Assembly: GCA_004366205.1 (NCBI GenBank)
Contig: SIRW01000015.1
Span: 1-41,796, forward strand
Reading direction: 5' to 3'
Origin: Actinomycetota bacterium
Lineage (GTDB): Bacteria > Actinomycetota > Acidimicrobiia > Acidimicrobiales > CADCSY01
DNA: 41,796 nt
Numbering within the stretch: position 1 is the first letter of the stretch; every line of letters starts with the position of its first letter. The translations under genes and the position numbers were made by a program. Of the stretch, positions 1-41,796 are shown one piece after another. The notes below the pieces were generated by a model that was not told the origin of the DNA, made no database searches, and was given only the letters and a program-made list of their open reading frames with translations.

Positions 1-309
1 GGCGCCGTCGGCGGCCTCGAGGAGGGCGGTTGCGGGCGCGGCCCGGGCGGTGGTCCACTGCACCTCGACGTCGGGGGCGTCGCCGAGCACGCGGGTGACG
101 ATCTCGGCGACCCGGGCCCGGGCCTCGCCGACCAGCTCCTCAGGGGTCTCGATGGGCGCCCAGACGCCCGGCGCCGTCATGTAGGCGGGGATGTCCCAGG
201 CGTGCACGACGTGCACGGTCATGCCCCGCAGCCGGGCCTCCTCGGCCGCCCACGCCAGGGCGGCGTCGGCGTTCTCGGAGCCGTCGACGCCGACGACGAT
301 GCGACTCAT
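1..309 (-). CDS. Universal stress protein (UspA family), C-terminus cut by window edge
   Basis: The visible 103 codons begin MSRIVVGVDGSENADAALAW, the classic first beta strand and helix of the UspA fold, with the GVDGS segment that precedes the nucleotide site. The rest (including the G-x2-G-x9-G-S/T ATP motif expected near the end) lies outside the window, so ATP binding cannot be judged. The ATG at 309 overlaps the stop of the PPOX gene upstream as ATGA, so the two are very likely translationally coupled. UspA proteins are cytosolic stress or dormancy factors. The pairing with a PPOX and a CBS protein fits an oxygen or energy-stress role (inference). Confidence 0.9.
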   Translation of the reverse strand, partial: MSRIVVGVDGSENADAALAWAAEEARLRGMTVHVVHAWDIPAYMTAPGVWAPIETPEELVGEARARVAEIVTRVLGDAPDVEVQWTTARAAPATALLEAADGA

Positions 310-731
310 GGTTCCTCCCGGGTGACGATGCGCCGGCCGCTGAGCGACGCCGGTCGGAGCCGGACCCAGTGGGCGCGCGCACCCGGCGCCCAGGGCTGCA
401 GGTCCAGCTGACCGAGCCGGTCGAGGTCGTTGGGGTCGACCACCTCCTCGACCGTGCCGGTGGTGATGACGCTCCAGCCCGAGCGCAGCTCCCGGTCGTG
501 CCCGTCGATCTCGAACACCGCGAACGCGCCCCGGACCGCCGCGTCGAGCTTGGTGCCCTCGGCGGTCCGGAACACGATCGCCTCGCCATCGAGCGCGTAG
601 TTGACCGGGAACAGGTACGGCCGGCCACCGTGCACGACGGCGACCCGGCCCACGGCCTCGGCCGCGAGCAGGCGCAGGCACTCGTCCCGCTCGATCACCT
701 CCAGCCCGCTGCGACGGTCGACGAAGCGCAT
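306..731 (-). CDS. Pyridoxamine 5'-phosphate oxidase (PPOX) family flavin-binding protein
   Basis: The 141-residue protein has the split-barrel FMN-binding pattern of small actinobacterial PPOX-like proteins: an N-terminal helix with LxxxxVGRVAVV, then GRPYLFPVNYALDGEAIVFRT and GWSVITTGTVEEV. Members bind FMN, F420 or haem, and many act as reductases on unknown substrates. True PdxH function is unlikely given the short length. The start is ATG at 731. On the coding strand TAGGGT lies exactly 6 nt upstream, so the mRNA may be leaderless. It ends in an ATGA overlap with the universal stress gene. The exact cofactor and substrate cannot be read from the sequence. Confidence 0.85.
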   Translation of the reverse strand: MRFVDRRSGLEVIERDECLRLLAAEAVGRVAVVHGGRPYLFPVNYALDGEAIVFRTAEGTKLDAAVRGAFAVFEIDGHDRELRSGWSVITTGTVEEVVDPNDLDRLGQLDLQPWAPGARAHWVRLRPASLSGRRIVTREEP

Positions 732-737
732 GGGCCC

Positions 738-743
738 ACCCTA
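738..743 (-). promoter_or_regulatory. Putative leaderless -10 element (TAGGGT) of the PPOX-USP pair
   Basis: TAGGGT on the minus strand ends 6 nt before the ATG at 731. In actinobacteria this spacing puts the transcription start at or next to the start codon. I see no convincing Shine-Dalgarno sequence between them, which supports leaderless translation. Confidence 0.4.
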
Positions 744-765
744 GAGCGCAGCCCGGCGACCGCCG

Positions 766-1173
766 TCAGGCGGTGCGCTCGAGCCGCTCGACCAGCGCCT
801 TCAGTACGTCGCGGATCGACACGATGCCGAGCAGGCCCTCTCCGTCGTGCACGGGCAGGTGGCGGATCTCGCCTTCCAGCATCATCCTGGCGACCTGGAG
901 GACCGGCGTGGCGGCGTCGACGCTGACGATCTCGTAGGTCATGAAGTCGTCGGCGCGCTCGGTGTCCGGGTCGGCGCCCTCGGCGACCGCCCGGACGAGA
1001 TCCCGCTCGCTGACGATGCCCGAGGCGCCGTCGCCGCCGCGCACCAGCACGGCGCCGATCTGGTCGCGCTCGAGCAGCTCGGCGATGTCACGCAGGGTGG
1101 CGTCCGGCCAGACCTGCACGGGGTCGCGTGCGATGAGCCGGTCCACCCGCTCGTCCTGACGGGTTGCGGTCAC
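766..1173 (-). CDS. Tandem CBS-domain protein, Hrp1-like
   Basis: The 135 residues consist almost entirely of two CBS motifs. The first runs about residues 10-65 (ARDPVQVWPDATLRDIAELL ... GIVSERDLVRAV) and the second about 77-132 (FMTYEIVSVDAATPVLQVAR ... GIVSIRDVLKAL). Such stand-alone Bateman modules bind adenine nucleotides and act as energy sensors. The size and layout resemble the mycobacterial hypoxic response protein Hrp1 (family knowledge). The start is GTG at 1173, with an AGGAGAG ribosome site about 5 nt upstream. The PPOX and USP genes follow 34 nt downstream on the same strand, so a three-gene stress unit is plausible. Confidence 0.88.
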   Translation of the reverse strand: MTATRQDERVDRLIARDPVQVWPDATLRDIAELLERDQIGAVLVRGGDGASGIVSERDLVRAVAEGADPDTERADDFMTYEIVSVDAATPVLQVARMMLEGEIRHLPVHDGEGLLGIVSIRDVLKALVERLERTA

Positions 1174-1194
1174 GATGCTCTCCTCTGTCCAGCT

Positions 1195-1296
1195 CCGGTC
1201 CTGTGAGGGACCGGATCCGCTGGCTCCACCCTGCCTGGCCGGACCGGGTCGCGACCAGGGACCTTCGACTCGTCCGCCGGGCCCAAGGTCCCAACC
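1195..1296. promoter_or_regulatory. Candidate dormancy-type control region with repeated GGGACC cores
   Basis: This divergent intergenic region holds a perfect hairpin, CCGGTCC (1195-1201) with GGACCGG (1208-1214). It also has an 8-bp inverted repeat, GGGACCTT (1258-1265) with AAGGTCCC (1285-1292). Read on the minus strand, the right arm continues as GGGACCTTGGGCCC. GGGAC/GTCCC half-sites about 4 nt apart are the core of DosR/DevR boxes (established for mycobacteria). Here the match is partial: the best site has 4 of 5 bases of the second half. Assignment to a DosR-like regulator is inference from the motif plus the downstream CBS/PPOX/USP genes. Confidence 0.35.
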
Positions 1297-1338
1297 GCGA
1301 TCGCACGCCGCAGGGCCGCGGCGTGGTCAGATGCGGGG

Positions 1339-2511
1339 GTGCCGACCGGCGTGCCGACGCTCACCTGCCGGGCCTGCGGCGCCAGCGACGAGCTGGCGTC
1401 GCTCGCCTGGCGCTGCCCGTGCGGCGGGCTCTTCGACCTGACCGTCCCTCGCCCCGCGGAGTTCCCCCTCGAGGCCATCGCGCGACGGCCCGCCACGATG
1501 TGGCGCTACCGCGAGGCGCTGCCCCTTCCCGTCGGCGACGGCTGGCGGGCCGTGACCATGGGCGAGGGGTGCACGCCGATCGTCCCGATCGGGTCCGACC
1601 GGGCGGGCGTGCTCGCCAAGGTCGAGTACGCCTCGCCGACCCTGTCGTTCAAGGACCGGGGGGCGGTGGTGCTCGTGGCGCTGGCGTCCGAGCTGGGTGC
1701 CGAGCGCCTCGTCGCCGACAGCAGCGGCAACGCCGGCACCGCCGTGGCCGCCTACGCGGCTCGGGCCCGGCTGCCGTGCGCGGTCTTCGTGCCGGCGGCG
1801 ACGTCTCCGAAGAAGCGGGCCCAGATCGAGGCGCACGGGGCGCAGGTCCACCTGGTCCCGGGCACCCGGGAGGACACCGCGGCCGCCGCCATGGAGGCGG
1901 CAGACGAGCCCGGCACCTTCTACGCCAGCCACGTGTACCACCCCGGGTTCCACCACGGCACCAAGACCTACGCCTTCGAGGTGTGGGAGCAGCTCGGCGG
2001 CCGGGTCCCGGACGCGCTCGTGCTCCCCGCCGGCAACGGCACGCTCGTGCTCGGGGCCGCCCTCGGCTTCGCCGAGCTGGTCGCCGCCGGCGTCGCCGGC
2101 GGCGTGCCTCGCATCGTGGCCGTCCAGGCCGCCGCCTGCGCGCCGATCGCCGCGGCCGACGCGGCGGGTGCCGACCACGTGGGCGCCGTGACCGGCGGCG
2201 AGACAGCCGCCGAGGGCATCGCCGTCGCCGCGCCCGCTCGCGGTGACCAGATCCTCGCCGCCGTGCGCGCGACCGGCGGGCGGGTCGTCACCGTCGACGA
2301 GGACGCCATCGCCGGCGCCCGGGCCTGGCTCGCCGGCCGCGGGTTCTGGGTCGAGCCCACCGCCGCCGCGCCGTGGGCGGCCGTGCTCGGCCAGCCCGAC
2401 CTCGTGGGCGTCCCCGGCGGATCGGACGGCCCGGGGGATCCGGAGCCGGCCGTGGTGGTGCCGCTCTGCGGGGCCGGGCTGAAGGCCGGTGCGCCGCCGG
2501 CCCTCCGCTGA
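1339..2511 (+). CDS. Threonine synthase-like PLP-dependent enzyme
   Basis: The 390-residue protein has a small N-terminal zinc-ribbon-like segment (C10, C13, C26, C28), followed by a fold-type II PLP domain. The Schiff-base lysine is K105 in TLSFKDRG, and a phosphate-binding SSGNAG motif lies near residue 133. Both features are typical of the ThrC group that converts O-phosphohomoserine to threonine. It may instead be a paralogue with another substrate: the N-terminal ribbon is usual in archaeal/actinobacterial threonine synthases, but no hom or thrB gene lies nearby. The GTG at 1339 is used. A second in-frame GTG at 1351 would remove only four residues, and neither has a strong ribosome site. 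Confidence 0.8.
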   Translation: MPTGVPTLTCRACGASDELASLAWRCPCGGLFDLTVPRPAEFPLEAIARRPATMWRYREALPLPVGDGWRAVTMGEGCTPIVPIGSDRAGVLAKVEYASPTLSFKDRGAVVLVALASELGAERLVADSSGNAGTAVAAYAARARLPCAVFVPAATSPKKRAQIEAHGAQVHLVPGTREDTAAAAMEAADEPGTFYASHVYHPGFHHGTKTYAFEVWEQLGGRVPDALVLPAGNGTLVLGAALGFAELVAAGVAGGVPRIVAVQAAACAPIAAADAAGADHVGAVTGGETAAEGIAVAAPARGDQILAAVRATGGRVVTVDEDAIAGARAWLAGRGFWVEPTAAAPWAAVLGQPDLVGVPGGSDGPGDPEPAVVVPLCGAGLKAGAPPALR

Positions 2512-2643
2512 CGCGCAGGCCAGGGGGGTCCCGCCACCGAGGTCCCGAGCAGGGTCGGCCCGAGCCGGCGGACGGCCCCTCCCGGCCCCGCGCCCGTGCG
2601 ATGCGCCGGGAGCGCCCCGGCGGGCACCGCTACTGTCGGCGCG
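2512..2643. other. Intergenic gap with a likely leaderless -10 element
   Basis: This 132-base gap contains TACTGT at 2631-2636, which ends 7 nt before the GTG at 2644 and could give a leaderless transcript of the M20 gene. I see no terminator hairpin with a T-tract and no small gene. Confidence 0.35.
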
Positions 2644-3849
2644 GTGACCGCACGCGTGGACATCGACGCTGCCCGGGCGCGCGCCGCGGCGGTCGTCGAC
2701 GAGCTGGCGGCCGACCTCGTCGACGTCGCCCGGCGCATCCACGCCCGGCCCGAGCTCGCCTACGAGGAGCGCTTTGCCGCCGGGCTCCTCGCCGGCACGA
2801 TCGCCGCCCGGGGCCTCGCCGTCGAGCGGGGCGCCTACGGGCTCGAGACCTGCTTCGTCGCCCGGGCCGGTTCGCACGCGGGGAGACCGCACGTGGTCGT
2901 GTGCTGCGAGTACGACGCCCTGCCCGACATCGGCCACGGCTGCGGCCACAACGTGATCGGCGCCGCGGGCGTCGGCGCCGGGCTGGCCCTCGCCGCGGTC
3001 GCCGGGGACGTCGGCGGTCGGGTCACGATCCTCGGCACCCCCGCCGAGGAGGGCGGCGGCGGCAAGATCCGGCTCCTCGACGCCGGGGCGTTCGACGACG
3101 CCGACGTCGCCATGATGATCCACCCCGCCGAGGCCGACGTGGCGTGGGCGCCGCACATCGCCGCCACCAGCGTCACCGTCGAGATGCACGGCCGGGCCGC
3201 CCACGCCGCTGCGGGACCGTGGCACGGCGTGAACGCCCTCGACGCGCTCGTGCTCGGCTACCAGGCCGTCGCCAACCTGCGCCAGCACCTCCGCAGCTCC
3301 GAGAAGGTCCACGGGATCATCACCCACGGCGGCGAGGCCCCCAACATCGTCCCCGACCACGCGGCCGGCGTCTTCCGGGTGCGGGCCGCCAAGGAGAAGT
3401 ACCTGGCGGCGCTCCAGGAGCGCGTGCTGGCGTGCTTCCGGGGCGCGGCCGAGCAGACCGGCTGCCGGCTCGAGTACGAGTGGGACCCCGTCTACGCCGA
3501 CCTCGTCAGCAACCGCACGCTCGCCCGTCGCTACCAGGCCAACGGCGAGGCGCTCGGCCGGCGGTTCTTCCCCGACCCCGACCGGATCCCGCTGTCGGTG
3601 GCGGGCAGCACCGACTTCGGGAACGTGTCCAAGCGGGTGCCGGCGATCCACCCCATGATCGCCATGACCCCGGTCGGCGTCGCCGGGCACAGCGTCGAGT
3701 TCGCCGAGTGCGCGGCCTCGCCGGCGGCGGACCGGGCCGTCGTCGACGGCGCCAAGGCCATGGCGATGACCGGCGTCGAGCTGTGGTGCGACCCCGATCT
3801 CTACCCCGCCGTGCGGGCCGAGTGGGAGGCCGCCGTCGCCGGGGGCTGA
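2644..3849 (+). CDS. M20 family metallo-amidohydrolase (AbgB/IAA-amidohydrolase type)
   Basis: The 401-residue protein shows the M20D pattern: ARRIHARPELAYEE near the N-terminus, CEYDALPDIGHGCGHN with the metal-ligand cysteine/histidines, GTPAEEGGGGK carrying the catalytic glutamate pair, then a lid domain starting at SVTVEMHGRAAHAA. The late SVAGSTDFGNVS segment and the histidine of GVAGHSVEF complete the di-metal site. Relatives hydrolyse N-acyl amino acids or p-aminobenzoyl-glutamate, and the substrate here is unknown. I prefer GTG at 2644 over the ATG at 2596: TACTGT is 7 nt upstream of it, and the extra 16 residues lack family similarity. The gene ends before a strong hairpin. Confidence 0.85.
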   Translation: MTARVDIDAARARAAAVVDELAADLVDVARRIHARPELAYEERFAAGLLAGTIAARGLAVERGAYGLETCFVARAGSHAGRPHVVVCCEYDALPDIGHGCGHNVIGAAGVGAGLALAAVAGDVGGRVTILGTPAEEGGGGKIRLLDAGAFDDADVAMMIHPAEADVAWAPHIAATSVTVEMHGRAAHAAAGPWHGVNALDALVLGYQAVANLRQHLRSSEKVHGIITHGGEAPNIVPDHAAGVFRVRAAKEKYLAALQERVLACFRGAAEQTGCRLEYEWDPVYADLVSNRTLARRYQANGEALGRRFFPDPDRIPLSVAGSTDFGNVSKRVPAIHPMIAMTPVGVAGHSVEFAECAASPAADRAVVDGAKAMAMTGVELWCDPDLYPAVRAEWEAAVAGG

Positions 3850-3904
3850 CGCCGCCCCGCCCGCCGGGTCGGCGCTGCCGGCGGGTCGACGCCGCCCGAC
3901 CGCC

Positions 3905-3937
3905 GGTCACACCGCCTCCGCCGGAGGCGGTGTGACC
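3905..3937 (+). terminator. Perfect 15-bp stem terminator-like hairpin
   Basis: GGTCACACCGCCTCC (3905-3919) pairs perfectly with GGAGGCGGTGTGACC (3923-3937) around a three-base GCC loop. It lies 56 nt after the M20 stop and 52 nt before the nuclease start. There is no T-run, which is normal for intrinsic or assisted terminators in GC-rich actinobacteria. Being a palindrome, it could act on both strands. Confidence 0.6.
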
Positions 3938-3988
3938 CTCACGTCAGAGGTCCCCGTGCCGATCTGACCGGAGGGCCAGGGAGGCGCG

Positions 3989-5077
3989 ATGGCGGACAGG
4001 CGGAACGGCTGGCGACCGGCAGCGGACGGGACCGTCGCCGGTCTGTGGCCGCGGTTCCGGCGGCTCCCCGCGCCCGTGCAGGCCGGCGCGTGGCTGTTCG
4101 CCGCCCTGGTGGCGCTGAGCACCCTCGGCGCTCTGGTACCGGACCCCGACGGGAGCCGGGTCACGGTGGCCGGCCCCCGGACCACCACCACGCTCAGCAC
4201 CACCACGACGACCGCGGCCCCGACCACGACGACCGCGGCCCCGACCACGACCACGACCACGACGGCGTCGACCGCGACCACGAGGAGCACGACCACCGCG
4301 CCGGTTCCTCCGGCGGTCGCGGCGGGGCTGCCCGCCGGTGACGACGCCACGGTGGTTCGGGTGGTGGACGGCGACACGATCGTCGCCCGCGTCGCCGGTC
4401 GGGACGAGCGGGTGCGGTTCATCGGCATCGACACCCCCGAGACGGTGCACCCGCAACGGCCGGTCGAGTGCTTCGGGCGCGAGGCGGCGGCCCACACGGC
4501 GAGCCTGATCGGGCCCGGTACGGCCATCCGCCTCGTCTACGACGTGGCGCGCACCGACCGCTACGGGCGGACGCTCGCGTACCTGTACCGGGCCGAGGAC
4601 GGTCTGTTCGTCAACCTCGCCCTGGTGCGCGACGGCTACGCCCAGGTCGCCACCCACCCTCCGAACGTGCGGCACGTGGAGGCGTTCACCGCCGCCCAGC
4701 GGGAGGCCCGGGAAGCCGGCCGGGGCCTGTGGGGCGCGTGCGCCGAGGAGCCCCAGGGGGCCCCGGTCTCGCCACCCCCCGCGGCGGGGACCGCCACCGG
4801 CACGTGCACGGCCCGGATGTCGGACCCCGCGCCCGTCCAGCACTCGAGCACCACCGTGCTGTTCGAGTCGGATCTGCCGGGCCGGCCCGCCGCGGCCACG
4901 GCCCACTACCGGACCACGCAGACCACGAACAGCGGGTCGACCGGGCCCGACGGCTCCGGCGGCATCGAGTTCCACATCAGCGGCGCCACCGCCGGCCACG
5001 CGGTCCGGGTCGTGGTGGAGATCGACGGCGGTGCCGCCCGGTGCGAGACCGCCTTCACCCCCCGGGCCCGCGGATGA
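3989..5077 (+). CDS. Secreted/membrane-anchored thermonuclease-family (SNase) protein
   Basis: The 362 residues divide into a short basic cytosolic end, one hydrophobic segment at about 33-50 (signal anchor), a threonine-rich linker at 65-103, an SNase domain at about 118-252, and a C-terminal beta-rich domain with a probable disulphide (C273 and C352). SNase hallmarks are VVDGDTI, RFIGIDTPE and DRYGRTLAYLY, which supply the catalytic arginines and the calcium-binding aspartates. Enzymes of this family cut DNA and RNA outside the membrane. GGGAGG lies just before the ATG at 3989. The C-terminal domain is not one I recognise. It may bind the wall or a substrate (inference). Confidence 0.88.
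   Translation: MADRRNGWRPAADGTVAGLWPRFRRLPAPVQAGAWLFAALVALSTLGALVPDPDGSRVTVAGPRTTTTLSTTTTTAAPTTTTAAPTTTTTTTASTATTRSTTTAPVPPAVAAGLPAGDDATVVRVVDGDTIVARVAGRDERVRFIGIDTPETVHPQRPVECFGREAAAHTASLIGPGTAIRLVYDVARTDRYGRTLAYLYRAEDGLFVNLALVRDGYAQVATHPPNVRHVEAFTAAQREAREAGRGLWGACAEEPQGAPVSPPPAAGTATGTCTARMSDPAPVQHSSTTVLFESDLPGRPAAATAHYRTTQTTNSGSTGPDGSGGIEFHISGATAGHAVRVVVEIDGGAARCETAFTPRARG
4210..4251 (+). repeat. Two exact 21-bp tandem repeats in the Thr-rich linker
   Basis: Positions 4210-4230 and 4231-4251 are identical 21-base units encoding seven in-frame residues of the Thr/Ala/Pro linker. They sit within a longer ACC/ACG-rich microsatellite-like stretch (about 4181-4300). Linker length could vary between strains through slippage. 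Confidence 0.7.
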
Positions 5078-5119
5078 CGAACCCGTCGACCGGAGCCCGC
5101 CGGGCTGCGAGGCGGGAAG

Positions 5120-5193
5120 TGGAGGTGATGGGACTTGAACCCACGACTTCTACGTTGCGAACGTAGCGCTCTACCGGACTGAGCTACACCCCC
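5120..5193 (-). tRNA. tRNA-Ala (anticodon CGC)
   Basis: The minus strand folds as a complete cloverleaf. The acceptor stem is GGGGGTG/CACCTCC, which contains the G3-U70 wobble pair, the identity element of alanine tRNAs. The anticodon stem CTACG/CGTAG encloses the loop TTCGCAA with anticodon CGC (bases 5159-5157), which reads GCG codons. The T-arm has GTGGGTTCAAGTCCCAT, and the discriminator is A73. CCA is not encoded, since CTT follows A73. A -10-like TATCCT lies 12 nt upstream (minus strand 5211-5206). Confidence 0.96.
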
Positions 5194-5245
5194 GGGGGGA
5201 CGCTCAGGATAGCGGAGGGGGCTCCGCCTCCTGCGCCCCGGCCGG

Positions 5246-5731
5246 CTAGTTGACGGCGCGGCGGAGGGCGAAGGCGGGCTCGGGTGCGGAGCTGGTGGGC
5301 AGCACGTGCACCTTCATCTCGCGCTCGGCGGCGAGCGCCCGGGCCCGGGCGAGGAGGCCGATGTAGCTGATCAGGGCCACGTCGATCACGAGGTGGACGG
5401 TCAGGAGGCTCCGCAGGGCCGGGATGAGGCCCAGCAGCAGGGTGGCGACGGCGGCGGTGGCGAGGCCGGCGAGGATGTCGCGGCGCCGCTTGCGGGCCTC
5501 GGACAGCGTCATGCCCACCCGGTAGGGGCTGGCGACGGCGAGCGGGGGGGCGGCGAGGGTGGTGGCGGGGCGGATCCGGGCCGAGGGGGCCGTGCGCTCG
5601 AGGGTGGACAGCTGGGCGCGGAAGGCGCCGATGGAGTCCTTGGGGTCTTGCTCGGCGCGGGACCGCAGCAACTGGGGTACCAGGAACACGGCCCACACGA
5701 GTGCGAGGATCAGCAGGACCACGACAGACAC
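5246..5731 (-). CDS. Small membrane protein of unknown function
   Basis: The 161-residue protein has an N-terminal membrane helix (residues about 2-20, SVVVLLILALVWAVFLVPQLL), a basic and polar stretch (21-85), then a pair of hydrophobic helices around 88-132 and a polar tail. The GTG at 5731 is preceded by GAGGGCGGAG, a good ribosome site, and TACGGT lies further upstream (minus 5764-5759). I recognise the type as a conserved actinobacterial hypothetical but cannot assign a function. It stands alone between tRNA-Ala and moaC. Confidence 0.75.
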   Translation of the reverse strand: MSVVVLLILALVWAVFLVPQLLRSRAEQDPKDSIGAFRAQLSTLERTAPSARIRPATTLAAPPLAVASPYRVGMTLSEARKRRRDILAGLATAAVATLLLGLIPALRSLLTVHLVIDVALISYIGLLARARALAAEREMKVHVLPTSSAPEPAFALRRAVN

Positions 5732-5918
5732 GCTCCGCCCTCAGCTTTCGTTCTCAGGACCGTACCGTGCGGGGGTCACGCACTGGTGGATGGTCGGCGA
5801 GTCAGGACCCCTGTTACGCTCTGGCTTCGAACGTTACGTTCCTACTACGGCCGATGGTATTCGGCAACTCGGGGGCGGACTCCTGCCGAGCCGGTCGAAC
5901 CGGGCTGAACCGGGACGA
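5732..5918. other. Promoter-bearing gap with a small palindrome
   Basis: This 187-base gap is less GC-rich than its surroundings. It contains GAACG-TTA-CGTTC (5829-5841) and the direct repeat GTTACG (5814 and 5833). It probably holds the promoter of the membrane-protein gene. I find no gene in it. Confidence 0.35.
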
Positions 5919-6413
5919 TCAGGGCCGCTCGGCGCCGTCGCTGGGGCGGCGGTAGGTGCCCGAGCGGCCGCCGGTCTTCTCCCACAGGGCGAGCTCGCTG
6001 ATCGTCATCGACCGGTCCGAGGACTTGCACATGTCGTAGATGGTGAGGGCCGCGACCGCGCAGGCGGTCATGGCCTCCATCTCGACGCCCGTGCGGTCGA
6101 CGGTGTCGACCTGGGCCTCGACCTCGATGTGGTCGTCGCCGATGTGGAAGTTCACGAGCACCGAGCCGACCAGGAGGGGGTGGCACAGCGGGATGAGGTC
6201 GGGGGTGCGCTTGGCGGCCTGGATCCCCGCCACCCGGGCCACGGCCAGCACGTCACCCTTGGTGATCGCGCCCCGCGCCACGAGGCTGGTGGTCTCGGGC
6301 GCCATGGAGACGCGGCAGCGGGCCACGGCCCGGCGGTGCGTCGCCTCCTTGGGCGTCACGTCCACCATGCGGGCCCGGCCGAGCGGATCGAGATGGGTGA
6401 GGCCGCGATCCAT
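5919..6413 (-). CDS. moaC: Cyclic pyranopterin monophosphate synthase MoaC
   Basis: The 164 residues match MoaC along their length: LTHLDPLGRARMVDVTPKE at the start, KRTPDLIPLCHPL in the middle, and DMCKSSDRSMTI with the catalytic lysine and aspartate near the end. MoaC turns the 3',8-cyclo-GTP made by MoaA into cyclic pyranopterin monophosphate, the first committed molybdopterin intermediate. It acts as a cytosolic hexamer (family knowledge). The ATG at 6413 is 6 nt after TAGACT on the coding strand, so moaC seems to have its own leaderless promoter although moaA and moeA lie upstream on the same strand. The C-terminal tail after TGGRSGTYRR is a little longer than usual. Confidence 0.95.
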   Translation of the reverse strand: MDRGLTHLDPLGRARMVDVTPKEATHRRAVARCRVSMAPETTSLVARGAITKGDVLAVARVAGIQAAKRTPDLIPLCHPLLVGSVLVNFHIGDDHIEVEAQVDTVDRTGVEMEAMTACAVAALTIYDMCKSSDRSMTISELALWEKTGGRSGTYRRPSDGAERP

Positions 6414-6419
6414 GGCGAG

Positions 6420-6425
6420 AGTCTA
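6420..6425 (-). promoter_or_regulatory. Putative leaderless -10 element (TAGACT) of moaC
   Basis: TAGACT on the minus strand is separated from the moaC ATG by six bases, with no Shine-Dalgarno between them. The 29-bp tandem repeats begin about 35 bases further upstream and may displace any -35 region. Confidence 0.4.
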
Positions 6426-6460
6426 GTGAAGCGCCACGCCCCCGGCCGGCGCCGCCGGCG

Positions 6461-6576
6461 CGGCGGTCGAGGGCTCAGCCGCCGATGGCCGGCGGTCGAG
6501 GGCTCAGCCGCCGATGGCCGGCGGTCGAGGGCTCAGCCGCCGATGGCCGGCGGTCGAGGGCTCAGCCGCCGATGCG
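6461..6576 (-). repeat. Four-copy 29-bp tandem repeat overlapping the 3' end of moaA
   Basis: A 29-base unit repeats with exact period: the T of CGGTCGAGGG falls at 6467, 6496, 6525 and 6554. On the coding strand each unit contains ATCGGCGGCTGA, which is the Ile-Gly-Gly-stop end of moaA, followed by a 17-base trailer. The copy nearest moaA supplies the real stop at 6562-6564, and the others lie in the moaA-moaC gap. It therefore looks like amplification of the gene's own 3' end. Copies also carry CGGCGG/CCGCCG elements that could fold. Confidence 0.9.
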
Positions 6577-7557
6577 GGACATGGTGCGCGGCGGCTGGAC
6601 GAAGGTGACCGTGCCGATGCCGTGGCCCGCCCACTTGCCGGCGACGCAGGTCGCGATGGCGGCGGCGAGGTCGTCGTCGCCGGCCCCGCCGCGCAACAGC
6701 GCCCGCAGGTCGGTCTCCTCCAGGCTGAACAGGCAGGCGCGCAGCTGGCCCTCGGCGGTGAGGCGCACCCGGTCACAGGCGGTGCAGAACGGCTCGGTGA
6801 CGCTGGTGATCGCCCCGACGGTGCCGCGCCCGTCGCGGTAGGCCCAGCGCCGGGCGGGCTCGCTGCCGTGCGGCAGGGGGTCCAGCGGGAAGGCGGCGCC
6901 GATGCGCTCGATGATCCGCTCGCCGGGCACCACGGCGGCCCGCTGCCAGGCGTGGTCGGCGTCGAGGGGCATGTACTCGATGAAGCGGACCTCCACGCCC
7001 CGGTCGCGCCCGAAGGCGGCGAAGTCGACGATCTCGTCGTCGTTGACGCCCTCCATGCACACCACGTTCACCTTCACGGGGTCGAAGCCTTCGGCCACGG
7101 CGGCGTCGATGCCGGCGACGACCCGGTCGAGCTCGTCCCGGCGGGTCAGGGCGGCGAAGCGGTCGGGCCGCAGCGAGTCGAGCGAGACGTTGACCCGGCG
7201 CAGGCCGGCCGCGCGCAGCGGTGCCGCCAAGCGGTCGAGGGTGACGCCGTTGGTGGTCATCGCCAGGTCGACGTCGAGGCGGGCCAGTCGCTCGACGAGC
7301 TCGGGCAGCTGGGCGCGCACGGTGGGCTCGCCACCGGTGAGACGGATGCTGTCGATGCCGAAGTGCTCGACGGCGACGCGGGCGACGCGCTCGATCTCCT
7401 CGAAGGTCAGGATCTCGCTGCGGGGCAGCCAGGCCAGTCCGCCGGCGGGCATGCAGTAGGTGCAGCGCAGGTTGCAGCGGTCGGTGACGGAGATCCGCAG
7501 GTCCCGGTGCACCCGCCCGTAGGTGTCGAGCAGCGGCCGCGGCGTGACGCGGGGCAT
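6562..7557 (-). CDS. moaA: GTP 3',8-cyclase MoaA (radical SAM)
   Basis: The 331 residues carry the radical-SAM cluster C28-x3-C32-x2-C35 (RCNLRCTYCMP) and the SAM motif LTGGEPT. The second, substrate-binding Fe-S site is in FCTACDRVRLTAEGQLRACLF (C-x2-C-x13-C). The chain ends in the conserved Gly-Gly tail that threads into the active site and is essential in MoaA. It makes 3',8-cyclo-GTP from GTP. The ATG at 7557 is 6 nt after the moeA stop, so the two are probably co-transcribed. The last codons and stop lie in a 29-bp tandem repeat, but the reading frame stays intact. Confidence 0.96.
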   Translation of the reverse strand: MPRVTPRPLLDTYGRVHRDLRISVTDRCNLRCTYCMPAGGLAWLPRSEILTFEEIERVARVAVEHFGIDSIRLTGGEPTVRAQLPELVERLARLDVDLAMTTNGVTLDRLAAPLRAAGLRRVNVSLDSLRPDRFAALTRRDELDRVVAGIDAAVAEGFDPVKVNVVCMEGVNDDEIVDFAAFGRDRGVEVRFIEYMPLDADHAWQRAAVVPGERIIERIGAAFPLDPLPHGSEPARRWAYRDGRGTVGAITSVTEPFCTACDRVRLTAEGQLRACLFSLEETDLRALLRGGAGDDDLAAAIATCVAGKWAGHGIGTVTFVQPPRTMSRIGG

Positions 7558-7563
7558 CGTCGC

Positions 7564-8784
7564 TCAGCCTACGGGGTCGTCGAGCAGCAGCACCTCGACG
7601 TCGGCGCCGGCGTCGACCCCGTCGCCGTCGGGGACGACGGCCAGGCCGTTGGCGGCGGCCAGGGCGCCGAGCTGGTGGGAGCCCTGCCCACCCGCCGGCC
7701 GGGCCGCCAGGCGGCCGTCACCGACCGTCACGACGACCCGCTGGTAGTGGGTCTTGCCGTCGGGGCTGCGGCGCAGCGGCTCGGTGGCCCGGGCGAGGAG
7801 ACGGGGGCGGTCGAGGGCGGTGTGGCCCCCCAGGCGGCGCAGGGCGGGGCGGGCCAGCAGCTCGAACGACACGGCCGAGGACACCGGGTTGCCGGGCAGG
7901 CCGAACACGGGCACGTCCCCGATGATCCCGAAGGCGAAGGGCTTTGCCGGCTTGATGGCGATCTGCAACCAGTGCATCCGGCCGAGCCGGTCGAGCACGG
8001 CCTTCACCAGATCGGCGTCGCCGACGCTGACCCCGCCGCTCGTGAGGACGGCGTCGCACCGGCGCGTGCCGTCCTGCACGGCCGCGGCGATGGCGTCCTC
8101 GTCGTCGCCGACCCGGCCGAGGTCGACGGGCGCGAACCCTGAACGGGCCAGCTCGGCGAGCAGCATCGGCCGGTTCGAGTCGCGGATCTTGCCGGGGCCG
8201 AGCCGGCCCGGTGGGGCCTCGACGAGCTCGTCGCCCGTGGAGAGCACGCCGACCCGCGGTCGGGGGTGCGCCCGGACCTCGGTCACACCGAGGTTGGCGA
8301 GCACGCCGAGGTGGGCCGGTCGCAGCGGCGTGCCCGCCGTGACGACGACCGTGCCGGCCCGGACGTCGTCGCCGGCGGGGCGCACGTGCTGGCCCACCAC
8401 GACCGCGTCCAGCACCTCCACGGCCCCCTCGCCGGCGGGCCGGGTGCGCTCGACCATGACGACGGCGTCGGCGCCGGGCGGGATGGGCGCTCCGGTCATG
8501 ATGCGGACGGCCTCGCCCGGCCCGACCGCCGGCTCGGGAGGGTCGCCGGCGGTGATGGTGCCGACCACCGCGAGGCGCACGGGCGCGCCGACCGTGTCGC
8601 CGGCCCGCACGGCGAAGCCGTCCATGGCGGTGTTGGCGAAGGGCGGGACGTCCTCGGCGGCGACGACGTCCTCGGCGAGCACGAGCCCCAGGGCGGCGCC
8701 GGTGGCGGTCGGGCGGGGTGCGAGCGGCGTCACCGCCCCCAGCAGAAGCGAGCGGGCGTCGCCGAGGGGGGTGAGGCCGGCCAC
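7564..8784 (-). CDS. moeA: Molybdopterin molybdenumtransferase MoeA
   Basis: The 406 residues show the MoeA domains: an N-terminal segment with NTAMDGFAVRAGD, the MoCF/MogA-like core with TSGGVSVGDADL and VFGLPGNPVSSAVSFELL, and a C-terminal beta barrel (about 335-406). GVLSTGDEL is also characteristic. It inserts molybdate into adenylylated molybdopterin. No separate MogA is visible in the window. The start is GTG at 8784, five bases after galU, and moaA follows after 6 bases, so galU-moeA-moaA look like one transcript. galU next to moeA is a common actinobacterial neighbourhood (from memory). Confidence 0.95.
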   Translation of the reverse strand: MAGLTPLGDARSLLLGAVTPLAPRPTATGAALGLVLAEDVVAAEDVPPFANTAMDGFAVRAGDTVGAPVRLAVVGTITAGDPPEPAVGPGEAVRIMTGAPIPPGADAVVMVERTRPAGEGAVEVLDAVVVGQHVRPAGDDVRAGTVVVTAGTPLRPAHLGVLANLGVTEVRAHPRPRVGVLSTGDELVEAPPGRLGPGKIRDSNRPMLLAELARSGFAPVDLGRVGDDEDAIAAAVQDGTRRCDAVLTSGGVSVGDADLVKAVLDRLGRMHWLQIAIKPAKPFAFGIIGDVPVFGLPGNPVSSAVSFELLARPALRRLGGHTALDRPRLLARATEPLRRSPDGKTHYQRVVVTVGDGRLAARPAGGQGSHQLGALAAANGLAVVPDGDGVDAGADVEVLLLDDPVG

Positions 8785-8789
8785 GCGGG

Positions 8790-9671
8790 TCAGTAGAGCT
8801 TCTCGCGCTGCACGAGGTGCACGAGGAACTCGCGGAACTCGGGGCCGACGTCGTCGCGGGCGAGGGCGATCTCGACGGTGGCGCGCAGGTAGTCGACCTT
8901 CTTGCCGATGTCGTAGCGGCCGTGCTCGAACACGTAGCCGTACACGGTCTGCTCGGCGCGGAGCAGCTCGATGGCGTCGGTGAGCTGGATCTCCCCGCCC
9001 TTGCCCGGCTGCACCCGGTCGAGGGCGTCGAAGATCTCGGGCGTGAACACGTAGCGGCCCATGACCGCCAGGTTCGAGGGCGCCTCGTGCGGCTCGGGCT
9101 TCTCCACGATGCCGGCGACGCGGACGAGGTCGTCGTCGACCTTCTCGGGCCGGACGCAGCCGTAGGCGCGCATCTCCTCGCGCGGGAGCTCCTTGAGGGC
9201 GATGACGGACCGGCCGTACTGCTCGTAGACGCCGAGCATGGCCCGCAGGACCGAGGCGTCGATCATGATGTCGTCGCCCAGCAGGACGGCGAAGGGCTCG
9301 TCACCGACGTGCTGGCGGGCCACGGACACGGCGTGGCCCAGGCCGAGCGGCTCGCCCTGGCGCACCGAGTGGATCGTCGCCAGCTGCGCGAGCCGGCGCA
9401 CCTCGGCGGCCTCGTCGTGCTTGCCGCCCGCCTCGAGGTGGTGCTCGAGCTCGAGGGCCCGGTCGAAGTGGTCCTCGATGCTCTGCTTGCCCCGCCCCGT
9501 GATGATGAGCACGTCGTCGATCCCGGCGGCGGCGACCTCCTCGATGACGTACTGGATGGCGGGCTTGTCGACGACGGGCACCATCTCCTTCGGCTGCGCC
9601 TTGCTGGCCGGCAGGAAGCGGGTACCGAGCCCGGCGGCCGGGATCACCGCCTTGCGCACCGGTCTCGTCAT
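8790..9671 (-). CDS. galU: UTP-glucose-1-phosphate uridylyltransferase
   Basis: The 293-residue protein opens with KAVIPAAGLGTRFLPASKAQ followed by PKEMVPVVDKP, the nucleotide-binding signature of GalU/RmlA transferases. It continues with LGDDIM (metal aspartates), GIVEKP and a late FEHGRYDIGKKVDYLRA. It makes UDP-glucose for cell-wall glycans, trehalose and exopolysaccharide. The ATG at 9671 overlaps the stop of the diguanylate cyclase upstream as ATGA. The longer open frame to 10184 is out-of-gene sequence antisense to nothing functional and lies inside that cyclase in another frame. The coupling links a sugar-nucleotide enzyme to c-di-GMP signalling. Confidence 0.95.
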   Translation of the reverse strand: MTRPVRKAVIPAAGLGTRFLPASKAQPKEMVPVVDKPAIQYVIEEVAAAGIDDVLIITGRGKQSIEDHFDRALELEHHLEAGGKHDEAAEVRRLAQLATIHSVRQGEPLGLGHAVSVARQHVGDEPFAVLLGDDIMIDASVLRAMLGVYEQYGRSVIALKELPREEMRAYGCVRPEKVDDDLVRVAGIVEKPEPHEAPSNLAVMGRYVFTPEIFDALDRVQPGKGGEIQLTDAIELLRAEQTVYGYVFEHGRYDIGKKVDYLRATVEIALARDDVGPEFREFLVHLVQREKLY

Positions 9672-10936
9672 CGGTCGTGTCCTCCGGGGTCGGGGTCGGT
9701 CGTGACGGCTGCGCCGCCTCCGGCGAGCTGGAGCCGATTCTTGCCGCCGGCCTTGGCACGGTACAGCGCAGCGTCGGCGGCGCCGACGAGCTCGGCGACC
9801 GTCGTGCCGTGCGCGGGGTGGGTGGCCAGCCCCATCGAGACGGTGACGGGGAGGTGCATGCCCGCCGGCACCGGGAACGGCGAGCCCGTGACCTCGTCGA
9901 GGATCCGCTCGGCGACCACCACGGCGTCGTCGATCTCGGTGCGGGGGAACAGCACGGCGAACTCCTCCCCGCCGTAGCGGGCGACGGCGTCGACCTCCCG
10001 GGTCGAGGTCATCAGCCGCTGGGCGAGCTCCACCAGCGCGGCGTCGCCGGCCTGGTGGCCGTAGGTGTCGTTCAGCGCCTTGAAGTCGTCGATGTCGAGC
10101 AGCAGGAGCGTGAACGGCTCGCCGAACCGCCGGGCCCGTTCGAGCTCCCGGGCGACCTCGAGCTCGAACCAGCGCCGGTTCCACACCCCGGTCAGCCCGT
10201 CGGTGATCGCCAGGCGCCGGGTCTCCTCGTGCAGGAAGGTGGTGGTGATGGCAGCCTGGACCTGGCGCCCGAACGCCGCGAGGACGTCGACCTCCTCGGC
10301 GCTGAAGGGCCCCCCGGTCACGCGGTCGTAGACGGCGAGCACGCCGTAGAGGCGCCCCTCGACGGTCACGGGCACCGCCACGGCCGCCGGGCAGTCGGGC
10401 TCGGGCGCGACCGGCCGCACGGACCCGGTTGGGCCGGCGCCGGGGTCCTCACCCGCGGGCGCGGTGACGACCGCCGTCGTGGCGCCGGCTCGGCCGGCGA
10501 CGCCCGTGGCGGCGGGCAGCCGGCTGCCGTCGACGGCGGCCCCGGCAGGCGTGCAGGCGGCCGCCACCAGGTCCCGCCCCGAGGCGCGCCAGAACACCGC
10601 GGACCGGGCTGGGACCAGGAGCAGGGCGGCATCGAGGACCACGGCGACGAGCCGGGCCCGGTCGTCGGTCGACTCCAGCACGTCGCCCAGCCGTTCGACC
10701 GCGCGCCGGAACGCGGCCCGGCCCCGCTCGTCGGGCCGGCTCAACCGCGCCTCGAGCTGGCCGCGCAGGACGACGGCGGCGACGGTCGCCACCACCGCCG
10801 CGCCCGCCACGACCAGGGCCGCAGCCAGCGGCCAGCGCGCCCCACCGGCGACGGCCACGCCGAGCACGCCGAGGACCGCCACCGGCCCCACCACCCCCGC
10901 GGCGATGGCCGCCGCCAGCCGCGCCGCGGCGCTCAC
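9668..10936 (-). CDS. Membrane GAF-GGDEF diguanylate cyclase
   Basis: The 422 residues (from GTG 10936) have two membrane helices at about 5-30 and 36-57, a GAF-like sensor at about 80-235, and a GGDEF domain from about 240. The active-site loop is GGEEF (322-326), a functional variant. RxxD (313-316) lies exactly five residues before it, which is the product-inhibition I-site, so active c-di-GMP synthesis with feedback is expected. I reject the start at 11113 because it would run across the fmdB promoter and operator. The GTG at 10936 overlaps the stop of a possible 17-residue leader peptide (GTGA). The 3' end overlaps galU. Confidence 0.88.
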   Translation of the reverse strand: MSAAARLAAAIAAGVVGPVAVLGVLGVAVAGGARWPLAAALVVAGAAVVATVAAVVLRGQLEARLSRPDERGRAAFRRAVERLGDVLESTDDRARLVAVVLDAALLLVPARSAVFWRASGRDLVAAACTPAGAAVDGSRLPAATGVAGRAGATTAVVTAPAGEDPGAGPTGSVRPVAPEPDCPAAVAVPVTVEGRLYGVLAVYDRVTGGPFSAEEVDVLAAFGRQVQAAITTTFLHEETRRLAITDGLTGVWNRRWFELEVARELERARRFGEPFTLLLLDIDDFKALNDTYGHQAGDAALVELAQRLMTSTREVDAVARYGGEEFAVLFPRTEIDDAVVVAERILDEVTGSPFPVPAGMHLPVTVSMGLATHPAHGTTVAELVGAADAALYRAKAGGKNRLQLAGGGAAVTTDPDPGGHDR

Positions 10937-10986
10937 GGGCCGCCGCGGGGGACGGGCCCGGGTGGGCCCGAGCTGCTCGCCGCCAT
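10933..10986 (-). CDS. Possible leaderless 17-codon leader peptide before the diguanylate cyclase
   Basis: An ATG at 10986 lies 6 nt after TACCCT (minus 10998-10993), the spacing of a leaderless promoter. It opens a frame encoding MAASSSGPPGPVPRGGP that ends at TGA 10935-10933, overlapping the GTG start of the cyclase. The peptide has several Pro and Gly codons, including PP, which can slow ribosomes. This may be a translational coupler or attenuator. It is short enough to arise by chance, so confidence is modest. Confidence 0.35.
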   Translation of the reverse strand: MAASSSGPPGPVPRGGP

Positions 10987-10992
10987 CACCCC

Positions 10993-10998
10993 AGGGTA
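10993..10998 (-). promoter_or_regulatory. Putative -10 element (TACCCT) of the cyclase-galU-moe transcript
   Basis: TACCCT on the minus strand puts the transcript start near 10986, the ATG of the putative leader peptide and about 50 nt before the cyclase GTG. I see no clear -35. Confidence 0.4.
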
Positions 10999-11046
10999 GA
11001 CGGGCGCGATGCCCGGTCTGTCTGGGCGCGCCGCCGGTGTGGTGGC

Positions 11047-11052
11047 TACACT
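11047..11052 (+). promoter_or_regulatory. Putative -10 element (TACACT) of the fmdB promoter
   Basis: TACACT immediately precedes the CIRCE-like palindrome and shares its first T. The transcription start would fall about 11058-11060, inside the left arm, so repressor binding would block initiation. No strong -35 is visible. Confidence 0.45.
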
Positions 11053-11078
11053 TGGCACTCGAAGCCCGCGAGTGCCAA
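11052..11078 (+). promoter_or_regulatory. CIRCE-like HrcA operator upstream of fmdB
   Basis: TTGGCACTC (11052-11060), nine bases, then GAGTGCCAA (11070-11078) form a perfect 9-bp inverted repeat. The spacing and core are those of CIRCE (TTAGCACTC-N9-GAGTGCTAA), with the A-to-G/T-to-C substitution seen in GC-rich actinobacterial versions. HrcA, the heat-shock repressor, normally binds this element in front of groES/groEL. It lies 27 nt before the fmdB ATG and overlaps the predicted transcription start. Confidence 0.85.
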
Positions 11079-11105
11079 TCCCTCTCCCGTCGGAGGCGCC
11101 GGTCG

Positions 11106-11405
11106 ATGCCCACCTACGAGTACGCCTGCCGGTCGTGTGACGAGCACCTCGAAGTCGTCCAGTCCTTCAGCGACGACCCGCTCACCGAGTGCCCCGCGTG
11201 CGGCGGGCCGCTCCGGAAGGTCTTCGGGGCCGTCGGCGTCGTGCTGAAGGGCAGCGGCTTCTACCGCACCGACAACCGTTCGTCCTCGTCCCGCTCGGGC
11301 AGCGCCAAGAGCGACAGCGCCTCGAGCGCCAGCAGCGACGGCTCGTCCGCATCCTCCTCGTCGTCTGAGTCGAAGGCGTCCGACGCCACAGCCAAGACGG
11401 CCTGA
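11106..11405 (+). CDS. FmdB-family zinc-ribbon protein
   Basis: The 99 residues start MPTYEYACRSC, the hallmark of the FmdB/CxxC-CxxC regulatory family. Four zinc ligands are C8-x2-C11 and C29-x2-C32 (ECPACGGPLRK), followed by GSGFYRTD and a long low-complexity Ser/Ala/Lys/Asp tail (about 58-99). These small proteins are widespread but poorly understood; a DNA- or protein-binding role has been suggested. GGAGG (11092-11096) sits 9 nt before ATG 11106. The CIRCE-like operator suggests heat-shock control through HrcA. A SAF-domain gene lies 145 nt downstream, an association I recall as common in actinobacteria. Confidence 0.9.
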   Translation: MPTYEYACRSCDEHLEVVQSFSDDPLTECPACGGPLRKVFGAVGVVLKGSGFYRTDNRSSSSRSGSAKSDSASSASSDGSSASSSSSESKASDATAKTA

Positions 11406-11550
11406 CCCGCTCCCCGTCGGTCGCACGCGCCCCCGGGGCGCCGGCGCGCCCGGAGCCCGGCACCGGCCCCTACCCGCGCGGGCCGCACCGCCACTAGGCT
11501 GACGCTTGCGCTTCCCCTCCCGCACCCCTCCGTGCCCGAGGAGGCCGCGC

Positions 11551-12183
11551 ATGCTCCGCCGCCCCGCCCGCCGCCACCGGCTGCTCCCCCGCCACCCCGC
11601 TCCCCACTGGGCCCTCGCCGCCGGCCTCGCCGTGGCCTGCGCGCTGGTGGTGGGCCGGGCCGTGCTGACCGCCCAGGAGGCCCGGGCCCGCTACGGCGAG
11701 ACGGAGGCGGTGGCGGTGGCCGCGCGGGACCTGCCGGCGGGCCACCGGCTCACGGCCGGCGACCTGCGCCGCGCCGAGCTGCCCGCCTGGGCCGTCCCGC
11801 CGGAGCGGGCCGACGCCGCCACGGCTCCCGGCGCGGTCCTGTCGGCGCCGGTCTACGCCGGCGAGGTGCTGCTCGCGCCGCGCCTCGCCCCGGCACCGCT
11901 CGGCGCCGTGGCGGCGCTGCTGCCGCCCGGCACCCGGGGCGTCGCCGTGCCCGCCGGCCCGGCGGAGCTGCGGCTGCGGCGGGGCGACGTGGTCGACGTG
12001 CTCGCCACCGTCGACCCCGAGCTGTCCGGTGCCGAACCCACCTTCGCCGTGGCCACCCACGCCCTGGTCGTGGACGTCGCCGAGGACGCCGTCACCGTCG
12101 CCGTCGACGAGGACGCCGCACCCCGCGTCGCCTTCGCCGTGGTCCACGGCATCGTGACGCTCGTCCTCCGCGGCGCCGAGTAG
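11551..12183 (+). CDS. SAF-domain membrane protein (CpaB/RcpC-like)
   Basis: The 210-residue protein has a very basic N-terminus, one membrane helix (about 19-38), then an exported SAF domain at about 52-115 (VAVAARDLPAGHRLTAGDLR ... LSAPVYAGEVLLAPRL), and a further beta domain (about 125-205, PPGTRGVAVP and RRGDVVDVLATV). CpaB proteins of this type help assemble Flp pili in the envelope, but I see no other pilus gene here. GAGGAGG (11538-11544) is 6 nt before ATG 11551, which decides the start. A TTG at 11506, five bases after TAGGCT (11495-11500), would add 15 residues as a leaderless alternative. Confidence 0.8.
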   Translation: MLRRPARRHRLLPRHPAPHWALAAGLAVACALVVGRAVLTAQEARARYGETEAVAVAARDLPAGHRLTAGDLRRAELPAWAVPPERADAATAPGAVLSAPVYAGEVLLAPRLAPAPLGAVAALLPPGTRGVAVPAGPAELRLRRGDVVDVLATVDPELSGAEPTFAVATHALVVDVAEDAVTVAVDEDAAPRVAFAVVHGIVTLVLRGAE

Positions 12184-12204
12184 CGCCGGGTGCCCGCCCC
12201 GGCG
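12184..12204. terminator. Hairpin between convergent SAF and PHP genes
   Basis: CGCCGGG (12184-12190) pairs with CCCGGCG (12198-12204) around a 7-base loop, directly after the SAF stop and 10 bases before the end of the PHP gene. The symmetric location between convergent genes suggests a two-way terminator. There is no T-tract. Confidence 0.4.
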
Positions 12205-12213
12205 GCGGCGGGT

Positions 12214-12912
12214 TCAGTCCCGGCTGGTGGAGGGGACGATGCGGGGCCGCCAGGCGCGGGCGCGGTCGAAGTGGTGCCCGACCACGCGGCCCCGGCGGAG
12301 GCTGTCGAGGAACGAGGCGGGCCCGTCGAAGTCGGGCACCTCCACGTAGGCGGCGCCGAAGGCCTCGGGCACGTGGGCGTCGCTGCCGGCGCCGGCGGCC
12401 AGGTCGTGCTCGTCGGCGAAGGACCGGGCCCGCTCGTTGAGGTGCCCGAGCGAGGTCTTGGCGTTCAGCACCTCGACGGCGTCGACGAGGCCGGCGCGGG
12501 TGAGCTCGACGAGCTCGGCCTCGCGCAGGTTGTGGCGCATCGGGTCGAACGGGTGGGGCACGTACACCAGCCCACCCTGCTCCCGGATGCGGGCGGCGAG
12601 GTCGTGGGGGGCGAGGCCGAACGGCAGGCGCTCGGTGAGGAAGAGCCCGATGAGCTCGCCGGCGTGGGTGCGCAGCTCCTCGCCCACGACGACCCGGCAC
12701 GGCAGCTCGCCCGCCAGCCGCAGGGCGCCGTCGATGGTGTTGTGGTCGGTGATGCACAGCACGTCGATGCCGGCGCCGGCCACCGCCTCGGCGAGCTCGT
12801 CGGGGGTGGTGGTGGAGTCACCCGACCACATCGTGTGGCTGTGGAGGTCCACCCGCACCCATCCGGGCGGCGGCGGGGCGGCCAGGTGCGGGTGGCGCTC
12901 GACGGCGGTCAC
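12214..12912 (-). CDS. PHP-domain metal-dependent phosphoesterase
   Basis: The 232 residues carry the PHP motifs: VDLHSHTMWSGD (motif 1, HxH), CITDHNTIDGA (motif 2), VVVGEEL (motif 3 glutamate), YVPHPFD, and AGSDAHVPEAFG (final Asp-His pair). These ligands hold two or three metal ions. Relatives include histidinol phosphatases, TrpH/RNase AM-type nucleases and orphan phosphoesterases, and the substrate here is unknown. GTG 12912 is chosen over an upstream ATG because TAGCCT lies 7 nt upstream on the coding strand (leaderless) and the motif region starts soon after. The BON gene is divergent, 52 nt away. Confidence 0.85.
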   Translation of the reverse strand: MTAVERHPHLAAPPPPGWVRVDLHSHTMWSGDSTTTPDELAEAVAGAGIDVLCITDHNTIDGALRLAGELPCRVVVGEELRTHAGELIGLFLTERLPFGLAPHDLAARIREQGGLVYVPHPFDPMRHNLREAELVELTRAGLVDAVEVLNAKTSLGHLNERARSFADEHDLAAGAGSDAHVPEAFGAAYVEVPDFDGPASFLDSLRRGRVVGHHFDRARAWRPRIVPSTSRD

Positions 12913-12964
12913 GCCGGCGAGGCTACCGGGCGTGCGCTGCGGCGGTCGGGGTACACAGAGGGGC

Positions 12965-13327
12965 GTGAAGCACCCGCTGCGCCGCGCCCGCACGATGCTG
13001 GGGATCAGCCGGCTGGCCGTGTGGCTGTTCCTCTGGCAGCACCGTCACGAGATCCTGGGTTGGGCCACCTTCAGCGTCCGGGCCGCCCAGCGCATCCGGG
13101 ACGGTGACACCGAGGACGTCAAGACCGAGGCCCGGCTGCGGATGGCGCTCACGGCCGACCGCCGGACCCGCAACCACCCCGAGCTGGGCCTCGAGGTGCG
13201 CGGCGGCGTCGCCCACCTCCGGGGCGAGGTGCCCGTCGAGGTCCACGACGCCGCCGTCGAGATCGCCAGCGGCATCGACCGCATCCGCCGCGTCCGCGAC
13301 GAGATGGCCGTCCGGCGCCGCCGCTGA
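12965..13327 (+). CDS. BON-domain protein with N-terminal hydrophobic segment
   Basis: About 120 residues: a basic start (KHPLRRARTM), a weakly hydrophobic helix (about 14-24, SRLAVWLFLW), a linker, and a C-terminal BON-like domain (about 47-117) with TEARLRMALTADRRTRN, LEVRGGVAHLRGEVPVEVHD and GIDRIRRVRDEM. BON domains bind phospholipid or peptidoglycan and stabilise envelopes. The start is uncertain: GTG 12965 has GAGGGG too close in front, and ATG 12995 is the alternative. The gene converges on tldE with a 4-nt gap. Confidence 0.65.
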   Translation: MKHPLRRARTMLGISRLAVWLFLWQHRHEILGWATFSVRAAQRIRDGDTEDVKTEARLRMALTADRRTRNHPELGLEVRGGVAHLRGEVPVEVHDAAVEIASGIDRIRRVRDEMAVRRRR

Positions 13328-13331
13328 GCGA

Positions 13332-14692
13332 TCAGGTGCCGCTGAGGGAGACGTCGCGGATAGCGAGGCTCACCGAGCCGGTGCCGTCCGGCAGCCACTC
13401 GAGGTCGCCGCCCACGGCCACCACGTCGAGGAGCATGCGCTGGAGGGTCGACGCGATCGTGACCTCCTGCACGGGCTCGGCCTGCTCGCCGCCGCGGATC
13501 AGCACGCCCTCGGCGCCGACCGAGAAGTCGCCGCTGATGGGGTTCACGCCCGAGTGCAGGCCCGACACCGACTGCACGAGGAACCCCTCCCCCACCTCGG
13601 CGAGCAGCTCGTCGAGGGCCAGCGGCCCGGGCGCCACGGCCAGCGCCCGGGGCGCCACGCCCGGCGTGGAGGCGTAGCCCCGGACGGCGGAGGCGGTGGT
13701 GACCGTGCCGGCGCGCCGGGCCGAGTAGGTGTTGTGCAGGAAGCCCCGCAGCACGCCGCCCTCGACAAGGGCGGTGCGCCGGGAGGCCAGGCCCTCGGCG
13801 TCGTACGGCCCGGCGCCGAGCGAGGCGGGGTCGGTGGGGTCGTCGACCAGCGTCACGCCCGGCGCCGCGACCTGCTCGCCGACGCGCTCGGCGAACAGCG
13901 ACCGGCCCTTGAGCACGGCCTCGCCGTTGAGGGTGCCGCCGATGATCCCGAGGAACGAGGCGGTGACGTGCGGGTCGAGCACCACGGTGAGCCGCCGGGA
14001 CGCCGTCTTGGTGGCGCCCAGCATGCGGGTCGCCCGCTCGGCGGCGTCGGCCGCCGCCTCGGCGACGTCGAGCTCGTCGGGCTCCCGCCCCACGGACACC
14101 CCGAACCCGGTCTGGGTGTGGTCGCCGTCGGCGGCGAGCGCCAGCACCGAGAGGCTGCACGAGGTCCCCCGGTTGGCGGCCCGGATGCCGGTGGAGGTGG
14201 CCAGGGCGGCCTCGCCGAGGCTGTCGCCGTAGGCGGCGACCCGGATGCCGGTGATCCGCGGGTCGGCGCCCCGCACGGCGCGCTCGAGCTCGATGGCCAG
14301 CTCGACCTTTCTGTCGGTCGGGGCGGCCTCCAGGGCCTCGCGGTACAGGTCGATGGCGGGCGGTTCGGCGCCGTCGGGCTCGGCCAGCCCCACGAACTCG
14401 TCGACGGAGCCGAAGGTGGCGTTGTCGCGGGCCTCCTCCAGGGTCTCGGCCACGATGCCGGCGTCGAGCGAGCCGGCCGAGGCGAAGCCCTGCCGGCCGG
14501 CCGTGACGACCCGGATGCCGATGCCGGCGGAGTCGGCCTGGGTGAGGGACTCGACCTCTCCCTCGTAGGCCCGCACGCTGGTGCGCCGGCCCCGCACGGC
14601 GTAGGCCTCGACCTGCTCGCCGTCACGGGCCCAGCCCGCCACCTTCTCGACCAGGGCGACGAGGTCGCCGATGGTGCCGGTCCCGTCACGGC

Positions 14693-14696
<4 letters not shown>
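13332..14696 (-). CDS. pmbA: TldE/PmbA-like protein (inactive partner of TldD)
   Basis: The 454 residues follow the TldE pattern: AYEGEVESLTQADSAGIGIRV at the N-terminus, the central beta-barrel, and a C-terminal VQSVSGLHSGVNPISGDFSVGAEG segment typical of the family. The HExxxH metal motif found in the neighbour is absent, as expected of TldE. In enterobacteria TldD-TldE is a heterodimeric zinc protease that trims unfolded peptides and matures microcins. Actinobacterial pairs are mostly uncharacterised. ATG 14696 overlaps the tldD stop as ATGA, which suits stoichiometric production of the two subunits. No RiPP precursor is visible nearby. Confidence 0.92.
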
Positions 14697-16087
<1,391 letters not shown>

Positions 16088-16142
16088 GGTCGTCCCCTCG
16101 CTCGCCGGGCGGCGGCCCCGGTTGGAACCGCCGCGATGCGCG

Positions 16143-16152
16143 ACCCTATCCT
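16143..16152. promoter_or_regulatory. Overlapping divergent -10 elements of tldD and the thioesterase
   Basis: The sequence ACCCTATCCT reads TATCCT on the plus strand (16147-16152), 6 nt before the thioesterase GTG. On the minus strand it reads TAGGGT (16148-16143), facing tldD. The two elements share the TA step, so a single symmetric site could fire in both directions. Confidence 0.45.
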
Positions 16153-16158
16153 CGCTTC

Positions 16159-16536
16159 GTGCCATTCGAACCGGGTCTGAACGCCGTCGTCGAGCTCACG
16201 GTCGACGACGGCGACACGGCGGAGGCCATGCGCTCCGGCCAGGTGCCGGTGCTGGCCACCCCCAGGGTGGTCGCTTTGTGCGAGGAGGCGGCGTGCGCGG
16301 CGATCAACGGCTGCCTGGGCCCGGGGGAGACGACGGTCGGCATGCGCGTGCAGCTCGACCACCTCGCCCCCACCGCCGTCGGCGGGTCGGTCAAGGCCGA
16401 GGCCACGCTCGAGAAGGTGCAGGGCCGGCGCCTGACCTTCACCGTGTCGGTGAACGACGCCCGGGGCCTGGTCGCGGCGGGGAAGATCACCCGGGTCGTG
16501 GTCGACACCGAGCGCTTCCTGGAGAAGGCCCACTAG
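16159..16536 (+). CDS. Hotdog-fold thioesterase, FlK-like
   Basis: The 125 residues are typical of the fluoroacetyl-CoA thioesterase (FlK)-like group: VPVLATPRVVALCEEAACAA with the helix glutamate, TVGMRVQLDHLAPTAVGGSVKAEA with the catalytic-type histidine, and a final strand VAAGKITRVVVD. The family hydrolyses short acyl-CoA thioesters, and true fluoroacetyl-CoA activity is rare and not implied. The GTG at 16159 lies 6 nt after TATCCT, so a leaderless transcript is likely. The gene converges with the lipoprotein operon, whose last gene ends at 16608. Confidence 0.85.
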   Translation: MPFEPGLNAVVELTVDDGDTAEAMRSGQVPVLATPRVVALCEEAACAAINGCLGPGETTVGMRVQLDHLAPTAVGGSVKAEATLEKVQGRRLTFTVSVNDARGLVAAGKITRVVVDTERFLEKAH

Positions 16537-16607
16537 CGCGTCCCGCGCCGCCACCCGCGCCGCACGGGGCCACCAGGGCGCGCACGCGGCCGATCGCGGG
16601 TCGACGG
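16537..16607. other. Convergent gap without a clear terminator
   Basis: These 71 bases separate the thioesterase from the end of the long leftward operon. They are GC-rich with imperfect inverted segments, but I see no strong hairpin and no gene. Confidence 0.3.
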
Positions 16608-17723
16608 TCACCCCTCCGCGTCAACGGCTGCGACCTCGGTCTCGGTCACCCGGTGCTCGTCCGCGAGCGTGCGGAAGCCTCGTCCCCGGATCGCGCTGAG
16701 GTCGCCCTGGATCACGTCGTCGCCGGTCGGACGCTCGACGCTGATGGCGTCACCGACGTCCACGAGCTCGTAGGAGACCGTGCGGGCCCGGACGGGGTCC
16801 TCGCCCATCGTCTGGCGAAGGTGGTTGACGCTCGTGATGAGGAACTCGCTGAGCTGGTGCTCGGGCACGCCCTCGAGGGCCTGCTCGAACTGGGCGAGGG
16901 TCTCGCGATCGCTGTCGAGGAACGTGCGGATGTAGCGCACGAAGTTCTCCGCGATCTCGCCCGTGGCGGCGATCTGCTCCATGACCCGGATGACGACGCC
17001 GTCCTTCACGTAGACCGACATCTTGCGGAAGTGGTGAGGCCCGGCGATCGCTTCGGAGGCAGCCGTGGCCTGGTCCGCCCGGGGGAACCACGGCGTGACG
17101 TAGTCGTACCGGATGACGCCCGAGCCGTCCTCGGGTGTGGGGAAGGGATCCTCCGAGGGCCTGTAGTCGAGCGACTCGGGGTTGTAGCGGGTGATGGCAG
17201 CGGCTCGGCTGATCATCTGCTCGGCGTAGCGCAGCACGCTGCGGGCGTCCCGGATCGGGTCCTCACCGAGCGATTCGTTGATGTCTCCGGTTCGCAGCAC
17301 CGGCGGGGCGCCGTGGGGGTCGTGCACCCAGCGTCGGGCCTCGAGGGCGTCGACGACCCGCACGCCCTCGATGGCGGTCTCCTCGCCCCGGCCGGCCCCT
17401 GATGCCAGCATCGCTCGCACGCCCTCGGGCTGCGTGAACCGCATCCAGAGCTCGTCGTCGACGACCACCTCGTCCAGGACCGGTCGCCCACCCCTGGTCA
17501 GCCGGGCGCGATAGCGGAAGTCGTCCTCGACCTCGCCCTCCACGACGGTGGTGACCCCGTCGTGGACCTCCTGGTACACGAAGCGGTGGGCCAGGTGCTC
17601 GGTGCGGCGCAGGGCCTGGCGCAACTCGGCCTCGGCGTCCTCGCCACCGCCGCAACCGGCCAGCACCGCGGCGCCCACGACGGTGGCCATCAGGGTGAGG
17701 AGGAGGTGATGCCTCCCGGTCAC
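16608..17723 (-). CDS. Lipoprotein, last gene of the Liv/MoxR operon
   Basis: The 371 residues start with a lipoprotein signal (lipobox LAGC, Cys24), followed by an extracellular domain. Segments such as FVYQEVHDGVTTVVEGEV, DDFRYRARLTRGGRPVLDEV and VVDDELWMRFTQPEGV suggest a curved beta-sheet that could resemble LolA/LprG-type lipoprotein carriers (inference; I cannot confirm it). The rest, with YVTPWFPRADQA and HFRKMSVYVKDGVVIRVMEQ, is similarly beta-rich. The GTG at 17723 overlaps the stop of the lipoprotein upstream (GTGA), so it is the final coupled member of the operon that begins with moxR. Function unknown. Confidence 0.8.
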   Translation of the reverse strand: MTGRHHLLLTLMATVVGAAVLAGCGGGEDAEAELRQALRRTEHLAHRFVYQEVHDGVTTVVEGEVEDDFRYRARLTRGGRPVLDEVVVDDELWMRFTQPEGVRAMLASGAGRGEETAIEGVRVVDALEARRWVHDPHGAPPVLRTGDINESLGEDPIRDARSVLRYAEQMISRAAAITRYNPESLDYRPSEDPFPTPEDGSGVIRYDYVTPWFPRADQATAASEAIAGPHHFRKMSVYVKDGVVIRVMEQIAATGEIAENFVRYIRTFLDSDRETLAQFEQALEGVPEHQLSEFLITSVNHLRQTMGEDPVRARTVSYELVDVGDAISVERPTGDDVIQGDLSAIRGRGFRTLADEHRVTETEVAAVDAEG

Positions 17724-18226
17724 GGCTTCACCTCCAGCAGGGCGCGCAGCAACGCACGGGGCCGCGGGTAGTCCTCCCGCACGGACAGCACGAACATGTG
17801 GGCGTCGTCGAACCAGACGCTGATCTGCTGCTGGCGGCCCCGCGTGATCCACACGGTGTGCTCACCGACGCGGTGCACCTGGGCGGTGCCGATGCGGTTG
17901 ACGATCGCCCGCCGGAACTCGCCGGAGGTGTGGTCGGCGTCGTCGGCGAAGCGCGACACCTGCAGCGTGGCTTGCAGGAGGTCGCCGTCACGGAAGCTGT
18001 AGAGCCCGACCGCCTCGACGTACGGGCGCCGGGCCTGGGCCAGGAGGCTCGCGACGTCCTCCTCGCCGACGGTCAACCCCAGCACCTCGCCGGGAAGGGC
18101 GGCGTCGGCCAGATGGGCGATCCGCCGCTCCTCGCCCGCCGCGGGGCCGTCGTCGCCGCAGGCGGCGAGCACCACGGCGGCGGCGACCAGCACGGCGACG
18201 AGGGGGACGCGGATGCGCGCCGTCAC
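17720..18226 (-). CDS. Small lipoprotein of unknown function
   Basis: The 168 residues carry a lipoprotein signal (lipobox LAAC, Cys23), then GDDGPAAGEERRIAHLADAA and an alpha/beta domain with YVEAVGLYSFRDGDLLQATL, FADDADHTSGEFRRAIVNRI and QQISVWFDDAHMFVLSVRED. The repeated strands look like a compact sheet, but I do not recognise the family. The GTG at 18226 overlaps the stop of the cupredoxin-like gene, and its own stop overlaps the next lipoprotein. Its place between two other lipoproteins suggests a role on the outer face of the membrane beside the permease (inference). Confidence 0.8.
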   Translation of the reverse strand: MTARIRVPLVAVLVAAAVVLAACGDDGPAAGEERRIAHLADAALPGEVLGLTVGEEDVASLLAQARRPYVEAVGLYSFRDGDLLQATLQVSRFADDADHTSGEFRRAIVNRIGTAQVHRVGEHTVWITRGRQQQISVWFDDAHMFVLSVREDYPRPRALLRALLEVKP

Positions 18227-18768
18227 CCGGCGATGACCTCGACGTAGCCGACGGCGTAGGGGCGGGTGCCGTCGCTGTAGTTGAAGCGGCCGACCTCGTT
18301 GGCGACCCACTGCCAGGTACCTCCGGGTGGGATGGGACCGGAGTCGAACCACCCCTCGTCGCTGACGACCGAGCGGGCGACGCTGTCGGCGTTCTTCCAC
18401 ACGATCACCGAGCCGGTGAACACCCGGGCCGCGGGCGGCTGGAACTGCGAGCGCTCGGTGTCGCCGGCGATGCGGATCTCGAGCGTGGCCCGCTGCTCCT
18501 CCTGCTGGGGCGGGGCCTCGGGCGGCGGTGCGTCCTCATGGGCCTGGGGCGGAGGCGCCTCCTCCGGGGCCGGCGGCGGGGCCTCCTCGGGGGCCTCCTG
18601 GGGCGCGACGGTGGTGGGGGCGAACGGGTTCGCCTGCTGCTTCTGCTCGAAGGTGAGCAGGTCGTCGCTGCCCACCCGGGTGCCGTCGCCGCACGCCGCG
18701 GCCACGAGGGTGAGCGCCACGGCGATCGCGGTGAGCAGCGGTCGGGACGTGGTGAGACGTCGTGTCAT
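18223..18768 (-). CDS. Cupredoxin-fold lipoprotein lacking copper ligands
   Basis: The 181 residues have a lipoprotein signal (Cys26), a linker rich in Pro, Glu and Ala (about 48-93), and a plastocyanin-like domain (95-181). The domain keeps GSVIVWKNADSVARSV and the F-x-Y-x8-10-G pattern of type I copper proteins. At the ligand positions, however, it has Arg132 in place of the first His, Asp166 for Cys, Arg169 for the second His and Ala172 for Met, while Gly174 is kept. Copper binding and electron transfer are therefore unlikely. A binding or structural role is inferred. ATG 18768 overlaps the stop of the large transporter fusion (ATGA). Confidence 0.82.
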   Translation of the reverse strand: MTRRLTTSRPLLTAIAVALTLVAAACGDGTRVGSDDLLTFEQKQQANPFAPTTVAPQEAPEEAPPPAPEEAPPPQAHEDAPPPEAPPQQEEQRATLEIRIAGDTERSQFQPPAARVFTGSVIVWKNADSVARSVVSDEGWFDSGPIPPGGTWQWVANEVGRFNYSDGTRPYAVGYVEVIAG

Positions 18769-21700
18769 GTCAGGCTCCCGGAGCGTTTCACGGCGGCCTC
18801 CGAACCGCCGAGGTAGGACTCGATGACGCGCTCGTCGTCGAGCACGTCGTCGGGACGGCCGCGGACGACCACCGCGCCCTGGTCGAGGGCGATGAGCTCG
18901 TCGGAGACGGCCGAGATCAGGGGCATGTCGTGCTCGATGATCAGCAGGCTGCACCCGGTCTCGTGGCGGACCCGGCGCAGGAGAGGGGCGAGGCCCTCGG
19001 CCTCGGCCTGGGCGATGCCCGAGGAGGGCTCGTCGAGCAGCAGCACGCGGGGCTCGGCGGCGAGCACGCAGGCCACGTCGACGATGCGGCGCAGCCCGGT
19101 GGACAGCTCGCGGACGTACTTGTCGCGGAAGGCCCCCAGCTCGAACAGCTCGATCAGGCGGTCGGCCCGCACCCGCAGGCGGCGCTCGGCTCGACGAGCC
19201 CGGGGCACCTGGGCTGCGGTGAGGACCGTGCTGCGCACCTCGAGGTGCTGCTCGAGGGCGACCAGCAGCGTCTCGGTTACGGTGAGGGAGGGGAACAGCC
19301 GGGCGTCCTGGAAGCGACGGACTAGGCCCTGCTTCGAGCGCTCCTCGGGGCCGGCACGGGTGATGTCGACGCCCTCGAGGACGACGCGGCCCTCGTCGGG
19401 CTGCTGGTAGCCGCTGATGAGGTCGAACAGGGTGGTCTTGCCGGCGCCGTTCGGCCCGATCAGGCCCAGGACCTCGCCCTCGCGCAGTGCGAAGCTGACA
19501 CCGGCGACGGCGGTGACCCCGCCGAAGCGCTTGTGCAGGTCGTGCACCTCGAGCACGGGACGGGCCACCTCGAGCTCGTGACGGCGGCGGGCCGCGGCCG
19601 GGCCGGCAGCGGCGGGACCGCTGGTGAGCGCACCGGTGCCTTTCACGTAGACGGCTCGCAGGATGTCGGGCCGGGCGAGCAGGTCGGCCGTCTTCCCGAA
19701 GAACCGCACTTCGCCCTTCTCCATGAAGATGGCCTTCTCGGCGAGGTTCAAGGCGACGTTCACCGACTGTTCGACGACGACGACGGTGACGCCCCGACGG
19801 TTGATCTCGCGCACGACCTCGAGCAGCTGGCCAACGACGGCCGGGGACAGGCCGAGCGACAGCTCGTCGATCATCAACAGGCGCGGCTTGGCCAGGAACG
19901 CCTGCGCCAGCGACAGCATCTGCTGCTCACCGCCGGACAGGTCACCGGCGAGCTCGCCGGCCCGCTCCCGCAGGATCGGGAACACCTCGAGGACCTCAGC
20001 GACGCGCTCGGTCAGGTCGGGAGCGTCGTGGGTGACCCAGGTGCCGAGCAGCAGGTTCTCGCGGACGGTCAGCCCGGGGAACACGCCCCGCCCACCGGGC
20101 ATGTGGATGACGCCGCGTGCGGTGACCTCGTGGGGCGGCATGTGGGTGATGTCGCGGCCGTCGAACACGATGGCGCCGGCGGACGCCTCCTGGGTGCCGC
20201 TGATCGCCCGCAGCAGCGTGGACTTCCCGGCGCCGTTGGTGCCCAGCAGGGCGACGATCTCGCCTTCCTCCACGTCGAAGTCGACGCCGAACAGCACCTG
20301 CACGCCGTCGTACTCCACGTCCACGTCCCGGCAGACCAGCAGCTTGCCCTTGCCCTCACGCTTGGCCTTGCGCCACTCCTCACCGGCGAGCGCGGTGGCG
20401 AAGGCGTTGCGCATGTCGAGCTCGAAGAACCCGGCGGCCGTCATCTGGATGAGACCGCCGACGAGGAACATGGGCGCACAGAAGAGGAACACGGCCGGGT
20501 AGCCGTACTCGAAGTGCAACATGGAGGCGACCTGCAGCCCCACGACGAGGCCGGGCAGGGCGGCGAGGCCGGTCATCTGTATGCCCATCACGCGCACGGT
20601 GGGCGGGATCACCTGCGAGTAGATCGCACCCGTCGCCGGCCCGACGAGCGCACCACCGAATGCGGTCAGCACCGCGAAGGCGATGATCAACCCGAGGGGT
20701 GGCTGGGAGGCGTAGCCGAGCACCCCGACGGCTGCAACCAGCGGGAACGCCCCCACGACCAGTAGCACGCGACCCGGGTGACGGCGCACGAACACGTCGA
20801 CGAGCCCGCCGCCGAGGAAGTTGCCCAACACGGAAGCGACGACTGCCGGTGTGAAGACCCAGGCCCGCGCCCACGCATCGAGGCCGTAGGCCTCGGCCAG
20901 GAAGAAGACGAAGAAGAGCCCCGCGGCGGAGGAGGCGGCGCTGGTGAAGATCGCGCCGGTGACCACCCGTCGCACGGTCCGGACCGCCCAGACGGTTCGC
21001 CACGACTCCCCGAACGAGAGGGGCTCGTCCTCCACGCGGGCCGTGGCCTCGTCGCTGCCCAGGGCCTTGCGCTCCATGTAGCCGCGGATCGGCTCCCGCA
21101 ACGTGAGGGTGGCGGCGATGCCCATGAGCACGAGCGGCACGCCGAGGATGACGAAGCCGGCACGCCAGCCGACGGTGACGACGAGGATGCCGGCGGTCAG
21201 CGGGGCGAGGACCGTGGCGCCGTTGCCGAGCATGCCGAGGAGGGCGAAGGCCCGTCCCCGCGCCTCGGGGGGGTAGTAGTCGGCGATGAGCGCGAACCGC
21301 GGCACGCCGCTGGCCTCGTCGCTGACCTGGTCGCCCACTCGGGCGGCGCCGAGGGTGAGGGAGCTGCCGGCCCCGCCGGTGAGCATGGAGAAGACGCCGG
21401 AGGTGATCGTGCCGATCGTGACGAAGGGAACCCGGCGGTGGCGGTCGGCGTACCACCCGGCGAAGATCGCCGCGAAGATGCTGACGATGGCGACGATCTG
21501 GAGCACGCCGATGATCGTCCCGACGTTGATCTCGAGATCGCGAGCGACGTCCGGCGCGGCGATCTGGAACCCGAAGGTGTCGAGCACCTGGAAGAAGGTG
21601 ATGAGCCCCAGCACGACCGCAGGCTTCATGCCGTAGGGCGTGTGGGCGAGCTCGCGCCAGGCCATGGCGCGGCGGAGCACGCCGCCCTCGTCGGCCGCGG

Positions 21701-21857
21701 GCGGGAGCTGGGGTTCGGGCAGCTGCTCGGGGGCCTCCTCGATGGCGATGGCCAGCCGCTCGGCGGCGCTGAGCTCGCCGACGCCCAGCTCGACGGCCTC
21801 GCCCGCCCGGTTGCCGGGCCCGCTGGTCCCGTGCTCCCCCATGCCGTCCTCCCTCAT
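18765..21857 (-). CDS. Triple fusion: MFS permease + LivF-type ATPase + LivG-type ATPase
   Basis: One 1030-residue chain contains three parts. First is an MFS transporter (about 78-480) with motif A GWYADRHRR (134-142). Second is a LivF-like ABC ATPase (about 506-735): Walker A GTNGAGKST 539-547, signature LSGGEQQ 640-646, Walker B MIDE ending 665, and VEQ in place of the H-loop His, as is normal for LivF. Third is a LivG-like ATPase (about 768-1018): Walker A GPNGAGKTT 801-809, signature LSTGLRR 918-924, Walker B LLLDE ending 943, H-loop His976. LivF and LivG normally are separate proteins that power amino-acid uptake through LivHM, whose fused permease is the next gene upstream. The start at 21857 overlaps that gene (ATGA), but GGGAGGA at 21847-21853 better serves the ATG at 21842. 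No frameshift or stop separates the parts. Confidence 0.93.
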   Translation of the reverse strand: MREDGMGEHGTSGPGNRAGEAVELGVGELSAAERLAIAIEEAPEQLPEPQLPPAADEGGVLRRAMAWRELAHTPYGMKPAVVLGLITFFQVLDTFGFQIAAPDVARDLEINVGTIIGVLQIVAIVSIFAAIFAGWYADRHRRVPFVTIGTITSGVFSMLTGGAGSSLTLGAARVGDQVSDEASGVPRFALIADYYPPEARGRAFALLGMLGNGATVLAPLTAGILVVTVGWRAGFVILGVPLVLMGIAATLTLREPIRGYMERKALGSDEATARVEDEPLSFGESWRTVWAVRTVRRVVTGAIFTSAASSAAGLFFVFFLAEAYGLDAWARAWVFTPAVVASVLGNFLGGGLVDVFVRRHPGRVLLVVGAFPLVAAVGVLGYASQPPLGLIIAFAVLTAFGGALVGPATGAIYSQVIPPTVRVMGIQMTGLAALPGLVVGLQVASMLHFEYGYPAVFLFCAPMFLVGGLIQMTAAGFFELDMRNAFATALAGEEWRKAKREGKGKLLVCRDVDVEYDGVQVLFGVDFDVEEGEIVALLGTNGAGKSTLLRAISGTQEASAGAIVFDGRDITHMPPHEVTARGVIHMPGGRGVFPGLTVRENLLLGTWVTHDAPDLTERVAEVLEVFPILRERAGELAGDLSGGEQQMLSLAQAFLAKPRLLMIDELSLGLSPAVVGQLLEVVREINRRGVTVVVVEQSVNVALNLAEKAIFMEKGEVRFFGKTADLLARPDILRAVYVKGTGALTSGPAAAGPAAARRRHELEVARPVLEVHDLHKRFGGVTAVAGVSFALREGEVLGLIGPNGAGKTTLFDLISGYQQPDEGRVVLEGVDITRAGPEERSKQGLVRRFQDARLFPSLTVTETLLVALEQHLEVRSTVLTAAQVPRARRAERRLRVRADRLIELFELGAFRDKYVRELSTGLRRIVDVACVLAAEPRVLLLDEPSSGIAQAEAEGLAPLLRRVRHETGCSLLIIEHDMPLISAVSDELIALDQGAVVVRGRPDDVLDDERVIESYLGGSEAAVKRSGSLT

Positions 21858-24172
21858 GAGCCCGCCGGCTCCAGGTCCTCGGCCCGCCGGGCCGCGGCGC
21901 TGAGCGCCGCGGTGTCCTGGGATTCCCGCTTGGGCCCCAGCTTGTCGACGATGCGTTCTCCGGCGCCCTTGTAGAGCTCGGAATCGAGAGCGAAGCGGCT
22001 GCCGCCCGTGGCCAGGTCAACGCCGGCCGGGGCGCCCCCGAGCGGGATCAGCCGGCGCTCCATGGCCTCGGGGTCGTAGTCGGCGAACAGGCTCGGCACC
22101 ACGATGTGGCGCCGCTGGGCGATGATTCGCAACACGGCGTCGCGGGCGTTGAAGAGCAGTGCGGCTACACCACCGGGCGAGGCGTAGAGGAGGTACAGGG
22201 TCACGCCCGAGGTGACCACGGTCTGGAAGAGCTGGCTGCTGAAGAAGTAGCTGATGCCCTGGAAGTAGGCGGCACCGATCAGGGCGCCGGTCACCGACCC
22301 GACACCGCCGAACATCGTCAGGATGAACACGTTGATGCTGGCAGCGACGCCGTAGCTGCCGGCGCTCAGGCCACCCTGGTGGTGCACGAAGATGGCGCCG
22401 GCGAAGCCGGCGAGCATGCCGGAGACGGCGAAGGCCATGAGCTTCGTCCGAACGGCGCTGACGCCGAAGGATCGCAGGTTGGTGTCGTTCTCGCGCACGG
22501 CGATCACCAGCCGGCCGAAGCGGCTCCTGCGCAGGTTCACGACCACCGTGACGGCCAGGACCAGCGCGCCCACGCACAGGAAGTACATGGAGCGCTCGTC
22601 GGTGAAGTCGAGGAAGAACAGCTCGGGGCGCTCGACGGCGTCGGGGAGCAGCCACCCGAAGTAGCGCTCCTCGAACAGCACGCTGCTGACCGCCACGGCG
22701 AAGGCGAACGTGGTGACCAGCAGGAGCAGGCCGGGGAGGCGTAGGGCGGGTATGCCGATCAGCACGGCCACACCGCCCGCTGTGGCCGCGGCGATGGGGA
22801 CGGCGAACCAGAACGGGATGCCGACAGTCGCCGTCAGCACGGCGGCGGTGACGGCTCCGACGGCGACGAAGGCGAACTGGCCAAGGCTCACCTGCCCGGC
22901 CCAGCCGGTCAGCACCACGAGCGACAGGGCGACGATGGCGACGAGCGCGATCACCCCGCCCAGGTTCTGGACCTGCACGCTCGTCACGAACGGGAGGATG
23001 CCGACGAACGCCAGCCCGAGGGCCACGAGCACGACTCGACCGACCCGCACGGCGGTCACCTCGAGCAGCGGGGTCGGGATCGGCCGCGGCTCCTCCGTGG
23101 CCTGCCACGACGAGCTCTCGGCCTGGGCCTCACTGCGGCCGGCGCGATTGCGGTGGCTGAGCAGCCCCCCCACGATCAGCGCGAGCAGGGCGGCGTCGAC
23201 CAGGCCCGGGTCAGCCTGGAAGCTGTGGTTGAACGCTTGGGTGAGCACGCCGATGAGCACGGCGGCGAAGGCCGCGGCGGGGATGCTGCGCATACGGGCG
23301 AGGACCGCGGCGGTCAGAGCAGGCAGCAACAGACCGGGCGAGTAGCCGGCAGCCGTGGCGGGGGTGTGGAGGGCCCCGGTGAGGATCTGCGAGACCCCGC
23401 TGAGCACGCCGGCGAGCGCCCACACGATGCACGAGAGCAGGCCCACACCGATGCCGAGCAACGAGGCCCGCTCGCCGTTCTCCGCCATGGCGCGCATGGC
23501 CACGCCGAACCGGGTGTAGCCCAGGAACGCGCCGAGGGCGAGGAGCGTGATCAGCGAGAGCTCGAGGGCGAAGACCTCGGGAAAGCCGAACGGCAGCGAG
23601 AAGCCGCCGATGGTGAACTCCCACCCGGCGAAGGGCAGGTAGTCGCGCGATGCGAGGGCGCCGCTGATCTCGGAGATCGTCCGTTCCTCGGGCGAGGGGA
23701 AGAACGGCAGGTTCATGATGCCCTGGCGGAGATCGGTCGCCATGAGCGCAGCCAGCACGATCGTGAAGACCGTCAGCACGAGGCGTGGTGCCCGGGAGAA
23801 CCGCAGCAACACCAACCCCACCGCGAAGCCCACCAACCCCGAGACGAGCAGGCCCAGCACCAACGCCACGGGAAACGGCACCGGGGTGAACTGGACGAAC
23901 TCGAACACCAACGTGGCGCCGGCGATGCCGAGGGCGGCCTGGGCGAAGTTCACGACCCGCAACGTGCGGTACACCAGCACGATTCCCGCCGCGGTGACGG
24001 CGACGATGGCCCCGGCGACCAGGCCCTCGAACAGGATGGCGGCGGGTGTGCCGCGCCCGGCGCCCGTGCCGGGCAGGACGAGCTGGGTGACGGCGAGCGC
24101 GCCGAGAACGCTGGCCACCACGAGGGCGACGTGGCGGGTGCGCGAGCCCGGCGGGAGGAGGCGGGCGAGCAC
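21854..24172 (-). CDS. Fused LivH-LivM branched-chain-amino-acid-type ABC permease
   Basis: The 772 residues join two permeases. The LivH half (about 1-345) has GLVAGAIVAVTAAGIVLVYR followed by TLRVVNFAQAALG, and GVAMRAMAENGERASLLGIG. The LivM half (about 380-700) has GWAGQVSLGQFAFVAVGA and the ATPase-coupling loop VIAVRENDTNLRSFGVSAVR. A charged 70-residue C-terminal tail (about 700-772) has no Liv counterpart that I know. The whole would form the membrane channel for the LivF/LivG domains encoded next. The GTG at 24172 follows the lipoprotein stop by one base, with GGAGGAC upstream. Substrate is unknown: Liv-type systems carry amino acids, urea or other small organics. Confidence 0.92.
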   Translation of the reverse strand: MLARLLPPGSRTRHVALVVASVLGALAVTQLVLPGTGAGRGTPAAILFEGLVAGAIVAVTAAGIVLVYRTLRVVNFAQAALGIAGATLVFEFVQFTPVPFPVALVLGLLVSGLVGFAVGLVLLRFSRAPRLVLTVFTIVLAALMATDLRQGIMNLPFFPSPEERTISEISGALASRDYLPFAGWEFTIGGFSLPFGFPEVFALELSLITLLALGAFLGYTRFGVAMRAMAENGERASLLGIGVGLLSCIVWALAGVLSGVSQILTGALHTPATAAGYSPGLLLPALTAAVLARMRSIPAAAFAAVLIGVLTQAFNHSFQADPGLVDAALLALIVGGLLSHRNRAGRSEAQAESSSWQATEEPRPIPTPLLEVTAVRVGRVVLVALGLAFVGILPFVTSVQVQNLGGVIALVAIVALSLVVLTGWAGQVSLGQFAFVAVGAVTAAVLTATVGIPFWFAVPIAAATAGGVAVLIGIPALRLPGLLLLVTTFAFAVAVSSVLFEERYFGWLLPDAVERPELFFLDFTDERSMYFLCVGALVLAVTVVVNLRRSRFGRLVIAVRENDTNLRSFGVSAVRTKLMAFAVSGMLAGFAGAIFVHHQGGLSAGSYGVAASINVFILTMFGGVGSVTGALIGAAYFQGISYFFSSQLFQTVVTSGVTLYLLYASPGGVAALLFNARDAVLRIIAQRRHIVVPSLFADYDPEAMERRLIPLGGAPAGVDLATGGSRFALDSELYKGAGERIVDKLGPKRESQDTAALSAAARRAEDLEPAGS

Positions 24173-24173
24173 G

Positions 24174-25220
24174 TCAGTCCTCCTCGGGGAGCGGGTCGGG
24201 CTCGATCTGGGCGATGGTGTGCTCGATCTGGTAGCTGCCGATGGCGGTGACGGCCTCGGTCGCCTCCATCAGCAGGATGCCGCCCAGGTGCGGCGCCACG
24301 ATGTAGCGGTACGGCCGGGCGGGAGCACCGGTACGGGTGAGGGTGCCCTCGACCAGCCAGCCCTCGAGGATCTCGCCGCAGGCGTCGACGCGGTCGCGGC
24401 CCACGACCTTGGCCTGCAACTGCATGGCCTGGCCGCTGCGGGGGTCGACACCGCCGGTGCTGTACTCCTCGCCGGGGAACACTTGCAGCGGCAAGATGAG
24501 GATCGCCGGGATCGGGGCGAAGACCGAGACCACGTTGCCGTCGTCGTCGAGTCGCTCCTCGCGGACGAGGGACACCCCGCGGTCGGGCTCACCCGTCCGG
24601 GCCTCGAAGGCGAGGGCGTTGGCCCGGCTCGACCGGGCGTCGGTGCGAACCCGGAACGTCCTGATGACGAGGTCGCCGGGCCCCGTCTGGCTGAACTCGC
24701 GCTCGACGGTCTCGAACGTCCACGTCGTGGGGTTCACCACCTCGACGTTGCGGACGAGGCGGTTGCGGAACAGGTCGATCGGCAGTTCCTGGTCGACACC
24801 GGTGAGGCGCTGGGTGCCCTGAGAGCGCCAGCGCCACAGGCCTTCCGCGGGAGGCTCCTCGGCGTTGAGCGGTGCGGTCTCGGCCGGGAAGGCGTCGATC
24901 GCAGCCGGCGGGCACTCCCGGCGCTGGGCCACGGGCGGCAGGACGTCGAGGAACGAGCGGTCCTGGTCCTGCATGCGGCGACCAGGCACGGGAGCACGCG
25001 TCGACGCCAGACCCGGCCGCACGGCCGCGCCCGCTCCGGGGTCGCCCCCGGGCGCGAGATCGTCGCCGGGCTGCTCGACACCGAAGGCGATGTCCGCCTG
25101 CAGCCGCTCAACGCCGACACCCGCTTGGCGGTCGCTGCCGCACGCGCCAGCCAGCAACGCCACCAGCACCAGCAACCCCGCGGGCCGCAGCCGCCTAGCC
25201 CTAGCCGTGGACGAGGGCAT
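24174..25220 (-). CDS. Lipoprotein encoded between the transglutaminase-like and permease genes
   Basis: The 348 residues have a lipoprotein signal (Cys27 in LLAGACGSD). The mature part has no family I recognise, but strands such as PTTWTFETVEREFSQTGPGD, GNVVSVFAPIPAILILPLQV and RYIVAPHLGGILLMEATEAV suggest an extended beta fold similar in style to the other large lipoprotein at the operon end. ATG 25220 has GAGAGGAG about 7 nt upstream, which decides the start, and it lies 20 bases inside the end of the transglutaminase-like gene. The stop is one base before the permease GTG, so expression is tightly linked to both. Confidence 0.8.
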   Translation of the reverse strand: MPSSTARARRLRPAGLLVLVALLAGACGSDRQAGVGVERLQADIAFGVEQPGDDLAPGGDPGAGAAVRPGLASTRAPVPGRRMQDQDRSFLDVLPPVAQRRECPPAAIDAFPAETAPLNAEEPPAEGLWRWRSQGTQRLTGVDQELPIDLFRNRLVRNVEVVNPTTWTFETVEREFSQTGPGDLVIRTFRVRTDARSSRANALAFEARTGEPDRGVSLVREERLDDDGNVVSVFAPIPAILILPLQVFPGEEYSTGGVDPRSGQAMQLQAKVVGRDRVDACGEILEGWLVEGTLTRTGAPARPYRYIVAPHLGGILLMEATEAVTAIGSYQIEHTIAQIEPDPLPEED

Positions 25221-27507
25221 CGCCGCGCTCCTCTCTGGTCTGCGCGCCGGTACGGCGCCGACGACGCTCACCCCTGCGGGTGAGGTCGGTGGCCGGGGCG
25301 TAGGGGTTGCGCATGGACAGGCGCGAGACCATGCCGACGGCCCGCAGGGTGGCCGACTGCGTGGCCGAGAGGCGTCGCCGCAACGAGCGCGACAGCGTCT
25401 CGGCGATGGTCGCCATCTCCGGCGTCGTCCGGTGCCGGAGGTCCCCCCAGAGGCACCGAGTGGTCAGCCAGGCCAACTCGGTGTGCTCGTCGTCGTCGAC
25501 GAAGCGGTCGAGGAACATCAACGGCGTGTCGTTCGGAGCCGAGTAGCCCAGGTCGGTGGCATGGTCCCGCCACTCGGCGTAGGCGAGGGCGATGCGGGCG
25601 CGCGGACCGGCCGCCGCGGCGGCGGTCCGCCTCCGCGCCCGCGCCCGGCTCTTCGCCAGGGCGGGATAGAGCGTGTAGGCGCCGACCGCCAGGGTCGAGA
25701 CGACCATGATCACGAGGACCACGAGCAGGATCTGGCGGGCCAGGTCCGACCCCGGGGGGATCAGGACCGGCAGGTGCAGCTCGATGGCGATGTCGTCGCT
25801 CGGGACGATGTTCGGGTCGACCTGCTGGAAGTCGTCGCTGCTCATGCTGGGCTGCGCCTGCTGGGGCGTGCCGATGACGGGTAGCCACTTGAAGCCCGGG
25901 AACCACACCTCCACGAACGAGGCGCCGTGGCGGGGCCGCACCTGCAGCCGGCCCTCGACGAGGTCACCTTGGTCGTAGCCGTAACCGATGCGGGCCGGGA
26001 CCCCCGCCCACCGGGCGAGCATCGCCTGGAGGGCCACGATCTCGTACGGCGATGCCTGCAGCGTCTCGCCGATGATCTCGTCGGCCCGGTCCGGTGTGAT
26101 GCTCACGGGCGTGCCCATGCCGCTGGCCACCACGTTCTCGAGCACCCAGGTGCGCAGGTAGTCGAAGGTGTCCCACAGGTTGTCGGTGGCGCCGAACGCC
26201 TCGGTGAGCAGGGCCCGCACCTCGGGTCCCGGCTCGGGGATCTCCAGGAAGCGCCGCATGGCGGCGGGGACGCTGCCGTCGACGGCGCGCAGGTCGTCGA
26301 GCGACGGCAGCGCGGCGGCGGCGACGGTGTAGGTCAGGCCGGGCTCGATGCTGCCCTGCGCCAGCCGGATGCTGCCCGTCCGCGGGTCGTAGGACAGGCG
26401 GGGGCCCTCGGCGACGATGCCCACCGTGTTGGGGAGGCCGGGGAGCACGGCGCCTCCCAGCCCGGCGACGGTGAAGGTGGCCCGGACACCCGGCTGCAGG
26501 TCGCGGTCGACGACGCCGTCGCGGGGCACCTCTCGCAGCTCGCTCTCGGCGAAGGCCGGCAGGCGCCAGTCCTCGCCGTCGTAGACGTCGAGGCTGCCGA
26601 TCCGCCAGGGGCCCGACAGGATCGAGTCGACCTCGAACAGCACCCGGTCCTCGACTTCCGACAGGGGGACCGTGCGGGGCCGCTGGGGCTCCTGGGTGGG
26701 GTCGATGAGCGGTGGGGGGAACAGGAAGTTGGTCTGGGCCAGCGCCACCAGTGCCACGGTGACCACGGCGAGCAGCGGCAGGGCCTTGGCGGCCTTGCGC
26801 AGCTCGTACGCCAGCGGCGGACGCTCGTCCTCGGCGCCGGTCGACTGCTCAGCCGACAGGAGCCCGAGGCCGACGGCGAACAGGACGACGACCACGATGC
26901 CGCTGATGATCTGGGCGTCCTCGGGGACGCTGATGGCAGCGATCGCCGCGGTGGGCAACGGGATCAACAGCGCGATGGCGGGGCGGCGGACGACCAGCGC
27001 GATCCACGCCGTCACGAACCCGATGATCCCCATCGTCCACCCCACGACGGCGCGCCAGCCCGTCAGGTAGTCGACCGGCGGTCGCAGCACGTCGCCCTGG
27101 GCCGCGGCCTGCGCGACGAGCGCCCGGACCGACGTGACGTTCCCGAGACCGTCGAGCACCAGGAACGCCAGACCGATGCTGAACAGGCCCGCCAGCACGA
27201 GAGCGTTCGTGAGCACCGCCCGGCCGCGGAGGCGGGCGAGGCCGGTCGCCAGCGCCACGCCCAGGATGCCGGCGAGGGTGGCGTCGACCCGCGGGGCGAC
27301 ACCGAGGAACACCCCGCCGACCATCACGGCGCAGGCGACCACCGGGAACGCCATGGCCACGGCGAGGCGCAGCGAGGCCTGCTCGAGCTCCTCGGAGGTG
27401 CCCGTCTCGCCGGCCGCGGCATCCCCGGCCGCCGGGTCGGCGGCGGATTCGGGCGCCGCCGTGGCACCGAGGTCGATCCCCGTGGTCTCGTCGGTCGTGG
27501 TCGCCAT
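25201..27507 (-). CDS. TgpA-like membrane protein with degenerate transglutaminase domain
   Basis: The 768 residues follow the TgpA layout common beside MoxR and DUF58: several membrane helices (about 45-260), an exported region, a transglutaminase-like core (about 440-550), one more helix (about 590-615), and a cytosolic C-terminal domain (about 640-768). The core retains RWAGVPARIGYGYDQG and ASFVEVWFPGFKWLPVIGTP. The catalytic triad is gone: the usual Cys falls at Pro487/Tyr488, the His at Ala529 (His527 is two residues off) and the Asp at Ile545. It is probably a non-catalytic peptide or protein binder. ATG 27507 shares a base with the DUF58 stop (TGATG). Confidence 0.88.
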   Translation of the reverse strand: MATTTDETTGIDLGATAAPESAADPAAGDAAAGETGTSEELEQASLRLAVAMAFPVVACAVMVGGVFLGVAPRVDATLAGILGVALATGLARLRGRAVLTNALVLAGLFSIGLAFLVLDGLGNVTSVRALVAQAAAQGDVLRPPVDYLTGWRAVVGWTMGIIGFVTAWIALVVRRPAIALLIPLPTAAIAAISVPEDAQIISGIVVVVLFAVGLGLLSAEQSTGAEDERPPLAYELRKAAKALPLLAVVTVALVALAQTNFLFPPPLIDPTQEPQRPRTVPLSEVEDRVLFEVDSILSGPWRIGSLDVYDGEDWRLPAFAESELREVPRDGVVDRDLQPGVRATFTVAGLGGAVLPGLPNTVGIVAEGPRLSYDPRTGSIRLAQGSIEPGLTYTVAAAALPSLDDLRAVDGSVPAAMRRFLEIPEPGPEVRALLTEAFGATDNLWDTFDYLRTWVLENVVASGMGTPVSITPDRADEIIGETLQASPYEIVALQAMLARWAGVPARIGYGYDQGDLVEGRLQVRPRHGASFVEVWFPGFKWLPVIGTPQQAQPSMSSDDFQQVDPNIVPSDDIAIELHLPVLIPPGSDLARQILLVVLVIMVVSTLAVGAYTLYPALAKSRARARRRTAAAAAGPRARIALAYAEWRDHATDLGYSAPNDTPLMFLDRFVDDDEHTELAWLTTRCLWGDLRHRTTPEMATIAETLSRSLRRRLSATQSATLRAVGMVSRLSMRNPYAPATDLTRRGERRRRRTGAQTREERGDALVHG

Positions 27508-28820
27508 CAGATCCGGTTCCCCGCGCCGATCTCGCCGTACAGGGCCGACGCCAGGTCCTGGCCCGGTCGCACGGATGCCACCTGGCAGCCGAGCGAGGCG
27601 GCGACACCCGCGGTGTCGGCACCCTGCTCGTCCCACAACAGGGCCACGACCAGCACCGACACGCCGGTGTCGAGCAGCAGCTTCAGGCGGGCGGCCTCGT
27701 CGGGGCCGAGCCGGGGTGTGACCAAGATGTTGTGGGCGTCGCGCCGCGGCGACGCCACCAGCCGCATGATGGCGGCGGAGAGCGGCTGGCGCTCCATGTC
27801 GAGCCGGGCGAGGGCGTCGAGCAGCAGCAGCTGGGACGTGGCGCCGCGCAGGGGACGGGTGAGCGGCCCGCCGTTCACCTCGCAGCGCAGCTCGTAGCCT
27901 TCACGCAGGTGGCGCACACCGAGGGAGGCCGCGACCCGCACACCCGCCTCGAAGGACTCGGAGAGCCCCTCCTCGTCGCGGCTGTGGGCGCCCCGGTCGG
28001 TGTCGAGGATGATCGTGATGTGGTCGGTGATGCCCTGCTCGGCCTCGCGCACCATGATGGTCCCGGTGCGGGCCGACGCCCGCCACACGATTCGCCGCAG
28101 GTCGTCGCCGGGCTTGTACTCCCGCATGCCGTAGAACTCCATGCCCGACGGCCACGGCTTGGAGACCGGCGGCCGGATGGGCGGGTCTTCGAACTGGCGC
28201 GTAAGTGGCCGGTCGGAGACCAGCTCGACGCGGGGGTGGACGAGCAGCTCGAAGGGCTCGGCGATGACGGTCTCGCGCTCGGAGAGCCCCAGCGGGTCGC
28301 CGGCGACGGCGACCAGCGGGCCGACCTGGTACACCCCGCGCCGGCTGGCCCGGAGGCCGTAGCGGTGCGTCACGGTGGAACCCGGCGACAGGCGGGTGAT
28401 CGGGACCTTCACCGTGCGGCCGAGGCGGTCGGGCACCCGCTCCTCGAGCACGAACGTGGAGACCCGGCGGTTGGCCGTCAGGGACAGCTCGACCTCGAGG
28501 CGGTCACCCTCGTGCACCCGAGGGAAGAGGCCCTCCCGCGCACCCTCGAGCTTCAGGTTGCGGGGCGCGATCAGGTAGCTGATGACGATCAGCAGCACCA
28601 TGCCGTAGGCGAACAGGTACATGCCGGTACCGGCCACGACCCGGGCCATGATCCAGATGGCGACGGCGCCGACGATCGCGATCTGGCCCGACCGGGTGAT
28701 GCCCAGACGCCGCTGGAGCGACCGAGCGCGCTCACGCAGCGCGCGGGGCCCGAGCGCGTCGGTGACGCGGTCGAGGCGCGCCCTGAGCCGCCTGCCGGAT
28801 GCCGCCCCGGACCGGGCCAT
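27507..28820 (-). CDS. DUF58 protein
   Basis: The 437 residues comprise a basic N-terminus, two membrane helices (about 45-85), a beta-rich part (about 90-200), and the DUF58 signature MREYKPGDDLRRIVWRASAR with a following VWA-like region (ITIILDTDRGAHS, where the usual DxSxS is DTD). DUF58 proteins are encoded beside MoxR ATPases and transglutaminase-like membrane proteins and are thought to act with MoxR as chaperone-like assembly factors (family knowledge, mechanism unsettled). It begins at ATG 28820, two bases after the moxR stop, and shares a base with the start of the next gene. Confidence 0.92.
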   Translation of the reverse strand: MARSGAASGRRLRARLDRVTDALGPRALRERARSLQRRLGITRSGQIAIVGAVAIWIMARVVAGTGMYLFAYGMVLLIVISYLIAPRNLKLEGAREGLFPRVHEGDRLEVELSLTANRRVSTFVLEERVPDRLGRTVKVPITRLSPGSTVTHRYGLRASRRGVYQVGPLVAVAGDPLGLSERETVIAEPFELLVHPRVELVSDRPLTRQFEDPPIRPPVSKPWPSGMEFYGMREYKPGDDLRRIVWRASARTGTIMVREAEQGITDHITIILDTDRGAHSRDEEGLSESFEAGVRVAASLGVRHLREGYELRCEVNGGPLTRPLRGATSQLLLLDALARLDMERQPLSAAIMRLVASPRRDAHNILVTPRLGPDEAARLKLLLDTGVSVLVVALLWDEQGADTAGVAASLGCQVASVRPGQDLASALYGEIGAGNRI

Positions 28821-28822
28821 GG

Positions 28823-29857
<1,035 letters not shown>

Positions 29858-29861
29858 GCGC

Positions 29862-29965
29862 TGACCTCACTTCGTCTGGTCGTGCCCTTGACCCCACCCG
29901 ACGTGAGGTCAAGTGACACTTTCGCCATCGCCCGCGCTTCTCCTTATCGCGAATCTGGTCGAATC
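29862..29965. promoter_or_regulatory. Divergent control region of the MoxR/Liv operon and the binding-protein genes
   Basis: The 188-base gap contains a perfect 9-bp inverted repeat, TGACCTCAC (29862-29870) with GTGAGGTCA (29903-29911). An overlapping 7-bp repeat pairs CTTGACC (29887-29893) with GGTCAAG (29907-29913). A direct repeat of CGAATC (29950 and 29960) has a 10-bp period, one helical turn. The section 29915-29965 is less GC-rich than its surroundings, as expected for a promoter. The left arm also serves as the moxR ribosome site, so part of the symmetry may be coincidental. The regulator is unknown. Confidence 0.4.
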
Positions 29966-30045
29966 GGACGAGAGCGGAGAAGGAGTTCGACTGGGCGGTG
30001 TCGTAGTAGGCACCGACGGCTTCGGTCTCCGCAGGCGCGCCCGAG

Positions 30046-31839
30046 GTGGGTACCACGCCGGACTGGCCCCGGAAGTACCCCCCGCTGCTGGCGATGCTGG
30101 TCGCGCTCGTCATCGCCGTGTTCGTCATGCCATCGGCGCTGAACCTGCCGCAGACCAACCCCGAGCAGACGCTCGAGTTCGCGCCCGTCCCCCCCGAGGA
30201 CGACGACCCGCCGCCGCCGGCCGACGGCAGCCTGGCCTCGCTGGGCCTGGCCAGCTCACCGGGCTTCGCGGCCGACGAGGGGCAGGGCCCGGGCCAGCTC
30301 CCCATCCCCCTCGAGCCCGACGAGATCCTCACCAAGACGCCCTCCACCAAGCGCTGCGTCGGCGACCCGCCCCGCCAGACCGAGGACCCGCTGTCGCCGC
30401 CGTGCGTGGCGTTCTTCGACGGCGACAACTTCGGCGAGACCTACCAGGGGGTCAACGCCGAGGAGATCCGCATCCTCTTCTACATCGAGGGGTTCACGAC
30501 CTACCTGACCCGCAGCCAGGGCAACGAGAGCACGCCCGACCAGCAGATGTTCGACCTGTGGGAGCCTCCGGCCGACGACGAGCACGTCATCGTGCGGGTG
30601 CTGCGCGTGTGGCAGCGGTACTTCGCCGATCGGTACCAGACCTACCGGCGGGTGCCCCACTTCTACGTGTACTTCAGCGGCAGCGACTCGAGCCCCGAAG
30701 CCCGGCGTGGCGACGCCATCGCCAACTTCAACGCCGTCGAGCCCTTCGCCGTCCTGAACTACGCGCGCGAGAACGCCGACGCCTACCTCGAGACGATGGC
30801 CCGCCGGGGGGTGCTGAACTTCGGCTCGTACCTCGGGCGCTCCGAGTCGTTCTTCAACCAGTACCCCCGGATGATCTGGGGCTACTACCCGTCACTCGAG
30901 CAGCAGGCCCGCCAGTACGCCAGCTTCGTGTGCCAGAAGGTCGTGCCGCACCCCGTGAGCTTCAGCGGCAACAACGACCACGGCGAGCCACGGCGCCTCG
31001 GCATCGTCTACACCACCGACGAGGGCCAGCCCCAGCTGCGCCGGTACAAGGACGAGGTGGTGCGCCTGATCCGGGCGTGTGGCGGCGACATCGTGGCCGA
31101 GGGCACCTTCCCCTCGGCGGGCTACGCCCAGGACAACCGCTACCCACCGCGCTACGCCATGGCGACCATGGTCGACTTCCGGGACAAGGGCGTCACGACG
31201 ATCCTGTGGCCGGGCGGGCTCGAGACCCAGCAGTCACGCGCCGCCGCGCAGCTGAACTACTACCCGGAGTGGATCATCTCCGGTGACCAGATCATCGAGG
31301 GCACCAGCAACAACCAGCTCCAGGACCAGGAGGCCTGGCAGCACGCCTGGGTCGTCACGAACGTCGTGAAGGAGGTGGGCCTGGACGACTCGCTGTGCTT
31401 CCAGGCCTACCGTGAAGCCGACCCCAACGCGCCCCGCACCGACGCCCAGGACGCGTGCAACTTCTACAACGACCTGCGCCAGCTCTTCATCGGCATCCAG
31501 GTCGCCGGGCCCCGGCTGGGCCCGACCTCGATCTACCGGGGCTTCCAGGCGATCCCGGAGATCCCGAGCAACGACCCGCGGGTCCCTGCCTGCTTCTACC
31601 TGCCCGACGACTACACCTGCATCAAGGACGCCGCCGCCTGGTGGTGGGACCCGACCGGCCAGGCACCGGGCGGCACCGGCCCCGGCTGCTGGCGCCTGGG
31701 CGACCACGGCCAGCGCTACCTGGCCGACGGGTGGCCCGAGGGTGACGTGCTGACGATGCGCCAGCCGGACAACCCGTGCGGCGGCTACGTGGCGCCGCGG
31801 ATCATCAACCCGAACCCACCGAGCCCGGAGAACATCTGA
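30046..31839 (+). CDS. Membrane-anchored periplasmic-binding-protein-like protein
   Basis: The 597 residues begin with one hydrophobic segment (about 14-33, LLAMLVALVIAVFVMPSAL) that lacks a lipobox, so it is probably a signal anchor. An acidic Pro-rich linker follows, then a long extracellular domain. Segments such as EEIRILFYIEGFTTYLT, RRLGIVYTTDEGQPQLRRYK, FRDKGVTTILWPGGLETQQS and YYPEWIISGDQIIEGTSNN resemble the two-lobed type I binding proteins of Liv transporters. It is longer than usual (about 380-400) and has several cysteines. GTG 30046 is the first possible start after TAG at 30004. It lies opposite the LivHM/LivFG operon and is the likely substrate receptor (inference). Confidence 0.82.
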   Translation: MGTTPDWPRKYPPLLAMLVALVIAVFVMPSALNLPQTNPEQTLEFAPVPPEDDDPPPPADGSLASLGLASSPGFAADEGQGPGQLPIPLEPDEILTKTPSTKRCVGDPPRQTEDPLSPPCVAFFDGDNFGETYQGVNAEEIRILFYIEGFTTYLTRSQGNESTPDQQMFDLWEPPADDEHVIVRVLRVWQRYFADRYQTYRRVPHFYVYFSGSDSSPEARRGDAIANFNAVEPFAVLNYARENADAYLETMARRGVLNFGSYLGRSESFFNQYPRMIWGYYPSLEQQARQYASFVCQKVVPHPVSFSGNNDHGEPRRLGIVYTTDEGQPQLRRYKDEVVRLIRACGGDIVAEGTFPSAGYAQDNRYPPRYAMATMVDFRDKGVTTILWPGGLETQQSRAAAQLNYYPEWIISGDQIIEGTSNNQLQDQEAWQHAWVVTNVVKEVGLDDSLCFQAYREADPNAPRTDAQDACNFYNDLRQLFIGIQVAGPRLGPTSIYRGFQAIPEIPSNDPRVPACFYLPDDYTCIKDAAAWWWDPTGQAPGGTGPGCWRLGDHGQRYLADGWPEGDVLTMRQPDNPCGGYVAPRIINPNPPSPENI

Positions 31840-32822
31840 TGCGCGACGTGTGTCGACGAGCGCTGCGCACCACCGCCGCGCTGACCGTCCTGGCGGCGAC
31901 GGTCGCCCTCGTCCCCGGCCCCGCCGGCGGCGAGGAGGAGGAGCGCATCACGATCCGCGAGGGCGAGACGTTCACGTCGCACTACCCGCAGATCCACGGC
32001 AACGACCCCGAGGCCCTGTTCGTGCACCCCGACGACTGCCCGGCGGCCCCGTCCTGCGTCGTCCTCCCGCTCACGATCGAGCCGCCGGCCACCCAGGGCG
32101 CTGAGTTCCTCGTGCGCTTCACACTCGACTGGACCGCAGATCCCGACCCGTCGGGCCTGACGTCACTGCACACCCACGAGATGGAGATGTACCTGTGGCA
32201 CGACCCCCCCAAGGAACGGTCGGCCACGTCGATCCAGGACGAGGACGCCGAGCCCGACGAGAACGGCGAGCGGACCGGGGAGGACATCAATCCGGGCGCG
32301 GGGTTCCGCAAGCCGCAGCGCATCAACTACTTCACCACCGAGCCCGGCGACTACCAGTTGATCGTGAGCAACCGGCACGGCTGGAACGGCGGCGGCTGGT
32401 CGCTCGAGATCGTCTACTTCCACGCCGACATCGTGCCGCCCACCGAGCTCGGCGACCCGGTCCGCCGGCCCGTCGACCGCTCGGCGGGACCTGCCGGCGC
32501 CGGCGCCGCGCCGGCTACGCCTCCGTCACGGCCCGGCGGGCCGCCCCCCGCCGCCCTCGACGTCGAGCCCGCGCCGGGGCCCCTGCTCGAGCCGCTCGAG
32601 CTCGACCCGGCCGACGACTTCAGCGTCGTCAGTGACGGGTTCGACACGGCGCTCGCCGCGCCGAACGTCACCAGCCCCTTCCCCGCTCGCGCCCGACCCG
32701 TCGCGGCCGCACCGCCGTCGACCGCCGCGCTCCTGTTGTGGCTCGTGGCCTTCCCGCTGCTCCTCGTCGCCGCGGGCGGTGCCTTCCTCCGGCGTCGCAA
32801 CCCCGCCACGTCCGTCATCTGA
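31839..32822 (+). CDS. Exported protein with C-terminal membrane anchor
   Basis: The 327 residues have a signal peptide (about 1-30, cut near GPAGGEEEE), a beta-sandwich-like domain (about 32-205, with ITIREGETFTSHYPQIHGND, EFLVRFTLDWTADPD, HTHEMEMYLWHDPP and PGDYQLIVSNRHGWNGGGWS), a Pro/Ala-rich linker, and a terminal hydrophobic helix plus RRR tail (about 295-320). There is no LPXTG motif, so it is not an obvious sortase substrate. The HxHxMxMxxWHD run could bind a metal or ligand, but this is speculative. The ATG at 31839 shares a base with the stop of the binding-protein-like gene (TGATG), so the two are coupled. Confidence 0.8.
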   Translation: MRDVCRRALRTTAALTVLAATVALVPGPAGGEEEERITIREGETFTSHYPQIHGNDPEALFVHPDDCPAAPSCVVLPLTIEPPATQGAEFLVRFTLDWTADPDPSGLTSLHTHEMEMYLWHDPPKERSATSIQDEDAEPDENGERTGEDINPGAGFRKPQRINYFTTEPGDYQLIVSNRHGWNGGGWSLEIVYFHADIVPPTELGDPVRRPVDRSAGPAGAGAAPATPPSRPGGPPPAALDVEPAPGPLLEPLELDPADDFSVVSDGFDTALAAPNVTSPFPARARPVAAAPPSTAALLLWLVAFPLLLVAAGGAFLRRRNPATSVI

Positions 32823-32871
32823 CACCTCGCGGGGCGGGCGCTTCGGCGGCCGCCGGGTTCCGGTCCGGTCC
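32823..32871. other. Short convergent gap
   Basis: Only 49 bases separate the exported protein from the TPP enzyme. They include the self-complementary CGGCGGCCGCCG, which has no loop and so is a weak terminator candidate. Confidence 0.3.
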
Positions 32872-34503
32872 TCAGGCGAGGTTGGAGGACCGGGGGTAGG
32901 CGACGTCGGGGTCGGTGACCACGTTGACGACGTAGGGGACGCCGGCGGCGAGGGCTCGATCCAGGGCGGGACCCAGGTCGTCGGGGCGCTCGACGATCTC
33001 GCCGGCGCCACCGAGTGCCGCCACGACCTCGTCGTAGCGGCACGCCGGCTGCAGGTCGGCGGCCACGTCGTAGCCGTACAGGGCGCGCATGGGGTGCTTC
33101 TCGAGGCCCCAGATGCCGTTGTTGCCGATCACGGCGACGACGGGCAGCTTGTGGCGCACGAGCGTGTCGAAGTCGAGCCCGGCGAAGCCGAAGGCGCCGT
33201 CGCCCATCATCATCACGACCTGACGGTCCGGGTGAACGACCCGGGCGGCGATGGCGTGGCCGAGCCCCGAGCCGAGGCAGCCGTAGGGGCCGGTGTCGAG
33301 CCAGCACCCGGGCTCGTAGCTGTCGATGAAGCGGCCGGCGTAGGACACGAAGTCGCCACCGTCGCACACCACCACGGTGTCGCGGTCGAGGCGCTTGCGG
33401 ACCTCGCCGTACACGCGGGCGGGGTGGATGGGGTCGCGGGCGGCGGCCAGCTCCTCCTCGTCGGCGGCCCGGGCGGCGTTCTCGGCGTCGCGCATGCGGG
33501 CGACCCACGGCTCGCGGTCGGTTCGGCGGTCCGCGGCGGCGAGCGCCTCGAGGATCGTGGTGAGGTCGCCGGCGGGCGCGGCGTCGACCTCGACGTGGCC
33601 GGCCCGGCTCTCGGGGCTGTCGACGGCGTGGATCACCTTGGCGGGGGCGTAGTCACCGAACCGCAGCCGGAAGTCGAGCGGCGTGCCCACGACGACCACG
33701 ACGTCGGCCTCCTTCATCATCGTGCGGGTCCGGGAGAAGAACAGCTCGTGGTCGGCGGGGAGGCAGCCCCGCCCGAGGCCGTTGGCGAAGGTCGGGATCC
33801 GCTGCTCCTCGACGCAGGCGCGCAAGGCCTCCCACGCGCCGTCCCAGTACACGTCGCCGCCGGCGACCAGCACGGGCCGCTCGGCCCCGGCGAGGATGGC
33901 GGCTGCCCTCGCGACCTCGTCGGGGTCGGGCTGCACCCCACCGGTCGTGACCGGGTCGTGCACCTCGGCGGCGCCGTGCCCGAAGAGCACGTCGAGCGGG
34001 AAGTCCAGGAACACCGGGCCCCGGTGCGGCGTGAGGGCGAAGGTGACCGCGTCGTGCAGGTCGTCGGGGATCGACGCCGTGGCCGTCACCGTGCGGGCCG
34101 ACTTGGTGACGGGGGCCACGAAGGGCACGTGGTCGATCTCCTGGAGCGACCCCGACCCCCACCGGGCCTGCGGCGCCCGGCCGCCGAGGACCACGACCGG
34201 CGCGCCGTTGAACCGGGCGGTCGTGATGGCGCTCATCCCGTTCGTGACGCCGGGACCGGCGGTGAGCACGGCCACCCCGGGCCGGCGGGTCAGCTTGGCG
34301 ACGCCCTCGGCGGCGAAGGCCGCGGTCTGCTCGTGCCGGGTGTCGACGATGCGCAGCTCGCGGGCCACGCAGGCGTCGTAGATCGGGAAGACGTGCCCGC
34401 CCGAGAGCGTGAAGATCTCCGCCACGCCGAAGCGCTCGAGCGCCGCCATCGCCAGCGTGCCGCCGTGGCCCTCGACCTTCTCCACTGCCCGTTCCCGGCC
34501 CAT
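32872..34503 (-). CDS. Thiamine-diphosphate-dependent decarboxylase/acetolactate-synthase-like enzyme
   Basis: The 543 residues have the three domains of the POX/ALS family. The PYR domain has RHEQTAAFAAEGVAKLTRRP, with the cofactor-activating glutamate, and LTAGPGVTNGMSAI. A central Rossmann domain spans about 190-320. The PP domain carries the TPP motif MGDGAFGFAGLDFDTLVRHK with downstream GNNGIWG. It could be an acetolactate synthase, oxalyl-CoA decarboxylase or similar. No ilvN small subunit or frc gene lies nearby, so a specific name is not justified. ATG 34503 has GGAGGAGGAC just upstream and TAGCCT (minus 34540-34535) as a possible -10. Extending the open frame further upstream would overlap the divergent gene antisense and is rejected. 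Confidence 0.88.
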   Translation of the reverse strand: MGRERAVEKVEGHGGTLAMAALERFGVAEIFTLSGGHVFPIYDACVARELRIVDTRHEQTAAFAAEGVAKLTRRPGVAVLTAGPGVTNGMSAITTARFNGAPVVVLGGRAPQARWGSGSLQEIDHVPFVAPVTKSARTVTATASIPDDLHDAVTFALTPHRGPVFLDFPLDVLFGHGAAEVHDPVTTGGVQPDPDEVARAAAILAGAERPVLVAGGDVYWDGAWEALRACVEEQRIPTFANGLGRGCLPADHELFFSRTRTMMKEADVVVVVGTPLDFRLRFGDYAPAKVIHAVDSPESRAGHVEVDAAPAGDLTTILEALAAADRRTDREPWVARMRDAENAARAADEEELAAARDPIHPARVYGEVRKRLDRDTVVVCDGGDFVSYAGRFIDSYEPGCWLDTGPYGCLGSGLGHAIAARVVHPDRQVVMMMGDGAFGFAGLDFDTLVRHKLPVVAVIGNNGIWGLEKHPMRALYGYDVAADLQPACRYDEVVAALGGAGEIVERPDDLGPALDRALAAGVPYVVNVVTDPDVAYPRSSNLA

Positions 34504-34620
34504 CGCCGTCCTCCTCCGGTCGTCCCGGAGGGGGAGGCTAGAACAGCCGGGCCACAAGCCCCTGTCTGTGCCCGTCATGAAGGCGTAACCTGATGAGGCT
34601 CTCCGGAGGAAGGAAGGGGC
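34504..34620. promoter_or_regulatory. Divergent promoter gap of the TPP enzyme and LPG-synthase-like genes
   Basis: Minus-strand TAGCCT (34540-34535) faces the TPP enzyme, and plus-strand TAACCT (34586-34591) faces the membrane protein. GGAGGAAGGAAGG at about 34604-34616 is a strong purine-rich ribosome site for the GTG at 34621. I see no clear -35 boxes. Confidence 0.4.
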
Positions 34621-35577
34621 GTGGACAGGAGACGGGTGGGCACGCCGTTGCGGATCGGCGCCAGCGCCGTGATGCTCGCCGTCCTCGTGCCGCGCGTCCA
34701 CCTGGGCTCGCTCCTCCCGGCCTGGACCCTGCGCACCGCCCTCCTCCTGGGGGCGGCGCTCGCGGTGACCCTCCTCGGCATCCTGCTGTCGACGCTGCGC
34801 TGGCGGCAGGTGCTGACGGCCCTGGGGCTGCGGGCCCGCGTGCGCACGCTGTTCTCCGCGTACCTGGCCGGCCAGTTCGTCTCCAACTTCCTGCCGTCGA
34901 CGATCGGCGGTGACGTGCTGCGGGTCACCCGCGCGACCAGGGCCACCGGGTCGAGCCACGGCACGTTCGCCTCCGTCGTGCTCGAGCGCCTGACCGGGTG
35001 GCTGGTGCTGCCGCTGATCACGATCGGCGCGTTCGTGGTGAACCCGGGCCTGCGCGAGCTGGGGGCCGCCAGCCGCACCGCCTTCGCCCTCGCCGTGGGG
35101 ACGCTCGGCCTGCTCGTCGTCGTGCTCCTCGTCGGCGCCAACCCCCGCCTCGGCCGGCGCCTCGCCGACAAGGAGGGATGGCGCCGCTTCGTCGGTGCCG
35201 TGCACCTCGGCATCGAGCGCTTCCGCCAGCATCCGGCCGCCGCCGCCTCGGTGCTGCTCGTGGGCTTCGCCTACCAGCTCATGGTGGTCCTCGCCGCCTT
35301 CCTCGCCGCCCGGGCCCTCGGCCTCCCCATCGGGCTCACCGCCGTGCTGGCGTTCATGCCCGCCGTCGCCATCGCCCAGGTGCTGCCGATCTCGCTCGGC
35401 GGGCTCGGCATCCGCGAAGGCGCCTTCGTGCTGTTCCTCGCCCCTCTCGGTGTCACGATCAGCCAGGCCGTCGCCCTCGGGCTCCTGGTCTACGGGTTGA
35501 ACCTGGCCGTCAGCCTGCTCGGCGCGCCCGCCTTCGCGGTGGGCCCCAAGCCCCAACCGACGGCTGCGGCGGTGTGA
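34621..35577 (+). CDS. Lysylphosphatidylglycerol synthase TM-domain (UPF0104-like) protein
   Basis: The 318 residues are almost all membrane helices (about eight). They carry the family motifs FVSNFLPSTIGGDVLRVTRA near residue 95 and VLPISLGGLGIREGAFVLFL near residue 255. This fold is the flippase domain of MprF. Without the synthetase domain, as here, members are thought to move lipids or act in lipid glycosylation (inference). GTG 34621 is preceded by a strong GGAGGAAGG site. The end overlaps the PAP2 gene by four bases (GTGA), suggesting that both act on the same lipid intermediate. Confidence 0.88.
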   Translation: MDRRRVGTPLRIGASAVMLAVLVPRVHLGSLLPAWTLRTALLLGAALAVTLLGILLSTLRWRQVLTALGLRARVRTLFSAYLAGQFVSNFLPSTIGGDVLRVTRATRATGSSHGTFASVVLERLTGWLVLPLITIGAFVVNPGLRELGAASRTAFALAVGTLGLLVVVLLVGANPRLGRRLADKEGWRRFVGAVHLGIERFRQHPAAAASVLLVGFAYQLMVVLAAFLAARALGLPIGLTAVLAFMPAVAIAQVLPISLGGLGIREGAFVLFLAPLGVTISQAVALGLLVYGLNLAVSLLGAPAFAVGPKPQPTAAAV

Positions 35578-36437
35578 GCACCAGCGCACCGACGCCGGCC
35601 CCGCCGGCGTCCGGCGGCGACACCCGACCGCCCCGCCTGCGGTGGTGGAAGGAGGTGCTGTACGTCGCCGCCTTCTACCTCGTCTACTCGCTCGTGCGGA
35701 ACACGTTCGGGTCGGCCGCGGTCGAACCGGTCGACGCCTTCCGCAACGCCGAGCGCGTCATCGGCTGGCAGCGGGCGATCGGCCTCTACCACGAGGAGAC
35801 CATCCAGGGCTGGTTCCTGGGCTGGACGTGGTTCATCGCGTTCTGGAACTACTTCTACGGCACGTTCCACTTCGTGGTCACGGCCGGCGCGCTGGTGTGG
35901 CTGTTCCGGCGGCATCCGGCGCGCTACCGCTTCTGGCGAACCGCCCTGGCGGCGACGACAGGGCTGGCGATCATCGGCTATGCCACCTTCCCCCTGATGC
36001 CGCCGCGGCTGCTGCCCGAGTTCTGCACCGACCACCCCGGGGCCTGCCGGGAGGACTACGACTACGTCGACACGCTCGCCGACGACCGCTACCCCGCCCT
36101 GTGGTCGTTCGACGACGAGCGCATGGAGCAGCTCTCGAACCAGTACGCCGCCATGCCCTCGATGCACTTCGGGTGGTCGGCGTGGTGCGCCCTGGCGCTG
36201 TTGGGGGTCACGCGCCGGCGCCGGAACCGGGGGCTGCTCGCGGCCTACCCGTGGGTCACGCTCTTCGCCATCGTGGTCACCGCCAACCACTTCTGGCTCG
36301 ACGCCGCCGGGGGTGCGCTCGCCCTCGCCGCCGGCGCCGGCGTGGCGTGGCTGTGGGTGCGCCGCCTCGCGCCGGCGGCGCCAGGCGGCGAGGGCGTCGA
36401 CGGCCCCGACCGGGAGCCGGTTCAGAAGATCGAGTAG
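35574..36437 (+). CDS. PAP2-superfamily membrane phosphatase/transferase (AUR1-like)
   Basis: The 287 residues have about six membrane helices. The PAP2 catalytic motifs are AAMPSMHFGWSAWCAL (PSxH) and TANHFWLDAAGG (H-x3-D). The motif spacing and the long loop with DYVDTLADDRYPALW resemble the AUR1/inositolphosphotransferase-like branch more than simple undecaprenyl-PP phosphatases (from memory). It could transfer or remove a lipid-linked phosphate on the outer face. The GTG at 35574 overlaps the stop of the LPG-synthase-like gene, so the two are coupled. Its last 16 bases overlap the 3' end of the convergent SDR gene. Confidence 0.85.
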   Translation: MSTSAPTPAPPASGGDTRPPRLRWWKEVLYVAAFYLVYSLVRNTFGSAAVEPVDAFRNAERVIGWQRAIGLYHEETIQGWFLGWTWFIAFWNYFYGTFHFVVTAGALVWLFRRHPARYRFWRTALAATTGLAIIGYATFPLMPPRLLPEFCTDHPGACREDYDYVDTLADDRYPALWSFDDERMEQLSNQYAAMPSMHFGWSAWCALALLGVTRRRRNRGLLAAYPWVTLFAIVVTANHFWLDAAGGALALAAGAGVAWLWVRRLAPAAPGGEGVDGPDREPVQKIE

Positions 36438-37189
36438 CCGCCGTCGATCACAAAGGTGTCGCCGGTGTGGTAGGCCGACGCGTCGCTGGCCAGGTACACG
36501 GCGATGCCGCCGAAGTCCTCGGGCGTGCCCCAGCGCCGCACCGGCACGCGGGGCAGCACCTTCTCGGTGAAGCGGTCCCACGAGAGCACGCCGTCGGTCA
36601 TCGGGGTCTCGATCCAGCCCGGCAGGATCGAGTTGGCGCGTATGCCGTGGCGGGCGAGCTCGACGGCGAGCGCCTTCATCATCGAGATCACACCCCCCTT
36701 GGTGGCGGCGTAGTGCTGCCCGCGGGGCTGGCCCTCGATGGCGGCCAGCGAGGCGGTCACGGCGAGGCTGCCGCCGGCGCCGCGCTCGACCATGTGGCGC
36801 GCCGCGGCGCGCAGGGTGAGGAAGGCGCCGTCGAGGTTGACGCGCAGCACCCGACGCCACTCGTCGAGGCTCATCTCGAGGAACGACGGCGCCATGCCGC
36901 CGACGCCGGCGTTGGCGAAGCAGGCGTCGACCCGACCCAGCGCCTCGATGGTGCCGGCGAAGGCGGCCTCCACCTCGCCCTCGTCGCCCACGTCGCAGCG
37001 AAACGCCGCCACCGGAGGGCCGATCCTCTCCAGCTCGGCCGAGGCGGCGGCGTTCTTGGCCTCGTTCGTGCCCCAGATGGCCACGCCCGCGCCCGCCTCG
37101 GCGAGGGCCCGGGCCATACCCAGGCCGATGCCACTGTTGCCACCCGTCACGAGGGCGACCCGTCCGGTCAGGTCGAAGGTGCTGGCCAT
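36422..37189 (-). CDS. Short-chain dehydrogenase/reductase (classical SDR)
   Basis: The 255 residues have the NAD(P)-binding motif TGGNSGIG (residues 15-22), NAG in CFANAGVGG, a catalytic serine in TASLA, the active-site pair in HYAATKGG (Y-x3-K), and the C-terminal FVIDGGYSIF. The length is standard for a classical SDR. The substrate cannot be told from sequence; FabG-like and alcohol dehydrogenase relatives are both possible. Upstream of ATG 37189, TACGCT lies 8 nt away on the coding strand, so the transcript may be nearly leaderless. The 3' end overlaps the PAP2 gene by 16 bases on the opposite strand. Confidence 0.93.
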   Translation of the reverse strand: MASTFDLTGRVALVTGGNSGIGLGMARALAEAGAGVAIWGTNEAKNAAASAELERIGPPVAAFRCDVGDEGEVEAAFAGTIEALGRVDACFANAGVGGMAPSFLEMSLDEWRRVLRVNLDGAFLTLRAAARHMVERGAGGSLAVTASLAAIEGQPRGQHYAATKGGVISMMKALAVELARHGIRANSILPGWIETPMTDGVLSWDRFTEKVLPRVPVRRWGTPEDFGGIAVYLASDASAYHTGDTFVIDGGYSIF

Positions 37190-37241
37190 GGCCGGGGAGC
37201 GTAGGCGGCCCGGACGCGACGCTCGACCTGGAGATCGCCGC

Positions 37242-37685
37242 TCAGTCGCTCAGGATCTCCCGCACGGCGAGCTCCAGCCCCCGCACCTCCCCGTACAGCA
37301 CCACGGGCCGCCGGGTGTAGCGGACCTCGCCGTCGGGCGAGTCGGCCACCGTGAGGTCGAGGCGGTGCACGTCGAGGTAGCGGAGTGACACGAAGGGCCC
37401 CTGGCACCGCGGCGGCTCGCCCCGCTGGCGCCCGAAGCACAGGTTCGGCGCCAGGTGGCCGGGTTCGATGAAGACGAACCCCCGCACCGGAAGCGGTTCA
37501 CCGGTGGCCCGTTCGACGGCCATGGGCACCGAGAGCGCCGCGTCGGTCGCCTCCGCCAGCTCGACGCCGGACTCCTCACCCAGCAGCAGCACGAGCCGGA
37601 CGACCCCGACCACGAGGGCGAGCACCAAGAGGGCCATCAGGATGTGGAAGACCCGGTCGGGTATGCGGGGCAGGCGGACCGGCAT
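37242..37685 (-). CDS. Membrane-anchored protein of unknown function, coupled to a cyclase
   Basis: The 147 residues have one N-terminal membrane helix (about 13-34, FHILMALLVLALVVGVVRLV) and an outer domain with two cysteines in NLCFGRQRGEPPRCQG that could form a disulphide. Segments VRYTRRPVVLYGEVRG and LELAVREILSD close the chain. I do not recognise the family. It starts three bases after the adenylate cyclase stop, so the two are probably co-transcribed, and it may modulate or sense for the cyclase (inference). Confidence 0.7.
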   Translation of the reverse strand: MPVRLPRIPDRVFHILMALLVLALVVGVVRLVLLLGEESGVELAEATDAALSVPMAVERATGEPLPVRGFVFIEPGHLAPNLCFGRQRGEPPRCQGPFVSLRYLDVHRLDLTVADSPDGEVRYTRRPVVLYGEVRGLELAVREILSD

Positions 37686-37688
37686 CGC

Positions 37689-38531
37689 TCAGGAGGGACC
37701 GGGCCGGCTCGGCGGCGTACCGGCGCCGCCCGGGCCACGGCGCACCCACGTGACGGGCACGGCCTCGGCGATGCCCTTCAGCCGGCGGCGCCGAGGGCGG
37801 CCCACCTCCACACCGGGGAGGGCGCGGGCCGGCCCGGCGACCACGTCGGTCACCTGCACCCGGCCGCCCTTGGTCGCCTCGGTCACCCGTGCGGCCACGT
37901 TCACGACGTGCCCGATCACGTCGTGGCGCTGGACGACCACGGGGCCGTGGTGGATGCCGGCCCGAAGCCGCAGCCCGCCCGACTCCACCTCCAGCAGCTC
38001 CAGGGCGGCGAGCACCGCCGCCTCCGGACCGGGGAAGGTCAGCAGCAGCCCGTCGCCCAGGCGCTTCACGACCCGACCGCCTCGGCTGCGCACGACCGGA
38101 CCGACGGCGCGGTGGTGGGCGGCGAGCAGGCGGCCGGCGGCGTCGTCGCCGCGCTCGCCGCAGAAGGCGGTGAAGCCCTCGAGGTCGGTGAACACCACCG
38201 ACAGGTCGGTGGTCGGGGCCGACCCGTCGTCGGCCTCGGCGTCGGCCGAGAGCACCTGGATGGCCGAGAGGCCGATGCTGGCGAGCAGCGACGGCCGCTG
38301 CTCGACCGTGCGCTCGAGGAAGCGCTCGACCACGTCCATCGGCGCCGCCGTGCTGAACGGCGCCGAGGACGGGTCCTCCACCCAGGCGCGGTCGACGATG
38401 CCCAGCTCGACGGCCTGCGAGAGCCGGTCGTCGTCACCCCGCAGCCGCTCGGCGATGCGCTCGGCGATGCTGCGGCGCAGGGAGGCGACGGCCTGACGGC
38501 CGGCCTCGCGCGGGCGGTCGGGCAGCGGCAC
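37689..38531 (-). CDS. Class III adenylate cyclase
   Basis: The 280 residues have a short N-terminal region (about 1-105) and a catalytic domain. All key residues are visible: metal aspartates D116 (VVFTDLEGF) and D160 (KRLGDGLLL), substrate-specifying K156 and D204 (HDVIGHVVN), and transition-state N211 and R215 (NVAAR). An active ATP-to-cAMP homodimer is expected. No membrane helix is present, so it is cytosolic. The GTG at 38531 is 6 nt after TAGCGT on the coding strand, a probable leaderless promoter. A membrane protein follows three bases downstream. Confidence 0.9.
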   Translation of the reverse strand: MPLPDRPREAGRQAVASLRRSIAERIAERLRGDDDRLSQAVELGIVDRAWVEDPSSAPFSTAAPMDVVERFLERTVEQRPSLLASIGLSAIQVLSADAEADDGSAPTTDLSVVFTDLEGFTAFCGERGDDAAGRLLAAHHRAVGPVVRSRGGRVVKRLGDGLLLTFPGPEAAVLAALELLEVESGGLRLRAGIHHGPVVVQRHDVIGHVVNVAARVTEATKGGRVQVTDVVAGPARALPGVEVGRPRRRRLKGIAEAVPVTWVRRGPGGAGTPPSRPGPS

Positions 38532-38537
38532 GGCCCG

Positions 38538-38543
38538 ACGCTA
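38538..38543 (-). promoter_or_regulatory. Putative leaderless -10 element (TAGCGT) of the adenylate cyclase gene
   Basis: TAGCGT on the minus strand ends 6 nt before the GTG start, with no Shine-Dalgarno between. The divergent dxs promoter has the same hexamer (38615-38620). Confidence 0.4.
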
Positions 38544-38614
38544 GCGGCCGGGCCCGGCCGGGAGAACACCTGACCGCCTCGGCGGCGCGGGTCGAGAACC
38601 GGCAGTGGGGGCGG

Positions 38615-38620
38615 TAGCGT
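38615..38620 (+). promoter_or_regulatory. Putative -10 element (TAGCGT) of dxs
   Basis: TAGCGT would start transcription near 38627, giving a leader of about 45 bases that ends in the ribosome site GGGAGGAA (38661-38668). No clear -35 is visible. Confidence 0.4.
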
Positions 38621-38671
38621 GCAGGGCACCGTGTCACCCACGCCGGGAGCGCTCCCGAGCGGGAGGAACCG

Positions 38672-40534
38672 TTGACCAAGTTGCTCGAGTCGATCTCCGG
38701 ACCCGCGGACCTGCGCCGCCTCGACCGCGCCCAGCTGGACCAGCTGGCCGCCGAGCTGCGGGCGGTCATCGTCGAGACCGTCGCAGCCAACGGCGGCCAC
38801 CTCGGCTCCAACCTGGGCGCCGTCGAGCTGACCCTCGCCCTGCACCGGGTGTTCGACTCGCCCCGCGACGTGCTGCTGTGGGACACGGGCCACCAGGCCT
38901 ACGTGCACAAGCTGGTGACCGGCCGCCTCGACCGCTTCGCCACCCTCCGCCAGGCCGGCGGGCTGTCCGGCTACCCCAGCCGGGCCGAGTCCGAGCACGA
39001 CTGGATCGAGAACAGCCACGCCTCCACGATCCTGTCCTACGCCCACGGGCTGGCCACGGCCTTCGCCCGCCGGGGGCTGAACCGCCGGGTGGTCGCCGTC
39101 ATCGGCGACGGGTCCATGACCGGCGGCATGGCCTACGAGGGCCTGAACAACCTGGGGCACAGCAACACGAACGTGACGATCGTGCTGAACGACAACGGGC
39201 GGTCGTACGCGCCGACGGTGTCGCTGTTGTCGGAGAGCCTGGCCCGCATCCGCGTGAACCCCACCTACATGCGCCGGCAGCGCAAGCTCGAGGAGTTCGT
39301 CCGGGACCTGCCGCTGCTCGGCGAGCAGCTCGAGAAGGGCCTCGAGGGCGCCAAGGCCGCCCTGCGCGAGATCTTCGAGCCCCCGGCCTTCTTCGAGATG
39401 CTGGGCGTGCGCTACACCGGGCCGTTCGACGGCCACGACGTCGAGGGCCTCGAGTCCGCCCTGCGCAACGCCGACCAGTTCGACGGTCCCACCGTCGTGC
39501 ACGTGCTGACCCAGAAGGGTCGGGGCCACAAGCCCGCCGAGGACGACCCGGTCAAGCGCCTGCACGACACCGGTCCCACGACCAAGCCGGGCTCCTACAC
39601 CGCGGCGTTCACCGACGCCCTGATCGCGGCGGCCGAGCGCGACCCGTCCATCGTGGCCATCACCGCGGCGATGCCCGACTCCACGGGGCTGCTCCCCTTC
39701 GGCGAGCGGTTCCCCGACCGCCTCATCGACGTGGGCATCGCCGAGCAGCACGCCGTGACGGCGGCGGCGGGCATGGCCATGGGCGGGCTGCGACCCGTCG
39801 TGGCGATCTACTCGACGTTCCTCACCCGGGCCTTCGACCAGATCAACCTCGACGTCGGCCTCCACGGCCAGCCCGTGGTGTTCTGCATCGACCGGGCCGG
39901 CATCACCGGCGACGACGGGGCGAGCCACCACGGCGTGCTCGACATGGCCCTGCTCACCAAGGTGCCGGGGATGACCGTGCTGGCGCCCTCGTCGTACCAG
40001 GAGCTCGCCGTCATGTTCGACACGGCGCTGTCGATCACCGACGGGCCCGTGGCCGTGCGGTGGCCGAAGACCGCCGCCCGCCAGGTCGGGCCCGACGAGG
40101 TCGGCTCGGGGCTGGCGGCCCGGCGCGTCCGCCGGGGCGACGACGTCGCCATCCTCGCGGTGGGCAAGCTCGTCGAGGCCGCCGAGGACGCCGCCCGCAT
40201 CCTCGCCGACCAGGGCGTGGAGGCCACCGTGTGGGACGTGCGCTGCGTGAAGCCCCTCGACCCGGCCATGCTCGCCGACGCCGCCCGCCACCCCCTGGTG
40301 GTCACCGCCGAGGACGGCATCCGAGAGGGCGGGGCGGGCACCGCCATCGTCGACGCCCTGGCCGGGTTGTCCGATGCGCGCACCGCCCCGCCCGCGCTCG
40401 TGCTCGGCGTGCCCGTGGCCTACATCCCCCACGGCAACGCGGATGCCATCCTCGCCGACCTCGGCCTCGACGGTCCCGGCATCGCCGCCGCCGTCCTGCG
40501 CGCCCGCACCGCCGCCCCGGTCTCCGCCGAGTAG
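38672..40534 (+). CDS. dxs: 1-Deoxy-D-xylulose-5-phosphate synthase
   Basis: The 620 residues match DXS throughout: GGHLGSNLGAVELTLALH and WDTGHQAYVHKLVTGR (substrate histidine), the TPP motif GDGSMTGGMAYEGLNN, the pyrimidine-domain glutamate in VGIAEQHAVTAAAGMA, DRAGITGDDG, and RWPKTA. It condenses pyruvate and glyceraldehyde 3-phosphate into DXP, the first step of the MEP isoprenoid pathway, and is cytosolic. The start is TTG at 38672, chosen because GGGAGGAA lies just before it and LLESISGPADLRRL is the normal DXS beginning. No other MEP gene is in the window. Confidence 0.97.
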   Translation: MTKLLESISGPADLRRLDRAQLDQLAAELRAVIVETVAANGGHLGSNLGAVELTLALHRVFDSPRDVLLWDTGHQAYVHKLVTGRLDRFATLRQAGGLSGYPSRAESEHDWIENSHASTILSYAHGLATAFARRGLNRRVVAVIGDGSMTGGMAYEGLNNLGHSNTNVTIVLNDNGRSYAPTVSLLSESLARIRVNPTYMRRQRKLEEFVRDLPLLGEQLEKGLEGAKAALREIFEPPAFFEMLGVRYTGPFDGHDVEGLESALRNADQFDGPTVVHVLTQKGRGHKPAEDDPVKRLHDTGPTTKPGSYTAAFTDALIAAAERDPSIVAITAAMPDSTGLLPFGERFPDRLIDVGIAEQHAVTAAAGMAMGGLRPVVAIYSTFLTRAFDQINLDVGLHGQPVVFCIDRAGITGDDGASHHGVLDMALLTKVPGMTVLAPSSYQELAVMFDTALSITDGPVAVRWPKTAARQVGPDEVGSGLAARRVRRGDDVAILAVGKLVEAAEDAARILADQGVEATVWDVRCVKPLDPAMLADAARHPLVVTAEDGIREGGAGTAIVDALAGLSDARTAPPALVLGVPVAYIPHGNADAILADLGLDGPGIAAAVLRARTAAPVSAE

Positions 40535-40538
40535 CGCA

Positions 40539-40613
40539 CCCCACACCGCGAGCTCGAGGCTGAGCGCAGCGGAACCCGCCGCGCTGAGCCTCGAGTACGG
40601 GGGGTGTGCGGGG
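40539..40613. terminator. Long bidirectional hairpin between dxs and the FAD oxidoreductase
   Basis: CTCGAGGCTGAGCGC (40553-40567) pairs with GCGCTGAGCCTCGAG (40581-40595) with one mismatch around a 13-base loop. An outer helix, CACACC (40542-40547) with GGTGTG (40603-40608), extends it, and further C/G pairs reach 40539 and 40612. It fills the whole gap between the two convergent stop codons and is the best terminator in the window. Confidence 0.75.
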
Positions 40614-41796
40614 TCAGCCGCGCAGCGTGGTGAGCGCCTCGGCCCAGGGGGTGCTCGCGGCGATGAGCTTGCGGGCGCGCATCGCGTGGGCGGGCAGGCC
40701 CATGCCCAGCGCGCCGACGACCGTGCCGTCCCGGCCGTAGAGGGCGACGAACTCCATCGCCTCGAGCGAGCCGGCGACCACCTCGACGGTGAGATCGGCG
40801 CCGATGCGGCCCACCGACTGGATCTTGCGGTCGTACTGGTCGGACCAGAAGTAGGGCACCGGCGCGAACGGTTCGGCCTCGCCGTCGCCGGCCAGGAGGC
40901 GCGTGCCGGCAGCCGCGCCCTGCTGCACGGCGTTGTCCCAGTGCTCGACCCGCATGACCTCGCCGAACAGCCGGTTGGGCCAGCGGGCGACGTCACCGGC
41001 TGCCACCACGCCCGGCGCGGCCAGGCAGGTCTCGTCGCACACGACACCGTCGCCGAGCGTGAGCCCCGAACCCTCCAGCCAGCCGGTGGCGGGCACCACC
41101 CCGATGCCCACCACCACGACCGCCGCCTCCACCGACGAGCCGCCCGCGAGCCGCACCCGGGCGACCCGCCCGTCGGCACCCGCGTCGACGCCCTCGACCC
41201 CGACGCCCAAGCGCAGGTCGACCCCGTTGGCACGGTGCAGCTCGGCCGCCGCCCCGCCCACCGCATGGCCTGTCACCCGGGCCAGCGGCGCGGCGAGGGG
41301 CTCGACCATGGTCACCTCCAGGCCGCGGCCCCGGCACGTGGCCGCCACCTCGCCGCCGATGAACCCGGCGCCGACCACGACCACGCGATCGGGCGTGGCG
41401 TCCAGGTCGGCCCGCAGCGCGAGGGCGTCGTCGAGCGTCCGCAGGACGTGCACGCCGCCGATGCCCTCGGCACCGGGCAGCGGGCGGGGCGCGGCGCCGG
41501 TCGCCACGACCAGCCCGTCGAACCCGAGAGCCTTGCCGCCGTCGAGGGTGACCGTGCGGGCGCCGAGGTCGAGCCCGGTCGCCCGCCGGCCGAGCAGCCA
41601 CTCGGCGTCGAGACCCGCGAGGCGCTCGCCGCTGCGCAGCGCGGCCCTCTCGGGTGCCCACTCCCCCGCCAGCACCTGCTTCGACAGCGGCGGGCGGTCG
41701 TAGGGCTGGTGGGGCTCGTCGCCGACGATCGTCAGCCGCCCGTCGAACCCGGCCCGCCGGACCGCCTCGGCCGCCGACAGCCCGGCGAGCGACCCG
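40614..41796 (-). CDS. FAD/NAD(P)-dependent ferredoxin-reductase-like oxidoreductase, N-terminus cut
   Basis: The visible 394 codons open with GSLAGLSAAEAVRRAGFDGR, the end of the first FAD-binding GxGxxG segment, so only about 10-20 residues are missing. Further motifs are YDRPPLSKQ, VVATGAAPRPLPG, the NAD(P)-binding VVVGAGFIGGEVA and the FAD motif VVAAGDVARWPN. The C-terminal domain (YFWSDQYDRKIQSVGRIGAD onward) is that of rhodocoxin/putidaredoxin reductase-like enzymes. It passes electrons from NAD(P)H to a ferredoxin, often for a P450 or a Rieske oxygenase. No partner is visible, and it could lie beyond the edge. Confidence 0.9.
   Translation of the reverse strand, partial: GSLAGLSAAEAVRRAGFDGRLTIVGDEPHQPYDRPPLSKQVLAGEWAPERAALRSGERLAGLDAEWLLGRRATGLDLGARTVTLDGGKALGFDGLVVATGAAPRPLPGAEGIGGVHVLRTLDDALALRADLDATPDRVVVVGAGFIGGEVAATCRGRGLEVTMVEPLAAPLARVTGHAVGGAAAELHRANGVDLRLGVGVEGVDAGADGRVARVRLAGGSSVEAAVVVVGIGVVPATGWLEGSGLTLGDGVVCDETCLAAPGVVAAGDVARWPNRLFGEVMRVEHWDNAVQQGAAAGTRLLAGDGEAEPFAPVPYFWSDQYDRKIQSVGRIGADLTVEVVAGSLEAMEFVALYGRDGTVVGALGMGLPAHAMRARKLIAASTPWAEALTTLRG

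Follow-up and report, generated by a model that had tools for sequence, protein, structure and literature searches.

We describe here a gene that encodes, on a single polypeptide, an MFS secondary carrier and the LivF- and LivG-type ATPases of an ABC importer. The gene lies on the minus strand at 18765..21857 of the window, i.e., the whole stretch of 41,796 nucleotides analyzed. In frame translation, it begins with ATG; as stated in the original prediction, in which the strand was absent, it runs for 1030 codons with zero internal stops. Pfam recognizes MFS_1 (2.4e-33), two ABC_tran domains (1.8e-61) and, weakly, BCA_ABC_TP_C at the end of the 1030-aa protein. Together with the motifs, these domains bear out the idea of a secondary carrier fused to LivF- and LivG-type ATPases, and the MFS motif A, the two complete Walker A/B sets and the LivF and LivG signatures claimed from the sequence were all located in the fusion. 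In an AF2 model (mean pLDDT 85.4, pTM 0.77), TM12 is bridged to LivF by a continuous helix formed by residues 475-500. The features are as follows, with residue numbers referring to the fusion.

18765..21857, minus strand: whole fusion gene, 1030 aa, in the order MFS, helical linker, LivF-type NBD, linker, LivG-type NBD
21648..21857, minus strand: N-terminal extension, residues 1-70, mostly low-confidence or disordered (AF2 pLDDT mostly <55)
20436..21647, minus strand: MFS domain, residues 71-474, 12 helices, Spns-like fold (Pfam MFS_1, profile and structural match)
21432..21458, minus strand: MFS motif A GWYADRHRR, residues 134-142, containing D138 and R142
21273-21293, minus strand: ALIADYY, containing D193 (MFS alignment)
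20346..20435, minus strand: MFS-to-LivF junction, residues 475-504, predicted continuous helix at 475-500 (AF2 pLDDT about 90)
19644..20345, minus strand: LivF-type NBD, residues 505-738 (Pfam, motifs; structural match to 1ji0, Z 34.9)
20217-20243, minus strand: LivF Walker A GTNGAGKST, residues 539-547 (motif search)
19920-19940, minus strand: LivF signature LSGGEQQ, residues 640-646 (motif search)
19848-19880, minus strand: LivF Walker B and catalytic Glu, LLMIDELSLGL, residues 660-670 (motif search)
19563..19643, minus strand: LivF-LivG linker, residues 739-765 (AF2 confidence low around 738-750)
18768..19562, minus strand: LivG-type NBD, residues 766-1030 (Pfam, motifs; weak BCA_ABC_TP_C)
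19431-19457, minus strand: LivG Walker A GPNGAGKTT, residues 801-809 (motif search)
19086-19106, minus strand: LivG signature LSTGLRR, residues 918-924 (motif search)
19017-19046, minus strand: LivG Walker B and catalytic Glu, VLLLDEPSSG, residues 938-947 (motif search)
18924-18938, minus strand: LivG H-loop IEHDM (motif search)
21854..24172, minus strand: fused LivH-LivM permease, 772 aa, two BPD_transp_2 stretches (Pfam), upstream gene
30046..31839, plus strand: probable substrate-binding protein of the system, with N-terminal TM anchor, low-complexity linker and LivJ-type fold, divergent and about 6 kb away

Several lines of evidence support that the join is genuine. GC3 lies between 0.81 and 0.99 across all segments of the fusion and does not shift at the MFS-LivF junction. 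Moreover, paralogues in the same genome, with 43-46% identity, span both junctions in one frame, and the identical junction is seen in independent assemblies; thus, a chance or assembly join is ruled out. The source assembly is fragmented (119 contigs), as would suit an assembly error or a missed stop that welded separate genes; however, the junction is repeated not only in the paralogues but in many independent assemblies, and the MFS-LivF join is present in the isolates Embleya scabrispora and Catenulispora rubra. On this homologue evidence, we reject an artefact and give it practically no credence. The original prediction would have fallen had homologues been uniformly split, with an artefact at the junctions here; instead, the order MFS-LivF-LivG recurs among them. 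The only apparent split in the first homologue set is in L060, where MFS, linker and LivF start still share one frame. We rejected L060 as a naturally split homologue because its LivF Walker A is interrupted by a frameshift at about 9340-9362, which is either a sequencing error in this MAG or the mark of a pseudogene.

The fusion is widespread among relatives. In the same genome, there are seven more full-length MFS-LivF-LivG paralogues and one MFS-LivF protein (L132). A pattern scan with one genome per species gathered many relatives, mostly from MAGs of Acidimicrobiia and other Actinomycetota and including the two isolates; the fusion is also carried, unannotated, by a plasmid record of Embleya (H1). 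Domain models on the loci of these relatives distinguish two architectures, i.e., type A, with MFS-LivF-LivG and a fused LivHM, and type B, with MFS-LivF and LivHM-LivG. Between MFS and LivF, the distance is near-constant: most type A proteins have 17 positions here and most type B proteins 19-20. The junction residue D481 is kept in at least 90% of alignment rows. When the phylum was sampled evenly, MFS-LivF was found in at least 16 of 296 genomes, and such counts are minima because at most four candidates per genome were scored. Type B loci from several records labelled Bifidobacterium breve (L069, L070, L079, L089 and L100) group with Acidimicrobiia-type MAG sequences, and these labels look wrong.

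The partner of the fusion is encoded next to it. LivHM had been put forward as this partner, and the adjoining gene does encode a fused LivH-LivM permease, the stop of which overlaps the ATG of the fusion by 4 nt (ATGA); the same overlap is found in 23 of 25 type A operons checked. In the family alignment, membrane-anchored proteins of roughly 540-630 aa (SBPx) accompany these operons, and in L043 SBPx is likewise divergent, about 3.4 kb from LivHM. The window copy had no match in Pfam, and the SBPx profile gave only low-complexity matches to PDB sequences; it was fold comparison that settled the identity, as the AF2 model of the window copy (pLDDT 78.8) led Foldseek to Leu/Ile/Val-binding proteins (E 2e-12). 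The SBPx profile also matches Peripla_BP_6-type proteins of type B loci with a probability of 98.6%, and in type B a binding-protein gene lies near MFS-LivF in 29 of 49 loci, usually divergently. The SBPx family, i.e., the window protein and about 14 paralogues, is membrane-anchored, mostly with a Gly-rich linker, and has conserved cysteines; Pfam finds 3 of 27. Altogether, as judged by sequence and predicted structure, the permease set, two NBDs and a LivJ-fold binding protein make up a full importer without counting the MFS.

The substrate of this importer need not be branched-chain amino acids, because the NCBIfam equivalog cut-offs are not reached for either LivG (318.4 versus 362) or LivF (260.2 versus 441); the UrtE cut-off is passed, but by a score that sums two domains. 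The LivF domain of the family carries the signature LSGG[EQ]QQ, while in the LivG-type domain LSTG[SLT]RR is the rule with or without an MFS. The unusual LSTGLRR signature had been taken to suggest asymmetric nucleotide sites. The signature itself is real; however, it is not a consequence of the fusion, since MFS-less relatives have it too, and we reject the fusion as the cause of the asymmetry. By these alignments, signature asymmetry belongs to the LivG lineage.

The MFS domain resembles Spinster transporters. A profile search ranked HnSpns first (best PDB match 6e8j; E 2.4e-39), followed by Spns1, DgoT, EfpA and Spns2, and in VIA-align the best-ranked structure was human Spns1 with LPC (Z 40.1, 410 residues, 2.9 Å), followed by Spns2 (Z 38.8). 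In Spns proteins, motif A forms a charge relay of Asp(TM2)-Arg(TM3)-Asp(TM4) (PMC13192786). D138, R142 and D193 align with the relay positions and are invariant in 42 of 42 aligned MFS domains; the TM1 acid is present in 40 and the TM4 Arg in 38 of the 42. At the positions of the Spns proton switch (Asp-Arg in TM1; Arg and Glu in TM4), the window protein has D93, T94 in place of Arg, R173 and, by alignment, D180 in place of Glu. This TM4 Glu position is Lys or Arg in 23 of 42 family members, and with the Glu replaced in much of the family, ordinary Spns proton coupling is not assured. In free-standing relatives, the position is mostly Gln, His, Leu, Lys or Arg, and two keep Glu. Because most free-standing relatives have lost the Glu too, the loss is not particular to fused proteins, and we rejected it as a fusion-specific sign of ATP coupling.

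The MFS behaves as a module. The MFS comes or goes about eight times on a careful tree built from 58 LivF-LivG sequences, one of these changes being the L060 frameshift, and MFS-less copies (e.g., L128, L129 and L130) are nested within MFS-bearing clades; on this tree, loss of the MFS is indistinguishable from regain by recombination. Conversely, on a quick MFS-domain tree, free-standing MFS genes (L194/L201, L195, L196, L197 and L198) branch inside the type A clade at several places and retain the motif A relay. The free MFS gene of L195 has two relevant neighbors at a distance of about 1.4 kb, one for a binding protein and one for an all-in-one LivHM-LivF-LivG protein. Such all-in-one polypeptides of about 1250-1280 aa (L129 4389-8225; L195 12361-16098) hold the whole ABC core in one chain. 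The L200 operon has an individual gene for each of LivHM, LivG, LivF and a more distantly related MFS, and its binding protein is divergent. The parts of the operon also diverge to different extents, with mean pairwise identities among 12 operons of 66% for LivF, 59% for LivG, 45% for LivHM, 36% for the MFS and 30% for SBPx. The adjacent operons 104a and 104b are each other's closest match in all parts except the MFS; they share 82% identity in LivF, 72% in LivHM and 63% in the binding protein, yet only 45% in the MFS, whereas 104a and 104c share 71% in the MFS and 33% in the binding protein; overall, the 104a MFS is 71-80% identical to those of operons whose binding proteins share 33-56%. In L119 (7418-10411 and 16294-19530), L121 and L126, the MFS has apparently been swapped between paralogous operons independently of binding protein and permease.

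Genes for an AMP-dependent ligase, CoA-transferase III, P450, enoyl-CoA hydratase, thiolase and acyl-CoA dehydrogenase lie near some fused and free copies. This neighborhood, taken without a background control in genomes where such genes are common, hints at an acyl or aromatic carboxylate as cargo. In the window, a block of MoxR-like ATPase, DUF58-like and TgpA-transglutaminase genes and lipoproteins, one of them cupredoxin-like, flanks the fusion (24174-29857 and 16608-18768), the MoxR-like and DUF58-like labels being given from sequence appearance only. The block recurs in 7-8 related type A loci and gives no substrate clue.

We suggest, at about even odds, a complete Liv-type (HAAT) importer with a tethered, Spns-like MFS that works autonomously as a secondary carrier, is exchangeable, and is neither a third membrane domain nor driven by ATP. 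With LivH and LivM on one chain, both ATPases on the next and a LivJ-fold binding protein encoded nearby, a full Liv-type importer would run its ordinary binding-protein/ATP cycle. The 12-helix MFS, covalently joined to the N-terminus of LivF via a short predicted helical linker, would move its cargo through its own alternating access, and the fusion would set a 1:1 stoichiometry and a common location. Our assessment applies to the carrier being autonomous and tethered; its cargo and direction are much less certain. The cargo would most likely be an amphipathic organic anion or lipid-like metabolite tied to acyl-CoA catabolism. Since importers whose binding proteins differ greatly carry MFS domains that are much alike, this compound may be a product or counter-substrate common to them and not what the importer itself takes up. 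An autonomous tethered carrier is supported by the completeness of the importer without the MFS (two BPD_transp_2 stretches, two NBDs and LivJ-fold binding protein) and by the Spns-like fold together with the acyl-CoA gene surroundings. At the level of sequence, support also comes from the retained conformational-switch residues, from an MFS that appears optional, able to exist free and exchanged between operons, and from the L200 operon as a second association of MFS and importer. Against it, the near-constant, predicted-helical linker exceeds what a loose tether would need and could mean mechanical coupling, the replaced TM4 Glu speaks against assuming the usual Spns proton coupling, and MFS swapping could result from gene conversion.

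Because the helical junction is so constant, regulatory coupling and ATP drive stay viable. The MFS might sense substrate or product and gate the LivF ATPase through the linker, in a transceptor-like inhibition or activation. A near-constant linker predicted to continue as a helix into LivF would suit such a sensor, as would similar MFS domains across importers of different specificity if they detected a common metabolite; precedents exist in SLC5/STAC histidine kinases, in which a secondary-carrier domain sits on an ATP-using cytosolic module (PMC9100948), and in ABC importers with regulatory domains, i.e., MetNI and ModC (PMC10710835). However, a dedicated sensor for LivF would need neither the full switch machinery nor the free MFS genes that persist, and we regard this reading as unlikely. 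Similarly doubtful to us is a hybrid transporter with primary and secondary transport mechanically coupled, in which ATP hydrolysis would drive or gate the MFS via the helical linker or the MFS would gate the importer.

The original prediction offered two mechanisms, in which the MFS would either serve the Liv complex as a third membrane domain or share the ATPases. Both have become less likely: the LivH-LivM permease set is complete in the next gene, MFS-less forms of this importer recur inside the MFS-bearing clade, and the MFS survives as free genes. More generally, LivF-LivG could power or bias the MFS with an ArsA-ArsB-like dual energy use, making it a primary pump or third membrane domain. 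The covalent junction of near-fixed spacing, always to LivF, and the fact that most members lack the Spns TM4 Glu fit such a pump, but both permease halves are already given by LivHM, and the MFS relatives that exist as free genes have mostly lost the Glu too; we consider an ATP-driven carrier quite improbable. That the MFS is repeatedly absent, split off and swapped could alternatively indicate a mere tether or a near-neutral fusion; the MFS would then be only an anchor, or a by-product of gene joining, functionally unconnected with the importer. However, two architectures are conserved widely across Actinomycetota, and residues of the MFS are conserved as well. Together with co-divergence throughout the operon (MFS-LivHM rho 0.65, MFS-SBP rho 0.63) and the separate operonic association in L200, this makes such a reading rather improbable.

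Primary and secondary transporters are regarded as distinct machines. Throughout this clade, the two repeatedly occur together on a single chain. Natural controls exist in the form of importers without carrier, carriers without importer and carriers swapped between importers, and whether an MFS carrier can be coupled to ABC ATPases is therefore directly testable in this clade.

The system shares LivF- and LivG-type NBDs, a BPD_transp_2 permease pair and a LivJ-fold binding protein with HAAT/Liv importers (LivFGHMK, UrtABCDE), but here the permease halves are fused, the ATPases are fused, an MFS sits on LivF, and the binding protein is divergent and membrane-anchored. Similarly, the MFS shares fold, motif A relay, TM1 acid and TM4 Arg with Spinster proteins (HnSpns, MsSpns, Spns1 and Spns2), and differs from them in the attached ABC ATPases, a mostly replaced TM4 Glu switch and only 15-17% identity to human Spns in structural alignment. 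That a secondary carrier can work with an ATPase is known from the ArsA-ArsB arsenite pump; ArsA and ArsB, however, are separate proteins with unrelated folds. MFS proteins with C-terminal fused domains were surveyed by Willson et al. 2019 (cited in PMC10710835). As far as that citation conveys the survey, those fusions likewise have a cytosolic module on the MFS C-terminus, while the module here is the ATPase pair of another transporter. A literature search that did not take in this survey found no described MFS-ABC fusion, and the MFS-LivF-LivG fusion is apparently undescribed so far. The SLC5/STAC histidine kinases CrbS, CbrA and RpuS (PMC9100948) also carry a secondary carrier covalently on a cytosolic ATP-using module, except that they use another carrier family and a signalling kinase with a STAC domain.
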